DNA from: Pseudomonadota bacterium
GTDB lineage: Bacteria > Pseudomonadota > Gammaproteobacteria > Burkholderiales > Methylophilaceae
Assembly: GCA_029556915.1 (NCBI GenBank)
Contig: JAKQIT010000142.1
Coordinates: forward strand, 87,439 to 151,438
Reading direction: 5' to 3'
DNA length: 64,000 nucleotides
This document shows, in pieces, positions 1-64,000 of this stretch. The number at the start of each line of letters is the position of its first letter. The first letter of the stretch is position 1. Position numbers and translations under genes: made by a program. The notes beneath the pieces were generated by a model. The model searched no databases. It was given only the letters and a program-made list of their open reading frames with translations, and was not told where the DNA came from.

Positions 1-198
1 CTTGCTATGATTATCATGCGCGTCGCGCACCTCTTGCAAAAAAACCACATCCGCATGTAACTGCTGCAATAACTCGCGCTGATGATGCAAAGAAAATTGT
101 GCATTAAAATGGGTAGTGCCTTTATGGATATTAAAGGTGGCAATATGTAAGGTATTGTGCAAATCAAAGTCACTTAAAAAGTGTAGATTGTTTATCAT
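1..198 (-). CDS. Endonuclease/exonuclease/phosphatase family protein, N-terminal fragment (3' end outside window)
   Basis: Reading the minus strand from an ATG at 196-198 gives 66 residues with no stop before the left edge. The sequence contains ATFNIHKG, then HHQRELLQQLHADVVFLQEVRD, cited here only as the N-terminal signature of metal-dependent EEP hydrolases: an early Asn in a TFNIHKG-type motif and the catalytic Glu in FLQEV. There is no signal peptide. It is divergent from the deacetylase at 276, with 77 bp between the two starts. The substrate cannot be told from this fragment; relatives include DNase-like and phospholipid-linked enzymes. The family call is reasonably safe and the start is the only ATG that keeps the first motif. 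Confidence 0.75.
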   Translation of the reverse strand, partial: MINNLHFLSDFDLHNTLHIATFNIHKGTTHFNAQFSLHHQRELLQQLHADVVFLQEVRDAHDNHSK

Positions 199-275
199 AC
201 AACAAAAGCACATGAGACGATTTATTGCTAAAAAATTCAGGCTAATTTGCTTTTTGGCGAATACAATGTGTTTGT

Positions 276-1298
276 ATGAATAGACGTGAACTTTTATTAG
301 GCAGTGCGGCGTTTGCAGGTGCAATGCTATTTGGGCGCGCGCAGGCAGCGCAAGCTAAACCCTCGCAAGCAGCTTATATTTCACACGCTCATTGCTTAAA
401 GCACAATATGGGCGCGCAACACCCAGAGCAACCCGCCCGTTTACTGGCGATTGAAAGTGCCCTAGAAAACGCTGGCTTACTCAACCAAATGCAACGTTTT
501 GATGCGCCAAAAGCCTCAAAAATGCAATTAGCGCGCGTGCACACACCAACTTATATTGACCATATTTTTAAGGTTTCCCCCAAAATGGGTCTCAATGATA
601 GCTTAGTACTGCTAGATGCCGACACCGCCATGAACCCCGATAGTTTAGAAGCTACCTTGCGTGCTTCTGGCGCGGCGGTGTTAGCGGTTGATTTAGTGAT
701 GCAAAATAAGTCCAAACAAGTGTTTTGCAACACGCGCCCACCCGGCCACCACGCGGGGCGCGCCAATGCCGCCGGCTTTTGCATTTTTAACAACGTGGCC
801 GTGGCTACCGCCCACGCTATGGCGCACTATGGTGTGCAACGTGTAGCAATCATTGATTTTGACGTGCACCACGGCGACGGCACAGAAGATATTTTTCATG
901 ATGACGCGCGCGTGATGTTGTGCTCCAGTTTTCGCCACCCCTATTACCCGCACAAAGGCGCAGATAGCGGCAACGAGCACATGCTAAATGCGCCATTAGC
1001 TGCTGGCAGTGATGGCAATGCACTACGTGAGGTTTTTAATCAACAATGGCTACCTGCACTTACCAAATTTAAGCCACAACTCATTATATTTTCCGCAGGT
1101 TTTGACGCGCACGCAGAAGACAAAATGGGCGGCCTAACGTGGCTGGATGAAGATTACGCGTGGATTACCCAGCAAGTAAAAATGATTGCTAACCAATTTT
1201 CACAAGGCCGCATGGTTTCGGTGCTTGAAGGCGGCTACGCGCTGGATGCACTCGGGCGTAGCGCAGTGGCGCATGTTAAAGCGATGATAGACATATGA
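276..1298 (+). CDS. Histone deacetylase family hydrolase with Tat-type signal
   Basis: A 340-aa zinc-dependent amidohydrolase of the acetoin-utilisation/histone-deacetylase fold. The catalytic His pair is at 158-159 (PPGHHA). The zinc ligands are D196 and H198 (DFDVHHGDG) and D277 (AGFDAH). The N-terminus MNRRELLLGS followed by a small-residue hydrophobic stretch and AQA is a twin-arginine-like signal, so the enzyme is probably exported folded; most bacterial members are cytoplasmic. Its stop overlaps the start of the next gene by 4 nt (ATGA), which suggests translational coupling. The substrate, perhaps an acetylated polyamine or amine, is unknown. Family assignment is firm, export is inferred. 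Confidence 0.9.
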   Translation: MNRRELLLGSAAFAGAMLFGRAQAAQAKPSQAAYISHAHCLKHNMGAQHPEQPARLLAIESALENAGLLNQMQRFDAPKASKMQLARVHTPTYIDHIFKVSPKMGLNDSLVLLDADTAMNPDSLEATLRASGAAVLAVDLVMQNKSKQVFCNTRPPGHHAGRANAAGFCIFNNVAVATAHAMAHYGVQRVAIIDFDVHHGDGTEDIFHDDARVMLCSSFRHPYYPHKGADSGNEHMLNAPLAAGSDGNALREVFNQQWLPALTKFKPQLIIFSAGFDAHAEDKMGGLTWLDEDYAWITQQVKMIANQFSQGRMVSVLEGGYALDALGRSAVAHVKAMIDI

Positions 1299-2149
1299 CC
1301 AAAGCCCTTATCGTCGGCTGTGGCGATTTAGGCCAAGCCATCGCCACCCAACTCGCTTCGCTCGGCTTCAACACCTTTGGTGTGCGCCGCCAAGCTTCAA
1401 GCCTTGCTGGTGTGCACATGCTGCAAGCCGATGTAACACTGCCAGCAAGCCTTACCCAACTCACTGATATTCAACCAGAAATTCTTATTTATTGCGTAGC
1501 GGCGAACGGCCAAACCGATGCGCAATATCAAGCGCATTATGTGGAGGGTTTACGCAATGTGTTAGCCACGCAAGCAGATAACGCGCAGCTGAAGCATGTG
1601 TTTTTTGTTTCCAGCACGCGCGTGTATGGGCAGGTGACAGATGAGTTATTGGATGATGCCCTTATAAATGAAACCGTGCCTGCAGTGGCGGCGGATTTTG
1701 GTGGCGAGCGTTTGTTAGAGGCTGAGCGATTATTAGAAAATTTACCTTGCGCACATACAGCGCTGCGCTTATCGGGCATTTATGGCGCTGGGCGTTTGCG
1801 CATGATTAATCTAGCTAAAAACCCCACCACTTGGCCTGTGCAAAATAGCTGGACTAACCGTATTCACCGCGATGATGCAGCGAGTTTTATGGTGCATTTA
1901 GTGCAACAAGTCGCCAACAATGTTGCGCTTTTGCCCTGCTATATCGTCACCGATAGCGCCCCTGTGAGCCAATATGAAGTGCTGCAATGGTTAGCTGCGC
2001 AGCAAAAAGTAGCATTTGAAACAAAAATGCCGCCCATACAAGGAGGCAAACGCTTAAGCAACCAAGCCATGTTAGCCAGTGGATTTCAATTAAAATACCC
2101 AGATTATCGCGCTGGCTATGCGGCTTTGTTAGCGGCTGAGTCTGCTTAG
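1295..2149 (+). CDS. NAD(P)-dependent epimerase/dehydratase-like SDR (YeeZ type)
   Basis: A 284-aa extended short-chain dehydrogenase/reductase-like protein. The N-terminal dinucleotide-binding loop is GCGDLG (residues 8-13), followed by a Rossmann fold. The central FVSSTRVYGQ matches the Ser and Tyr region of NAD-dependent epimerases, although the Tyr is not in a canonical YxxxK. RIHRDDAA corresponds to the conserved RIHxxD segment of the YeeZ-like subgroup. The start overlaps the preceding deacetylase stop by 4 nt. The substrate is unknown; members act on nucleotide sugars or have lost activity. The stop codon abuts the MITE-like repeat at 2149. Confidence 0.82.
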   Translation: MTKALIVGCGDLGQAIATQLASLGFNTFGVRRQASSLAGVHMLQADVTLPASLTQLTDIQPEILIYCVAANGQTDAQYQAHYVEGLRNVLATQADNAQLKHVFFVSSTRVYGQVTDELLDDALINETVPAVAADFGGERLLEAERLLENLPCAHTALRLSGIYGAGRLRMINLAKNPTTWPVQNSWTNRIHRDDAASFMVHLVQQVANNVALLPCYIVTDSAPVSQYEVLQWLAAQQKVAFETKMPPIQGGKRLSNQAMLASGFQLKYPDYRAGYAALLAAESA

Positions 2150-2290
2150 GAAACGCGGAATAAGTCGGCGAACGGGATGAGGTGCAAGGCGCACGGAGCA
2201 CAAAACATGAGACATATCAATGAGATAGACGAGTTGGTGAGCACCGCGCAACGAAGCTATTCGCCCGTACAGACACTTATTCCGTGTTCC
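2149..2290. repeat. MITE-like element with imperfect terminal inverted repeats
   Basis: A stretch of about 142 bp bounded by near-matching inverted ends. The left end reads GGAAACGCGGAATAAGT (2149-2165). The right end ACTTATTCCGTGTTCC (2275-2290) is its reverse complement apart from a few positions. The interior has higher GC than its surroundings and carries no credible ORF. The left end overlaps the last base of the SDR gene. No second copy is present in this window, so mobility is inferred from its structure alone. Confidence 0.55.
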
Positions 2291-2295
2291 CTTAA

Positions 2296-2922
2296 TTATT
2301 TTAACCCTTCTAGCTTGCCTACTAGGTCTGCATCTTTAATGGCAGACTTCAATGCATCCATATCGGCGCCTCTTGCGCTCACAGTTAGCATAAAGCGATT
2401 CGCCACCACCAAGGTCACTTCGTTAAAAATATTATTTGCATCGGTTTTATCTTGCTTTTCAGAGCCTTTGTTATCGCCCACAGAATAAGGCTTGGTGTAG
2501 CCGGTTTGCGTTTCACTTTCAGTGCCCATCATAATGCCCAGTTGCGATAAGCCAAAAATCGCTGAACCCGATTCGCCCGCACCATCATAGACTTGCAGCT
2601 CATAATGAATCGCGTCTTTTTCATACTTAGCATTAGCCGTGAGTATGCCCATCGCGTTGGTGATTTCAAAACTTGATCTTGCAATGCCGGCAATGCTGTC
2701 TGGCAATATAGATTTAAGCTGGTCGTTAGTGACTGGAGTTAATTTTTTGAGTTCTTCAGTGTTTTTTTGCGTATCTTTAGAGACATCAGCCAAATCATTT
2801 AGCTTGCCAACCGCACTAATCGCATCTCCAATGGATGGCTCATCGGTTTTTGCTTCTTCTTTTTTTCCACAAGCACCCAACGCTAACAATAACGCTAAGC
2901 TCAACACCAGTTTTTTTGACAT
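2296..2922 (-). CDS. Predicted lipoprotein of unknown function
   Basis: A protein of about 208 aa that begins MSKKLVLSLALLLALGACGK: a short basic start, a hydrophobic core and a lipobox LGAC with the Cys at residue 18. Lys and Glu dominate the linker after it. The ATG at 2922 is preferred over the in-frame GTG two codons upstream, because AGGAAGG lies about 8 nt before the ATG and would abut the GTG. The mature part has a helical linker (about 25-65) and then a beta-rich region with a conserved-looking ALYELQVYDG-like core. No catalytic motif is seen. It is probably an inner- or outer-membrane-anchored periplasmic protein. I do not recognise the family. Confidence 0.8.
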   Translation of the reverse strand: MSKKLVLSLALLLALGACGKKEEAKTDEPSIGDAISAVGKLNDLADVSKDTQKNTEELKKLTPVTNDQLKSILPDSIAGIARSSFEITNAMGILTANAKYEKDAIHYELQVYDGAGESGSAIFGLSQLGIMMGTESETQTGYTKPYSVGDNKGSEKQDKTDANNIFNEVTLVVANRFMLTVSARGADMDALKSAIKDADLVGKLEGLK

Positions 2923-3030
2923 AAACACCTTCCTCTTAAAGTTAAAATCTAATTAAATTCTTATCAATTGATGGCAACATTGTCGGCTTGCCCGGCCTAT
3001 TTTTCAACCTATTTTTTAGCTTAAATGAAC

Positions 3031-3101
3031 ACAACATCATTTCACCACCTCGGCAAGCCTTATTCTATGCGGCTTACAGAGGCATAAAAATCTCTCGGGG
3101 T
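3031..3101 (+). repeat. Dispersed hairpin repeat, copy 1
   Basis: Stem arms CCTCGGCAAGCC (3048-3059) and GGCTTACAGAGG (3071-3082) enclose the 11-nt loop TTATTCTATGC. The left flank ends in ACATCATTTCACCA. The right flank reads ATAAAAATCTCTCGGGG. I call this flank order the plus orientation. It lies between two minus-strand genes, in the 228-bp gap from 2923 to 3150, where no gene is seen. Confidence 0.85.
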
Positions 3102-3150
3102 AAAATAAGCCTATTTTCATCAACAATTCAGGGCTTATTTGTAGAGTTTT

Positions 3151-3855
3151 TTAAACCAGCCCTTTTACCCATTGCCCGTACACTTGACTGGCCACTTTAT
3201 TAAGAAAAAAGCAGTGTAAAGGCAACGTTTCTTGCATCACATCTGCCTGCTGTACGCCGGGGCTACTTGCAGAGGCTTGCAACTCATCTTGGCCTAAATC
3301 ACACCACATTTTCACCATATCGGCGGTGACTTCAACATGGGTTTGAAACCCTAAATGCTTGCCAACTGAAAACGCTTGGTTTTGGCAATGTTGGCTGGCT
3401 AACACATGCGTAGCGCCAGCTGGTAAGCTAAACGTTTCGCCGTGCCAATGAAAGGCGTTAAAAATTTCTATTTCACCAAACCATTGTTTTGCTGCCGGGT
3501 TGTCTGACACTTTCACTTCACCCCAACCAATTTCTTTCACCGCATTTTGTGTAATGGTGCCGCCTAGCGCTTTGCTCATGAGTTGACCTCCCAAACAATG
3601 CCCTAACACAGGAATGTCTCGTTTTATCGCTTCACGAATTAAATCCAGCACCACATTAATCCACGGTAAATCATCATTTACACTCATCGGGCCGCCCATC
3701 AGCACCACGCCGCTATAGCCTGCTATAGAAGCTGGCAAGGTTTCAAGCTCAAAGGTATTCACAACCTGCCAAGGGATATTTTGCTGCGTTAAAAAATCCC
3801 CTAAAAAGCCAGGGCCTTCATGCGCTACATGCTTAAAAATAATGACTGGTTTCAT
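3151..3855 (-). CDS. Class I glutamine amidotransferase-like protein (GMP synthase-like GATase)
   Basis: A 234-aa stand-alone GATase-1 domain. The nucleophile elbow is GHCLGGQ with Cys87. The oxyanion-loop-like segment is VLMGGPMSV. The remaining triad residues fit H173 and E175 in QTHVE. It resembles the stand-alone GMP-synthase-GATase-like proteins (YfeJ type), whose partner or substrate is often unknown; it is too short to be full GuaA and no synthetase domain is nearby. It is 32 nt downstream of rluE on the same strand, so the two are probably co-transcribed. Confidence 0.85.
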   Translation of the reverse strand: MKPVIIFKHVAHEGPGFLGDFLTQQNIPWQVVNTFELETLPASIAGYSGVVLMGGPMSVNDDLPWINVVLDLIREAIKRDIPVLGHCLGGQLMSKALGGTITQNAVKEIGWGEVKVSDNPAAKQWFGEIEIFNAFHWHGETFSLPAGATHVLASQHCQNQAFSVGKHLGFQTHVEVTADMVKMWCDLGQDELQASASSPGVQQADVMQETLPLHCFFLNKVASQVYGQWVKGLV

Positions 3856-3887
3856 ATTATATTTTTAGGGTGCGTAATTGAAAAAAT

Positions 3888-4436
3888 TTATATTTGACGC
3901 CACTCTCCCACGCTTAAATTATCTAGCGTGTAATGGCCAATCGCATAGCGAATTAAGCGCAAAGTGGGAAAACCAATTTTCGCGGTCATACGGCGCACTT
4001 GGCGGTTTTTACCCTCACTAATTTTAATCTCAAGCCATGTGGTCGGAATCGCTTTGCGCTCACGGATAGGTGGCACACGCGGCCACAAGTTGGCTGGCGC
4101 ATCCATTAAGCGTACTTGCGCTGGGCGCGTTGTAAAATCGCCCAAATCAACCCCTTTACGCAAAGGTGCTAAATCCACATCTGTTGGCGCACCTTCAACC
4201 TGCACCCAATAAGTTTTCAATTCTTTGTATTTTGGATCACTTAAACGGTGTTGCAAGGCGCCATCATCGGTTAGAATAAGCAATCCCTCGCTATCGGTGT
4301 CTAATCGCCCTGCGGCGTACACATTGGGGATAGCAATAAAGTCTATTAACGTGGCGTGCCCGAGTTTTCCATTTGGAAGGCTATGTGGACTGAACTGGCA
4401 CACGACGTTAAAAGGTTTATTAAACAAAACAATCAT
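3888..4436 (-). CDS. rluE: 23S rRNA pseudouridine synthase RluE-type
   Basis: A 182-aa RsuA-family pseudouridine synthase without an S4 domain, as expected for RluE, which modifies one uridine in 23S rRNA (U2457 in E. coli). The catalytic motif is [14 protein letters not shown] with the nucleophile D46. The later GKNRQVRRM and [12 protein letters not shown] motifs are typical of the family. The start ATG lies only 30 nt from the divergent icd start, so any promoters must extend into the coding sequences. It is upstream of the amidotransferase gene at 3151. Confidence 0.9.
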
Positions 4437-4466
4437 TTGAATTAAATTAGCATAAGGAAAATAGGC

Positions 4467-5720
4467 ATGGCTTCTAAAATCACCGTACCAAGCACTGGCA
4501 CTAAAATCACCGTCAATAAAGATAACACGTTAAATGTGCCGAATAACCCCATTATCCCATTTATTGAGGGCGATGGTATAGGCATCGATATTACCCCGCC
4601 GATGATTAAAGTGGTAGATGCTGCAGTGAATAAAGCTTACAACGGCACACGTAAAATTTCTTGGATGGAAGTATTTGCGGGCGAAAAATCTACCAAAGTT
4701 TACGATGCGAATACTTGGCTTTCAGATGAAACCATGAAAGCGCTCAAAGAATATGTGATTTCAATTAAAGGCCCTCTCACAACCCCTGTTGGCGGCGGCA
4801 TTCGTTCTCTTAATGTCACGTTACGCCAAGAATTGGATTTGTATGTTTGTTTACGTCCTATTCAATATTTTCAAGGTGTGCCCAGCCCCGTCAAACACCC
4901 AGAAAAAACCGACATGGTGATTTTTAGAGAAAACACGGAAGACATTTACGCAGGCATTGAGTGGGCGGCAGAAAGCGATGAAGCTAAAAAAGTCATCGCT
5001 TTTTTAAGTGATATGGGCGTGCGTAAAAAAATTCGTTTTCCAGAATCATCCGCCATTGGCATCAAGCCAGTTTCAATGGATGGCAGCAAACGCTTAATTC
5101 GCAAAGCCATTCAATATGCCATTGATAACAATCGTAAATCAGTCACTATTACCCACAAAGGTAACATTATGAAATACACTGAAGGTGGCTTTAGGGACTG
5201 GGGTTATGAACTTGCCAAAGAAGAGTTTGGTGCGGTAGAAATAGATGGCGGCCCATGGCTGGAAATTAGAAATAAAGCCCTACCGAATGGCATTGTCATT
5301 AAAGACTGTATCGCCGACGCATTCTTACAAGAAATCTTGTTGCACCCTAGTGATTATGATGTGGTTGCGGCGCTCAATTTAAATGGCGATTACATGAGCG
5401 ATGCGCTGGCCGCACAAGTAGGCGGCATTGGTATTGCGCCAGGCGCCAATTTAAGCGACACCGTTGCCATGTTTGAAGCAACGCACGGTACCGCGCCAAA
5501 AATTGCTGGCAAAGATTTAGCCAACCCTAGTTCAATTATTCTATCAGCGGAAATGATGTTGCGTCACATGGGCTGGACTGAAGCTGCCGATTTAGTACTA
5601 AAAGGTGTAGCAAAAGCGATTATCAGCAAACGTGTGACTGGTGATTTCTCAAGTCAAATGGAAGGTGCAACCCAAGTAGGCACTGCCCAATTTGGTGAAG
5701 AAATTATCGCTAACATGTAA
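4467..5720 (+). CDS. icd: Isocitrate dehydrogenase, monocyclic homodimeric type
   Basis: A 417-aa enzyme of the E. coli Icd family that oxidatively decarboxylates isocitrate to 2-oxoglutarate. The substrate loop [10 protein letters not shown] holds S114, the counterpart of the phosphorylatable E. coli Ser113. [12 protein letters not shown] and [13 protein letters not shown] are also conserved. The cofactor site is unusual. At the E. coli positions 344, 345, 351, 391 and 395 (K, Y, V, Y, R in the NADP enzyme) I read K, I, A, G and S. Four of five differ from the NADP set and three match NAD-type enzymes, so NAD use or mixed specificity is likely. The RBS GGAAAA is present. The gene stands alone and is divergent from rluE. 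Confidence 0.95.
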
Positions 5721-5769
5721 ATTTACTCAGCATGTCAAAAATAACGCCATAAACCCTGCTTTTATTAAA

Positions 5770-5824
5770 CGTGCAAAGCTTGTAGATAAACACTACTATT
5801 TAACAAAAACATAAGCTTTGCACG
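5770..5824. repeat. Perfect 12-bp inverted repeat with 31-nt loop downstream of icd
   Basis: CGTGCAAAGCTT (5770-5781) pairs exactly with AAGCTTTGCACG (5813-5824). The spacer is AT-rich. It lies 50 nt after the icd stop and 145 nt before pilB. No T-run follows on the plus strand, so it is not a standard terminator; it could be an mRNA-end stabiliser or a protein-binding site. The rest of the 250-bp gap shows only AT-rich sequence. Confidence 0.6.
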
Positions 5825-5969
5825 CTTAATGTCTGATTTATACCACTTTTTTTCTTTTTTAAATGCATAAATGCTTTACAAAAAAATGTCTTAAGGGCAT
5901 CATTAGCAGGTAGTACTGTGATTTTTTTAAGTTTTAGGAATAATCTTTCACGCATTCAATGGTTTTTAA

Positions 5970-7688
5970 ATGTCATCAGTAGCAACAGCACAAAAATTAT
6001 GCGGCCTTGCACGCACTTTAATTCAGGAAAAAGCGCTTTCTGAAGAAGAGGCTATGGCGCTACAAGCTAAGGCGGCGACCGCCAATGTGCCATTTATCAC
6101 GCAGTTAATTGCCAGCAAAAAACTCAGCGCCATGGCGATTGCAGAGACTTCCGCCAAAGCATTTGGTTTTCCTTACTTCAATTTAGACAGTTTTAATACC
6201 GACTACCTACCTAGTAAAAAAATTGATTTGCAGTTGATGCGCGACAACCGTGTTTTAGCATTGCAGGTACGAAATAATGTACTGTTTGTGGCGATTTCAG
6301 ACCCAACTAATTTACACGCACTAGACAGCGTGCAGTTTCAAATGGGGATGGCCCTTTCCCCCATCATTGTAGAAGACGACAAACTCGGTCGCTGGATTGA
6401 CAAAGTTATTGAAGCAAGCGACTCAAAACTAAGCTCTCTGAACTCGGGCGATGAGTACGACTTGGGTGAAGATAGCCACGAAGAGCCAGAAGTCGATTTG
6501 CAATCACAAGAAGTTGATGACGCACCCGTTGTTAAGTTTTTAAATAAAATGCTATTAGATGCGATTAACATGGGTGCATCAGACTTGCACTTTGAGCCTT
6601 ATGAAAAATTTTATCGTGTACGCTACCGTGTGGATGGTATTCTGCGCGAAATCACCCAACCGCCTCTTTCAATCAAGGAAAAGCTGGCTTCACGCATTAA
6701 AGTCATTTCGAGCTTAGATATTGCTGAGAAACGCATTCCGCAAGATGGTCGCATGAAGTTAGTTGTTTCTAAATCTCGCACCATCGATTTTCGCGTCAGC
6801 ACTTTGCCACTCATCAATGGCGAGAAAATTGTGATGCGTATTTTAGACCCGAGCAGTGCTACGCTTGGCATTGAGGCATTGGGCTATGAACCCATTCAAA
6901 AAGAGCGCCTATTAAACGCAGTAAGCCGGCCATATGGATTGGTACTGGTTACAGGGCCAACGGGGTCGGGCAAAACTGTTTCGCTCTATACTTGCTTAAA
7001 TATTTTGAATAACCCTGGCGTGAATATATCAACCGCAGAAGATCCTTGCGAAATTCCACTTGCGGGAATCAATCAGGTTAATGTTAATGATAAGCAGGGT
7101 CTTACTTTTGCTGCCGCATTAAAGTCGTTTCTAAGGCAAGACCCTGACATCATTATGATTGGTGAGATTCGCGATTTAGAAACTGCTGACATGGCAATTA
7201 AGGCTGCTTCGACTGGTCACATGGTGCTTTCAACGTTGCATACTAATGATGCACCTTCCACCCTCACGCGTTTATTAAATATGGGTGTAGCGCCTTTTAA
7301 CATCGCCTCAGCAGTATCACTCATTACTGCACAACGCTTAGCTAGACGCCTATGTAAAAGCTGTAAAGTTCCTATTGATGTACCACAACAAGCCTTGTTA
7401 GATGTAGGTTTTATAGAAGAAGATTTTAAAGAAAGTTTTCAGATTTACGGCCCCAAAGAAGGCGGTTGCGAGATGTGTAATGATGGCTATAAGGGTCGTG
7501 TTGGTATTTATCAGGTCATGCCCATTACCGATGAAATGAGTCGTTTGATTATGTCTAATTGCAATGCACATGATATCGCCGACCAAGCTAAGCGTGATGG
7601 AGTGAATGATTTAAGACGTTCTGGCATATTAAAGGTGATGCAGGGTTTAACTTCTGTCGCAGAAGTCGAAGCTTGCACAAACGAATAA
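5970..7688 (+). CDS. pilB: Type IV pilus assembly ATPase PilB
   Basis: A 572-aa GspE/PilB ATPase that powers pilus extension at the inner-membrane base. The N-terminal MshEN-like domain spans about 1-150. An acidic linker (160-185) precedes the ATPase core. Walker A is GPTGSGKT at 329-336. The Asp box and Walker B region holds DIIMIGEIRD, and the His box is STLHTNDAPSTL. A zinc-binding tetracysteine follows (CKSC near 458 and CEMC about 33 residues later). The pilC gene follows after 70 nt. pilD, normally next in this cluster, is not present here; the next gene after pilC is kup. Confidence 0.95.
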   Translation: MSSVATAQKLCGLARTLIQEKALSEEEAMALQAKAATANVPFITQLIASKKLSAMAIAETSAKAFGFPYFNLDSFNTDYLPSKKIDLQLMRDNRVLALQVRNNVLFVAISDPTNLHALDSVQFQMGMALSPIIVEDDKLGRWIDKVIEASDSKLSSLNSGDEYDLGEDSHEEPEVDLQSQEVDDAPVVKFLNKMLLDAINMGASDLHFEPYEKFYRVRYRVDGILREITQPPLSIKEKLASRIKVISSLDIAEKRIPQDGRMKLVVSKSRTIDFRVSTLPLINGEKIVMRILDPSSATLGIEALGYEPIQKERLLNAVSRPYGLVLVTGPTGSGKTVSLYTCLNILNNPGVNISTAEDPCEIPLAGINQVNVNDKQGLTFAAALKSFLRQDPDIIMIGEIRDLETADMAIKAASTGHMVLSTLHTNDAPSTLTRLLNMGVAPFNIASAVSLITAQRLARRLCKSCKVPIDVPQQALLDVGFIEEDFKESFQIYGPKEGGCEMCNDGYKGRVGIYQVMPITDEMSRLIMSNCNAHDIADQAKRDGVNDLRRSGILKVMQGLTSVAEVEACTNE

Positions 7689-7758
7689 AAATGCGTGTAT
7701 GCAAAAACTCGTTATTTTTAAATGCAATTTGCAGCAGAAATAAGCATAGGGGATTGAT

Positions 7759-8979
7759 ATGGCAGTAAATGCTAAGGCCACCAAAGAAGTTATTTACTCT
7801 TGGGAAGGCAAAGACAAAAAAGGTAAAGTTGTCAAAGGTGAAATGAAAGCATCTGGGGACTCCTTTGTGAGTGCCACTTTACGTCGCCAAGGAATTACTG
7901 TAACAAAAATCAAAAAGCAAAGTGCATTTAAAGGCAAAGGTACTGTAAGCGACAAAGATGTCACTCTTTTTACACGTCAACTAGCCACCATGATGAAGTC
8001 TGGAGTTCCTTTACTGCAATCATTTGACATTGTGGGTAAAGGTCATAGCAACCCAGCTGTTGGCAAACTATTATTAGACCTCAAAACTGACGTAGAAACT
8101 GGTAGTAGCTTAAGTGCCGCATTCCGCAAATATCCACTTTATTTTGACACCCTTTATTGCAACTTAGTGGGTGCGGGTGAGCAGGCAGGTATTTTAGATA
8201 CACTTCTGGACCGCCTTGCTACTTACAAAGAAAAAATTCAGGCAATTAAGTCAAAAATTAAATCTGCACTTTTTTACCCAGTGTCAATTATTGTCGTAGC
8301 ATTTATTATTGTCGCTGTTATTATGATTTACGTTATTCCTGCCTTTAAAGAGCTATTTTCTGGCTTCGGTGCCGACTTACCTGCGCCAACAATGATTGTC
8401 ATGAATATATCTGATTTTTTTGTAGAGTGGTGGTGGGCTATATTTGGCACTATTGGATTTGGTGTTTGGTTTTTCTTCTACACTTGGAAAAGATCAGAGA
8501 GTATGCAAGCTAGTATGGATAGGCTCTTGCTTAAGATTCCCATTTTTGGACCGCTCATTCGAAAAGCTACCATCGCACGCTGGACACGTACACTTGCTAC
8601 CATGTTCCAAGCGGGCGTGCCTTTAGTGGAAGCACTAGATTCTGTTGCTGGCGCTGCAGGTAACCGAGTCTATTATGATGCAACCAAGCGCATTCAAAGT
8701 GAAATTAGCACTGGCACAAGTTTAACTGTTGCCATGCAAAATGCCGATGTATTCCCTAGTATGGTATTACAAATGTCCGCCATTGGTGAAGAATCAGGTG
8801 CTCTAGATTCAATGTTAGGCAAAGTAGCAGACTTCTTTGAAGCTGAGGTTGACGATGCAGTAGAAGCGCTAGCTAGCTTAATGGAACCTGTCATTATGGT
8901 TGTATTAGGTACATTGATTGGTGGCCTTGTGGTAGCGATGTACTTACCAATATTCAAAATGGGTGCAGTCGTTTCATAA
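7759..8979 (+). CDS. pilC: Type IV pilus inner-membrane platform protein PilC
   Basis: A 406-aa protein with two tandem T2SSF domains. Each begins with an LxxxFxRxLATMxxxGVPL-like motif (FTRQLATMMKSGVPL near 74 and WTRTLATMFQAGVPL near 275). Transmembrane segments lie near 175-200, 215-240 and 375-400. PilC links PilB and PilT to the growing pilin. An RBS-like AGGGGA precedes the ATG. It ends just before a strong terminator hairpin at 9000-9050, consistent with a pilBC transcript. The length is typical for the family. Confidence 0.95.
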   Translation: MAVNAKATKEVIYSWEGKDKKGKVVKGEMKASGDSFVSATLRRQGITVTKIKKQSAFKGKGTVSDKDVTLFTRQLATMMKSGVPLLQSFDIVGKGHSNPAVGKLLLDLKTDVETGSSLSAAFRKYPLYFDTLYCNLVGAGEQAGILDTLLDRLATYKEKIQAIKSKIKSALFYPVSIIVVAFIIVAVIMIYVIPAFKELFSGFGADLPAPTMIVMNISDFFVEWWWAIFGTIGFGVWFFFYTWKRSESMQASMDRLLLKIPIFGPLIRKATIARWTRTLATMFQAGVPLVEALDSVAGAAGNRVYYDATKRIQSEISTGTSLTVAMQNADVFPSMVLQMSAIGEESGALDSMLGKVADFFEAEVDDAVEALASLMEPVIMVVLGTLIGGLVVAMYLPIFKMGAVVS

Positions 8980-8999
8980 CAGCCCACTTGACAAATAAA

Positions 9000-9050
9000 T
9001 TAAAAAGAATGGCTAACAAAAAAGGGGGGGGGAACTGTTAGTCATTTTTT
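9000..9050 (+). terminator. Rho-independent terminator after pilC, with G9 in the loop
   Basis: AATGGCTAACA (9008-9018) pairs with TGTTAGTCATT (9036-9046) over 11 bp including one G-T pair, and a T-run follows to 9050. The loop is a run of A followed by nine G (9024-9032). It lies 29 nt after the pilC stop. Confidence 0.75.
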
Positions 9051-9114
9051 GACAAAACTTGCCACAACCCAATCCTGTCTATTTAGAAAATGTTAAAACA
9101 AAAATAACAACCAA

Positions 9115-9180
9115 ATTCATTTAAACGCTCTGCAAGCCAGTATTCATGCGGCTTACAAGGGCTTTATTTTTTATCGCACT
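9115..9180 (+). repeat. Dispersed hairpin repeat, copy 2 (degenerate right arm)
   Basis: GCTCTGCAAGCC (9127-9138), loop AGTATTCATGC, then GGCTTACAAGGGC, a worn right arm. The flank contains TTTATTTTTTATCGC in the plus orientation. It lies in the 335-bp gap between pilC and kup. The rest of that gap holds the pilC terminator and AT-rich sequence before kup that should carry its promoter, with no small gene seen. Confidence 0.65.
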
Positions 9181-9314
9181 ATTTTTACAAAAAAAATGAA
9201 CCAAGTTCAGCGACAAATATAACGTTTCATCTTACAATTCCCTTAAAATTTTTAATTGGATAAGCGGTCAATTTAGCTGATAATATTAGACATTCCACAA
9301 TATTACTTTTAGCT

Positions 9315-11195
9315 ATGTCTGCCAATCACAACAAAACTAAGCTTTCCGCCATTACACTTGCTGCCTTAGGCGTTGTTTTTGGTGATATTGGTACCAGCCC
9401 ACTATACACAATCAAAGAAGTCTTTTCAGTTGGCACGCACCCTGTACCACTTAACGAAGTCAATATGTTTGGTATATTGTCTCTAATTGTGTGGTCGCTC
9501 ATTATGGTAGTTTCGGTCAAATATGTTGCGTTTATTATGCGCGCAGATAACCGTGGTGAAGGTGGCATCATGGCGTTATTGGCACTAGCAAGCCAGAACG
9601 CCGCAGGCAACCCGAAAAAATTACGCACAATTATGCTGCTAGGCATATTGGGAGCTTGTATGTTTTATGCAGATGGCATGATTACACCAGCCATTTCTGT
9701 GCTGTCTGCTGTCGAAGGTTTAGAAGTAGCCGCGCCTGTACTTCACCCATTAATTTTACCAATCACATTGGTAGTGTTATTTGCTTTATTTTGGGCACAA
9801 AGTCATGGCACGGCATTAGTTGGTGCTTTTTTTGGTCCCATTATGTTGCTTTGGTTTAGTACACTGGCTTTGCTGGGCATTTCTGGTATTGTGCAAAATC
9901 CTACAATTCTACATGCGCTTAACCCTATTTATGCGATTCAGTTTTTTTCAACCAGCCCTTGGATTGCCTTTGTAGCGTTAGGTGCTGTGGTGCTCTCTGT
10001 CACAGGAGCTGAAGCTTTGTACGCGGATATGGGACACTTTGGTCGTTTCCCTATCCGTCTAGCTTGGTTCGGCTTTGTATTACCAGCACTTATTTTAAAT
10101 TACTTCGGGCAAGGTGCACTTGTCCTACTGCATCCAGAAACGGTTAAGAACCCTTTCTACTTATTAGCGCCTGATTGGATGCTCTACCCACTCATCGTAT
10201 TGGCCACTTTGGCGGCGGTGATTGCTTCACAAGCGGTAATCACAGGCGCATTCTCTGTTTCACGTCAAGCATTGCAACTCGGATTTTTACCCCGCATGCA
10301 TGTAGAACATACCTCCGAAAGCGAAGAAGGACAGATCTACATGCCTCGCGTTAACTGGGGGTTAATGTTGGCAGTTATGGTACTGGTGTTAAGTTTTAAA
10401 ACATCGGGTAACTTAGCGGCCGCTTACGGTCTTGCCGTCACGGGGGACATGATTATCACTACACTGCTTGCGGGCATTGTATTTCATCACCTGTGGGGTT
10501 GGAGCAAGACTCGCACAGGCCTGTTGGTAGCCTTGTTTTTAGTGTTCGACTTGTCGTTTTTTAGTGCCAATGTACTCAAAATACCAGATGGGGGCTGGGT
10601 GCCATTAGTGCTTGGAATTATCATTTTCACTTTAATGCTCACGTGGAAAACCGGCCGCTCACATCTATACACGCGACTTAAAAATGAAGCAATGGCGCTC
10701 GAACCATTTATTGCTGCGATTGGTGCACACCCTCCTACCCGCGTAGCTGGAACAGCAATTTTCATGACACCTAATCCTGATGGTGTACCGCACGCAATGT
10801 TGCATAACTTAAAGCACAACAAAGTGCTGCATGAAAATGTTGTGATTTTAACAGTGAAATTTTTAGATTTTCCCCACACATCCGCCGAAGAGCGCGTCAA
10901 CGTAGTGGCGCTTCCGCATAAGTTTTATCAAGTCACCGTTCGCTATGGTTTTAAAGATGAGCCTGACTTACCTCGTGACCTTAAGGTATGTGCTGAATCG
11001 GGTCTGGTGTTAGATGATATGGATACCTCATACTTTATTGGTAAAGAAATCCTCATCGCCAGCGAAAAATCAGGAATGTCCATTTGGCGCAAAAAAATCT
11101 TTATCGGCTTATTTAGAAGTGCTGAAACCATTACTAATCAATTTAAACTCCCACCTAACCGAGTAGTCGAATTGGGCTCTCAGTTGAAAATATAG
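9315..11195 (+). CDS. kup: Low-affinity potassium transport protein Kup
   Basis: A 626-aa KUP/HAK/KT family H+/K+ symporter of the inner membrane. The family signature GDIGTSPLY lies at 24-32 in the first helix. About 12 hydrophobic segments occupy residues 12-440. The cytosolic C-terminal region (about 450-626) contains the HNLKHNKVLHE segment typical of the family. Length equals that of E. coli Kup (622 aa). The gene stands alone: its upstream gap has a terminator and a repeat, and a separate lipoprotein gene follows after 105 nt. Confidence 0.96.
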   Translation: MSANHNKTKLSAITLAALGVVFGDIGTSPLYTIKEVFSVGTHPVPLNEVNMFGILSLIVWSLIMVVSVKYVAFIMRADNRGEGGIMALLALASQNAAGNPKKLRTIMLLGILGACMFYADGMITPAISVLSAVEGLEVAAPVLHPLILPITLVVLFALFWAQSHGTALVGAFFGPIMLLWFSTLALLGISGIVQNPTILHALNPIYAIQFFSTSPWIAFVALGAVVLSVTGAEALYADMGHFGRFPIRLAWFGFVLPALILNYFGQGALVLLHPETVKNPFYLLAPDWMLYPLIVLATLAAVIASQAVITGAFSVSRQALQLGFLPRMHVEHTSESEEGQIYMPRVNWGLMLAVMVLVLSFKTSGNLAAAYGLAVTGDMIITTLLAGIVFHHLWGWSKTRTGLLVALFLVFDLSFFSANVLKIPDGGWVPLVLGIIIFTLMLTWKTGRSHLYTRLKNEAMALEPFIAAIGAHPPTRVAGTAIFMTPNPDGVPHAMLHNLKHNKVLHENVVILTVKFLDFPHTSAEERVNVVALPHKFYQVTVRYGFKDEPDLPRDLKVCAESGLVLDDMDTSYFIGKEILIASEKSGMSIWRKKIFIGLFRSAETITNQFKLPPNRVVELGSQLKI

Positions 11196-11300
11196 TTTGG
11201 GTTAGCACTAGTTTAAGTCAACTTTTTAATACTACTACATTCAACCAAAGGCCTAGCGTATGCGTTAAGACGGCATTGTTGAATTATCGAAAGGCATCTC

Positions 11301-12116
11301 ATGAAATATTTTTCACTCATTATTGTCGCAATCACCACTCTACAATTTTCTGGCTGCGCAACTACAACTAAAGATAGCGTGTCAGGCGTTAAACGTTCTC
11401 AATTTATGCTATTACCCGCAGCATCTGTCGATAAAATGTCAGCGCAAGCCTACAACCAAACCATACAAGAAGCGAATAAAAAACAAGCGCTTAACGTTGA
11501 TAAAGCGCAAGTGGATCGTGTGCGTGCTATTTCAAACCGCTTGATTGCACAAGTCGGCGTGTTTCGTCCTGATGCCTCCAAATGGGCTTGGGAAGTCAAC
11601 GTTGAAAAAAATGACCAGTTAAATGCATACTGTATGCCGGGTGGAAAAATCATGGTGCTCACCGGCATGATGGATAAATTGCAAGCCACTGATGATGAGT
11701 TGGCAGCAGTGATTGGCCATGAAATTGCCCACGCGTTGCGCGAGCATGGTCGTGAACGTATGTCACAAGCCTATGTACAACAATTTGGCCTTCAAGCACT
11801 CGCCTCAATGGTGACAGGTGCAAGTGGTGGCGCATTAGTTAAAGGTGCGGGCATGGGGTCGCAACTCTTTTTTGCACTACCTAACGGGCGTGAGCAAGAA
11901 CGTGAGTCTGACCGTATTGGGCTAGAGTTGGCTGCTCGCGCAGGCTTTAACCCAGATGCGGCTGTGACATTATGGGAAAAAATGAGTGCTGCGAATAAAG
12001 GCGCGCCACCAGAGTTTTTAAGTACGCACCCCGCCAGTGAAAACCGCATTGCCGATTTAAAAGCACTCGCGCCAAAAGTGCGCCCACTTTATGAGGCTGC
12101 AAAAGCGGGTAAATAA
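11301..12116 (+). CDS. M48-family metallopeptidase lipoprotein
   Basis: A 271-aa zinc protease with a lipoprotein signal: lipobox FSGC with Cys19. The catalytic motif is HEIAHALREH with H140, E141 and H144, and the third ligand is E202 in the ESDRIG segment. This matches periplasmic Oma1/LoiP-like M48 proteases that act in envelope protein quality control. The end PLYEAAKAG lies after the conserved FLSTHPASENRI motif. It is followed immediately by a hairpin at 12118. Partners and substrates are unknown. Confidence 0.9.
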   Translation: MKYFSLIIVAITTLQFSGCATTTKDSVSGVKRSQFMLLPAASVDKMSAQAYNQTIQEANKKQALNVDKAQVDRVRAISNRLIAQVGVFRPDASKWAWEVNVEKNDQLNAYCMPGGKIMVLTGMMDKLQATDDELAAVIGHEIAHALREHGRERMSQAYVQQFGLQALASMVTGASGGALVKGAGMGSQLFFALPNGREQERESDRIGLELAARAGFNPDAAVTLWEKMSAANKGAPPEFLSTHPASENRIADLKALAPKVRPLYEAAKAGK

Positions 12117-12117
12117 G

Positions 12118-12142
12118 GCTTAAAAATATTCAATTTTTAAGC
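12118..12142 (+). terminator. AT-rich hairpin directly after the M48 gene
   Basis: GCTTAAAAAT (12118-12127) pairs perfectly with ATTTTTAAGC (12133-12142) around a 5-nt loop, 1 nt after the stop codon. The following GTAATTTTT gives a weak U-tract. It may be a terminator or a 3'-end stabiliser. Confidence 0.45.
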
Positions 12143-12150
12143 GTAATTTT

Positions 12151-12215
12151 TGCCCGAGCAAAAAATACTGCCCTGCGAGCCGCCTAGAATAAGGCTTGCA
12201 GCGGCATGCAAAAGA
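12151..12215 (-). repeat. Dispersed hairpin repeat, copy 3
   Basis: CTGCGAGCC (12173-12181), loop GCCTAGAATAA, GGCTTGCAG (12193-12201). The flank TGCCCGAGCAAAAAATACTG lies on the left, so this copy is in the minus orientation. Its loop is of the TAGAATAA type, the reverse complement of the loop in copy 1. Confidence 0.75.
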
Positions 12216-12254
12216 AGATGTGGATTTTAAGCCAAATTTAACAGTTTTAATTTT

Positions 12255-12284
12255 AAGCGCATTTCTCATGCGCTTTATTTTTTT
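12255..12284 (+). terminator. Rho-independent terminator upstream of dapD
   Basis: AAGCGCAT (12255-12262) pairs with ATGCGCTT (12268-12275), followed by TATTTTTTT. It would stop transcription coming from the M48 gene before dapD, whose own promoter must then lie between 12285 and 12339. Confidence 0.75.
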
Positions 12285-12339
12285 GCCGCGCTAATTTAGG
12301 TTAAAATAACGTTTTTTAATTAGCCAACAAGCCGAGAGA

Positions 12340-13170
12340 ATGATGGATCCACGTCAAAGTATTATTGAAGCCGCGTTCGAAGACCGCGCCAACATTAACC
12401 CAGCCAACGCATCAGCAGAAATTAAATCTACCGTTGCATCTGTGCTTGCCGATTTAGATAGCGGCAAATTACGTGTCGCTAGCCGCATTGGGGACACCCA
12501 GCAATGGGAAACCCATCAATGGCTTAAAAAGGCCGTTTTATTGTCGTTTCGTTTAGAAGACAATGTGTTGATGGATGACGGTGTGACCAAATATTTTGAC
12601 AAAGTACCACCAAAATTTGCCAACTACACTGAAGCAGATTTTAAAGCTGGTGGCTTCCGCGTGGTGCCAAACGCGATTGTGCGTCGTGGTTCATTTATTG
12701 CAAAAAACACCGTATTAATGCCAAGCTACGTCAATATTGGCGCGTACGTGGGTGAAGGTAGCATGGTGGATACTTGGGCAACTGTTGGTTCATGTGCGCA
12801 AATTGGTAAAAACGTGCACTTAAGTGGCGGCGTGGGCATTGGTGGTGTGTTAGAACCCGTGCAAGCCGGCCCCACCATTATTGGTGACAATTGCTTTATT
12901 GGTGCGCGTTCTGAAGTGGTTGAGGGCGTGATTGTTGAAGACAATTGTGTCATCTCTATGGGTGTTTATATCGGCCAGTCCACTAAAATTTACGATCGCG
13001 AAACAGGCGAAGTGTTTTATGGTCGCGTACCAGCCGGTTCAGTCGTGGTTTCAGGCAATTTACCCTCAAAAGATGGTAGCTATAGCCTTTACTGCGCTGT
13101 GATTGTTAAAAAAGTCGATGCTAAAACTTTAGGTAAAGTCGGTATTAACGAGCTGTTGCGTGGTATTTAA
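12340..13170 (+). CDS. dapD: Tetrahydrodipicolinate N-succinyltransferase DapD
   Basis: A 276-aa left-handed beta-helix acyltransferase of the succinylase branch of lysine and diaminopimelate synthesis. It transfers succinyl from succinyl-CoA to tetrahydrodipicolinate in the cytoplasm. Hexapeptide repeats run from about residue 100 to 215 (for example [18 protein letters not shown] and [13 protein letters not shown]). Length matches E. coli DapD (274 aa). A GAGAG ribosome-binding site precedes the tandem ATG. dapE and dapB are also in the window at 16.2 and 21.1 kb, in separate transcripts. A terminator follows. Confidence 0.97.
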
Positions 13171-13269
13171 CAAACCAATGGGGATTGTTTAGTTTTCAAC
13201 AAATTTTACAATTGTGTCGTAATTTTGACGAAATAACTTTAGTCAACCATCCATTTCACATAAAAAATC

Positions 13270-13325
13270 ACCCCCTAAATTAGGCTGCAAGCGAGCATTC
13301 ATGCGCTTTTGCAGCCTTTTTTACA
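13270..13325 (+). terminator. Terminator after dapD, derived from or resembling the dispersed hairpin (copy 4)
   Basis: AGGCTGCAAGCG (13282-13293) pairs with CGCTTTTGCAGCCT (13304-13317), with a small bulge, around a loop containing GCATTCATG. Six T follow. The stem core TGCAAGC and the loop resemble the dispersed repeat, but the flanks are different. It works as a typical intrinsic terminator about 110 nt after dapD. Confidence 0.7.
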
Positions 13326-13411
13326 CCCTTTAGTTTTACCTTGGCACACACATTGCAAATACAGCATTATCAATTTTAATAGGATGTCTTACCAAAGGTA
13401 GGGTTGTTAAC

Positions 13412-14986
13412 ATGATAATGAGTCAATTTAATACACTTTTAATCTCTTTCGCACTGCTACTGAGCTGCATGGCTGGTTTTTTTGTGGCGCTTTACTATCA
13501 TCGTCATCAACGCAGTGTGAGTCAGGCTGACGTTGAACATGTCAACAACATAGTCGATGCACAAGTACCTAACCTAGCCTTTGTAGGTGAGCTAGCCGTT
13601 GAAGAAAATGCCAACGCTGAAAGTTCAGAACTCAATCAATTAGCCCTGCTTGACCATTTAACACAATTACCTAACCGCCGCGCGATGATGCAATATCTTG
13701 AAACGGCTATTAACCGTAGCGAGCGCAACGGTTCTAGCCTTGCGCTAGCGTTTATTGATGTGGATAACTTTAAACATATCAATGACACACATGGCCATCA
13801 AGTGGGCGATGAAGTGCTACAAAAAATTGCGAAAAGATTAGTAGCCGCAGTGCGTGGCTGCGACAAAGTAGCGCGCTTGGGCGGCGATGAATTTATTGCC
13901 ATCATTGAAGATGTTGAAGTTGATCAAGATTGTATCGCGATTGTGGAACGCATGGTGAGCTCAGTACGCGAATCATGCAACGTAGCACACACAGAAATGC
14001 ATTTATCTGTATCTGTTGGCGTGGCGATGTATCCTAAATCTGGTGATATTGACGAATTGATTCAAGCGGCAGATAAAGCCATGTATCGCGCCAAAAAAGA
14101 TGGCAAAAATCAATATCGCTTTTTTGATGAAGAAATTGCGCTGGCTGCTGAGCAATTGCTTGAAATGCAATTTGATATTAGAAACGCACTTGCAAATGAA
14201 GAATTTGTATTGCATTACCAAATTAAAATCGACAGCATCACCCGCACCCCCGTAGGCGCTGAAGCATTTTTACGCTGGCAGCACCCTACACGCGGCTTAT
14301 TACCTCCATCAGACTTTATGGAAGCTGCTGAGCGTGTGGGTTTAAGTTATGCAATTCATGAATGGGTAAATGTGCAGTGCTGCCGCACCTTGCAACAGTT
14401 ACAACACTTACATATTCCATTTCACATTGCCATTAACTTATCGCATCAACAAATGGCCAACCCAAACTTGGTGGGTGAAATAACTGAATTGCTTAATCAG
14501 TACGATTTACCACCTTCTAGCGTCATTTTTGAAATCACCGAAGATGCAGCGCTCAGAAATCAAAGTTTGTTTAATGCACAATTGGAACGCTTTAAAACAG
14601 CGCATATTAAAGTGGCGATTGATGACTTTGGTACGCAATCTTCAAGTATCGTGAATTTACAAAATATGCCGGTGAGCGAGCTGAAACTTGACCCAACATT
14701 TACTGCGCAAATTACACATAACCATAAAACACGTAGCGTTATTCAAGCCATTATTGAGCTTGCCCATGTGCTTGGTTTAAATGTGGTGGCAGAAAACATT
14801 GAAACTGAAGAGCAACGCAAAGCATTAGCTGGGTTAGGTTGCGACCACATGCAAGGTTATTTATTTTCACGCCCCATGCCAGAAGAAAGACTGTTGGGCT
14901 TGCTAGTTAACCTTAACTTGCAGCTTGAAACTTCTGGCCAAGCCTTCATGAAAAACTTTCAATCCGCACCCAATGCGCACCGATAA
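13412..14986 (+). CDS. Membrane-anchored GGDEF-EAL protein (c-di-GMP turnover)
   Basis: A 524-aa protein with one N-terminal transmembrane helix (about 8-28), a GGDEF domain and an EAL domain. GGDEF is intact at 157-161. An inhibitory-site RGCD lies five residues before it, so it could make c-di-GMP under product control. The phosphodiesterase signature reads EAF (284-286) instead of EAL, while the metal-binding IDDFGT, the later Lys (ELKLD) and the Glu near the end (ENIE) remain. It may therefore act as phosphodiesterase, cyclase or both. No sensory domain beyond the helix is seen. It stands alone. Confidence 0.9.
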   Translation: MIMSQFNTLLISFALLLSCMAGFFVALYYHRHQRSVSQADVEHVNNIVDAQVPNLAFVGELAVEENANAESSELNQLALLDHLTQLPNRRAMMQYLETAINRSERNGSSLALAFIDVDNFKHINDTHGHQVGDEVLQKIAKRLVAAVRGCDKVARLGGDEFIAIIEDVEVDQDCIAIVERMVSSVRESCNVAHTEMHLSVSVGVAMYPKSGDIDELIQAADKAMYRAKKDGKNQYRFFDEEIALAAEQLLEMQFDIRNALANEEFVLHYQIKIDSITRTPVGAEAFLRWQHPTRGLLPPSDFMEAAERVGLSYAIHEWVNVQCCRTLQQLQHLHIPFHIAINLSHQQMANPNLVGEITELLNQYDLPPSSVIFEITEDAALRNQSLFNAQLERFKTAHIKVAIDDFGTQSSSIVNLQNMPVSELKLDPTFTAQITHNHKTRSVIQAIIELAHVLGLNVVAENIETEEQRKALAGLGCDHMQGYLFSRPMPEERLLGLLVNLNLQLETSGQAFMKNFQSAPNAHR

Positions 14987-15030
14987 ATAGCCTAATTACA
15001 CTCTTTAAATTAAGGCTGTTTTTCGTAATC

Positions 15031-15096
15031 TTCCTATCAGCACCTCTGCAAGCCAGTCTGCATGGGGCTTACAGAGGTGCTAATTTTTCTCGGGCA
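15031..15096 (+). repeat. Dispersed hairpin repeat, copy 5 (extended stem)
   Basis: GCACCTCTGCAAGCC (15040-15054) pairs over 15 positions with GGCTTACAGAGGTGC (15066-15080), with a single C-A mismatch that becomes a G-U pair on the other strand. The loop is AGTCTGCATGG. The right flank TAATTTTTCTCGGGC gives the plus orientation. Confidence 0.85.
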
Positions 15097-15188
15097 AATT
15101 TTTGGATAAAATAAAGCTATTTTTCATCTTCACATCAAGCCCGCATAAAACTGTTAAAATACCACTTTAACTTTTTACCTTTAACACC

Positions 15189-15535
15189 ATGCAACTGTTT
15201 GGCATCCCCAATTGCAACACCGTAAAAAAAGCGCGCGATTGGCTTGACCAACACAATATCGTTTACACGTTTCACGACTTCAAAAAAAATGGTGTCAGCC
15301 AAGCCCTGCTAGAAAATTGGCTAAGTCAAATGCCGTGGGGAAAATTAGTCAACCGCGCTGGCATGACGTGGCGCAATTTGTCTGAGCCTGAAAAAGCTGC
15401 TGTGGTAGATGTAGCCTCTGCTATGCAGTTAATGCAAGCAAAAACATCGGTGATTAAACGCCCAATTTTAGTTAAAAGCGGCAAAATTTTAGCTTTGGGT
15501 TTTGATGAATCCAATTATCAAAAAATTCATAACAT

Positions 15536-15539
<4 letters not shown>
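15189..15539 (+). CDS. ArsC/Spx-family thioredoxin-fold protein (YffB-like)
   Basis: A 116-aa ArsC-family protein. The N-terminal motif MQLFGIPNCNTVKKARDWL has the family Cys at residue 9 in CNTV, so the second Cys of a CxxC is missing. RPILV near the C-terminus corresponds to the RPxxV loop of the fold. These small proteins are mostly annotated as arsenate-reductase-like or Spx/MgsR; the YffB subgroup is not a proven arsenate reductase and is often found with dapE, as here. It overlaps the following gene by 4 nt (ATGA), opening the coupled run to prmB. Confidence 0.88.
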
Positions 15540-18251
<2,712 letters not shown>

Positions 18252-18286
18252 GTCTTCGCTAAACTGCTCATTTTTCAGGCAAACCA

Positions 18287-19420
18287 TTGAACAACACCAT
18301 TACTTGGCAAGAAGCCAAACAAAGCAAAATCTGCGTTTGGCATTCAGAAAATGCCGCCTCTGCGCCTAAAAAAGTGCAAATCGCCGATGACACTATCAAA
18401 GCCGACGACGCTTACAAATTGTGCTGTGAAGGCACAGCATTACTTTGGCGTGGCGATTTTCAAAATGCCAAGCAACTATTACAAGCCCTGTCGCGCCGCA
18501 TCGATCGCCCTGGCAAAAAACCAAAAAAAACTGCGGCTACAATGCTAGAAGCGTTTCATTTGCATCGCCAAGCGCAATCACAAAAAGCGCGCATTTTAGG
18601 CATGTTAGTGGTGGAAATTAGCGTGGGCTACCACATTAACTTACGCCGCGCACCAGATGTAAAAGCCGCTTGCGAGCACGCTTATGGCAAAAGCACTGAA
18701 AATATAGTCGTGAGTTTGCGTGAAATTTTAGGCTTAATCGGCGCTTACGAATGGCATAAAAATGGCGTAGAAATCGCCGCGATTAACAACAAAATTTACC
18801 CCAGTTATGGCGTTTTCTCGCCGATTCGCGGTGAATATTTAGATTTGGTAGATAAAGCGCCACTGCCAAATCCATGTAATATTGCATTTGATATTGGCAC
18901 GGGTACGGGCATTTTGTCAGCGATTTTAGCGCATCGTGGCATTAAAAAAATTATCGCCACAGACAATGCCCCACGTGCGCTAGTTTGCGCTAAGCACAAT
19001 TTTGAGCAATTACAGCTTAGCAACTACGTGACATTGATTGACACCAACCTTTATCCATCAAGCAATGAAAAAGCTGATTTAATCGTCTGCAACCCACCGT
19101 GGTTGCCTGCACACCCCAGTTCGGCATTAGAATCCGCCATCTATGATGAAAAAAGCCAAATGCTCAAAGGTTTTTTAAACGGCCTGAATGCACATTTAAC
19201 AGATTCGGGTGAAGGCTGGCTGATTTTATCTGATTTTGCTGAACACCTAGGCTTAAGAACGTGTGAGGAGTTGCAAAACTGGATTGATACTGCTGGCTTA
19301 AAAGTGATTGAAAAGTTAGACACCAAAGCCAAACACAACAAGCCGCTTGATAGCAATGACCCTTTGCATGAAGCACGTAAGTTGGAAATTACTTCTCTAT
19401 GGCGGCTAAAAAAGCTGTAA
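18287..19420 (+). CDS. Class I SAM-dependent methyltransferase with N-terminal extension (TTG start)
   Basis: A 377-aa methyltransferase. SAM motif I is FDIGTGTGILSAILA (about 198-212) and the catalytic loop is CNPPWLPA, an NPPW motif typical of N-methyltransferases acting on Gln or exocyclic amines. The first 185 residues are an extension with no recognised domain. TTG at 18287 is the only usable start after the in-frame stop at 18260, and AGG lies 7 nt before it; the first in-frame ATG would cut about 85 residues. It follows prmB by 35 nt and probably shares its transcript. The substrate is unknown. Confidence 0.82.
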   Translation: MNNTITWQEAKQSKICVWHSENAASAPKKVQIADDTIKADDAYKLCCEGTALLWRGDFQNAKQLLQALSRRIDRPGKKPKKTAATMLEAFHLHRQAQSQKARILGMLVVEISVGYHINLRRAPDVKAACEHAYGKSTENIVVSLREILGLIGAYEWHKNGVEIAAINNKIYPSYGVFSPIRGEYLDLVDKAPLPNPCNIAFDIGTGTGILSAILAHRGIKKIIATDNAPRALVCAKHNFEQLQLSNYVTLIDTNLYPSSNEKADLIVCNPPWLPAHPSSALESAIYDEKSQMLKGFLNGLNAHLTDSGEGWLILSDFAEHLGLRTCEELQNWIDTAGLKVIEKLDTKAKHNKPLDSNDPLHEARKLEITSLWRLKKL

Positions 19421-19448
19421 AAAAACTGCCGTTTTTAGCGCTTTTTTA
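19407..19448 (+). terminator. Possible terminator at the methyltransferase 3' end
   Basis: TAAAAAAGC (19407-19415) pairs with GCTTTTTTA (19440-19448), with an inner hairpin AAAAAC/GTTTTT. It overlaps the stop codon and ends in a T-run. Confidence 0.4.
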
Positions 19449-19451
19449 AAA

Positions 19452-19521
19452 CAAATCATTTCACCACCTCTGGAAGCCGCATGCAGACTGGCTTGCAGAG
19501 GCACAAAAATTTCTCGGCTAA
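19452..19521 (+). repeat. Dispersed hairpin repeat, copy 6 (loop inverted relative to flanks)
   Basis: CCTCTGGAAGCC (19467-19478), loop GCATGCAGACT, GGCTTGCAGAGG (19490-19501). The flanks are those of plus-orientation copies (AAATCATTTCACCA on the left and CAAAAATTTCTCGGC on the right), but the loop reads in the minus orientation. It lies between the convergent methyltransferase and fur genes. Confidence 0.85.
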
Positions 19522-19539
19522 TTTTAAGTGATAAAACGC

Positions 19540-19962
19540 TTACTTTTTACTATCGCAATTTGGGTTGCATGCACCGTATATGGTGAGCGAGTGGTCTTGC
19601 ATTTCAAAGCCTAATTTTTCAGCGGCAGATTTTTGTCTTTTTTCAATTTCCGCATCGTAAAACTCTTCAACGCGGCCGCATTTAATGCACACGATATGGT
19701 CGTGATGGCTACCGCCATTGAGTTCAAACACCGCTTTGCCACTTTCAAAATGGTGACGAATTAGCAAGCCAGCTTGCTCAAATTGTGTCAGCACACGGTA
19801 AACTGTGGCTAATCCCACGTCTTCACCAGCATTAATCATCACTTTATAAATATCTTCTGCCGACAAATGACGATCTTTACTGTTTTCAAACAGGCTTAGA
19901 ATTCTCAATCTTGGCAATGTGGCTTTTAAGCCAGCATTTTTTAAGTCGTTTTGGTCATGCAT
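19540..19962 (-). CDS. fur: Ferric uptake regulator Fur
   Basis: A protein of 140 aa from the ATG at 19962; an AAGG eight nt upstream favours this start (MHDQNDLKNAGLK) over an extended one. The N-terminal winged helix (LKATLPRLRILSLFE, TVYRVLTQFEQAGLL) binds DNA. The metal sites are seen in HHFESGKAVFE, SHHDHIVCIKCG with a CxxC pair, and the last Cys pair CNPNC. Fur with iron represses iron-uptake genes; the Fur box before feoA at 31941 is a likely target. It is divergent from bamE, as in many betaproteobacteria. Confidence 0.96.
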   Translation of the reverse strand: MHDQNDLKNAGLKATLPRLRILSLFENSKDRHLSAEDIYKVMINAGEDVGLATVYRVLTQFEQAGLLIRHHFESGKAVFELNGGSHHDHIVCIKCGRVEEFYDAEIEKRQKSAAEKLGFEMQDHSLTIYGACNPNCDSKK

Positions 19963-20065
19963 GATGGTTACCTTAAAGGGTTGCGCGCGCACAAAAAGCT
20001 TGCAGAATTTGGGTGCTTGGCGGCAACGTGTTATATTAACGCTTATTCAAATTAAAGTCATTTTT

Positions 20066-21109
20066 ATGCGTTATTTACCTACTTTACGTTACCTGCTTAT
20101 TTTAATTGCCCTCGCCTGCACCGCCTGCGGCACGGCATTACCATCGGTTAAACCGTATAAACTCGATATTCAGCAAGGCAACGTAGTGACCTCAAAAATG
20201 CTCTTGCAATTACGCCCTGGCATGACTAAATCGCAAGTGCGCTATATTATGGGCACACCGCTGATTCAAGATAGTTTTCACGGTAATCGCTGGGATTACG
20301 TTTACCAAATGCGTGAGCAAGGTAAAGTGATAGAACAACGTCGCGTGATTTTAGACTTTGAAAATGAGTTGCTAGCTAAAGTGCGTGGCGATGTAACGCC
20401 ATCTTCAGGCGATAAAGCGGCCACAGAATCTGACACAACAAATACTGGCACTCGCACTATTAACCCAAGTGCTAAACCTGCTGAAAAAGGTGTGCTAGAT
20501 AAATTAAAATTCTGGAAAAAAGACGAAGTTAAACCAGAAAACACTAAACCTACTGATGCTACTAGCCCAGCAAAAGAAGTAGAAAAAGCCGCACCAGAAG
20601 CCAGCAAACCAACTGAGGCTGTGCAAAAAGTAGAAGACGCTGTTAATCAGGCTGTTGAAGCTGCGCCTGCTACAGCGCCTGCTTTGCCAACTTTACCGGT
20701 AGAAAGTGCACCCGCTGAAGAAGGTAAATCTATTTTATCTGTGCCACTAGAATTACCTAGTACAACTGCACCCGTTGCACCCGCGCCTGTAGAACAAGTA
20801 CCAGAAGTTGCGCCTGCAAAGGCTAACCCAAAAGTTGAAGTACCTGAAGTTGAAACGCCTAAAGTTGCAGAACCGGCAAAACCTGTTGCCGTTGAGCCTG
20901 TTGCAACTCAACCTGTTGAAAGCATCAAAGAAAAAGCGGTAGAAAAAGTATTGCCAAATAAAGAAGTGGAAATGCGCAATGCAAAATCAGAAGTGATAAC
21001 GCCAGTTGAAAGTAAAGCAGAAACTGAAAAATATAAAGAAAACAATGAGTTACCTGAAGAAGACGAGCCAGGATTTTTTGATAAAATGTTAGAGAAAATT
21101 GGTTTTTAA
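20066..21109 (+). CDS. bamE: Outer membrane assembly lipoprotein BamE with long Pro/Ala/Glu-rich tail
   Basis: A 347-aa protein starting at MRYLPTLRYL. The lipobox is either IALAC (Cys18) or CTAC (Cys21). The SmpA/BamE domain (about 25-115) contains QGNVVTSKMLLQLRPGMTK, QVRYIMGTPL and WDYVY, the hallmarks of this BAM-complex subunit. Unlike typical BamE (about 110-180 aa) it has some 225 more residues: a low-complexity Pro, Ala, Glu, Lys and Val-rich tail with two short amphipathic pieces, LDKLKFWKKDE and the terminal GFFDKMLEKIGF. Upstream in-frame codons to 19919 overlap fur and are rejected. It is 2 nt from dapB. Confidence 0.93.
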   Translation: MRYLPTLRYLLILIALACTACGTALPSVKPYKLDIQQGNVVTSKMLLQLRPGMTKSQVRYIMGTPLIQDSFHGNRWDYVYQMREQGKVIEQRRVILDFENELLAKVRGDVTPSSGDKAATESDTTNTGTRTINPSAKPAEKGVLDKLKFWKKDEVKPENTKPTDATSPAKEVEKAAPEASKPTEAVQKVEDAVNQAVEAAPATAPALPTLPVESAPAEEGKSILSVPLELPSTTAPVAPAPVEQVPEVAPAKANPKVEVPEVETPKVAEPAKPVAVEPVATQPVESIKEKAVEKVLPNKEVEMRNAKSEVITPVESKAETEKYKENNELPEEDEPGFFDKMLEKIGF

Positions 21110-21111
21110 TC

Positions 21112-21921
21112 ATGGCAAAACCTATCAAAGTGGTTATCGCTGGTTGCACGGGTCGTATGGGCCATGCATTACTAGAGTGCGTGTTTGCTGATGCAGATTT
21201 AGCATTACACGGTGCGGTTGATCGTGCCAGCAACCCACAAATCGGCCGCGATGCTGGCGAACTATTTGGCAAAAATGCGGGCGTTAAAATTTCAGCCAGT
21301 ATGGACGATGCGCTTAAAGGCGCAGATGTATTGGTAGATTTCACACGTCCAGAAGCCAGTATGCAATACCTCGCCGCCTGCGAAAAGGCGAATGTAAAAA
21401 TGGTGATTGGTACCACTGGTTTTTCGGCTGAAGAAAAAGCCCTCATTACTAAAACTGCTGAAAAAATCAGCGTTGTGTTTGCGCCCAATATGAGCGTGGG
21501 CGTGACTTTGCTCATCAACTTGGTTGAGCAAGCGGCAAAAGTATTAGCACAAGGCTACGACATTGAAGTGGTAGAAATGCACCACCGCCACAAAGTGGAT
21601 GCGCCTTCAGGCACTGCGTTGCGCTTGGGCGAAGCGGCTGCCAAAGGCATCGGCAAGTCACTAGACGAATGCGCGGTTTATGCGCGTGAAGGCGTAACAG
21701 GCGAACGTGAAGCAGGCACTATCGGTTTTGCCACCATGCGTGGCGGTGATGTGGTGGGCGACCATACGGTGGTGCTGGCGGGCGTGGGTGAACGCGTAGA
21801 ACTCACTCATAAAGCGAGCAGTCGTGCGACCTTTGCACTAGGTGCGTTACGCGCTGCCAAGTTTTTAGTGGATAAAAAAACGGGATTATTTGATATGCAG
21901 GATGTACTGGGTTTTAAGTAA
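21112..21921 (+). CDS. dapB: 4-hydroxy-tetrahydrodipicolinate reductase DapB
   Basis: A 269-aa NAD(P)H-dependent enzyme of lysine and diaminopimelate synthesis. The nucleotide-binding loop is GCTGRMG (residues 11-17). The substrate and catalytic motif is EMHHRHKVDAPSGTA, with the catalytic His and Lys. Length matches E. coli DapB (273 aa). The ATG is 2 nt after the bamE stop, so the genes are co-transcribed; the functional link between BamE and DapB is unclear beyond the shared envelope theme. Confidence 0.97.
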   Translation: MAKPIKVVIAGCTGRMGHALLECVFADADLALHGAVDRASNPQIGRDAGELFGKNAGVKISASMDDALKGADVLVDFTRPEASMQYLAACEKANVKMVIGTTGFSAEEKALITKTAEKISVVFAPNMSVGVTLLINLVEQAAKVLAQGYDIEVVEMHHRHKVDAPSGTALRLGEAAAKGIGKSLDECAVYAREGVTGEREAGTIGFATMRGGDVVGDHTVVLAGVGERVELTHKASSRATFALGALRAAKFLVDKKTGLFDMQDVLGFK

Positions 21922-21962
21922 CCCCTTTTCTCATATACCCTAGCTTTAAAAATGGCTTAAAA

Positions 21963-22358
21963 ATGTCACGCATGAACAAACTCGCCATTGCTATTGCATT
22001 GGGCTTTTTCGGCTTTATTATTTGGATTATTTTTCGCACCGATACCAACCAGCCAACCGTGTTTCACCGCATCGCGCTCGCCCTGCCATATGGCGATAAA
22101 ATCGGTCATTTCTGCATCTTTTTTATCCTCACACTCAGCGCAAATCTCGCATTTCAATTAAAGCGCATTCGCGTTTTCGGCGCGCACTTATTTTTTGGTG
22201 CGGTGCTGATTTTGCTTTTTGGGCTGGCAGAAGAACTCAGCCAACTTTATTTTCCAAAACGCACGTTTGACCTCAAAGATATTACGGCTGATTTACTTGG
22301 CATTTTTACAGCGAGTTTTGCGACAAAATGGCTAGCAAAAAAATTTAAAATTAGCTAA
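21963..22358 (+). CDS. VanZ-like membrane protein
   Basis: A 131-aa protein with four hydrophobic helices (about 7-25, 47-62, 72-88 and 104-122). The motifs DKIGHFCIF, AEELSQLYFPKR and DLKDITADLLG are those of the VanZ superfamily. The best-known member raises teicoplanin resistance; most others, including this size class, have no known function. It follows dapB by 41 nt and precedes a dispersed repeat in a convergent gap with rluB. Confidence 0.85.
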   Translation: MSRMNKLAIAIALGFFGFIIWIIFRTDTNQPTVFHRIALALPYGDKIGHFCIFFILTLSANLAFQLKRIRVFGAHLFFGAVLILLFGLAEELSQLYFPKRTFDLKDITADLLGIFTASFATKWLAKKFKIS

Positions 22359-22399
22359 AAGATTAGTTAAGAAAAGAACTTAAAAAAACCTTAAATTAA

Positions 22400-22472
22400 C
22401 ACAATATCAATTCACCTCCTCTGTAACCCAGTATCTATAAGGGTTACAGAGGCATAAAATTCGCTCGGCGAT
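22400..22472 (+). repeat. Dispersed hairpin repeat, copy 7 (perfect compensated stem)
   Basis: CCTCTGTAACCC (22418-22429) pairs perfectly over 12 bp with GGGTTACAGAGG (22441-22452). The loop is AGTATCTATAA. The usual GCC/GGC end of the stem is replaced on both arms, CCC/GGG, which keeps pairing. Flanks ATATCAATTCACCT and CATAAAATTCGCTCGGCGA give the plus orientation. It lies between two convergent genes. Confidence 0.9.
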
Positions 22473-22502
22473 ATTTATGTGTCAAAAAAAGGCATTTATT
22501 GC

Positions 22503-23633
22503 TTAGCCACGCCCGCGGTTTCTGTCGCTTTTATGCTGCATTTTAGAGGGCGTTAAATCGCTGGTTTGGCGCACGCGTCTATTGGCTGGCTTTCTGGGTT
22601 TTGATGTATTTGACGCTGGTTTTTTAGTCACAGAGTTGGGCGCTTGATTACCACGATAATTTGAACGCCCATCTTCAGCAGCATCTCTAGGCAGTCTATC
22701 TAGCGCGCTGATGCGTTGCTTGCGCACTTTGGGCACAAATACACTAGTCGCTTTGTCTTTTTCGCGCTGTGTTAATTGCCTTAATGGCGCTTTTGGCACT
22801 GGCAAGCCCGCCCATTCTAGCAAGCCCACCACTTCTTTTTGCTCTAATTTAAGCATGGTGCCGCGTTTCACGCGTGGTGGTAAATTCACTGGGCCAAAGC
22901 GCACGCGCATCAAACGGCTGACAGGTAACTGAAAAGCTTCAAACAAGCGACGCACTTCGCGGTTACGGCCTTCACGCAATATCACTTGATACCAATGATT
23001 CGCCCCTTCGCCACCTTGGGGACGAATGCTATCAAAGTTAGCCGGGCCATCTTCAAGCTCGATGCCTTGCGTGAGCTGCAACATTTGACCTTCTGTTAAC
23101 TCACCAAAAATACGCACAGCGTATTCGCGCTCCACCTCATAGCGCGGATGCATAAAGTGGTTTGCCAACTCACCTGACGTGGTAAAAATCAACAAACCGC
23201 TGGTGTTCATATCCAAGCGGCCAATCGCAATCCACTTGCCATGTTTCACTTTTGGCAACTTATCAAACACACTCGCGCGGCCTTCTGGGTCATCCTGGCT
23301 GACAATTTCGCCTTCAGGCTTATGATAAATCAGCACTTGTGGCAATTCGGCTTCAAATGGCAATTTAAGTGGGCGGCTATCTAAACGCACCACATCATGC
23401 TCACTTACACCCTGACCTACCGTGGCTGGCTGACCATTCACTGTAACGCGACCACTGGCAATGAGTTCTTCCATATCGCGGCGTGAACCCAAGCCAGCCA
23501 AAGCCAGCAGTTTGTGCAGACGTTGCGTGGGCGCTGGTGGCGCGTTTTCATCCACTTCAATTTTTTTGAAATCGGTTTTTGGGCGACGTGGAGTCGCTTG
23601 TGGATCGCGCTGGGTTTTAAAGGGGCGTGCCAT
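22503..23633 (-). CDS. rluB: 23S rRNA pseudouridine synthase RluB
   Basis: A 376-aa RsuA-family pseudouridine synthase that modifies U2605 of 23S rRNA in E. coli. A basic N-terminal extension precedes the S4 RNA-binding domain (QRLHKLLALAGLGSRRDMEELI, 37-58). The catalytic motif is GRLDMNTSGLLIFT with D141. GRNREVRRLFEAF and SRLMRVRFG are the later family motifs. The Arg/Lys-rich C-terminal tail (about 285-376) is unstructured and probably aids RNA binding. It is downstream of scpA-scpB on the same strand, a common arrangement. Confidence 0.94.
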   Translation of the reverse strand: MARPFKTQRDPQATPRRPKTDFKKIEVDENAPPAPTQRLHKLLALAGLGSRRDMEELIASGRVTVNGQPATVGQGVSEHDVVRLDSRPLKLPFEAELPQVLIYHKPEGEIVSQDDPEGRASVFDKLPKVKHGKWIAIGRLDMNTSGLLIFTTSGELANHFMHPRYEVEREYAVRIFGELTEGQMLQLTQGIELEDGPANFDSIRPQGGEGANHWYQVILREGRNREVRRLFEAFQLPVSRLMRVRFGPVNLPPRVKRGTMLKLEQKEVVGLLEWAGLPVPKAPLRQLTQREKDKATSVFVPKVRKQRISALDRLPRDAAEDGRSNYRGNQAPNSVTKKPASNTSKPRKPANRRVRQTSDLTPSKMQHKSDRNRGRG

Positions 23634-23716
23634 GGTGTTTCGCTAATGGGATTGAATAACCAGCATTTTACCGCATAAGCATATAAAACTCAGATATTCC
23701 TTCAACTTAGTATTAC

Positions 23717-24268
23717 CTATCTGTCGAGCGGAATTTCCTGCTGTGCAAAGTCTTCCATCGGTGGCAATTCGGCGAGTGAGCGTAAATTTAAATCATCTAA
23801 AAAGTGCTTAGTGGTGGCATAAAGTGAGGGTCTGCCTGGCACTTCGCGCTGGCCAACCACATCAATCCAATCGCGTTCTTGCAATTGACGCATCACGTTA
23901 GGGTTCACCGCCACCCCGCGAATCTCTTCAATATCACCCCGCGTGACTGGTTGACGATAAGCAATAATTGCTAGAGTTTCCATCACCGCGCGTGAATATT
24001 TTGGCTGTTTTTCAGGGTTTAAGCGCGCAATAAAGGCGCTATATTCTGGCTTAGCTTGAAAGCGATAACCGGTTGCTACTTGCACAAGCTCCATGGTGCG
24101 TGGCTCCCAATCATTTTTTAGCTCATCCAATACCATACGTAAAGTCGCGCGCTCCATGCGGCCGGCAAACAGTTTGAGCATATCATCTAAACTTAAAGGC
24201 TGCGGTGAAGTAAGCAAAGCGGCTTCCAGCACTTGCTTCATTTCTATAATATTTTCCGGTTCTTTCAT
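23717..24268 (-). CDS. scpB: Chromosome segregation and condensation protein ScpB
   Basis: A protein of about 183 aa made of two winged-helix domains. ScpB dimers bind ScpA and the SMC (or MksB-like) ATPase to condense chromosomes. The core VMETLAIIAYRQPVTRGDIEEIRG is diagnostic. The ATG at 24268 is chosen; an in-frame TTG two codons upstream is possible. It starts 7 nt after the scpA stop. The SMC partner is not in the window. Confidence 0.93.
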   Translation of the reverse strand: MKEPENIIEMKQVLEAALLTSPQPLSLDDMLKLFAGRMERATLRMVLDELKNDWEPRTMELVQVATGYRFQAKPEYSAFIARLNPEKQPKYSRAVMETLAIIAYRQPVTRGDIEEIRGVAVNPNVMRQLQERDWIDVVGQREVPGRPSLYATTKHFLDDLNLRSLAELPPMEDFAQQEIPLDR

Positions 24269-24275
24269 GTTCAAA

Positions 24276-25070
24276 TTATTCTGCTGAGTTAACTTGCAAA
24301 TAAATCGGCGAAAAAGCTTCTTGTTGCGTAATGCGAATTAAGCCTTCTTTTGCCAATTCTAAAATGGCTAAAAAATTCACCACCAATTTTGGCAAACCCT
24401 CATTCACCACGTCAAATAACTGCGAAAATTCCACCAAACCATCAGCTTTTAAGCGACGTAAAATCTGGCTCATGTGCTCGCGTACAGAAAGCTCCGCTCG
24501 GCCAATTTTGTGGTGGCTGTTGAGTTTTGCACGTTTCAACACATTGCGCCACGCCTCCACCAGCTCATCTAAGCTGACTTCTGGCGGCTTAATTTCGCTG
24601 ACATGCTGATAATACGCCGCCGCTACCACAAACTCTTCACCCGCTTTAGGCATGTCATCTAAACGTTGTGCAGCGAGTTTAATGGCTTCGTATTCCATTA
24701 AACGGCGCACCAACTCGGCGCGTGGGTCATCCTCTTCAGTAATTTCAGCAGGTTTTGGCAACAACATGCGCGATTTAATTTCAATCAGCACCGCCGACAT
24801 CAACAAATAATCGGCGGCTAGCTCTAAATTAATCGCCTTCATTTTTTCTACATAGCCCATATATTGCGCGGTGAGTTGCGCCATCGGAATATCAAGAATA
24901 TCGAGATTATGCTTGCGGATGAGGTAAAGCAATAAATCCAGCGGGCCTTCAAACGACTCTAAATACACCGCCAACGCATCGGGCGGAATGTACAAATCTT
25001 GCGGTAGCTCAGTTAAAAGCTCGCCTTTGATTTTGGCCTGAACGCTGGTTAAAAGAGAGGTTTCTGACAT
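24276..25070 (-). CDS. scpA: Segregation and condensation protein ScpA
   Basis: A 264-aa kleisin. The N-terminal region YLESFEGPLDLLLYLIRKHNLDILDIPMA (about 35-63; cited by its ends FEGPLDLLL and LDILDIP) is the SMC neck-binding part and is highly conserved in ScpA. The C-terminal winged helix contains VVNFLAILELAKEGLI, which binds the SMC head. It forms a complex with ScpB, encoded 7 nt downstream. Its upstream gap carries dispersed repeats and no obvious gene. Confidence 0.94.
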   Translation of the reverse strand: MSETSLLTSVQAKIKGELLTELPQDLYIPPDALAVYLESFEGPLDLLLYLIRKHNLDILDIPMAQLTAQYMGYVEKMKAINLELAADYLLMSAVLIEIKSRMLLPKPAEITEEDDPRAELVRRLMEYEAIKLAAQRLDDMPKAGEEFVVAAAYYQHVSEIKPPEVSLDELVEAWRNVLKRAKLNSHHKIGRAELSVREHMSQILRRLKADGLVEFSQLFDVVNEGLPKLVVNFLAILELAKEGLIRITQQEAFSPIYLQVNSAE

Positions 25071-25154
25071 GCGATTATTGTAATGTAATTAACGCCGATG
25101 AACGCAAATACACACAGATTTTTTGCGTAATAAAAAGTACGATAAATTAACGAT

Positions 25155-25228
25155 AAATCGCCCGAGAGATTTTTGATACCCTGCAAGCCGCATGGATACT
25201 GGCTTAGCGGGGAGGTGAAATGATATGT
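25155..25228 (-). repeat. Dispersed hairpin repeat, copy 8 (degenerate right arm)
   Basis: CCCTGCAAGCC (25179-25189), loop GCATGGATACT, then GGCTTAGCGGGG. The left flank ATCGCCCGAGAGATTTTTGA and right flank GAGGTGAAATGATATG give the minus orientation. It lies in the 469-bp gap between scpA and the secreted-protein gene. Confidence 0.8.
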
Positions 25229-25282
25229 GCAAAAAATAAGTCAAAAATTGATAAATTTTTGCTCAACATTTGGTGTTAAAAC

Positions 25283-25424
25283 TCCCCCTGCTACCGCGCC
25301 TGAGATTTGCATAATAATGGGGAGGTTTCGGCAAGCGGCTGTTTGAGCCAAGTGATTTTATTGGCGAGTTTCCGATTGCCGCCACATTGTTATGCAAATC
25401 TCAGGAAACAAGCGGTAGGGGGTA
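25283..25424. repeat. Long inverted-repeat element upstream of scpA
   Basis: CCTGAGATTTGCATAATAATG (25299-25319; cited by its ends CCTGAGATTT and ATAATAATG) pairs with CATTGTTATG to CTCAGG (25385-25405) over 21 positions with one mismatch. Outside these arms CTACCGC (25291-25297) pairs with GCGGTAG (25412-25418) and runs of C and G continue the symmetry. The 65-bp centre is moderately GC-rich with no ORF. It may be a mobile-element remnant or a non-autonomous element. Confidence 0.6.
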
Positions 25425-25435
25425 GCGTTCTTTTT

Positions 25436-25530
25436 GGATACTTTTTCTTGACTAAGCAAGAAAAAGTATCTCGCCGATGGGCGAAAAGGTATTTTTGAAA
25501 TTACATTCGGCGTACCGCAAGCAGGTACGC
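25436..25530. repeat. Composite palindromic intergenic repeats
   Basis: Two palindromes follow the previous element. GATACTTTTTCTTG (25437-25450) pairs perfectly with CAAGAAAAAGTATC (25457-25470) over 14 bp. GGCGTACC (25509-25516) pairs perfectly with GGTACGCC (25524-25531). Similar sequences are familiar as dispersed intergenic repeats in many proteobacteria. I see no second copy here. Confidence 0.6.
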
Positions 25531-25539
25531 CCTACCGTG

Positions 25540-26127
25540 CTAGCATGGTAAATTACCCTGAAACTCTGCTAATGATTGATGTCTCTTCTTATGCAAGGAA
25601 ATTAGTCTGGCACTGTACCAACGACTATCACATTCAATTGCAGTTGTATATCTATCAATTTTTAACTGCGCCGCCCCACGAAAAGTTTTTAGATTTAAAT
25701 GATTGGCATGTTTTTCTTCTAAAGTGTAGTTGTCAAACTGCTTTTTTTGCTTCATTAGCTCTTTGTATTCCGAGCTACTTAATAACAACTTAGCAGCTTT
25801 ATCTCCATTGGTGAAAAGTATTACGTCTGGGGGTGTGTCATAGCCTGGGCTTGAACTATGTGGAGTAGGAAGAAAATTCATAGATGTTGGGTTTGGGTAA
25901 AATAAAACTTTAGGTTTAAGTGGCTCATCATCATAACCACCTAATCCTACTTGGTAGTCACCATCAATCAGAATTGAGCCAGAAAAGCTTGCTTTCCCAT
26001 ATTGGTCTATATTTTTGAGTTTTAATGGAGTTTTCTCTATAGCTAAATAACTAACATCATCAGCATGAGCTTGAGTAAAAACAAAGACAAATATAAGAGA
26101 AATGACTCCAATAAAAAACTTACCCAT
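25540..26127 (-). CDS. Hypothetical secreted protein
   Basis: A 195-aa protein with a clear signal peptide (MGKFFIGVISLIFVFVFTQAHA, cleavage after AHA at 22). The mature part is polar with a Tyr/Gly-rich stretch and two Cys near the C-terminus (positions about 166 and 195). I do not recognise the family. It is AT-rich. Its ATG overlaps the trpS 3' end by 8 nt, so it may be translated from the same message. Its stop lies at the edge of the palindromic repeats, so the last residues may be derived from repeat DNA. Confidence 0.7.
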   Translation of the reverse strand: MGKFFIGVISLIFVFVFTQAHADDVSYLAIEKTPLKLKNIDQYGKASFSGSILIDGDYQVGLGGYDDEPLKPKVLFYPNPTSMNFLPTPHSSSPGYDTPPDVILFTNGDKAAKLLLSSSEYKELMKQKKQFDNYTLEEKHANHLNLKTFRGAAQLKIDRYTTAIECDSRWYSARLISLHKKRHQSLAEFQGNLPC

Positions 26128-27322
26128 AATTCAATCCCATTGCATCTCTCACTTCCCGCATCGTCTCCCTCGCCACTTTACGCGCTTTCTCACACCCTTC
26201 GGCCACAATATTCTTCACTAAAGTTGGGTCTTCGGCATATTGCGCGGCGCGCTCTTGAATGGGTTTGAGTTCTTTTAATACACCTTCAATCACTGGGCCT
26301 TTGCATTCAATGCAGCCAATCGCCGCATTTTTACAGCCATTTTGCACCCATTGCTGGGTAGTTTCATCGGAGTAAATTTCATGTAATTGCCAAACTGGGC
26401 ATTTAGCTGGGTCGCCCGGGTCGGTGCGCCGAATACGCGCGGGGTCAGTCGGCATGGTTTTGATTTTTTTGGTAATTGCGTCAGGCTCTTCACGCAATGA
26501 AATGGTGTTGTTGTAGGACTTAGACATTTTTTGCCCATCCAAGCCCGGCATTTTTGAGGCAGGAGTGAGTTTATATTCAGGTTCCACCAAAATTATTTTG
26601 CCGCCGCCCTCTAAGTAGCCTAGCAAGCGCTCTTTATCGCCCATGCTCATGCCTTGTTGTTCTTCTATCATGGCGCGGGCAGATTCTAGCGCTTCTTCAT
26701 CGCCGCTTTGTTGGTAAGCGTTGCGCATTTCTTCATACAAGCCAGCACGTTTATTGCCGAGCTTTTTAATTGCGGCTTCGGCTTTTTCTTCAAAGCCTGT
26801 TTCTTTGCCGTAAATGTGGTTAAAACGGCGGGCGATTTCACGGGTAAATTCAATATGTGGAATTTGGTCTTCGCCCACCGGCACTTGGGTAGCTTTGTAA
26901 ATCAAAATATCCGCACTTTGTAATAGTGGATAGCCTAAAAAACCGTAAGTGGATAAATCTTTGCTGGATAATTTTTCTTGTTGGTCTTTATAAGTGGGCA
27001 CGCGCTCTAGCCAACTCAGTGGTGTAATCATGCTTAATAATGTGTGTAATTCGGCATGTTCTGGCACGCGCGACTGAATAAAAATCGTGGCGCTAGCCGG
27101 GTCAACCCCTGCGGCAAGCCAATCAATGACCATTTCCCACACGGATTCTTCAATCACTTCTGGTGTATCGTAATGTGTGGTTAAGGCGTGCCAATCGGCC
27201 ACAAAAAATAGGCATTCATGCTCATGCTGCAAGCGTATCCAATTTTTAAGTACGCCGTTGTAATGCCCTAAATGCAGGTTGCCGGTTGGGCGCATGCCCG
27301 ATAAAATGCGTTCGATTGCCAT
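26120..27322 (-). CDS. trpS: Tryptophanyl-tRNA synthetase
   Basis: A 400-aa class I aminoacyl-tRNA synthetase that charges tRNA-Trp. The HIGH-like motif is HLGHYNG (17-23) and the KMSKS motif is at 265-269. It is longer than E. coli TrpS (334 aa) because of an insert at about 175-250, between the Rossmann halves; this longer form is common in betaproteobacteria. The N-terminus RILSGMRPTGNLHLGH supports the start. The M50 protease gene lies 48 nt upstream on the same strand. Confidence 0.97.
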   Translation of the reverse strand: MAIERILSGMRPTGNLHLGHYNGVLKNWIRLQHEHECLFFVADWHALTTHYDTPEVIEESVWEMVIDWLAAGVDPASATIFIQSRVPEHAELHTLLSMITPLSWLERVPTYKDQQEKLSSKDLSTYGFLGYPLLQSADILIYKATQVPVGEDQIPHIEFTREIARRFNHIYGKETGFEEKAEAAIKKLGNKRAGLYEEMRNAYQQSGDEEALESARAMIEEQQGMSMGDKERLLGYLEGGGKIILVEPEYKLTPASKMPGLDGQKMSKSYNNTISLREEPDAITKKIKTMPTDPARIRRTDPGDPAKCPVWQLHEIYSDETTQQWVQNGCKNAAIGCIECKGPVIEGVLKELKPIQERAAQYAEDPTLVKNIVAEGCEKARKVARETMREVRDAMGLNYG

Positions 27323-27370
27323 GTGAGTTTTTTAAAAACCTTAAATTAAATAGGTGCTTATTATAACAAG

Positions 27371-28006
27371 TTAAAAGAGACTAAAAATAATGCTGTGCAC
27401 AATTGCGATGAGTGGATCTAAAATTTTACCTAACACCCCAGTAAATAATAAGGCGATTAAAATAATAAAGCCAAAGCGCTCAATTTGAGCAAAGCGCACG
27501 GCTAAATCATGGGGTAGCAAGCTCACGGCAATACGTCCACCATCTAGCGGCGGCAAGGGCAGTAGATTAAGTACCATCAGCACAATATTGATGCTGATTC
27601 CTGCTTTTGCCATCAGTGCAAGCGGCACGGCAACATTATCTGGTGCGCTCATGGTGAGTTTAAACACAATCGCCCAAATAATTGCCATGATAAAGTTAGA
27701 TGCCGGCCCTGCTGCGGCCACCCAAAGCATGTCTTTTTTTGGGTTGCGTAATGCGGCAAAATTAACAGGCACAGGCTTAGCCCAGCCAAATAAAATACCG
27801 CCTAAAAAAATGGTCATCGCTGGCAGTAAAATTGTGCCGAATAGGTCGATATGCTTAAATGGATTTAAGGTGATGCGCCCAGCTTTATCAGCCGTAAAGT
27901 CACCAAAATGCCTAGCGGCATAGCCATGCGCGGCTTCATGCACGGTAATGGCCAAAATAACAGGCGGTGCGAACATGATGATTTTTTGTATGATTGAGAA
28001 TTCCAT
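27371..28006 (-). CDS. Site-2 protease family (M50) intramembrane metalloprotease
   Basis: A 211-aa polytopic membrane protein. The zinc motif HEAAHGYAARHFGD (H23, E24, H27) lies in the first helix region and LPPLDGGRI supplies the later Asp ligand. Five or six hydrophobic segments are visible. It belongs to the short, domain-less S2P group that often sits next to trpS and yciO-like genes, as here. The substrate is unknown. It is 9 nt downstream of yciO. Confidence 0.9.
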   Translation of the reverse strand: MEFSIIQKIIMFAPPVILAITVHEAAHGYAARHFGDFTADKAGRITLNPFKHIDLFGTILLPAMTIFLGGILFGWAKPVPVNFAALRNPKKDMLWVAAAGPASNFIMAIIWAIVFKLTMSAPDNVAVPLALMAKAGISINIVLMVLNLLPLPPLDGGRIAVSLLPHDLAVRFAQIERFGFIILIALLFTGVLGKILDPLIAIVHSIIFSLF

Positions 28007-28015
28007 TTTTTCCTC

Positions 28016-28651
28016 TTAGTGATTATCTTCTAAGCCAAACGGTGCTAAATCACCCTGCCCCGCCCGAACCAGTGTAGGCACATCGCCTGTTAAATCTATT
28101 ACTGATGTTGCACCAGCCGCACAATGCCCCGCATCAATCACTAAATCAAGTTGATGCTCTAATCGGTCACGAATTTCCCACGCCTCTGACATGGGCTCAT
28201 CTTCACCCGTAATATGTAATGTCATACTCAACATGGGCGCATCAATCGCTTCTAATATGGCTTGCACCACGGCGTGATTTGGCACGCGAATGCCCACCGC
28301 ATTACGTTTGGCGTGCTGCAGCTTTTTAGGCACTTCACGCGTGGCATTTAAAATAAAAGTGTAAGCGCCGGGCGTGTTTGCTTTTAGCAAACGAAATTGG
28401 CTATTATTCACCATGGCATAGGTACCTAGCTCGCTTAAATTGCGACACACCAGCGTAAACAGGTGCTTATCGTCCACGCCACGAATTTGCCGAATGCGCG
28501 TTTGCGCATCGCTAAACCCGAGCATACACCCTAAGGCATAACCTGAATCTGTCGGGTAGGCAATCACGCCACCCTCTTGCAAAATTTCGGCCGTATGCTT
28601 AATCAGACGCGGCTGGGGATTATCTAAATGAATATTAAACAGTTGCGACAT
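28016..28651 (-). CDS. yciO: YciO/YrdC/Sua5-family protein
   Basis: A 211-aa YrdC-fold protein. VIAYPTDSGYALGCMLG is the characteristic nucleotide and tRNA-binding start, and KHLFTLVCRNLSELGTYA and NTPGAYTFIL closely follow E. coli YciO. Sua5/YrdC makes threonylcarbamoyl-AMP for the t6A37 tRNA modification; YciO is a paralogue with weak or uncertain activity. It is 2 nt downstream of the PHP gene and upstream of the M50 gene, the same order as in many betaproteobacteria. Confidence 0.88.
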   Translation of the reverse strand: MSQLFNIHLDNPQPRLIKHTAEILQEGGVIAYPTDSGYALGCMLGFSDAQTRIRQIRGVDDKHLFTLVCRNLSELGTYAMVNNSQFRLLKANTPGAYTFILNATREVPKKLQHAKRNAVGIRVPNHAVVQAILEAIDAPMLSMTLHITGEDEPMSEAWEIRDRLEHQLDLVIDAGHCAAGATSVIDLTGDVPTLVRAGQGDLAPFGLEDNH

Positions 28652-28653
28652 AT

Positions 28654-29520
28654 TTAAGCGGCTAAACCATCACCCAAACCAGCCACCTCAGGCCAATCAA
28701 GCCAAACGGGCACGCAATTATTGGGTAAAGCTGGTAAACGCCCCATTTCCATAAAACTAATACCAACGCCGTGATAATCTGACCCTTGCGATGACTTTAA
28801 ACCAAATTGGTGGGCGATTTTCGCAAACTGCTGATATTGCGGTGGCGTGTGGCTACCGGTGACCACTTCAATAGCCGTGCCGCCATATTTTCTAAACTCA
28901 TGCATCAATAATAACATGTTAATCATGCCTAAATCATAGCGACCAGGGTGGGCGATGACTGCGATACCACCACTCTCTTTAATTAAAGTAACGGCTTGCT
29001 CTAAACTCATCCATTGATGGTCAACAAAGCCAGGTTTACCTTTGACTAAAAACTTTTTAAACACAGACTTTGTGTCTTTAGCATGCCCACTTTCAACTAA
29101 AAAGCGTGCAAAATGCACACGGGTAATGACATTTTGCTTAGCAATATTCTTTGCAGCTTCATAAGCGCCCAAAATACCAACCTTGGCCAATCCTTCGCCC
29201 ATTTGTTGCGCCCGCAAGTCGCGGTCGGCATACACTTGATTCAGCGCTTGATTTAGAGCAGCGTTTTGTGGGTCAATTTTTAAGCCAACAATATGGATGG
29301 TTCGTTTTTTCCATGTAACCGAAATTTCAACGCCATCAATAAACTGCATATCATAAAGTTTGGCAGCTTCTCTGGCGATAGCCAAGCCGCCCAAGTTATC
29401 ATGGTCGGTGAGGGCTAATACTTTAATGCCTTGCCCAGCCGCATAAGCAACTAAATCTTGTGGCGACCGCATACCATCTGAAACGGTAGAGTGGCAGTGT
29501 AAATCAATCGGGTCTGACAT
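28654..29520 (-). CDS. rnm: PHP-domain phosphoesterase (RNase AM / YciV type)
   Basis: A 288-aa polymerase-and-histidinol-phosphatase domain protein. The first metal motif is DLHCHSTVSDG (residues 6-16), then ALTDHDNLGG, and the last ligands are in HPGRYDLG and GSDYHG. The YciV/Rnm group has 3',5'-nucleotide phosphatase and 5'-3' exoribonuclease activity that matures rRNA 5' ends. The neighbour yciO, 2 nt downstream, supports the assignment. It is divergent from yciB. Confidence 0.88.
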   Translation of the reverse strand: MSDPIDLHCHSTVSDGMRSPQDLVAYAAGQGIKVLALTDHDNLGGLAIAREAAKLYDMQFIDGVEISVTWKKRTIHIVGLKIDPQNAALNQALNQVYADRDLRAQQMGEGLAKVGILGAYEAAKNIAKQNVITRVHFARFLVESGHAKDTKSVFKKFLVKGKPGFVDHQWMSLEQAVTLIKESGGIAVIAHPGRYDLGMINMLLLMHEFRKYGGTAIEVVTGSHTPPQYQQFAKIAHQFGLKSSQGSDYHGVGISFMEMGRLPALPNNCVPVWLDWPEVAGLGDGLAA

Positions 29521-29559
29521 TTAGGTCAACCATAAAATAGCTCAAAAAAACAAAAAGTG

Positions 29560-29565
29560 TATAAT
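29560..29565 (+). promoter_or_regulatory. Possible -10 box for yciB
   Basis: A perfect TATAAT stands 72 nt before the yciB ATG in the divergent gap between rnm and yciB. No convincing -35 box is visible at normal spacing, so this is tentative. Confidence 0.3.
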
Positions 29566-29636
29566 GCGCTTGAAATTAACACCTTATGACACAACATTCA
29601 TCATATCAAATTAGCCGCACACTCTAAAGCACACAT

Positions 29637-30275
29637 ATGAAGTTTTTATTTGACCTTTTCCCTGTTATTTTCTTTTTTTTCACGCTTAAAGTATCAGAAA
29701 AAACGGCGGGGGCTGGCGCTTTTTTGAGAAGCATTTTAGATGCTGTAGGCATCCACACCGCTGTTAAACCAGATATGGTGCCTATTATGCTGGCCACTGT
29801 AGCCGTTATTGTTGCCAGCATTATACAAATTGCATGGGTTAAGCTACGCCACGGTAAGGTAGAAAAAACATTGTGGATTAGTGCGGTTTTAGTAGTGGTG
29901 CTGGGTTTTCTCACCCTATATTTGCAAGACGATGCATTTATTAAGTGGAAACCAACCATTTTATATTGGTTATTCGCCGCTGCCATTTTTATTAGCCAAT
30001 GGTTTTGGAATAAAAATATTATCCGAGCCATGATGGATAAAAATGTAGAGTTACCTGAGCATGTATGGACAAAAATGAATCTCTCTTGGGCAGGTTTTTT
30101 TACAGGGCTGGGTTTTTTAAACCTTTTCGTGGCCAAAACATTCAGCACTGACACTTGGGCTACCTTCAAGTTATTTGGCGCAACAGGCATTATGTTTGTG
30201 TTTATTATTGTGCAAATGTTAATGATACAAAAGTACCTACCTAAAGAAGACGAATCTAAAAAGGATGAGTCATAA
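29637..30275 (+). CDS. yciB: Inner membrane-spanning protein YciB (septation protein A family)
   Basis: A 212-aa protein with five or six transmembrane helices. [13 protein letters not shown] at the N-terminus and [19 protein letters not shown] near the C-terminus are family signatures (the latter corresponds to the conserved LNxxWxxFF segment). It is needed for normal septation in Shigella and affects envelope synthesis in E. coli. The stop overlaps the yciI ATG by one base, giving a yciB-yciI-bolA-like operon. Confidence 0.93.
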
Positions 30276-30574
30276 TGTGGTATGCGATTATGGCTGAAGA
30301 TGCTCCCAATAGCCTTGAGCAACGACTGAATCATCGTCCTGCACATTTGGCGCGTCTAACCGCTTTGCAAGATGCAGGACGATTGTTACTGGCGGGACCT
30401 TTTCCTGCCATTGACAGCACAGACCCTGGCGCGGCAGGCTTTACTGGCAGTTTAATTGTGGCTGAGTTTAGCAGTTTAGATGAAGCTAAAACGTGGGCTA
30501 ACGCTGACCCATTTGTGGCTGCAGGTGTCTATGCCAATGTTATCGTGAAACCTTTTCGCAAAACGCTACCCTAA
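30275..30574 (+). CDS. YciI-like protein
   Basis: A 99-aa YCII-domain protein of the dimeric ferredoxin-like fold. It starts [18 protein letters not shown] and carries the conserved His-Leu pair HRPAHLARL and the [10 protein letters not shown] and [10 protein letters not shown] motifs with a candidate catalytic His-Asp pair. The biochemical role of YciI is unknown. The start overlaps the yciB stop by 1 nt and the next gene follows after 4 nt. Confidence 0.9.
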
Positions 30575-30578
30575 GTTG

Positions 30579-30842
30579 ATGATGGATTTAGTTACCGAGA
30601 TTACCCAACGCTTGCAAGTGCTTGAACCTACCCAGTTGGAAATAACCGATGAAAGTCACCTGCACGCAGGGCATGCAGGCAATATGGGGGGCGGACACTT
30701 TAGCTTGCGCATAACAAGCTCGCATTTTTTTGAAAAATCACCGATAATACGCCATCGTCTTATTTATCAAGCCCTTACAGATTTAATACCAACAAAAATT
30801 CACGCGTTAAGCATTCAAGCGCACGCACCTAGTGAAATTTAA
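30579..30842 (+). CDS. BolA family protein
   Basis: An 87-aa BolA/IbaG-like protein; members partner with monothiol glutaredoxins in Fe-S cluster trafficking and stress responses. The fold signature HAGNMGGGHFSLRI and the preceding DESHLHAGHAG, with His ligands, are typical. Two consecutive ATG codons (30579 and 30582) are possible starts, and a TTG lies just upstream. It is in the yciB-yciI run. Its last codons form the first unit of a three-copy direct repeat. Confidence 0.88.
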   Translation: MMDLVTEITQRLQVLEPTQLEITDESHLHAGHAGNMGGGHFSLRITSSHFFEKSPIIRHRLIYQALTDLIPTKIHALSIQAHAPSEI

Positions 30843-30877
30843 CTCAGGTGAAATTAACCCAAGTGAAATTTAACCCC
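30831..30877 (+). repeat. Three direct repeats of about 15 bp across the bolA-like stop
   Basis: Units AGTGAAATTTAACTC (30831-30845), AGGTGAAATTAACCC (30846-30860) and AAGTGAAATTTAACCCC (30861-30877). The first encodes the last residues and stop of the BolA-like gene; the others repeat the same end sequence in the intergenic region before the PPIase. Confidence 0.65.
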
Positions 30878-30909
30878 TAATTTTTATTTTTAACCATGAG
30901 GATGTTCGC

Positions 30910-31698
30910 ATGAAATTAACCCAAACCTTAATCGCCGCAGCCGTTTTAGCTTTATCATCAAACGCTTTTGCAGCAGAAACCATTGCCACCGTTAACGGCA
31001 AAGGCATCAATAAATCTGTTTATGACTACATTGCTAAAGATGCAACAGCACGTGGCCAAAAAGTAGATGACCAAGTTAAAATGGCCATTACCAACAAGTT
31101 GGTAGATTCCGAAATTGTTTACCAAGAAGCGCAAAAACTTGGTCTAGATAAAACATCTGACTACCAAGCGCGTGAAGAGCTTACTCGCCGTGAATTACTG
31201 ACTTCTGCTTACTTACAAGATTTTGTGAAGAAAAACCCAATTTCAGAAACCGACAAAAAAGCTGCTTATGAAGAATACAAAAAAGCTTATGGCGAAAAAG
31301 AATATAGTGCTCGTCATATTTTGGTAAAAACGGAAGCTGAAGCCAAAGAAATTATTGCTAAATTGCAAAAAGGTTCAGATTTTGCCAAATTAGCCAAAGA
31401 GAAATCATTAGACCCAGGCTCAAAAGATAAAGGCGGCGATTTAGGTTGGTTCTCACCAGCAACAATGGTAAAACCATTTAGCGATGCCGTAGCAGCTTTG
31501 CCAAAAGGCAAAACAACAGCCGAACCAGTACAAACACAATTTGGCTGGCACGTGATTAAAATGATAGACACGCGTGCATCACAGCCTTTATCTTATGACA
31601 AAGTAAAAGAGGGTTTAGAGAAAAACTTGCAACAACGTAATTTAGAAAAAATGATGGCAGATTTACGCGCAAAAGCAAAAGTTGATATTGCAAAATAA
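30910..31698 (+). CDS. Periplasmic parvulin-type peptidyl-prolyl isomerase
   Basis: A 262-aa protein with a signal peptide (MKLTQTLIAAAVLALSSNAFA, cleaved after FAA or near residue 21-22). A SurA-N-like helical region (about 25-125) precedes a parvulin domain (about 128-225) with the signatures ARHILVKTEAEA, DLGWFSPATMVKPF and QTQFGWHVIKMID. It helps fold envelope proteins. The family is large (PpiC, PpiD, SurA, Cbf2); the two-domain layout without a membrane anchor resembles Cbf2-like periplasmic foldases. A terminator follows. Confidence 0.92.
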   Translation: MKLTQTLIAAAVLALSSNAFAAETIATVNGKGINKSVYDYIAKDATARGQKVDDQVKMAITNKLVDSEIVYQEAQKLGLDKTSDYQAREELTRRELLTSAYLQDFVKKNPISETDKKAAYEEYKKAYGEKEYSARHILVKTEAEAKEIIAKLQKGSDFAKLAKEKSLDPGSKDKGGDLGWFSPATMVKPFSDAVAALPKGKTTAEPVQTQFGWHVIKMIDTRASQPLSYDKVKEGLEKNLQQRNLEKMMADLRAKAKVDIAK

Positions 31699-31723
31699 GT
31701 TTTCTTAATCTGTTTTCTTGCTA

Positions 31724-31755
31724 ATAAAAAAAGACTCATTTCGAGTCTTTTTTTA
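31724..31755 (+). terminator. Rho-independent terminator after the PPIase
   Basis: AAAAAGACTC (about 31726-31737) pairs with GAGTCTTTTT around a short ATTTC loop and runs into T7. It is a strong intrinsic terminator 28 nt after the stop codon. Confidence 0.9.
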
Positions 31756-31777
31756 TTTATCTGCCCCAGTAAAAAAT

Positions 31778-31850
31778 GTCCGAGAGAAAACAGCACCTCT
31801 GCAAGCCCCATAGAATAAGGCTTGCAGAGCATCACAAATAATGTTTGTTT
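31778..31850 (-). repeat. Dispersed hairpin repeat, copy 9
   Basis: CTCTGCAAGCC (31797-31807) pairs perfectly over 11 bp with GGCTTGCAGAG (31819-31829). The loop CCATAGAATAA is of the TAGAATAA type. The left flank TGTCCGAGAG gives the minus orientation. It lies between the PPIase terminator and feoA. Confidence 0.88.
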
Positions 31851-31940
31851 GAAAATTAGCCAGTTAAGGCTTTTTTATCAAAAAATATTGCAGTTACAAT
31901 TTAAGTGATATAAGTCAACTACAACTTGCAAAAACTGTGA

Positions 31941-31959
31941 GATAATAAGAACTATTATC
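31941..31959 (+). promoter_or_regulatory. Fur box upstream of feoAB
   Basis: GATAATAAGAACTATTATC matches 15 of 19 positions of the E. coli Fur consensus and is itself nearly palindromic (GATAAT...ATTATC). It ends 25 nt before the feoA ATG and includes GATAAT, which may also be the -10 box. Iron-loaded Fur, encoded at 19540, should repress feoAB here. Confidence 0.85.
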
Positions 31960-31984
31960 ATTTAAGAAGCTCATATAGAGTACT

Positions 31985-32212
31985 ATGCAAAGTTTGACGC
32001 AACTCGCTATTGGTCAACCCGCCACCATATCTGCTATTGAAGCGGATGAGTCGCTTTTTCATCGCCTATCTGCACTTGGCTTTCGCGTGGGCAAACCTCT
32101 AAGTATCATTCGCCGCGCCAATTTTAATGGCCCACTGCAAGTGCGCCTTGGTACAACCGATATTATTTTGCGCACTGCCGAAGCAGCACGCATCCACATA
32201 AGCACTAGCTAA
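31985..32212 (+). CDS. feoA: Ferrous iron transport protein A
   Basis: A 75-aa SH3-like protein that helps FeoB import Fe2+. The core LAIGQPATISAIEADESLFHRLSALGFRVGKPLSII (cited by ends LAIGQPA and GKPLSII) and the ending LRTAEAARIHIS follow the FeoA pattern. It is directly upstream of feoB with a 1-nt gap, behind a Fur box. FeoC is not present. Confidence 0.95.
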   Translation: MQSLTQLAIGQPATISAIEADESLFHRLSALGFRVGKPLSIIRRANFNGPLQVRLGTTDIILRTAEAARIHISTS

Positions 32213-32213
32213 T

Positions 32214-34004
32214 ATGAAGCGCATCGCATTATTAGGCATGCCTAATACGGGTAAATCTACCCTGTTTAATCGCATTAGCGGCGCTTCTGCGCGCGTGGGT
32301 AATTGGCCTGGCATTACTGTTGATTTAGCCAGCGCTAAAATTTTGCTCGGCGGGCATATTGCTCAATTGATTGATTTGCCTGGCATTTATGATTTACATG
32401 GCTTTTCTGAGGATGAGCAAGTCGTTAGGCATTTTTTAGAAAACAATGCCATAGATTTAGTTGTCATTGTGCTTAACAGTGCACAAATCGACCGTCAATT
32501 ATCGCTTGTACTACAAATCAAAAAACTCAACTTACCAGCTGTATTAGCATTGAATATGTCTGACGAAGCCAAACATGCTGGCATTACGATAGACACTGAA
32601 AGCCTCACCACCGCCCTTAACATGCCAGTAGTAGCCATTAGCGCTAAGTATGGCGATGGTTTACCCAAAGCTTTGCAGGCAGCCACGCAAATCATTAGCC
32701 AAAATAAAACGGCAACCAACCCGCAAGAAATCGCCCAGTTGTTGCAAGAAGACAGTCAAATTGAGCGCGAAATGGAAACCTTAGTGGCGCGCCATGTGCA
32801 AATTCCTGCCACACTTAGTGACAGCACCACAGATAAAATTGACCGCGTTTTGCTGCACAAGTGGTTGGGTTTGCCGCTATTTTTTGCCGCGATGTTTTTA
32901 CTGTTTCAGTTTATTTTTACCGCAGGCAAACCCCTGCAAGATGGTTTGGCTTGGCTGTTAGAAATGGTGCGCTCCAGCGCACTAGAGCCCCTTTTTGCCA
33001 ATGCACCAGCATGGCTAAGCGGCCTGATGTTAGATGGCATTTATAATGGTGTAACCACCGTGGCGGCTTTTGTGCCCATTATTATTTTATTTTTCATTGT
33101 GATGGCGATGGTTGAAGACAGCGGTTATTTGTCTCGTGCTGCTTTTTTAATGGACGCATTGATGGCAAAAATGGGCTTGGATGGTCGCGGCTTTGTAATG
33201 ATGCTGATGGGCTTTGGTTGTAACGTACCAGCGCTGATGGGCACGCGTATTATGCGCTCACGCCCCATGCGTTTGCTCACCATGCTAGTGATTCCATTGT
33301 CACTTTGCTCGGCGCGCTTACAAGTGTTTATTTTTATGATAACGGCACTTTTTACTGCGCAGCAAGCGCCCATTGTGCTGTTCGCATTGTATGTGATGAG
33401 CTTTGCCACCATGTTTTTAACGGCGATTTTATTTCAGGGCCAATACAAAAATGCTGAGCCATTTTTATTAGAGCTACCGCCCTATCGCTTTCCTACTGCG
33501 CGCCAAATATTACTGCGTGGCTGGCAAGAAGTCAGACATTTTCTCAATCGCGCCACAAAGTTTATCATCATTGGCGTGGTGCTAGTGTGGGCGTTAACGC
33601 ATTTTCCTACCGATGTGCCACCTGCGAGTACCGGCACGTATGCAGGGCAAATCGGCGCTTTTTTTGCCCCTGTGTTAGCGCCGATTGGCATTGATAACCA
33701 ATTTGCCATCGCGCTCATTTTTGGCTTTGTCGCTAAAGAAATTGTAGTCGGTTCGCTCGCAGTTATTTTTGGCTTGCAAGGCGATGCACTCACCGCGCAA
33801 GTGGCCATGCAAATTGATTGGGTGCAAGCCATGAGTTTTATGCTATTCACACTCATTTATACGCCGTGCTTATCCACGGTGGCTACACTCAAAAGTGAAT
33901 CAAAAAGTACCGCGTATATGTGGCTTTCAATCGTTTGGTCGCTCGCTTTGGCTTGGGTGGTGAGCTTTATTTTTTACCAAGGTGCGCGAGCCTTGGGATA
34001 TTAA
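32214..34004 (+). CDS. feoB: Ferrous iron transporter FeoB (short form)
   Basis: A 596-aa inner-membrane Fe2+ transporter. The N-terminal G domain has G1 GMPNTGKS (8-15), GNWPGITVD, DLPGIYDL and a SAK-like region. A GDI-like helical part follows to about 200. The two Gate motifs with the transport Cys are in the membrane region, FGCNVPALMGTR being the clearest. It is shorter than E. coli FeoB (773 aa) but typical of the compact betaproteobacterial form. It is transcribed with feoA and probably controlled by Fur. Confidence 0.96.
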   Translation: MKRIALLGMPNTGKSTLFNRISGASARVGNWPGITVDLASAKILLGGHIAQLIDLPGIYDLHGFSEDEQVVRHFLENNAIDLVVIVLNSAQIDRQLSLVLQIKKLNLPAVLALNMSDEAKHAGITIDTESLTTALNMPVVAISAKYGDGLPKALQAATQIISQNKTATNPQEIAQLLQEDSQIEREMETLVARHVQIPATLSDSTTDKIDRVLLHKWLGLPLFFAAMFLLFQFIFTAGKPLQDGLAWLLEMVRSSALEPLFANAPAWLSGLMLDGIYNGVTTVAAFVPIIILFFIVMAMVEDSGYLSRAAFLMDALMAKMGLDGRGFVMMLMGFGCNVPALMGTRIMRSRPMRLLTMLVIPLSLCSARLQVFIFMITALFTAQQAPIVLFALYVMSFATMFLTAILFQGQYKNAEPFLLELPPYRFPTARQILLRGWQEVRHFLNRATKFIIIGVVLVWALTHFPTDVPPASTGTYAGQIGAFFAPVLAPIGIDNQFAIALIFGFVAKEIVVGSLAVIFGLQGDALTAQVAMQIDWVQAMSFMLFTLIYTPCLSTVATLKSESKSTAYMWLSIVWSLALAWVVSFIFYQGARALGY

Positions 34005-34023
34005 ATTTTTAGCTAAAATTAAA

Positions 34024-34098
34024 CCAACATCATTTGTTCACCTCTGTAAGCCAGTATCCATGCGGCTTCCAGAGGCATAAAAATCTCTCGGGGGATTT
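34024..34098 (+). repeat. Dispersed hairpin repeat, copy 10
   Basis: CCTCTGTAAGCC (34041-34052), loop AGTATCCATGC, GGCTTCCAGAGG (34064-34075). The left flank ACATCATTTGTTCA and right flank CATAAAAATCTCTCGGGGG give the plus orientation. It fills the convergent gap between feoB and the DMT-like gene. Confidence 0.9.
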
Positions 34099-34099
34099 T

Positions 34100-34441
34100 T
34101 TATGTGCGAAACATAAAATAAACTGCGCCCATCAGGCACAAGCCGGCCCACAAAAAATCAAGTTTCAGTGGCTGATTCATATACAAAACAGCGAACGGCA
34201 CAAAGACGGATAAAGTAATCACTTCTTGCAATATTTTGAGTTGCGCTAGTGACATCACGGTAAAACCGATGCGATTAGCTGGCACTTGAAATAAATATTC
34301 CATCAGTGCCACCCCCCAGCTCACCAGCGCAGCAATGAGCCAATGTTTATGATTGAGATTTTTAAGGTGGGCGTACCAAGCAAACGTCATGAAGACGTTG
34401 GAGATGGTGAGCAAAAGAATGGTTTTGAGAATGGTGGTCAT
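34100..34441 (-). CDS. Small membrane protein, DMT/DUF486 type
   Basis: About 113 aa from the ATG at 34441 (MTTILKTILLL); a longer version starting at 34474 is not needed. It has four hydrophobic helices. The FMTFAWYAHLK, WGVALMEYLFQVPANRIG and QLKILQEVITLSVFVPFAVLYM segments fit the DUF486/DMT-like family, a relative of small multidrug-resistance proteins whose function is unknown. It stands alone, convergent with feoB and upstream of the P-II gene in a separate unit. Confidence 0.85.
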   Translation of the reverse strand: MTTILKTILLLTISNVFMTFAWYAHLKNLNHKHWLIAALVSWGVALMEYLFQVPANRIGFTVMSLAQLKILQEVITLSVFVPFAVLYMNQPLKLDFLWAGLCLMGAVYFMFRT

Positions 34442-34558
34442 AAAAACTGATAGATTTTTAATATAAAACAGCAATCACACGAAAGCTAGCCGCAGGCAGT
34501 ACTGCTGGGTACGACGAGGCGAAGCTGACAAAGTGAGTGCTGAATTTATATTAACAAA

Positions 34559-36528
<1,970 letters not shown>

Positions 36529-36532
36529 ATTT

Positions 36533-37483
36533 TTAATAATTACCACCCGCCGCTTTAATCATTTGCACAATTTCAGTGTGTTGACCTTTAAGTGCGTACA
36601 CCAGTGCAGTTAGGCTATATTTGTCTTTGGCTTTTACATTCACCTTGTTATCAAGTAACAGCTGCACTAAGTCAGATTTGCCACTTGCCACAGCCACATG
36701 CAAAATTGGCGTACCTTCGGCATCTTTGTGGTTCACATCAGCACCCGCAGCAACCAATACTTTGGCGGCCTCTAATTGCGCGTTTTTAATCGCCCATGTT
36801 AACGCGGTCCATTGCGTACGGTCTTGCTGGTTAACCTTGGCGCCTTGTTTTGTAAGAAGTTCTACTGCAGGCGCATGACCTTGGCGTGCCGCAATCATTA
36901 GCGCAGTTGCACCTAATTTATCTTGCGCATTCACATTGGCTTTGTGGTTAAGTAAAGTGGTAATGGTTGCAACATCACCACTTTTTGCTGCGTACATCAA
37001 CACGGTTTTACCACTATCGCTCTTAGCGTTAATATCAATGCCTTGCTTCACAATTAAATCAACAGTGGGAGCAAAACCAGAAGATGCCGCTAAACCTAGC
37101 GCACTCCAACCTGATGCATCGCGAATTTTCGGGTCAGCCCCTTTATCAAGAAGCACGCCAACAGTAGTCACGTGATTCTTTTTTGCAGCATACATCAATG
37201 GTGTCCAGCCACTATTATCTGTAGCGTTTATGTCTGCTCCTTTAGCAATCAGCGCAGATACAACTTCTGCTCTATCTTTGCGAGCGGCATACATCAAAGC
37301 GTTTACACCATTTTCATCTTTAATATTTGGGCTTGCACCGCTGGCTAACATGGCGTTTACAGTTGATAAATCCCCTTTTGAAGAGGCTGTGAGCAAGTAT
37401 GAAACATCTTCAGTCGCAATTACAGGCGTAGCCAGCAGACAAGCCAAGAAAACTACTAAGATTTTTTTGATTAGACGATTCAT
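36533..37483 (-). CDS. Periplasmic ankyrin-repeat protein
   Basis: A 316-aa protein with a signal peptide (cleavage near PVIATED, residue 23-25) followed by about eight ankyrin repeats of 33 residues, for example NGVNALMYAARKDRAEVVSALI and SGWTPLMYAAKKNHVTTVGVLL (each cited only in part). The repeats cover nearly the whole mature protein, so it is a binding scaffold. No enzymatic domain is present. It is flanked by sucD (ATG to stop contact at 37483) and nadE, on the same strand. Partner unknown; in some bacteria such proteins support catalase or stress functions, which is not shown here. Confidence 0.88.
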   Translation of the reverse strand: MNRLIKKILVVFLACLLATPVIATEDVSYLLTASSKGDLSTVNAMLASGASPNIKDENGVNALMYAARKDRAEVVSALIAKGADINATDNSGWTPLMYAAKKNHVTTVGVLLDKGADPKIRDASGWSALGLAASSGFAPTVDLIVKQGIDINAKSDSGKTVLMYAAKSGDVATITTLLNHKANVNAQDKLGATALMIAARQGHAPAVELLTKQGAKVNQQDRTQWTALTWAIKNAQLEAAKVLVAAGADVNHKDAEGTPILHVAVASGKSDLVQLLLDNKVNVKAKDKYSLTALVYALKGQHTEIVQMIKAAGGNY

Positions 37484-38361
37484 TATTGTTTTGCTTTAAT
37501 CGCGGCAAGCACTGCCTCACCCAAACCTGCCGGTGAATTAGCCACCACCGCACCGGCTAACTCAAGCGCACGAATTTTATCCGCGGCCTTACCACTTCCC
37601 CCAGAAATAATTGCCCCTGCATGTCCCATGCGTTTGCCCGCAGGTGCCGTTTGCCCTGCGATGTAGGCAGCCACAGGCTTAGTGACATTACTTTTGATGA
37701 ATTCTGCAGCGGCTTCTTCATCAGAGCCACCAATCTCACCCACCATGATAATCGCCTCTGTTTCGTTGTCAGCCTCAAACATTTGCAAACACTCAATAAA
37801 GTTTAAGCCTTTAATGGGGTCACCACCGATGCCGACACAAGTGCTTTGGCCCAAGCCTAATGCTGTGGTTTGGTACACCGCCTCATATGTGAGCGTGCCA
37901 GAGCGCGAAACCACGCCCACTTTGCCACGCAGATGAATGCTACCAGGCATAATGCCAATTTTGCATTCATCTGGCGTGATAATCCCTGGGCAATTTGGGC
38001 CAATTAACTTAGTGCCATTGGCTTTCAGTGCTGCTTTTACGTTTAGCATATCCAACACAGGAATGCCCTCTGTAATACATACCACCAGTTCAATTCCTGC
38101 ATCACTCGCCTCTAGTATTGAATCAGCCGCAAAAGCGGGTGGCACGTAAATCACGCTGGCATTTGCGCCCGTTTCTCGCACCGCATCGCGCATGGTATTA
38201 AATACAGGTAAGCCTAAATGTAATTGACCACCCTTACCCGGCGTGACCCCACCTACCACTTTTGTACCATAAGCTAATGCTTGTTCAGAGTGAAATGTGC
38301 CTTGTTTACCAGTAAAGCCTTGGCATAATATTTTGGTGTTTTTGTTGACTAAGATACTCAT
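37483..38361 (-). CDS. sucD: Succinyl-CoA ligase (ADP-forming) alpha subunit
   Basis: A 292-aa subunit carrying the CoA-binding site and the phosphohistidine. It starts [18 protein letters not shown] and has TPGKGG and [11 protein letters not shown]; the active-site His is in RMGHAGAI. It follows E. coli SucD closely, which favours succinyl-CoA synthetase over the related malate-CoA ligase MtkB. It is 1 nt downstream of sucC. Its last base is shared with the first base of the ankyrin-gene start. Confidence 0.95.
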
Positions 38362-38362
38362 A

Positions 38363-39523
38363 CTAATTCACCGCCTTTACAGCCTGTTGTGCGGCATCGG
38401 TTAAGTTTTCTGCCGAAATAATATTGAGCCCACTCTCACGTAACATTTTCTTACCCAGCTCAACGTTTGTGCCTTCTAAACGGACTACAACAGGAATGGT
38501 CATTCCCACCTCTTTTACCGCAGTGATAATCCCTTCAGCGATAATATCGCAACGCATGATACCGCCAAAAATATTCACTAAAATCGCCTTTACGTTTTTG
38601 TCTTCCAAAATAATTTTGAAAGCCTTTGTGACTGTTTCAGCCGTCGCCCCCCCGCCCACATCTAAAAAGTTGGCTGGTGCGCCACCGTGCAACTTAATCA
38701 AATCCATGGTCGCCATTGCCAAACCTGCACCGTTGACCATGCAACCTATGTTGCCATTAAGCGCGATATAATTAATGCCTGCATGATGCGCGGTGGCTTC
38801 TTTGGCATCCTCCTGACTCCAGTCACGTTGCTCAGCGATAGCTTTTTGGCGATATAGCGCATTATCATCAATACTCATTTTGCAATCTAGCGCAAACAAT
38901 TTACCCTCTATTGTCACGACTAATGGGTTGATTTCTAATAACGATAAATCATTGTCTTTAAATAATCGGTATAGCCCTTTAAGCATTTTACTAAAGGCAC
39001 TAATTTGCTCACCTGATAAATCTAACTTAAATGCTAAATTACGTGCCTGAAAATCCACCAAACCGTTGAGCGGATCGCATGACTCTTGCAAGATTTTATC
39101 TGGGCTAGTGCGCGCGATTTCTTCAATATCCATCCCCCCCGCACTAGAAGCTACCACAACCACTCGCTCTAATGTGCGATCTACTAGCATCGATAAATAC
39201 AACTCGCGCGCGATGGGTAGCGTTTCTTCAATCAATACTTGGTTCACCGGCTGGCCATCTGGTGCATTTTGATAAGTCACCAATGTTTTGCCTAGCAACT
39301 CGCTCGCGACGGTTTGCGCCTCTTTAGGCGATTTGACTACTTTTACTCCGCCGGCTTTACCGCGACCACCAGCATGCACTTGCGCCTTAACCACCCACGC
39401 TTGGCTATCAATTTCAGAAGTCACCGTTGAAGTTTGTTTGGCGAGCGAAACCACTTGACCGCGAGGCACAGGAATGCCGTATTTTTGTAGCAAAGTTTTA
39501 GATTGATATTCGTGTAGATTCAT
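38363..39523 (-). CDS. sucC: Succinyl-CoA ligase (ADP-forming) beta subunit
   Basis: A 386-aa ATP-grasp subunit. The N-terminus [20 protein letters not shown], the [18 protein letters not shown] nucleotide-binding region and [19 protein letters not shown] near residue 310 are diagnostic. With SucD it interconverts succinate and succinyl-CoA, and succinyl-CoA is needed by DapD in this genome. 2-Oxoglutarate dehydrogenase genes are not beside it; an incomplete TCA cycle would fit an obligate methylotroph, but this window cannot settle that. Confidence 0.95.
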
Positions 39524-39621
39524 TTTATAGTGGATGCAGGATTAATTTTTAACCAAATGCTATTTTCTCGCAAAATCGAAGTATAAGCTAGTAAAACCCT
39601 ATAAAGAAAGGCAGTGAAATT

Positions 39622-40224
39622 ATGACAACGCCATCACCGACCCTAAGAGATATTACAGGCATGGGCTATGCACAATTTGGCCTTTCAAATGCGGCGCTGG
39701 TGATGGTGGATTGTCAAAACACTTACCGCCAAGGCATTATGCAACTTACTAATGTTGAACCTGCTATTAAAGAAGCACAAAAATTACTCCATTTAGCGCG
39801 TGATTTAAAAATTCCTATTATTCATATTCAGCATGATGCGGGTACAGGGACTCCTTATGATGTGAATGCTGAAATTGGGCAAATTTCATCAGAAGTTGCC
39901 CCCATCAATGGTGAAAGCGTCATCACTAAAAACTACCCCAATGCGTTTGTCGCCACGCCACTTGAAGCGCAATTAAAGGCTTTAAATATTAAAAATGTAG
40001 TGATTACGGGTTTTATGACACATATGTGCATCAACTCTACCGCACGTGGTGCCTTTAATTTAGGTTTTAACCCACTTGTGGTTGCCAGTACATGCGCAAG
40101 CCGTAGTTTAACTGGTGCCAATGGCAAAGTGATTGATGCGCAAACCATGCACGACAGCGCATTAGCCGCTATTCGCGATTTGTTTGCGGTGGTGGTGGAT
40201 GATGTGGCCAGTTTAAAAGTGTAA
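39622..40224 (+). CDS. Isochorismatase-family cysteine hydrolase
   Basis: A 200-aa alpha/beta hydrolase of the isochorismatase superfamily. The catalytic triad is visible as D30 (ALVMVDCQN), K103 (VITKNYPNAF) and C136 (FMTHMCINSTAR); the cis-peptide region precedes the Cys. Such enzymes hydrolyse amides, nicotinamide, ureido compounds or isochorismate, and the substrate cannot be inferred. An AAAGG ribosome-binding site precedes the ATG. It is divergent from sucC and 65 nt upstream of serB. Confidence 0.9.
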   Translation: MTTPSPTLRDITGMGYAQFGLSNAALVMVDCQNTYRQGIMQLTNVEPAIKEAQKLLHLARDLKIPIIHIQHDAGTGTPYDVNAEIGQISSEVAPINGESVITKNYPNAFVATPLEAQLKALNIKNVVITGFMTHMCINSTARGAFNLGFNPLVVASTCASRSLTGANGKVIDAQTMHDSALAAIRDLFAVVVDDVASLKV

Positions 40225-40252
40225 AAATTATTAGCTTAGTGCTGACAGCCGC

Positions 40253-40258
40253 TATAAT
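40253..40258 (+). promoter_or_regulatory. Possible -10 box for serB
   Basis: TATAAT stands 31 nt before the serB ATG, preceded by GCTGACA about 7-13 nt upstream, but no convincing -35 at 16-18 nt. Tentative. Confidence 0.35.
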
Positions 40259-40288
40259 CTAGTTTTATTCATTTTAGAGTTCTTTTTC

Positions 40289-41128
40289 ATGCGTTTAGTT
40301 GTTCAAGGCCGCGCGATTAGTATTGCGCACCTCACCCATATTCACGGTTTAATTGGCGGTAGCACGCAATTTATGCAAATTGCCGAGCATGCATATTATC
40401 TGCCAACCAATGAAACAAATATTGAAGAAGTGCAAAGCTTTTGTGCTGCGCAGCAAATTGATTGCGCTTTAGTGCCAGATAAGCAACGACTCAGCCAGTT
40501 TGGTTTGGCGGTGATGGATATGGATTCAACACTGATTTCGATTGAGTGTATTGATGAAATTGCTGACATGATGAGCATCAAACCGCAAATTGCTGAGATT
40601 ACTGAAAGTGCCATGCGCGGCGAACTGGATTTTGCAGCTAGCCTGCGTAAACGTGTTGGCTTACTTAAAGGGTTGCCTGAAAGTGCGCTTCAGCGCGTGA
40701 TTGATGAGCGTTTACAGCTCAACCCTGGCGCGCGTGAATGGATTAAAGCCTGCAAAGAAAATAATATTAAAACCATGGTGGTTTCAGGTGGATTTAACTT
40801 ATTTGCCCACCACGTAAAAACTTTGCTTGGCTTAGATTACGCGGTAGCAAATACCCTTGAAATCATCGATGGCAAGCTAACAGGCCAAGTTCTGGGTGAC
40901 ATTGTAGATGCCGAGCGCAAGGCACAAGAACTGACTAAACTACGCGACCAATTAGGTTTAACTGCTAAGCAAACAATTGCTATTGGCGATGGCGCTAACG
41001 ATTTAAAAATGATGGCGGCAGCTGAAATTGGCGTGGCTTATCACGCCAAACCTGTGGTGCAAACACAAGCCACTTACGCACTAAATTTTGTTGGGTTAGA
41101 CGGTATTGCGAATCTATTTACAGCATAA
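40289..41128 (+). CDS. serB: Phosphoserine phosphatase SerB
   Basis: A 279-aa HAD phosphatase for the last step of serine synthesis. The nucleophile motif is VMDMDSTLISIECIDE (D77, D79). Motif II is MVVSGGF, and motif III/IV is GDGANDLKMM. The N-terminal 65 residues form an ACT-like region, degenerate compared with E. coli SerB. It stands in its own unit, upstream of a dispersed repeat in a convergent gap. Confidence 0.95.
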   Translation: MRLVVQGRAISIAHLTHIHGLIGGSTQFMQIAEHAYYLPTNETNIEEVQSFCAAQQIDCALVPDKQRLSQFGLAVMDMDSTLISIECIDEIADMMSIKPQIAEITESAMRGELDFAASLRKRVGLLKGLPESALQRVIDERLQLNPGAREWIKACKENNIKTMVVSGGFNLFAHHVKTLLGLDYAVANTLEIIDGKLTGQVLGDIVDAERKAQELTKLRDQLGLTAKQTIAIGDGANDLKMMAAAEIGVAYHAKPVVQTQATYALNFVGLDGIANLFTA

Positions 41129-41154
41129 TATTTAAACTGTAAACAGGTTTAAAA

Positions 41155-41228
41155 TTCGCTCGAGAAAATTTTAATGCTCTGTAAGCCGCATGGATACTGG
41201 CTTGCAGAGGAGGTAAAATGATTTGTTG
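41155..41228 (-). repeat. Dispersed hairpin repeat, copy 11
   Basis: CTCTGTAAGCC (41177-41187), loop GCATGGATACT, GGCTTGCAGAGG (41199-41210). The left flank TTCGCTCGAGAAAATTTTAA and right flank AGGTAAAATGATTTG give the minus orientation. It lies between convergent genes. Confidence 0.88.
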
Positions 41229-41274
41229 TAAAAATTAAGCTTTTTTCATGCTTTTTTAGCGTTAAAAATTGTGC

Positions 41275-42078
41275 TTAATACACAAATGATTTGATGAAAT
41301 TCAGCTCGCCAATTTTGCGAAGTGGCACCACAAAATCCTCGCGCCGTTCACTTGGCGTATTTTCATTAAACACCAAAGTGATGCGAGTCGTAATAATGGG
41401 TTTTTGTAGCTGGCTTTGGTCAAAGTTATAGCCCGCTTCGCTCAGGTTGCCCCAATAATTGATGTAAATATTGTAAACCCCGCGCATAGGAGTGGAAGTG
41501 CTAAACATTTCTGGGCCAGGACCATCCACGCTATCCACATCTAGCCCTCCTCCCGTAGTTAAAATGGGGCTAGACCACGTGACATGTTGCGCATCGGGCG
41601 TGAGCACGTGTAAATCCACCTCGGCCTCGGGTGCATCCCACGCGCAAATGATGCGTAATTTAGGGAGTTGTTGGGTTGGGTTGGCTTCATAAAACTGCAC
41701 ACGTTTAGCTGTTTTGCCATCGGCGGTTTTAAGTTCTACACTATTTGAGCCACCCCCAAAAGCATAATGGCGTGTATAGCGACCTTCAGCATCGGTATTA
41801 AGCGGTAATGGGTTGCCGTTGACCACAAGTTTTGGCACACGGTTTTTGCCTGCAGCCTCTATGTGGCCTTTAATGATTGCGCGGTTGCGCTGCGCGCCGC
41901 GATCTATAGGTGAATAAGGGTAAGTGACGCTGGTATCAGCACTTTTGTCCGTCATGCCAGAATAATTCCAGCCGCCGCGCGGGCTGGCTAATGGCGCGTC
42001 ATTTTCTGCCAACGCTGCTTCAGCGAAACTAAAACTTAAAACCAGCAAACAGATTTTTTTTAAAAATATCGGCATCAA
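41275..42078 (-). CDS. Secreted YfaP/DUF2135-like protein
   Basis: A 267-aa exported protein (signal peptide cleaved after ALA at about 24). The C-terminal half matches the YfaP/DUF2135 pattern: CAWDAPEAEVDLHVLTPD, a GGGLDVDSVDGPGPEMF segment and GVYNIYINYWGN. A small beta domain (about 65-130) with Gly and Asn-rich turns precedes it. The function of YfaP-type proteins is not established. It is transcribed alone and convergent with serB. Confidence 0.83.
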   Translation of the reverse strand: MMPIFLKKICLLVLSFSFAEAALAENDAPLASPRGGWNYSGMTDKSADTSVTYPYSPIDRGAQRNRAIIKGHIEAAGKNRVPKLVVNGNPLPLNTDAEGRYTRHYAFGGGSNSVELKTADGKTAKRVQFYEANPTQQLPKLRIICAWDAPEAEVDLHVLTPDAQHVTWSSPILTTGGGLDVDSVDGPGPEMFSTSTPMRGVYNIYINYWGNLSEAGYNFDQSQLQKPIITTRITLVFNENTPSERREDFVVPLRKIGELNFIKSFVY

Positions 42079-42183
42079 TTTACGCCATTATTTACACAAA
42101 TACTAAAGTATTTATTCTACTTTAATTCGTTTAAGCTGCATGATTATTTATTGGCAACTTAATCCTCTAAAATAACGATTTAA

Positions 42184-42250
42184 ACGTGCGAGAGATCTTA
42201 ATGCCTCTGCGAACCGCATGGATACTGGCTCACAGAGCTGCCTAACTGAA
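42184..42250 (-). repeat. Dispersed hairpin repeat, copy 12
   Basis: CCTCTGCGAACC (42204-42215), loop GCATGGATACT, GGCTCACAGAG (42227-42237). The two mismatches read as C-A on the plus strand and as G-U pairs on the minus strand. The flank GTGCGAGAGATCTTAATG gives the minus orientation. Confidence 0.85.
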
Positions 42251-42282
42251 GATGGATAAATAGTTTGAATTTTTAGGTTAAT

Positions 42283-42609
42283 TTAATCTGCAGCTTTTAC
42301 CGCTGCATCTTCAGCATGTTTATTTGGTTTAGTGCCAGGCAACCAGCCAAACCGAGTACCGATGACTGAAATAATCAGCGAAATCAACGCAACATATAAG
42401 GCGTATTCCTTTAAAAAATGGATGGCCTCTTTTTTTTGCAATGCTAAACCTTGCATGTAGCCGTCTTGAAACGCACCAGAAATAGTCTTTGCACCAACAT
42501 TATCCACATTAATGCCAAGTTGCACCGCAACAGCCATATACAAAATAAAGACACCAAGCAGGATATTAAAGAACCAAAATACACCATACAGCACACGTTT
42601 TTTATGCAT
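42283..42609 (-). CDS. Hypothetical small membrane protein
   Basis: A 108-aa protein with two transmembrane helices (about 8-28 and 68-86) joined by a Gly-rich loop (INVDNVGAKTISGAFQDGYMQG). The tail is charged (KHAEDAAVKAAD). No family is recognised. It follows the DUF4149 gene by 9 nt on the same strand, so the two are probably co-transcribed with greA. Function unknown. Confidence 0.75.
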   Translation of the reverse strand: MHKKRVLYGVFWFFNILLGVFILYMAVAVQLGINVDNVGAKTISGAFQDGYMQGLALQKKEAIHFLKEYALYVALISLIISVIGTRFGWLPGTKPNKHAEDAAVKAAD

Positions 42610-42618
42610 CTTTTGACC

Positions 42619-43056
42619 TTATCTTACTTTTATGACCATCGCCATCGCCAGCAAACACTCCAATGCATACACCACGCCTGCCACTCCGTGCCACATTTTG
42701 AATTGGCCAGCAAACATACTTTGCATGACGTCCAGCGGCAATGCTTGGGTTTTCAGATTTTGCAGGTGCGTTTGAATGCCAAAGTGCCCAGTCAACACCA
42801 GCAATAACATGCTCAACACAAGCCAAAAAAAACTTTGCCTAAACGCGCTTGTGCCGAATTCAAATAAACGCTGAATAATTAAATAACTGGCACTCACCAA
42901 GCCAATATAGCTCACCGCGGCAAATAGTTTGCCAGCAAGATTGCCCGCTAATTGTCTATCGGGCAGGCTGTCGAACAAGATATAGGCGGCTAACCCAGTC
43001 ATCCATAGTGCGCCAGCCCAAAGCGCAACGACCAACAGTGACAGGCCTCGTAACAT
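42619..43056 (-). CDS. DUF4149-like membrane protein
   Basis: About 145 aa from the ATG at 43056 (MLRGLSLLVVALWAG), which avoids overlapping the greA stop; a longer frame to 43158 is a shadow of greA. It has four transmembrane helices. GALWMTGLAAYILFD, LAGKLFAAVSYIG and GHFGIQTHLQNL fit the DUF4149 family of unknown function, often located with greA. It lies 16 nt after greA and before the small membrane protein. Confidence 0.85.
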   Translation of the reverse strand: MLRGLSLLVVALWAGALWMTGLAAYILFDSLPDRQLAGNLAGKLFAAVSYIGLVSASYLIIQRLFEFGTSAFRQSFFWLVLSMLLLVLTGHFGIQTHLQNLKTQALPLDVMQSMFAGQFKMWHGVAGVVYALECLLAMAMVIKVR

Positions 43057-43072
43057 GATTAAAGCACCAATA

Positions 43073-43555
43073 CTAGATGTACAACACTTCGATAACTTCG
43101 TATTCTTTAATGCCACCTGGCGCGTTGACTTCGGCCACATCACCCTCAGATTTGCCAATCAAACCGCGTGCAATAGGAGAACTGACGGAAATTTTGCCGC
43201 TTTTGATATCAGCCTCATCGTCACCTACTATTTGGTAGGTTTTAATTTCACTGCTGTCTAAATCTTCAATGCGCACTGTTGCACCAAACACTACGCGACC
43301 ATCAGCATTTAAGGTGGCAGGGTCTATAATTTGTAAATTTGATAATTTGGCTTCAAGCTCAGCGATGCGCCCTTCAATAAAACTTTGTCTATCTTTAGCT
43401 GCTTCATATTCGGCATTTTCTGATAAATCACCTTGCGCACGCGCTTCTGCAATTGCCTGAATCACGTCAGGTCTATCTACACCCCGTAAGCGTTGTAATT
43501 CTTCTTTTAATAATTCTGCGCCTTTAATGGTCACTGGGACTTGAGTAACTGCCAT
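43073..43555 (-). CDS. greA: Transcription elongation factor GreA
   Basis: A 160-aa protein from the ATG at 43555 ([20 protein letters not shown]). The coiled-coil N-terminal domain carries the acidic tip that enters RNA polymerase and stimulates transcript cleavage ([13 protein letters not shown] near 45-57). The C-terminal FKBP-like domain holds [14 protein letters not shown] and EYEVIEV. The 15-residue extension upstream is rejected. It lies 100 nt downstream of carB but a terminator stands between, so a separate promoter is likely. Confidence 0.96.
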
Positions 43556-43587
43556 TATGCTTAACCTTCTTTGAAAAAACGATGATA

Positions 43588-43620
43588 AAAATAAAACCAC
43601 ACCCGCTTGGGTGTGGTTAA
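43588..43620 (-). terminator. Rho-independent terminator after carB
   Basis: AACCACACCC (43595-43604) pairs perfectly with GGGTGTGGTT (43609-43618) around GCTT. On the minus strand the hairpin is followed by TTTTATTTTTATC. It lies 39 nt after the carB stop and 40 nt before greA, so greA would need readthrough or its own promoter in this short gap. Confidence 0.88.
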
Positions 43621-43656
43621 AAAATAATGTATTTGTTAGCGTGGTTAAAGTGTATT

Positions 43657-46600
43657 TTAACTTAGCTTTTTATGCAAGTTTTGTAATGATTCTACCGTTA
43701 ACTCTTGCATGTGTGCCATGCCCATGCAAGCTGCTTTTGCACCAGCAAGTGTAGTGTAATAGGTCACTTTATTCTGCAAGGCACTACGGCGAATTTCATA
43801 GCTATCGGCCACCGCACGTTTATCTTCCGTCACATTCACAATAAAGCTGATGTCATTATTTTTAATCATATCGACAATATGCGGGCGACCTTCGGCCACT
43901 TTATTGACAGATGTCACATTTAAACCATGTGCCGTTAAAGCTGCTGCCGTTCCTTTAGTAGCTACAAGTTGAAAACCTAAATCATGTAGCGCATGGCCAA
44001 TTTCGATGACTTTTTTATAATCTTCTTTACGCACACTGATAAACGCACGGCCGTCTTTTGGCAGTTTGGTAGATGCACCAAGCTGAGATTTTACAAACGC
44101 TTCAGCAAAAGTTGCGCCCACGCCCATCACTTCACCCGTTGATTTCATTTCAGGGCCTAAAATCGTATCGACTCCAGGGAACTTAATAAACGGAAACACG
44201 GCCTCTTTGACAGAGTAATAAGGCGGAATCACTTCTTTAGTCACTTTTTGTGATTTAAGTGATTGCCCAACCATACAACGCGCGGCGATTTTAGCTAACG
44301 GCATTCCGCAAGCTTTTGAAACAAACGGTACGGTGCGTGAAGCGCGTGGATTGACCTCTAACACATACACCACAGAACCTTCACTGGTTTTTTGAATGGC
44401 AAACTGCACATTCATCAAACCCACCACGCCCAAAGCACGTGCCATTTGTTTGGTTTGGGCGCGTAGCTCATCTTGCAGTTTAGCTGACAAACTATAAGGC
44501 GGTAGCGAGCATGCTGAGTCGCCTGAGTGCACACCGGCTTGCTCTACGTGCTCCATAATGCCGCCAATAATCACATCGCCAGTATTATCGCAAAGCGCAT
44601 CTACATCTACTTCAAGTGCATCATTCAAAAATCTATCCAACAATACTGGAGACTCATTAGAAACTTTCACCGCTTCGCGCATATAGCGTTCTAGCTGGCT
44701 TTGCTCTTGCACAATTTCCATCGCGCGACCACCCAACACATAACTTGGGCGCACCACGAGTGGATAACCAATTTCTTCGGCCAAACGAATCGCCTCTTCT
44801 GGCGCGCGCGCCGTGCGATTTGGCGGTTGTTTTAAGTTGAGCTCTTGCAACATTTTTTGAAAACGTTCACGGTCTTCCGCTTTATCAATCGCATCTGGTG
44901 TCGTTCCAATAATCGGCACACCGGCTTTTTCTAGCCCGCGCGCTAATTTAAGTGGGGTTTGTCCACCATATTGCACAATCACACCTACTGGTTTTTCAAG
45001 TGCAACAATTTCTAGCACATCTTCCAGCGTGACTGGCTCAAAATATAGGCGGTCAGAGGTGTCATAATCGGTTGAAACGGTTTCAGGGTTACAGTTCACC
45101 ATGATCGTTTCATAGCCATCTTCACGCATGGCAAACGCAGCGTGTACACAGCAATAGTCAAACTCAATACCCTGACCAATGCGGTTAGGCCCGCCGCCTA
45201 AAATCATGATTTTTTTCTTATCTGTAGGTGCCGCTTCACACTCTTCTTCATAAGTAGAATACATATAGGCGGTTTTGGTCGCAAACTCTGCGGCACAAGT
45301 ATCTACGCGCTTATACACAGGGCGCACCTGCAAAGCTTGGCGATAGGCACGCACTGCATGCTGGTCAGTATCTAGCAATTTAGCTAAGCGCCAATCAGAA
45401 AAACCGCGACGTTTTAACTGCAACAAAGCGGCTTTATCTAAGTCAGCAATATGCTTGCCTTTTAATGCTTGTTCACGTTTAACAATATCTTCAATTTGCA
45501 CCAAGAACCACGGGTCAATTTTTGAGATATTAAACACCTCATCTACGCTCATGCCCATTCTGAAGGCATCACCCACATACCAGATGCGCTCAGGACCTGG
45601 CACACCCATCTCTTTAGTAATAGTGTCTAAATCCGTTGTTTTCTCGACTAGACCATCGACGCCCACCTCTAATCCACGCAACGCTTTTTGGAAAGACTCT
45701 TGGAAAGTGCGACCAATCGCCATCACTTCGCCAACAGATTTCATCTGTGTAGTTAAACGGTTATCTGCTTGCGGAAATTTTTCAAACGCAAAACGGGGGA
45801 TTTTAGTGACAACATAATCAATCGAAGGCTCGAATGAAGCAGGCGTTGCACCACCCGTGATTTCATTACGCAACTCATCCAACGTAAAACCCACCGCCAA
45901 CTTGGCCGCCACTTTCGCAATCGGAAAACCCGTTGCTTTAGAAGCCAATGCGGACGAACGTGACACACGCGGATTCATTTCAATCACAATCATGCGACCG
46001 TCATCTGGGTTAATGGCAAACTGCACGTTCGAGCCACCCGTATCTACGCCAATTTCACGCAGCACGGCCAATGAGGCATTACGCATGATTTGGTATTCTT
46101 TATCGGTCAATGTTTGGGCTGGCGCCACGGTGATGGAGTCACCTGTATGCACACCCATGGGGTCTAGATTTTCAATCGAGCAGATGATAATGCAGTTATC
46201 CACAGAATCACGCACCACTTCCATTTCGTACTCTTTCCAACCGAGCAATGACTCTTCAATCAATAACTCTTTGGTAGGGGAAGCATCTAAACCGCGCTCG
46301 CAAATGGTGATAAATTCTTCTCTGTTATACGCAATGCCGCCGCCACTGCCGCCCATGGTAAACGAAGGGCGAATAATCGCTGGATAACCAATACTAGCCT
46401 GCACTTGTAGCGCCTCTTCCATGCTGTGCGCAATTGCAGAGCGGGCAGAGCCTAGCCCAATTTTGGTCATGGCTTCTTTAAATTTCTGACGATCTTCAGC
46501 TTTATCAATGGCTTCTTTTGAAGCACCGATTAATTCAACATTAAACTTTTTAAGTACACCATGCTTGTCTAAATCCAATGCGCAATTAAGTGCCGTTTGG

Positions 46601-46875
46601 CCACCCATGGTAGGCAGCAGCGCGTCTGGACGCTCTTTAGCAATGATTTTTTCTACCACTTGCCAAGTCACAGGCTCAATATAGGTTGCATCCGCCATCT
46701 CTGGGTCGGTCATAATGGTCGCAGGATTTGAGTTGACCAAAATCACACGATAACCTTCTTCGCGTAGCGCCTTGCATGCCTGTGCACCTGAGTAATCAAA
46801 CTCACATGCCTGCCCAATCACAATAGGGCCAGCACCAATAATTAAAATGCTTTTAATGTCTGTACGTTTTGCCAT
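43657..46875 (-). CDS. carB: Carbamoyl-phosphate synthase large subunit
   Basis: A 1072-aa enzyme with two homologous ATP-grasp halves (about 1-550 and 550-940) and a C-terminal MGS-like allosteric domain. Signatures include the N-terminal [17 protein letters not shown], the second-half [16 protein letters not shown] and the two NPR motifs ([18 protein letters not shown] and [18 protein letters not shown]). It makes carbamoyl phosphate for arginine and pyrimidines, receiving ammonia from CarA. It is 4 nt downstream of carA. Length matches E. coli CarB (1073 aa). Confidence 0.98.
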
Positions 46876-46879
46876 AATT

Positions 46880-48022
46880 TTATTTCGCGCTTTGCATCAT
46901 TTCTATAAATTGGTCAAACAAGTAGCTCATTTCCGTAGGCCCTGGACTTGCTTCTGGGTGACCTTGAAAACTAAACGCAGGTTTATCGGTGCGGGCAATG
47001 CCTTGCAAACTGCCATCAAACAATGAAACGTGCGTGACTTTTAGATTTTTTGGCAAGCTGGCTGCATCTGCTGCAAAGCCATGATTCTGGCTTGTGATAT
47101 AAACGCGATGCGAGGCTAAATCTTGTACAGGATGATTCGCACCGTGGTGGCCAAATTTCATTTTCATGGTTTTAGCGCCTGATGCTAAAGCGAGCAATTG
47201 ATGCCCCAAGCAAATACCAAAGGTTGGCATACCGCTATCTACAATCGTTTTAATAGCGCTAATCGCATAATCGCACGGTGCAGGGTCGCCAGGCCCATTT
47301 GATAAAAACACGCCGTCGGGTTTGTAAGCCAGCACATCCGCTGCTGAAGTTTGCGCAGGCACAACAGTCACTTTACAGCCACGCGCCACCAACATACGCA
47401 AGATATTGCGCTTTACGCCGTAATCATAGGCCACTACGTGAAACTGCTTAACAGGGGCGGCAGTAAAGCCTTGGCCTAACGCCCATTCACTTTCAGTAAA
47501 TTCGTAAGATTTTTTGCAGCTAACAACTTTGGCTAAATCCATGCCATTTAAACCTGGAAAGCCTGCAATAGCGGCTTGCGCGGTGGCAATGGCTTTTTCC
47601 TCATCAGCTTCACCTGCCACAATAGCGCCGGTTTGTGCGCCTTTTTCACGCAAAATACGCGTAAGTTTGCGCGTATCAATATCGGCAATTGCTACGATTT
47701 TATTATCTGCTAAGTAGCTAGAAAGCGATTGGCAACTTCTAAAGTTTGAGTGAACGATAGGTAAGTCACGAATAATTAAACCACTAGCATATATTTGCCC
47801 AGACTCTACGTCTTCAGTGTTCACGCCATAATTGCCAATGTGGGGGTAAGTGAGTGTGACGATTTGTTTGGTGTACGAAGGGTCGGTTAAAATCTCTTGG
47901 TAGCCGGTCATCGAGGTGTTGAACACCACCTCAGCGGCAACCTGCCCTACTGCCCCAATTGAAGTACCACGAAACACAGTTCCATCTGCTAATACAAGTA
48001 TGGCGGGCAGGCTTTGTGACAC
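46880..48022 (-). CDS. carA: Carbamoyl-phosphate synthase small subunit
   Basis: A 380-aa glutaminase subunit. The N-terminal CPSase-sm domain contains [19 protein letters not shown]. The GATase domain has [10 protein letters not shown] with the catalytic Cys, and the His-Glu of [11 protein letters not shown]. It passes ammonia to CarB, encoded 4 nt downstream. A terminator hairpin stands 60-95 nt upstream, which separates the operon from the DUF2238 gene. Confidence 0.97.
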
Positions 48023-48082
48023 AATAACTCCTTGATTTATAATACTAAAATATATTCCATCGTGAGCAGATGGTAGATACGC

Positions 48083-48117
48083 AAAACGGGAGGAGCGTTG
48101 AATACTCTTCCCGTTTC
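48083..48117 (-). terminator. Hairpin terminator between the YjdF-like gene and carA
   Basis: AAACGGGAGGAG (48084-48095) pairs with CTCTTCCCGTTT (48105-48116) with one mismatch, around CGTTGAATA. On the minus strand it ends in TTTTGCG, a modest U-tract. It could also act as a carAB leader structure. Confidence 0.6.
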
Positions 48118-48164
48118 AGAATTAACGAATTATAGCGAATTTTTTACTGCTAATCAACGTGAAC

Positions 48165-48770
48165 TTACATTTTCATTAACTGTTTATCGTGCCATTTTCG
48201 CATTAACAATTGCGCAACAATTGCCCCCATCAGCGCGATAAACATATCCCACTGCGTATCCCACACGTCTCCTTGCGTGCCCAAAAAAGCCTCCGCAGCC
48301 GTACCAGAGCCAACCGCCACCCACCATTCTACAAACTCATACACCGCGCTAATGCTCAAGCAAATGCAGCACACGATAAAAAACAGCCAAGCCCCACGCT
48401 TGACAACATTTTTGCGAATTAAGATTTCGCGCGCAATCATGGCTGGGATAAATCCTTGTGCTAAATGCCCGACTCTATCGTAATAATTTCGACTTAAATC
48501 AAACGTATCGCGCAGCCAGTTAAAGGCAGGCACTTCGGCATAAGTGTAATGCCCGCCCACCATCAAAATAATGGCGTGGGCTAAAATCAACCCATATATC
48601 AAGCGTGTAAGCGGAAATGATTTGTAGGTAGCCAACAAAACTGGCAAGGCGATGACGACGGGTAGCACTTCTAAAACCCAAGTGAAATAATCGTGAGGCT
48701 TTACGGCAGACCACACAAAAACCACCGCCAAAATAAAAAATAGCCCCGTAAAAAATGTGCGATTTTGCAT
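48165..48770 (-). CDS. DUF2238 (YjdF-like) membrane protein
   Basis: A 201-aa inner-membrane protein with about six helices. YDRVGHLAQGFIPAMIARE and ISAVYEFVEWWVA and GDVWDTQWDMFIALMGA are the DUF2238/YjdF signatures. The conserved Asp, His and Glu residues lie at helix ends and suggest a transport or enzyme site, but the role is unknown. The start MQNRTFF matches the family. It ends about 50 nt before the terminator hairpin upstream of carA. Confidence 0.87.
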   Translation of the reverse strand: MQNRTFFTGLFFILAVVFVWSAVKPHDYFTWVLEVLPVVIALPVLLATYKSFPLTRLIYGLILAHAIILMVGGHYTYAEVPAFNWLRDTFDLSRNYYDRVGHLAQGFIPAMIAREILIRKNVVKRGAWLFFIVCCICLSISAVYEFVEWWVAVGSGTAAEAFLGTQGDVWDTQWDMFIALMGAIVAQLLMRKWHDKQLMKM

Positions 48771-48814
48771 ACCGATTTTACCCTCAACTTTTTACACAAT
48801 TGCTTACATCATTT

Positions 48815-48885
48815 CGCCCGAGCATTTTTTATGCCTCTGGAACCCGCATGGATACTGGCTTACAGAGGCAGTCAAATGAAGATGT
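48815..48885 (-). repeat. Dispersed hairpin repeat, copy 13
   Basis: CCTCTGGAACCC (48834-48845), loop GCATGGATACT, GGCTTACAGAGG (48857-48868). The left flank TCGCCCGAGCATTTTTTATG and right flank AGTCAAATGAAGATG give the minus orientation. It lies between two minus-strand genes. Confidence 0.88.
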
Positions 48886-48939
48886 GAATTTTTTTGCTAT
48901 TTTTATGCAGTTTTTTCGTCAAAAATTTAAACCACAATT

Positions 48940-49731
48940 TTAAATAAGTAGCGCTAATTCCGACTCACTAAACCCCGCTTTACGTCTGGCTTCAAAATTA
49001 AATGGCGGGCGCAATTTTGGCGCATTGTATTGACTACATAATTGCGCAAAGGACGCCATCGGCTCTAAACTGCGTTGCGCACACAACCAATGAAACCAGT
49101 GATTACCCACCGCCACATGGCCAATTTCATCGCGCAAAATAATGTCTAAAATTTCTGCTGCTTGCATGTCGCCCACTTGTGCCAATTTATTGCGTAAGGG
49201 TGGCGAAGCATCCAAACCACGCGCTTCCATGGTGCGCGGCACCAACGCCATGCGCGCTAACACATCGTCTGAAGTGCGCTCAACCATCTCCCACAAGCTG
49301 TTATGGCCCGTAAAATCACCGTATTGAAAACCTAAAGTTTGCAGATGCGCGTTGAGCAAATTAAAGTGATAAGCCTCTTCAGCCGCGATATTCAACCAAT
49401 CGGCATAATATTGCCGCGGCATGTTGGCAAAGCGCCAAACCGCATCCAATGCTAAATTGATGGCATTAAATTCAATATGTGCAATCGCATGAATCAACGC
49501 CGCGCGGCCTTCAACGGTGCGCATGGAGCGTTTTTCAACTTGCAAAGGTGAAACCAGTTCTGGCTTGAGCGGGCGGCCAGGAATCGGCGCATTGGCCGTT
49601 AGTAAAACAGCTGCATCTAAACTGAGTTCCTCCGCCAGCCATGCCTGATTAAGCGCAGCGACGCCAACGGTTTTATCAACCACTTGTTTGCAAGCTAGGC
49701 AATGTAGCGCGCTTAGACGAACTTCTTTCAC
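48940..49731 (-). CDS. Ferritin-like DUF455 protein
   Basis: A 263-aa protein with a ferritin-like helical bundle. Candidate di-iron motifs are HAIAHIEFNAINLALD, AAEEAYHFNLLNAHL and LRDEIGHVAVGNHWF, each with the ExxH or Glu and His pairs expected for a diiron carboxylate site. DUF455 members are mostly uncharacterised; some are linked to tRNA hydroxylation (MiaE-like fold), which is not shown here. It is 14 nt downstream of the beta-propeller lipoprotein gene, so co-transcription is likely. Confidence 0.85.
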   Translation of the reverse strand: MKEVRLSALHCLACKQVVDKTVGVAALNQAWLAEELSLDAAVLLTANAPIPGRPLKPELVSPLQVEKRSMRTVEGRAALIHAIAHIEFNAINLALDAVWRFANMPRQYYADWLNIAAEEAYHFNLLNAHLQTLGFQYGDFTGHNSLWEMVERTSDDVLARMALVPRTMEARGLDASPPLRNKLAQVGDMQAAEILDIILRDEIGHVAVGNHWFHWLCAQRSLEPMASFAQLCSQYNAPKLRPPFNFEARRKAGFSESELALLI

Positions 49732-49745
49732 TTTATATCAACAGA

Positions 49746-50630
49746 TTACTTAAGAGGAATAAAATCAAGTTCCCCAGCTTTCATATCAGGCACCATCAGA
49801 TATTTTTCATCTTTAGTAATGGCAATATCCGCCGCAGATTGATAGCCGCCTTTTAGCAAGCTAACATCACCTTTGGTGTTCACACTAAACACTTTGCCAT
49901 TTTTCCAGTCACTCACGTACATAGTGCCATTGGAGTGATGCACAATACCGTCGCCACCGCCAAAGCCTTCAGCAATGTCATTTAGCGTTTTATTTTTTTG
50001 GTCTAAGCTATATAAAACACCGGAAGCAAAATCTACCACAATCAGCACATCACCGGTATCATCAGCCAACAATCCATTCGGTGCTTTTAGGCGCGGCTCT
50101 TGAATGGCGCTCACCACCAAGCTCACCTGACCCTGCGGATTCATTTTAAAAATTGCGCCACCTAAACCCGTACCAAAAATATCACCACTGTCACTTACAT
50201 ATAAATTGCCTTGCGGGTCTGCTTCTAAATCATTTAAAAAATAGGGTGAACCGTGCAGCGCAGTTGAAAAAGCTTCTGCATTGGCAAATACGCTGGATTT
50301 GCCTTCTGGCGTGATTTTGAGCACTTTGTTTTTGTCCGCCACATATAAATTGCCGGCAATTACCGCCAAGCCTTTTGGGTCATCCAAACCGCCAGCAAAA
50401 GTTGAGGTTTTGCCCGTTTTATCAATCAAGGTGATTTTTCCATCGCCATCTTTGCCGAATTCGCCAATTTCAGACACAAAAATACGCCCATCTTTAGCTT
50501 GCACCACAGACTCTGGCGTTTTCAAGCCAGTGATTTTTTGCATTGGAGTGCTGGATGTTGATGCGCTATTAGCGCAACCGACCATTGCACTCGTCAACAT
50601 TAATATTCCGATAAAAGATGTAGTTTGCAT
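49746..50630 (-). CDS. Beta-propeller lipoprotein (SMP-30/NHL-like)
   Basis: A protein of about 294 aa from the ATG at 50630. The signal MQTTSFIGILMLTSAMVGCA has lipobox MVGC with Cys19. The mature part consists of repeated blades: GKITLIDKTGK, NLYVADKNKVLKITPEG, NLYVSDSGDIFG, GVLYSLDQKNK and MYVSDWKNGKVF. This is the six-bladed SMP-30/gluconolactonase/NHL pattern. It probably binds a ligand or is a lactonase in the periplasm; catalytic metal ligands cannot be assigned. The 21-codon extension upstream lacks a signal and is rejected. Divergent from the c-di-GMP gene at 50824. Confidence 0.83.
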   Translation of the reverse strand: MQTTSFIGILMLTSAMVGCANSASTSSTPMQKITGLKTPESVVQAKDGRIFVSEIGEFGKDGDGKITLIDKTGKTSTFAGGLDDPKGLAVIAGNLYVADKNKVLKITPEGKSSVFANAEAFSTALHGSPYFLNDLEADPQGNLYVSDSGDIFGTGLGGAIFKMNPQGQVSLVVSAIQEPRLKAPNGLLADDTGDVLIVVDFASGVLYSLDQKNKTLNDIAEGFGGGDGIVHHSNGTMYVSDWKNGKVFSVNTKGDVSLLKGGYQSAADIAITKDEKYLMVPDMKAGELDFIPLK

Positions 50631-50823
50631 GACAGCCCTTTCAATTAGCTCTTTAGATAACAGTATTTTACTTGCTTTTGACCTAAGCACCACGACTTAT
50701 TCATTGATTTATTGTTCGTTTAAAGTTACGCTAGTACATCAAAATAAAGCAAGTATTGCTGCACATTTTCATTATTAAAAATGCAATAAATAGCTTGCAA
50801 ATGGCACCACAGTGGGGATAGCA

Positions 50824-53112
50824 ATGGGGAAGCGTAACGCTCATCAGGTTTCAATCAAGACCGTTTTTGGCATTTTAGTCGCCTGTATTTTTGCGGCTGA
50901 AGTGTTAGTGATGCTGTTGCTCACACAGTTGCCGCCGCTTGGCATGCTCCATGCCGCTTTTTTAGACGCAGCGCTACTTATTTTGTTAATTGTTCCCGCC
51001 TTATATTTTTTTGTTATTCGGCCAACGCAGCGCTACATTAAGCAACACCAAGCCATAGAAGATGAGTTACGCATTGCCGCGATTGCCTTTGAAACCCAAG
51101 AAGGTATTATTATTACCGATGCTGATAGCGTGATTTTGCGGGTTAATAAAGGGTTTACACAAACCACAGGTTATACGAGTGAAGAAGTTATTGGTAAAAA
51201 ACCAGATATTTTAAAATCAGGTCTGCATGATGAAACGTTTTATGCGGCCATGTGGGATCACATTCGTGACCACGACACTTGGCAGGGGGAAGTGCTAGAC
51301 AAACGCAAAAATGGTGAGATTTTTCCTAAGCACCTCACCATTACCGCCGTGCGCAACGCAAACCACGATGTTACCCATTATGTGGGCATGCATGCGGATA
51401 TTTCGGATGTGCGTAAAGTAAAAGGTGATTTACTACGTGCAGGCTTGCACGACCCGCTAACAGGTTTGCCTAATCGTTTATTGTTTAGCGAACGCTTAAA
51501 TTACGCACTTAAACAAGACTCACCCAACCATATTTTAGCGGTGGTGATGATAGACCTTGACCACTTCAAGCCCATTAATGATACGCATGGCCACGATATT
51601 GGTGACAAAGTGCTGATAGAGGTGGCTAATCAACTCAAAATGGTCACACGCGATAGTGATGTGATTGCGCGGCTGGGTGGCGATGAATTTGTCATTTTAC
51701 TTAACGAAATTTCTAGCATTGAAGCCTGCGAGCAAACCCTAGAGCGACTTCGTCTCGCACTGGCCACACCGCATACGATAGATGGCTTAAAACTCAACTT
51801 GAGCGCCAGTATAGGCGCAACCTTGTTTCCTGAAGATCACGCAGATGCGGATGGCTTGTTACGACACGCCGATGAAGCCATGTATATTGCTAAACATGGC
51901 GGCAAAAATCGCTATGTGTTATATGACGCTTCTGCGGCAGCCTTGCGCACTAATTTACAACAGCGTATTACTGAAATACGCTACGCGCTAGAAAGTAACG
52001 AGCTCACTTTATATTATCAGCCACAAGTGGATATGAAACTGGGTGAGATTATTGGCATGGAAGCGCTCATTCGCTGGCAATCACCAAGGCATGGGCAAGT
52101 GATGCCTATTGATTTTATGCCGCTGGTTGAAAACTCTGAACTTGCCGCCCCGATTGGTTGCTTTGTGATTAAAACCGCCATTAAGCAACTCTCCCTTTGG
52201 CGTCAGCTTGGTTTTAATTGGCGAATTTGCATCAATGTTTCACCGCGCCATTTAGAGCATGCAGACTTTATTGATACGCTAGAGCTTGCTTTGATGGATT
52301 ATCCTGACGTGCCGCCAGAAATGATAGAGCTTGAAATTGTCGAATCTTCTGCCCTTGAAGACATTGACCGTGCGATTGATGTGATGCTAGAAGTGCGTAA
52401 ACTTGGCGTTAAATTTGCACTCGATGACTTTGGTACCGGTCATGCCTCACTCACTTATTTGCGCCGCTTGCCAGTGCACACGCTCAAGATTGACCGCAGC
52501 TTTGTGCAAGACATGCTTGAAGACCCCAGCGACCTCATTATGATTGAAGGCATCACTTCATTGGCCAATACTTTTGACCACGTAGTGTTGGCTGAAGGCG
52601 TTGAAAACCTCAATTTAGGTGCGTTATTGATTCAAATCGGCTGTCACCAAGCGCAAGGTTACGCCATTGCCAGAGCCATGCCAGCGCTTGAAGTAGAAAG
52701 CTGGGCTAATAGCTGGCGCTCAGATTTAAGCTGGCAGCAAGCCGCCCGCCGAGATTGGCGGCGCGAAGATTTGCCTTTGCTCTACGCCGCCATGTCACAC
52801 CGCATTTGGGTCAACAATATGCAGGCATTATTAGATGGGCGCAGTTCGGCCATTCCGCAATTAGATGAACGTTTATGCCGCTTTGGCCTGTGGCAATACG
52901 GGCTAGGCTTTAAGCGATATGGCAAACTGCCAGAGTTTGCTGAAATCATGCCTTTGCATATAGAAGTACACAAAAAAGGCCGCAATATTATTAAATTTCT
53001 CACCGAGCACCACGTTGAAGGCGCAAAACTAGAAATGCAAAAACTGTTTGCTTTAAGAGACCAACTGATTTCAAAAATGGAAGCCTTGGCTGACCGCGTC
53101 ACCACCGACTAA
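50824..53112 (+). CDS. PAS-GGDEF-EAL protein with C-terminal CZB metal-sensing domain
   Basis: A 762-aa protein from the ATG at 50824, with GGGGATAGCA before it; an upstream in-frame GTG at 50812 lacks a good RBS. Two transmembrane helices (about 12-65) are followed by a PAS domain (about 90-200), GGDEF with an intact RLGGDEF and an RDSD inhibitory site, and an EAL domain with GMEALIRW and DDFGTG. The last 110 residues fit a chemoreceptor zinc-binding (CZB) domain: H659, C685 in RLCRFGLW, and H712/H716 in HIEVH, the spacing known from DgcZ. It probably ties c-di-GMP turnover to zinc. Confidence 0.9.
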   Translation: MGKRNAHQVSIKTVFGILVACIFAAEVLVMLLLTQLPPLGMLHAAFLDAALLILLIVPALYFFVIRPTQRYIKQHQAIEDELRIAAIAFETQEGIIITDADSVILRVNKGFTQTTGYTSEEVIGKKPDILKSGLHDETFYAAMWDHIRDHDTWQGEVLDKRKNGEIFPKHLTITAVRNANHDVTHYVGMHADISDVRKVKGDLLRAGLHDPLTGLPNRLLFSERLNYALKQDSPNHILAVVMIDLDHFKPINDTHGHDIGDKVLIEVANQLKMVTRDSDVIARLGGDEFVILLNEISSIEACEQTLERLRLALATPHTIDGLKLNLSASIGATLFPEDHADADGLLRHADEAMYIAKHGGKNRYVLYDASAAALRTNLQQRITEIRYALESNELTLYYQPQVDMKLGEIIGMEALIRWQSPRHGQVMPIDFMPLVENSELAAPIGCFVIKTAIKQLSLWRQLGFNWRICINVSPRHLEHADFIDTLELALMDYPDVPPEMIELEIVESSALEDIDRAIDVMLEVRKLGVKFALDDFGTGHASLTYLRRLPVHTLKIDRSFVQDMLEDPSDLIMIEGITSLANTFDHVVLAEGVENLNLGALLIQIGCHQAQGYAIARAMPALEVESWANSWRSDLSWQQAARRDWRREDLPLLYAAMSHRIWVNNMQALLDGRSSAIPQLDERLCRFGLWQYGLGFKRYGKLPEFAEIMPLHIEVHKKGRNIIKFLTEHHVEGAKLEMQKLFALRDQLISKMEALADRVTTD

Positions 53113-53133
53113 AAAAGCATTTTTGCAACACAA

Positions 53134-53206
53134 AAATCGCCCGAGAGATTTTTATGCCTCTGGAAGCCGCATGGATACTGGCTTGCAGATGGTGTGAAAA
53201 GATGTT
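53134..53206 (-). repeat. Dispersed hairpin repeat, copy 14 (last before the island)
   Basis: CCTCTGGAAGCC (53157-53168), loop GCATGGATACT, GGCTTGCAGA (53180-53189). The left flank AAATCGCCCGAGAGATTTTT and right flank GTGTGAAAAGATGTTG give the minus orientation. Beyond it no copy is found up to 64000. Confidence 0.9.
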
Positions 53207-53393
53207 GTGTTATTTTGCTTAAAATTTAAGCAATTTTCAGGCTCACAAATGATGTTAATTTTATGCTTAAAAAAGCACAAAATCATCAGGGCTAAATGAA
53301 TGCTAGAATGAGTAGTTTTTATGATGAAATTAGCAACCAACCCGAGCCATAAATTGAGTTTTGATTTGATGTCTATTTTATATTGGAGCCACA

Positions 53394-54392
53394 ATGAAGG
53401 CATTTGTTGTTAATAAATATGGCAAGGATGGCTTGCACATTGCTCAAATAGCGGAGCCTATCATTGGGTCTCGTGACGTTCTGGTGCGCATCAGCGCTGC
53501 CAGCATCAACCCGCTGGATAAGATGGTGCGTAACGGAGAGTTTAAACAACTGTTAAAATACAAAACGCCGTTTGCACTAGGGCACGACTTCGCAGGCACA
53601 ATAACGAGTGTAGGTTCCGACGTTCGAGACTATAAGATTGGTGATGAAGTTTATGGGCGTCCTCGTGACTTGCGTATTGGAACCTTTGCGGAATTTATTG
53701 CAGTCGATTATGCAGACCTAGCTCTCAAACCAAAATCGCTTACGATGGAAGAAGCCGCAGCAGTTCCACTGGTAACGCTTGCCGCATGGCAGGCTTTGGT
53801 CGAGCTAGCGCACCTTAAGCCGGGCCAAAAGGTACTCGTGCAGGCTGGCGCAGGCGGGCTTGGATCGACGGTCATTCAACTTGCCAAACATCTCGGCGCA
53901 TACGTTGCCACGACAGCAAGTAGCAAGGACGCAGACAATTTGCGTATCTACGGTGCTGACGAGGTCATTGACTACAAGGCTCAGGATTTTTCCGAAATAC
54001 TCTCTGGTTACGATGTTGTGCTCGACTCGCTTGGTGGCGACAATCTGATGAAATCACTGACGGTGCTAAAGCCTGGCGGTCTTGCTATTAGCGTTGTTGG
54101 ACCGCCAGATACTGCATTTGCCGTTCAGTTGGGGCAGCCAATATTAAAGCCCATCATGTGGTTGCTAAGTCGCAAAGTGCGAGCACAGGCAAAGAAACTG
54201 GGGGTGCGTTACTCGTTCTTCTTTATGCGCGCCAATGGCGAGCAACTGAAAACATTATCTTCGCTTTATGACGCCGGAAAATTGCGTCCTGTAGTCGACC
54301 GCACCTTCGAATTCAATGAGACACTTGAAGCTATCGCATATGTAGAACAGGGTCGGGCAAAGGGCAAAGTTGTCATTACCATGCCTTCATAG
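53394..54392 (+). CDS. NADP-dependent zinc-independent oxidoreductase (quinone-reductase-like MDR)
   Basis: A 332-aa medium-chain dehydrogenase/reductase. The dinucleotide site is VLVQAGAGGLGSTVIQLAKHLGA (cited by ends VLVQAG and KHLGA, about 143-165), and the AASINPLDKMVRNGEF and GHDFAGTI motifs are typical of the quinone oxidoreductase group that lacks catalytic zinc. It probably reduces quinones or enones with NADPH. Its composition is more GC-rich than its neighbours, and it lies between the last dispersed repeat and the truncated recJ, so it may be imported. The RBS GGAGCC is plausible. Confidence 0.88.
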   Translation: MKAFVVNKYGKDGLHIAQIAEPIIGSRDVLVRISAASINPLDKMVRNGEFKQLLKYKTPFALGHDFAGTITSVGSDVRDYKIGDEVYGRPRDLRIGTFAEFIAVDYADLALKPKSLTMEEAAAVPLVTLAAWQALVELAHLKPGQKVLVQAGAGGLGSTVIQLAKHLGAYVATTASSKDADNLRIYGADEVIDYKAQDFSEILSGYDVVLDSLGGDNLMKSLTVLKPGGLAISVVGPPDTAFAVQLGQPILKPIMWLLSRKVRAQAKKLGVRYSFFFMRANGEQLKTLSSLYDAGKLRPVVDRTFEFNETLEAIAYVEQGRAKGKVVITMPS

Positions 54393-54504
54393 CAATTATA
54401 GGGCGTCTATATTTAGGCAACTATCCACGATAGCGTATTGCACAGTATGTAAGTTTTTCAATATTGGAGTTAAAACTTCGCGCTCAAACCATTCATTCTT
54501 GCAG

Positions 54505-55353
54505 TCACGAAATATCGATGGCGGTTTTAATTTGCAACTGAACTTTACTCTGCCCGTTGTAGCGGTTGGTTTGCAAGGCATAGGCAACTTGAACCGGGCT
54601 TGGCAGAAAATTGGTTTGGTTAAAGTAAATCGCTTCAATAACTAAGGACTCTTTTTTCAAAGATAGTTTGAGATGTTTTTCAGACAGTAAACGTTGATCG
54701 ACAACTTCAAACGTATCAAAAAATAATGGGGATACAAAACCTTGCCCCCACACTTGATTTTCAAGCATTTCTGCTGTGGCAAAATGCATTTCATCGGTTT
54801 GCAAACTGCCGTCAATTTCAAGCACAGATTCTAAATCTGCTTCCGTAATCAAGTTCTTGACTACTGCCTCAAAACTTTGTGCAAACTGGGCAAAATCAGC
54901 CTGTTTAATCGTCAACCCTGCTGCCATGGCATGACCACCAAATTTTAAAATTAAATCCGGTTGATGCTTGCTGAGTAAATCTAGCGCATCACGCAAATGT
55001 AAGCCCGCAATGGAGCGGCCTGAGCCTTTCAACAAGCCATCACCTGTATCGGCAAAAGCAATCGTTGGCCGGTGAAAACGTTCTTTGATACGCGAGGCTA
55101 AAATACCAATCACGCCTTGGTGCCAATCAGGTTGGAATAGACTCAAACTAAAATGATTTTCAATGGCGACATCTTCTAGTGAAAGTGTTGCACCATCTTG
55201 CATGTCGGCTTCAATGCTGCGGCGTTGCAGGTTTAGCTCTTGCAATTGCTGGGCAATTTTCATGGCTTGGTTTGCATTTTCTGCGAGCAAGCATTGAATG
55301 CCTAAGCGCATATCATCCAACCGCCCTGCCGCGTTTAGGCGTTTATATTGCAT
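54505..55353 (-). pseudogene. recJ: Truncated recJ: C-terminal half of single-strand-specific exonuclease
   Basis: A 282-aa open frame equals the C-terminal part of RecJ. It begins at RLNAAGRLDDMRLGIQCLL, the region before DHHA1, keeps GVIGILASRIKERF, KGSGRSIAGLHL, the DHHA1 loop KFGGHAMAAG and the OB-fold end. The N-terminal DHH catalytic domain, about 290 residues in E. coli RecJ (577 aa), is missing. Homology starts at about residue 5: the first residues MQYK are not RecJ-like. Without the DHH motifs it cannot be an active exonuclease. The junction at about 55341 is the island edge. Confidence 0.9.
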
Positions 55354-55635
55354 CCTTTATTTACGTCTTAAAATGTCCAACATGGAATTGTTAAAAAAAA
55401 AGAAAAAGGTATTAATTAAGAATAAATATTCTTATTTAAAAATAGCTTATATCTCTTAAGAATTGGTAATTGGTTTATAAAGTATTTTTTATCTCAAAAA
55501 TCACTTTTACGGACTATATGCACAGATTTTTAATATCTTTGATTTTAAATAATCAGAAAATATGTCATTTACATATCATAATCCTTATATCTTGAAAATT
55601 GTAGTCACAACAATAATGCACCTCGAGTTCAAAAA
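55342..55635. other. Island left edge and gene-free AT-rich spacer
   Basis: The 294 bp between the recJ remnant and the RecJ-like gene hold no ORF. They contain a run of A (55393-55401) and the palindromes AAGAATAAATATTCTT (55418-55433) and ATATGTCATTTACATAT (55560-55576), possible operators or promoter parts for the downstream gene. No integrase, tRNA or direct repeat marking an attachment site is visible. The composition is strikingly more AT-rich than the recJ remnant. Confidence 0.7.
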
Positions 55636-57411
55636 ATGCTAACCCCCCCTAAACCCATATTTAAACCTCGTGAAAGTCATGAAGAAGTTTTTGCAACCCT
55701 AGTTGGATGTGGTACGCCAGATTGGCTTGCTAAAATTTTGTCATCTAGATTAGATAAGCCCATTGAAGTTGAATTGCTTTATTCTAATGATCTTGCTGAT
55801 GTAGTAGACCCATCATCAATACCTGATATGGATGTCGCAGTTAGGCGGATAGTTAGAGCAATCAAAAATGAAGAAAAAATAGTATTAGTCTGTGATCATG
55901 ACATGGATGGAACTGGCTCTGCAGCTGTGTTATGGGTCGCATTGATTGATTATTTCAACGTTAATGAATCTTTGGTTAATGTTGTGACAAGTCATCGGCT
56001 CACTGAAGGTTACGGAATTACTGAGCCAGTTGCACAAAGAATTATTGAGTTAAAGCCCGGCCTAGTTATATCGGCAGATAAAGGTAGTAGCGATGAACCA
56101 AGAATAAAGAAAATTGCAGAAGCTGGCATTGATGTAATTGTCACTGATCATCATGAAATAGGCATCAATGGTCCACCTAAATCTGCTATTGCAGTAGTCA
56201 ATCCGATCAGAACTGATTCAAGCTACGACAAGCATGTATGCGGTGCAGGTGTGGCCTTTTTAACTATGGCAAAAGTTAGAACAGCTTTAATTGTAGATGG
56301 AGTTAGGCAAATGATTCCAAGCTTAGCGCCTCTCTTAGATTACGTAGCTGTAGCAACAATCGCAGATTGCGTTTCAATGAAACCAGATAAAGCTTCTACG
56401 AACAGAACATTTGTTAAGCGAGGCTTACAATTAATTAATAATAAAACAAGGCCCTGCTGGGAAGTGTTTTGTTCTGAACTTCAGGGGCCTGTTGATGCGG
56501 AAACGATTGGTTTTAGACTCGCACCTGCAGTAGCCGCCGCAGGGAGACTAGATTGGGCTGAAGTGGGTTTTAAGTTTTTAATAGCAAAGACTAAAGCAGA
56601 AGCTCAAAAATGTTGGCAAGTATTACAGGATGAAAATGCATTACGAAAAGAAATTGAGAAAAAATTAAGGGAAAGAGCAATTCCAGAAGCATGTAAAAAA
56701 AACGGTCAATCAATCGTTTTATTTTTTGAAGATGGTCACAGTGGCGTTCATGGAATTACCGCAAGCAGGTTAGTTGAGGCTTTCGGAAAGCCCGCAGCGA
56801 TATTTTCACCCAAGGGTGCTGGAGTTAAAAATTCGACTTCAAGTGATACGATAAAGATAGCCTCCGGATCGTTTCGTGCAATACCAGGATTCAATGTAAA
56901 GGAAGCGCTATCTTATGTTGATGAAAGATACCCTGGTCTTCTTTTAAGTCATGGTGGCCACCATGGGGCAGGCGGTGGCACGATTTTAATATCTTCATTT
57001 GATAGTTTTGTTAACGCTTATGAAGAAGCTGTGAATGAGCAAATTGGTGATAAAGAATTAAAGCCTACAATATGGGTCGATGATGAGTTACCAATAGGAT
57101 TAAGCGATATTAATGTATTGAATGAACTAGATAAATTAGAACCTTGGGGTCGAGATTTTCCTTATCCAATATTTAAGGGTAAATTTGAAGTGAGGAATAT
57201 TCAATCCTTAGGCGATGGAAGTCATCTGAAGTTATCCCTCTGGAATGGCATAAGCCTTAAAGACGCAATATGGTTCAATGCGCTTCAAAGTGGTTCTGAA
57301 ATTGAATTTAAAATTGGGAGTACTTTGAACTTAGTTTACTCTTTAAAGAGTAATTGGTATCGTAATAATAGAAAAATCCAACTCCAAATCGTGTCTCAAA
57401 TTGATAACTAA
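55636..57411 (+). CDS. RecJ-like DHH/DHHA1 family exonuclease, island-encoded
   Basis: A complete 591-aa DHH phosphoesterase. Motif I is CDHDMDGTGSA (D87, H88, D89), motif II is SADKGSS (D148; RecJ has DNG), motif III is TDHHEIG (D171, H172, H173), and motif IV is around D235. AAAGRLDWAEVG corresponds to the RecJ segment where native recJ is cut. DHHA1 has SHGGHHGAGGG and an OB-like C-terminal domain follows. It should degrade single-stranded DNA 5' to 3'. It is divergent from the recJ remnant and convergent with the minus-strand operon. Start at MLTPPKPIF; AT-rich codon use suggests transfer. Confidence 0.88.
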   Translation: MLTPPKPIFKPRESHEEVFATLVGCGTPDWLAKILSSRLDKPIEVELLYSNDLADVVDPSSIPDMDVAVRRIVRAIKNEEKIVLVCDHDMDGTGSAAVLWVALIDYFNVNESLVNVVTSHRLTEGYGITEPVAQRIIELKPGLVISADKGSSDEPRIKKIAEAGIDVIVTDHHEIGINGPPKSAIAVVNPIRTDSSYDKHVCGAGVAFLTMAKVRTALIVDGVRQMIPSLAPLLDYVAVATIADCVSMKPDKASTNRTFVKRGLQLINNKTRPCWEVFCSELQGPVDAETIGFRLAPAVAAAGRLDWAEVGFKFLIAKTKAEAQKCWQVLQDENALRKEIEKKLRERAIPEACKKNGQSIVLFFEDGHSGVHGITASRLVEAFGKPAAIFSPKGAGVKNSTSSDTIKIASGSFRAIPGFNVKEALSYVDERYPGLLLSHGGHHGAGGGTILISSFDSFVNAYEEAVNEQIGDKELKPTIWVDDELPIGLSDINVLNELDKLEPWGRDFPYPIFKGKFEVRNIQSLGDGSHLKLSLWNGISLKDAIWFNALQSGSEIEFKIGSTLNLVYSLKSNWYRNNRKIQLQIVSQIDN

Positions 57412-57452
57412 CGGCTCTGTATTTATATAGCAATGGATCGAGATAAATTAAT

Positions 57453-58133
57453 TTAAGTATTTAAGCTGGATAAGTATGGGAATGTAGCCTCCGTCATTTG
57501 AAAGTCATGATTCCGTGTTCGATGATAGTTCAGTGCTTGCAAATATCCATGAGATGCCAGAATTGAGTCAAACTGTTTAAATTTAAGATGCTCGGTGATC
57601 CAAGTAAAAAAGTTAAATGGATTAATCAAATATTGGCTTGTAATTCGAATTTCATTTATAGATGCTACTTGTATATGACATTTAGAATGAGTATCTACTT
57701 TGCTATCATAATCAAGCCTTATATATGAAGTGTTAACTATATCTATTCCACGGTTAACCCAAGCTTCGGCACCAAAATATAGTTCTTCCAAAAGATCTAC
57801 ACCGCTCAACTCTGCACTTTCAAGAAGACTATTTAAAGCCCCTGAGATTTTCACAGGAGTAGGGTAAAAAGCCAGTTTTGCTTTTCTTAATTCTTGATTT
57901 TCCCATTCAAAGAAAAATTGAAAAAAAGAATTATCTTCTAATAAAAATGAATACTGTCTGTTATCAATTAATCTTTGATATACCGCAGCGTAAGCAAATC
58001 CTTTATCAATACCTGGCTTATAATTCCTCCAAGATATTGTGCTAGCGGTTCTGTCAGTATTGCTATCCAAAAGAATTTTTGAAAAACAAACGTTAATATC
58101 ATTCAAAGATCGCCCAACAACTTGATCATCCAT
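57453..58133 (-). CDS. Island protein of unknown function (DUF2290-like)
   Basis: A 226-aa protein with no signal peptide or membrane segment. Its layout (YNSFFQFFFEWE-like start, FYPTP, then RLDYDSKVDTHSKCHIQVASINEIRI and NPFNFFTWITEHL; cited in short pieces: FYPTP, RLDYDS, CHIQ, NPFNFFTWI) is reminiscent of DUF2290, whose function is unknown, but I cannot confirm the family. The start ATG is 5 nt after the helicase stop, so it is in the same operon. It is the last gene of that operon. Likely a partner or specificity protein of the helicase. Confidence 0.8.
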   Translation of the reverse strand: MDDQVVGRSLNDINVCFSKILLDSNTDRTASTISWRNYKPGIDKGFAYAAVYQRLIDNRQYSFLLEDNSFFQFFFEWENQELRKAKLAFYPTPVKISGALNSLLESAELSGVDLLEELYFGAEAWVNRGIDIVNTSYIRLDYDSKVDTHSKCHIQVASINEIRITSQYLINPFNFFTWITEHLKFKQFDSILASHGYLQALNYHRTRNHDFQMTEATFPYLSSLNT

Positions 58134-58138
58134 ATGGT

Positions 58139-60361
58139 CTATTCTTGGTCATCAAAATTATGTTGTTCTTGGAATAACATTTGCTGCGAAAACTCTTTTA
58201 ACAAATTTGGGTTATTTCGAGCTATCTTCTCAAGTAATGCCTGGTCGCTTTCAACAGAACTATCAGTTTGAGCTAAGATGAATCTTCGGCGTGCAATTAG
58301 ATCATCATTTGGTCTTTGGTAAATGAATTTAGGTATATCTTTTTGGATTTCATTAATTTCTTTTATGAGTCTATCCATAGGCTCGCCAACCCCAGTGAGA
58401 TAACACCAACCTCGAGATCTAGTAGCAGATACAAAAAAGGAGTTTCTTTTCCTAAATGTTGAATCAGTCGGTACTGTTTCACAATTTGCAACAAAGACTA
58501 CATTTGCTTCGTTTCCTTTAGCTTTGAATGGGGTTGTTAGTACAACACAATCTTTCTCATAAAAATGTCTAGCAGACTCTACAAATCCGGGCATTATGGA
58601 TCTAATTCCAAATTCATTAAGCTTTGATCTAATCGACTTTAAGAACGTCTCAGACGTTTTAGTGTTGATTGCTATTACGAATATGTCGTGGGGATTAACT
58701 TCCTGGCTCTCAATCAGATATTTTATCTTTTCAGCAATATACTTAGTTTCAATTTCTTGACTATCTGCCTTTTCTAATTGAATTAAACTATCTGGTAATT
58801 TTCCCCAATCTTGTATGATTTTTTCTAATAAATTAGTGCTATTTTTATCCAATCTCTCAACTTCCACCGTATCGCCTTCTTTAATTTGGGCTACTCCTAA
58901 TGGAGAATTAACTTGATAGCCTAGCGCTTCCCAATCTGCAACTCTATCTACGCTATCTACAACCCCGCCAGGTCTTTTAATTCCGAGGGCAATCCCATGA
59001 GCCACCATAAGAACATTTCTTGGGTTTCGATAACAATTTGATAGTACGAAATCTTTTGCAACTCCACCAGCATATGTTCCTGACAATGTCCCTTGAGGAA
59101 ATCTGGGATTGCCATCAGGATTTTTCCCAAAAAGTTCATCGAATTCCCTTATGCGAAGAGATTTTAAAGATTGGAAATCATCATAGGCTACAACAATCCG
59201 TTTAGGATCTTTAGTTAATTTATAAACAATTGCAAATACTTCATTAGGGAAGTCTTGTGCCTCATCTATTAATACCATGTCATAAATTGGTTTTAATGAG
59301 TTTCCCAAAAGCGTTTCGATTTGTTGATAAATAACAGATAGTCCGTCCATGTTGCTTGGAACATCCTTAAGTGTAAGGGGACTTATCCCATACTCATCAC
59401 ATATCTTTGAATACAACCCTCTTCCTGAGGTTCTGCCACCCCAAGCATGAAGGATATCAATGGAACCCTCAGGTAGGCTTAATTTGCTCTCTTTTGCATA
59501 ATAATCCCCAACTTGTCTTTCTATTAAATTATAGAGGCTTTGAGTATTAAATAAGTACAGTATTTTAAAATCGGGTGCTCGCAAAGCAGTTAGAGCTGCT
59601 TTTAAGGAAAGAACTACTGTTTTGCCTGTGCCTGCAAGACCCCGGATTCTTTGAGGTCCATTGGGAATTTGCATTGACACTTGTCGCTGAGAGTTATCTT
59701 GTTTAAATGTTCTATTTAATGATCTCACAATATATTCATTGACTGTTTTAGGTTTAACAGAAGAGTCAACTGGAGATGAAATGCCTCTATAATCCCAAGT
59801 CCCCTCAATTAGACTTAATATGTCATCAAATTGCTTATCTGTACCCTTCCATATCTCATTATTAAATTCAGATTTGATGGTGTCTTGATAGGTCTCAGAC
59901 CCAAGCTTAGATATGCTGGATTCAAAAAGTCCAAAGTTTGTTAATTCTTCAAATTTATTTTCTCTAAATATTAAGACTGGACTTATTGGAACGAGTAGTT
60001 TTTTAGTTTTTCTGTCATAAAGACTAGCCGATCTTTTAAATCTTGCCTCAATTTCATCTCTATATAATTCGAGAACTAAATCTCTGGAATGAGAAATTCC
60101 ATTTGCGGTTTTCCATGTTCTGCCATCTTCTTCGACGGCAGTAACCTTGTCATGAATAACATCTATTAGAACGACACCATGTTCTTGTGTAACTACAATG
60201 AAGGTAGGAACTTCTGATATCGAAGTAGCACCTAGGAATGGTATTTTGTAGGCGCAATAGCCATGAAAGCTTGCGATTTTTTTCGTTAAAAATTCCCATA
60301 CTTCAAGGTCGTAAGGGTTGTTATCAATTTCTAAAGACCCAGGTAGGTATTGAATTGCCAT
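58139..60361 (-). CDS. SF1 (UvrD/Rep-like) helicase with degenerate nuclease-like N-terminus
   Basis: A 740-aa DNA helicase. Walker A is RGLAGTGKTVV (240-250), motif II DEAQD is at 366-370, and later motifs are AYDDFQSL (motif III region), TTPFKAKGNEANVV (609-622, motif V) and FVSATRSRGW (643-652, motif VI). The N-terminal 130 residues contain VVTQEHGVVLIDVIHDKV, which resembles a NERD-type nuclease core with the active-site Lys lost. Similar NERD-helicase fusions occur in defence systems. It sits between the nuclease protein (61-nt gap) and the 226-aa protein (5-nt gap). Confidence 0.87.
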   Translation of the reverse strand: MAIQYLPGSLEIDNNPYDLEVWEFLTKKIASFHGYCAYKIPFLGATSISEVPTFIVVTQEHGVVLIDVIHDKVTAVEEDGRTWKTANGISHSRDLVLELYRDEIEARFKRSASLYDRKTKKLLVPISPVLIFRENKFEELTNFGLFESSISKLGSETYQDTIKSEFNNEIWKGTDKQFDDILSLIEGTWDYRGISSPVDSSVKPKTVNEYIVRSLNRTFKQDNSQRQVSMQIPNGPQRIRGLAGTGKTVVLSLKAALTALRAPDFKILYLFNTQSLYNLIERQVGDYYAKESKLSLPEGSIDILHAWGGRTSGRGLYSKICDEYGISPLTLKDVPSNMDGLSVIYQQIETLLGNSLKPIYDMVLIDEAQDFPNEVFAIVYKLTKDPKRIVVAYDDFQSLKSLRIREFDELFGKNPDGNPRFPQGTLSGTYAGGVAKDFVLSNCYRNPRNVLMVAHGIALGIKRPGGVVDSVDRVADWEALGYQVNSPLGVAQIKEGDTVEVERLDKNSTNLLEKIIQDWGKLPDSLIQLEKADSQEIETKYIAEKIKYLIESQEVNPHDIFVIAINTKTSETFLKSIRSKLNEFGIRSIMPGFVESARHFYEKDCVVLTTPFKAKGNEANVVFVANCETVPTDSTFRKRNSFFVSATRSRGWCYLTGVGEPMDRLIKEINEIQKDIPKFIYQRPNDDLIARRRFILAQTDSSVESDQALLEKIARNNPNLLKEFSQQMLFQEQHNFDDQE

Positions 60362-60422
60362 AGCATTCTCAGATTTATGATTATCTAATAAGCAATTGTA
60401 GAACAGAACTTAGCTGCATAGT

Positions 60423-63400
60423 CTATCTTAAAGATAGAGCTATCAAATAATCTGACAATGAATCGACTGGAATTATGTCTTTAGTACTTACTGGTAGTTC
60501 TTTTGTATATTTGAAAGGCACTATGATATTAGTAACTAGTGGATTGAAAAGCTTCAAATTTAGTGTTGGGATATTTAAAAACTTCTCAAGTTTTGGACGG
60601 TTCTGGTCTAGCCATGTAATACGCCTTATATGTTTATGAAGGTGATCTCCTACATTACCTTGAAATCTTGAGCAGTTTTGTGCAATTTCGGAAATGGTAC
60701 GTGCTCCTTTTAAGCGTTTACATTCGATCGCTAAAACGTAGCCTTCTTCAGACCAAGCAAGGACATCAATATCGCCTAGATTGGGAGATTTTCCAGCTCC
60801 TAATTGTGTCATTTTCACTTCTTCAAGTGCTTGCCATCCTAACTTTCTTAATAGAGCAGCTACTTCGTGTGTAAATGATCTACCAGCTTCGTCTACACGT
60901 TTTCCTATATAAGATCTCATGTTACGTGACACGAATACGTCTTTATCGAATTTACCATTAGAAATAGAATCTATGATGTATGCGAAAGACTCTCGCATGG
61001 TGCCTACACCAAAAACATATGTAGTTTCGTCTAAGTTTTTACACTCAATTAATGGCCGTAAAATAACCGACAGCTTACGCTCAAACCTCCAAGGCTCTAC
61101 ATCGCTGGGCTTGACTGGGGACTGTGGAGCCCAAGTGTTGCGTGCTTTCAAAGAAAATGAATTCAAAAAGGCATCAATATCTTCGGGATTGACTGGACGA
61201 TCTTCGCATAGGTTAACAATTTCGTCGCGTGTCTGTGATATCACGACGGTATCTTTATCGAGACACAAGTCCATCAAACATCCCACAATTTCAATTAATT
61301 CTGGAAAGCCAAATCCGTATTCAGCACGGAATGCGGAAAGAAATTCCTCTGTACCAAATTCCCCTTCTTTTTCTGGATGATCTCGTTTTTCACTTGGTAA
61401 AACCCAGTTTTCATAATCTTCTGCTGCAGCCACATATTTTGCATTAAAGCCTGCTTGGGTATATGAATTGCCAATCTCAGAAAGAATATCTGCGGTAAAA
61501 GCATATGCCCCGCTTGGGTATATACTGATCCCTTCGGAGGCTAGGCCGTGATAAATAGTCTCCGAGTCTCGACCAAGATTGATTAAGGCGCACATTAATC
61601 CATATAGCTCATCAGTACTATATTCGTCTAAGGTCAAACTACTTTCCTCAGAGCATTCACAAACAGCAGCTTCAATAAGCACCCTTAGAGTCAGAGTTCC
61701 TTCCGAGCGTTCCCGCTCAACCTTTTCTGCTGCCGAGGTACCACTATCATTACCATATAATGCTCTAACGGCTCTTGCTGTTGAGCGCCAACGATGTCTA
61801 TCATTAATAAGCGTTTCATGTAAAAACAAAAGCTGACTAACAACATGTTTTTTATTATAAAGTTTGAGCTTTTGAGCGATTTTATGAAGTAAGTGTGTCA
61901 CTGCATTATTCAATTCTTGACAACTTTCTTCAGTGCTAAGTGAACGCTTCTCTTTGCATGGGGGTAGCCAAGAAAAGGCCGAACGCATGTTAAAGCCTAT
62001 ATGTTCTTCAGGACGCCTAAAAATAGGTCTAGCGTGAGTACTAAGTAGATGCTCGATGGCCCTTTCGCTTTCAAATGTGTGGAGAATTTTTGCATCTGAC
62101 CCACCAAGTATACTAAGTGCCTCTGCATCATGACTAAATATTGCAGGATTCGAGGTTTCAGCTAGCATGTAAAATGCAGCTATGACTCGGCCAAGTAGCT
62201 TAACTTCCCCAGTATTTTTTATGCCAACGAAATGACGAAGAAATGCGGGGCCAGCAACAAGTCTAGCTACTGGTAGTGTTCTATGTAGCAGTAATTCTAA
62301 GCTATCTGAAAGTGTTGAACTGTCTCGCGCCTCTTGGGCAGAAAGCAATCCCCTAAAATCAATAAGTAACTCAACTACTGGCTGAGAAAAAGATATTGAC
62401 CCCTCTGATTGTTTAAGAAATTTATAAACCAGTTGCTGCAAACCTTCCCAAAGCTTGAAACAAGCATGTCGCACTGAATTGTCACTCGAGTTTGTTAATG
62501 AAGTAACCCATACAGTTGTCGTTTTAAAAAGAATACAAAAGCCTAAAGCATGGCGTTCGATTCTTGTAAGACTTATATAAATGGGGAGATCTCTTATTGA
62601 AGAATAAATAGAATCCGAATCTGCTTTAATTACACGCTCAGTAGCACCATGTACTGATAACTCACAATGTTCATCCAGAGATTTTCTCCGCTGAATTCTA
62701 AATGATGTGACATGGTCAGTAGCAAGATGGATAAATCCTGAACCAGCATGAGGAATATCTGGCAAACGCAAACAGCAACTTTGTTCTATCCAATATGCAT
62801 ACAGATTTATTAAGCCATTCATGTTGAAAAACTCTAGTCCCTCTGTGAGCATCAATTTGCGCTGCTCAAGCATACAAATAAGCTTGTCTAATGGACCATC
62901 CGAATCCTGTAATATAAATATCAAATCATGAATTCGGCATAAATCGAAACTCCAACGGTGACGAGTTTCTGGGAATGTTATTAAGAAGGGCTGGCCAAGG
63001 TGCCCCAAAAGCAGCAAAGTGTGAGCTGAGTCAACTTGATAATTTGTATCAATATATAAACGGAAATTCTCAATATGCACATCTAGTTTCTTCTCTTCTT
63101 CTTCGCCATATTCAGTTGGCTGTAATAGCCCGACCTCTGCGAATTGAGCTAGAGGATCTGACAAAAACATCAGATGTATGTATCTTCGCTTTCCTACTCT
63201 AAATAAATGACTCTGACAAAATTCAGGAATTTGTGACAGTTCGTGAGGGGTAGTAACATACTCAACTTGGTGGCGACTTGTAGATTCAACCATTTTGACT
63301 GCCTGTTGCATTACTTCGCTCATCAACCAGTCTTCAAGCTTATCAAGCCATGTGTGATTTTTTGCTTGTTTTAATACAAATCGTTTTACAGCATATGTAA

Positions 63401-63866
63401 CTGAAGTAGGCAGTGAGAGTATTAATTCATTGCCATATTGAATTAAAGGCTTTACATGCAACTCTGACTCTTGGTTACTCTGCTCAAGCAATGTTGCAGA
63501 ATCTGATAAGTTAAAGATAAAAGGCTGAAGCAAATCTAAAGAAATACCTAAAGATTCAAGGTCGGAAATGGTTAATTTGGCACGTATGCTCCATTTATCC
63601 CATGGGTCTGAAGGCTTTATTAAAATAGAAACTTTTGGTGTAGAAGGCTCTATCTGCCATCTTTTAAGGCCTGCGCGCTTAAGAATAAAATCTGAGATCT
63701 TTAATAAAGCTACTGCTGGAGCCAAAGATTTGAGCTCATCTTTACTACCATATCTTTCAATGGCCTTAATAAGCAAACTTGTAGAGGCATCGGGCGACTC
63801 CCACAAACCTCCCAGCACTAAGAAATCACCTTGATTCGTCAATATATTTGAGACGAAGACATACAT
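60423..63866 (-). CDS. Large island protein with C-terminal PD-(D/E)XK nuclease domain
   Basis: A 1147-aa protein. The first about 990 residues form no domain I recognise; they are alpha/beta in character with many aromatic and Leu residues and two Cys-rich stretches. The C-terminal region (about 1000-1110) is a PD-(D/E)XK nuclease: FTHEVAALLRKLGW, then GDIDVLAW with D1034, then AIECKRLKG with E1048 and K1050, then a Gln (FQG). This is Mrr/REase-like and should cut DNA. The ATG at 63866 follows an in-frame stop 10 codons upstream, so the start is secure. It leads the operon with the helicase and 226-aa gene. Confidence 0.82.
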   Translation of the reverse strand: MYVFVSNILTNQGDFLVLGGLWESPDASTSLLIKAIERYGSKDELKSLAPAVALLKISDFILKRAGLKRWQIEPSTPKVSILIKPSDPWDKWSIRAKLTISDLESLGISLDLLQPFIFNLSDSATLLEQSNQESELHVKPLIQYGNELILSLPTSVTYAVKRFVLKQAKNHTWLDKLEDWLMSEVMQQAVKMVESTSRHQVEYVTTPHELSQIPEFCQSHLFRVGKRRYIHLMFLSDPLAQFAEVGLLQPTEYGEEEEKKLDVHIENFRLYIDTNYQVDSAHTLLLLGHLGQPFLITFPETRHRWSFDLCRIHDLIFILQDSDGPLDKLICMLEQRKLMLTEGLEFFNMNGLINLYAYWIEQSCCLRLPDIPHAGSGFIHLATDHVTSFRIQRRKSLDEHCELSVHGATERVIKADSDSIYSSIRDLPIYISLTRIERHALGFCILFKTTTVWVTSLTNSSDNSVRHACFKLWEGLQQLVYKFLKQSEGSISFSQPVVELLIDFRGLLSAQEARDSSTLSDSLELLLHRTLPVARLVAGPAFLRHFVGIKNTGEVKLLGRVIAAFYMLAETSNPAIFSHDAEALSILGGSDAKILHTFESERAIEHLLSTHARPIFRRPEEHIGFNMRSAFSWLPPCKEKRSLSTEESCQELNNAVTHLLHKIAQKLKLYNKKHVVSQLLFLHETLINDRHRWRSTARAVRALYGNDSGTSAAEKVERERSEGTLTLRVLIEAAVCECSEESSLTLDEYSTDELYGLMCALINLGRDSETIYHGLASEGISIYPSGAYAFTADILSEIGNSYTQAGFNAKYVAAAEDYENWVLPSEKRDHPEKEGEFGTEEFLSAFRAEYGFGFPELIEIVGCLMDLCLDKDTVVISQTRDEIVNLCEDRPVNPEDIDAFLNSFSLKARNTWAPQSPVKPSDVEPWRFERKLSVILRPLIECKNLDETTYVFGVGTMRESFAYIIDSISNGKFDKDVFVSRNMRSYIGKRVDEAGRSFTHEVAALLRKLGWQALEEVKMTQLGAGKSPNLGDIDVLAWSEEGYVLAIECKRLKGARTISEIAQNCSRFQGNVGDHLHKHIRRITWLDQNRPKLEKFLNIPTLNLKLFNPLVTNIIVPFKYTKELPVSTKDIIPVDSLSDYLIALSLR

Positions 63867-64000
63867 GGACGCCCACAGTTTGCCAAGCTTTCATTTGATG
63901 ATTTTGAGTTGGTAAAGATTGCAGCCATACATCCGGATTTTATATGAAGCTCATCGCTTCTATCCCTGATGGAATATGCTGAGTAGCACCTTATCATCCT

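Follow-up and report, generated by a model that had tools for sequence, protein, structure and literature searches.

The edge of a candidate recJ-targeting island in a Methylophilaceae genome, with a divergent intact RecJ-like gene next to predicted defence genes

The window analyzed here is a stretch of 64,000 nucleotides from a Methylophilaceae genome (assembly GCA_029556915.1, contig JAKQIT010000142.1, positions 87,439 to 151,438 of the forward strand; positions below are those of the window). Its last part, beginning at 54505, contains the following features, listed with the evidence used to assign them.

54505..55353, minus strand: C-terminal half of the host recJ (DHHA1 and OB domains; Pfam DHHA1 and RecJ_OB, TIGR00644 positions 266-544)
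55342..55635, no strand: island end, between the host recJ and the RecJ-like gene (junction mapped on the recJ of genome G434)
55636..57411, plus strand: gene for a predicted RecJ-like DHH/DHHA1/OB exonuclease, island-borne (Pfam, NCBIfam; relatives at broken recJ genes; dN/dS)
57453..58133, minus strand: DUF2290 protein, small partner of a Helicase+DUF2290 pair (PF10053, 4.8e-12; PDLC02998, 2.5e-15)
58139..60361, minus strand: UvrD-like SF1 helicase of the Helicase+DUF2290 pair (PDLC03002, 4.9e-99; PF00580, PF13538)
60423..63866, minus strand: Upx-like PD-(D/E)XK protein without its N-terminal ~100 residues, interrupted by an insertion sequence (NF042954 from position 98)
63860..64000, no strand: insertion sequence end, common to the end of contig C23; the window's contig (C22) stops here

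The three intact or partial defence-type genes on the minus strand are separated by gaps of 61 nt (Upx-like/helicase) and 5 nt (helicase/DUF2290), and the RecJ-like gene converges on them at a distance of 41 nt; the tight operon and the complete RecJ-like gene at 55636-57411 that an initial annotation of this DNA had described are thus confirmed in coordinates and spacing. The AT-richness reported for the four genes is also real (39% GC in the RecJ-like gene, 33% in the DUF2290 gene, 36% in the helicase and 40% in the Upx-like gene, against 44% over window positions 1-54504), as is the island edge, because recJ sequence resumes at ~55341 and the annotation's start at 55342 is in effect the boundary. 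The adjoining gene at 54505-55353, on which the annotation did not remark, is the severed C-terminal part of the host's recJ. A search for tRNA genes in the window found none, an exact SOS-type box (CTGT-N8-ACAG) is absent from it, and a promoter and terminator scan gave scores no better than those of shuffles. A scan of viral contigs found no relative, and the helicase had no match at 1e-20 among phage records.

The initial annotation read the four genes as a single defence set without a named counterpart, in which the RecJ-like protein resects invading DNA. The defence label stands for the helicase, the DUF2290 protein and the Upx-like protein, and it falls as a description of a new set, because PADLOC and NCBIfam models assign these genes to two described systems, Helicase+DUF2290 and Upx. 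The helicase matches PADLOC PDLC03002 over residues 55 to 734 of 740 and is followed, 5 nt away on the same strand, by the DUF2290 gene, which is the arrangement that defines Helicase+DUF2290. The two genes are this described anti-phage pair, and their activity here is predicted. An ATP-dependent helicase together with a DUF2290 protein is reported to inhibit phage T7 (Rousset 2022, PMC9122126). The window's pair has in common with that system a UvrD-like helicase adjoining a DUF2290 gene; it differs in being divergent (PADLOC DUF2290 match of 2.5e-15) and in being linked to an interrupted Upx-like gene.

The Upx-like protein aligns along nearly the whole of the Upx family model and has a PD-(D/E)XK-type C-terminus, in common with Upx (NF042954, PDLC02221; 2.6e-111 for the latter). 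It differs in scoring far under the NCBIfam cut-off (420.3 bits against 1900 for NF042954, a cut-off that a full-length relative in genome G347 also falls below, at 510.3) and in having no single intact frame. We reject the reading of this gene as complete: an insertion sequence cuts it, and its N-terminal part sits on contig C49, before that element. There, 102 codons preceding the insertion sequence end (L008:1941-2246) align to NF042954 positions 21-97, and the window part aligns from position 98; the C49 codons have 54% identity to the G347 relative up to residue 160, and the window part resumes at residue 161. The window's open reading frame (ORF) starts at the repeated sequence that ends both C22 and C23, as is expected of contigs that stop at a repeated element. 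The interrupting element appears to be IS110-like, judging by how its reading frame begins.

The initial annotation had proposed searching for the genes together in other genomes, and it is on this comparison that the module reading fails. Two of the outcomes that it had named as refuting were obtained, a match to described systems and, in the genomes searched, no joint occurrence elsewhere. At E<=1e-40 the helicase occurs in 7 of 399 genomes of the order and Upx in 3 of 399, and the two are found together in the window's genome (G000) alone, that is, in 0 of the 398 other genomes searched. At five of the six other helicase loci a DUF2290 match is next to the helicase; at the sixth the downstream neighbor is a 220-residue protein without a significant match, 17% identical to the DUF2290 protein and sharing conserved residues with it. 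No RecJ-like or Upx match was found in the 10-12 kb read at these six loci, and Upx stands without the helicase pair in the G347 stretch. These counts and the differing neighborhoods reject a single four-gene module. They also make it very unlikely that the Upx-like protein, the helicase and the DUF2290 protein form one composite three-gene system, as their common strand and narrow gaps would suggest, given that the two larger genes are found apart elsewhere and that upx is interrupted here. The four genes are three separate things: a RecJ-like gene at an island edge, a Helicase+DUF2290 pair and an interrupted Upx-like gene.

The host recJ is in two parts: its C-terminal half adjoins the RecJ-like gene, and its N-terminal half is on C49, beside a recombinase operon. 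Three matches to TIGR00644 are found in G000 (positions 2-268 on C49, positions 266-544 on C22, and the complete RecJ-like protein), none of which exceeds the curated cut-off. The ORF of the C22 half begins 282 nt from the RecJ-like gene, and its first ~12 nt are island DNA, as shown by mapping to G434, whose recJ is intact; the outer bases of the island end (GATGCAATATAA.. in the recJ sense) are common to the junctions in G000 and G568. We placed C49 next to C22 because the upx halves on them continue each other, and since the recJ halves are on separate contigs, the continuity of the island rests on these matching upx halves. Its extent in G000 is ~50 kb (~40.3 kb of C49, the unassembled element and 8.7 kb of C22). 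The recJ half on C49 is followed by ORFs of 612, 786, 206, 132, 735 and 592 aa. Among their products, that of 735 aa resembles RecD2, and in that of 592 aa a P-loop kinase-like domain is fused to a region with a weak phage-integrase match. Neither Pfam nor NCBIfam gave a match for the 612- and 786-aa proteins; they are called putative recombinases because they resemble members of an operon in G434 (which is similar to the 612-, 786-, 206- and 592-aa proteins at 28-39%) and because of their own C-terminal sequence.

We looked for the same arrangement in the family. At E<=1e-80 the RecJ-like protein is present in 5 of 187 family genomes, namely G000, G430 (86% identity), G568 (84%), G410 (84%) and G548 (66%), and in four of these five it stands beside a broken host recJ. 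The host gene is visibly broken in three of the four other carriers, and both halves are present in G000, G410 and G430, and one in G568. In G410, on a single contig, recJ positions 143-541 adjoin the RecJ-like gene and positions 3-142 lie ~49.5 kb away. In G430 the larger piece (positions 61-545) and an N-terminal piece (aa 20-79) are ~44.7 kb apart, with the N-terminal piece adjoining the RecJ-like gene. In G568 positions 266-544 adjoin it on a 16-kb contig; the other half was not found in this genome, and the recombinase end is not visible on this short contig. A complete divergent RecJ at one island end and recombinases at the opposite end are common to G000, G410 and G430. Neither a split host recJ nor any other recJ was found in G548 (87% complete), and replacement in place is unsupported there, the RecJ-like gene being outside the recJ neighborhood of three congeners. 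Mapped on the intact G434 gene, the host break points fall between VGD and YDADG, which is motif I (G430), inside TDHH, the DHH motif (G410), and between GPR and LNAAGR, motif V (G000 and G568).

The genes next to the RecJ-like gene change from carrier to carrier: G430 has a TIR-type PDC-S35 gene with a T5orf172 gene, G568 has members of the NarE and AbiU2/HEPN families, and the neighbors in G410 read from sequence as genes of metabolism or stress. Helicase-nuclease pairing is common in defence, and this, the 41-nt adjacency and the defence-type neighbors of two other island copies would favor a RecJ-like protein that is defence cargo, resecting invading DNA with Helicase+DUF2290 or Upx, with the broken recJ incidental. 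We consider this highly improbable, because the neighbors vary, no RecJ-like match was found in what was read of the six other helicase loci, and the RecJ-like gene is convergent to the operon and recurs at broken recJ. In the other four family carriers it is not beside the defence genes of the window, and the resecting role that the initial annotation gave it within a module is therefore unsupported.

The recombinases, which are unrelated or almost unrelated among the three islands compared, and the RecJ-like gene have different histories. At the end away from the RecJ-like gene, G410 has an operon of 429/515/724/179 aa and G430 one of 440/508/821/122 aa, with phage-integrase matches, some of them weak, in part of these proteins. 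The two operons are 22-23% identical to each other over long stretches and 30% over 57 aa in the small proteins (BLAST), and the G000 operon proteins have no G410 or G430 counterpart in BLAST except over 28 residues of the 132-aa protein. The RecJ-like proteins of G000, G410, G430 and G568 are 83-94% identical, and the gene is under purifying selection (dN/dS of 0.06-0.13 for the six pairs among these four genomes; synonymous sites are saturated in pairs with G548). In a tree of RecJ proteins G000 pairs with G410 (89/77, a weak grouping) and G430 with G568 (97/88), across insertion sites.

The RecJ-like protein keeps the DHH, DHHA1 and RecJ OB domains (Pfam) and the metal-ligand motifs, the ligands being judged by drRecJ as given in PMC4846377, and it scores 354.4 bits on TIGR00644, under the equivalog cut-off of 396.9. 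It shares these domains and motifs with RecJ (TIGR00644), and it differs in forming a divergent branch and in motif V, which reads APAVAAAGR in the five close copies against GPR[IL]NAAGR of RecJ, with R and N lost. The Arg280 of drRecJ corresponds to the R of AAGR and is kept, and the R274 and N276 positions are changed. In the other 23 proteins compared PRxN is kept, or PKxN in one. The tree separates the RecJs of islands and plasmids from those of 15 hosts, with warnings about long branches and composition, and RecJs of this branch are also found on plasmids.

A branch confined to mobile DNA is not upheld. RecJ of this type is found at E<=1e-78 in 20 of 311 other genomes of the class (outside the family), and none of these 20 has another recJ match at 1e-10. 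Outside the family, the closest RecJ is that of G597; it is 47% identical, has the same APAVAAAGR and is the sole recJ match of a genome estimated to be 100% complete. Its neighbors are presumably housekeeping genes (of the homoserine-threonine pathway and efp type). These observations support the competence of the RecJ-like protein as a RecJ. Among 19 class loci read, PRxN is present in 10, TRIN in one, R is lost with N kept in seven, and both are lost in one (G597); of 18 further RecJs, each the sole match of its genome, 7 likewise lack the motif-V R. Since APAVAAAGR also occurs in a RecJ that is chromosomal and housekeeping-like in setting, the motif is older than the island and did not arise to give immunity, and the idea that it evolved for target immunity is weakened. 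At the motif-V site the RecJ-like genes agree with the G434 recJ in 10-12 of 26 bases, compared with 15-20 of 26 in 16 host recJ genes. At site A the values are 14-17 of 26 and 17-20 of 26, respectively, and at site B no clear difference was found (15-17 of 26 and 15-23 of 26).

We assign a probability of about three in four to the reading of this locus as the edge of a tyrosine-recombinase island that inserts in recJ and carries a divergent, intact RecJ as a substitute for that of the host. Such an island would insert, by means of its tyrosine recombinases, at codons of recJ active-site motifs and would have its own RecJ at one end and the recombinase operon at the other. We infer that this RecJ functionally replaces the host protein, in that it would do the 5'-3' single-strand exonuclease work of the destroyed one; integration would then be tolerated and loss of the RecJ-like edge penalized. 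The RecJ-like gene is also, we infer, immune as a target, as its coding sequence is unlike recJ at the motif-V site and would be a poor substrate for that integrase. The slot beside it would hold changeable cargo, here the Helicase+DUF2290 pair and the interrupted Upx-like gene. A wider version of this reading is a tentative one, to which we give slightly less than even odds: unrelated tyrosine-recombinase islands may have converged on invariant recJ active-site codons and may share one separately exchanged spare RecJ, a poor motif-V target, with cells coming to depend on an island that shelters anti-phage and metal-resistance cargo.

The closest precedent is the recA mobile element (RME) of V. 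cholerae S24, which has a length of 32.8 kb, splits recA, excises and retargets recA (PMC4405046). The recJ islands share with it insertion in a repair gene, a complete divergent copy of the target at one end, an integrase at the other and a base composition AT-richer than the genome. The differences are that the target of the RME is recA, with one described element at one site (494 bp into recA), compared with recJ, three sites and dissimilar recombinase operons here, and that excision and retargeting were demonstrated for the RME, whereas the recJ islands are described here from sequence.

SE and GInt elements (PMC9345347, PMC5385486) have cargo that varies, a specific target and, at one end, an operon of three tyrosine-recombinase-type genes with a small gene, all in common with the recJ islands, and several distantly related GInts have one common target, ssb. 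The GInt paper expects a target that is not fully inactivated, and recJ here is cut in active-site codons. The G410 and G430 operons agree with intA-tfp-intB-srap of SE in size and order, and integrase domains were found in part of their proteins; that of G000 differs, being larger (RecD2-like helicase, P-loop-fused recombinase). For terminal inverted repeats (13-19 bp and imperfect in SE), the best match was equaled by 8, 36 and 176 of 500 shuffles in G410, G000 and G430, respectively. The word 'recJ' is absent from three main texts on SE and GInt elements (PMC9345347 and PMC5385486 among them). No report of an island inside recJ was found in the open-licence literature searched, to the extent of its accessible text; an ICE of Neisseria mucosa is reported to have recJ on one side and a hypothetical gene on the other, and so to lie outside recJ (PMC7371117).

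The gin elements, described in Bacillus cereus (PMC5595907), bear on the function of the RecJ-like protein. They too are low-GC islands that split a host gene and contain three recombinases, a recJ homolog and restriction-modification genes; they differ in that their recombinases are serine recombinases, their target is gerE, which is restored in sporulation, and their recJ does not match the target. That they carry recJ, proposed to act in maintenance or mobilization, while sitting in gerE lowers our confidence in the substitute reading and raises it in the alternative that the RecJ-like protein serves the island (circularization, replication or maintenance) or has another special role, the host making do without RecJ or with other exonucleases. 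The gin elements are the best published support for this alternative. RecJs of the same branch on plasmids and the changed motif V also speak for it. In addition, E. coli recJ mutants are viable. It is nevertheless unlikely, because the RecJ-like gene recurs at broken host recJ with dissimilar recombinase operons and because a genome estimated to be complete has, as its sole recJ match, a relative that shares this motif V.

The finding, then, is a family of recJ-targeting, recJ-supplying islands, which places target-replacing islands now at recJ. If the substitute reading is right, breaking a repair gene and supplying a substitute would be a recurring strategy, represented so far by one Vibrio recA island, and three recombinase operons and three recJ sites would go with one spare RecJ; the choice of conserved catalytic codons and the lock-in of an island to its genome would become testable. 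It would also call for caution, in that a nuclease found next to defence genes where an island ends may stand in for a repair enzyme and not be a defence effector.

As a control we surveyed recJ across the family. A recJ match is present in 174 of 187 genomes and exceeds the cut-off in 164 (the fragment of G430 among them); of the 13 without a match, three have a completeness of 90% or more and a contamination of 5% or less. Ten genomes have below-cut-off matches only: the carriers G000, G410, G548 and G568, and also G472, G412, G431, G499, G505 and G537. The recJ of G431 begins at KLDDNNR, a fourth break point, and is preceded by ~170 nt of non-recJ sequence that matches none of the compared island stretches convincingly; no RecJ-like gene was found in this genome (90% complete, ~450 contigs). 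G431 is evidence against a strict link of broken recJ and RecJ-like gene, an unassembled island there being possible. In the non-carriers G412, G499, G505 and G537 the recJ pieces end at contig ends; those of G499 and G505 happen to stop (at 271 and 145) close to the motif-V and DHH sites, and no conclusion follows from this. The match in G472, although below the cut-off, is full length.

The divergent type of RecJ to which the island-borne RecJ-like protein belongs is the only recJ match in 20 of 20 gammaproteobacterial genomes that carry it (GTDB sense; stretches L119-L137 and L155), with 35-47% identity to the island protein. Three long RecJ matches occur together in G564 (L096, L104, L108), two of them above the RecJ equivalog cut-off, in a genome with 5% contamination. 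The host recJ of G431 is broken at a fourth position, in the motif IV region before KLDDNNR (L110, contig C71, about position 3280), where the interrupting DNA is AT-rich, unrelated to recJ and extends to the contig end; RecJ-like was not found in that genome.

On C49, the contig of G000 that carries the other recJ half, the recombinase operon (L006:6314-10296) contains genes for a RecD2-like helicase and for a protein in which a P-loop kinase-like domain is fused to a weak tyrosine-recombinase match. Judging from translations, the cargo of this island (L006 11829-19596 and L007) resembles metal efflux and copper/cadmium-type resistance genes, with CzcCBA-like proteins, P-type ATPases and a MerR-type regulator.

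In G027, the DISARM-type genes DrmMI and DrmA flank the Helicase+DUF2290 pair, in the order DrmMI, helicase, DUF2290, DrmA, with 4-nt overlaps (L086:57-10997). Judged from sequence, G150 (L087) appears to have the same arrangement. Helicase+DUF2290 may thus act as an add-on module of DISARM systems. Defence-type genes were also seen on other islands of the set:

L067:11994-14642, PDC-S35 TIR, T5orf172 and a type-IIG-like fragment
L048:11984-13295, NarE and AbiU2
L069:16664-17800, an NsnA/PD-T4-2_A-like gene
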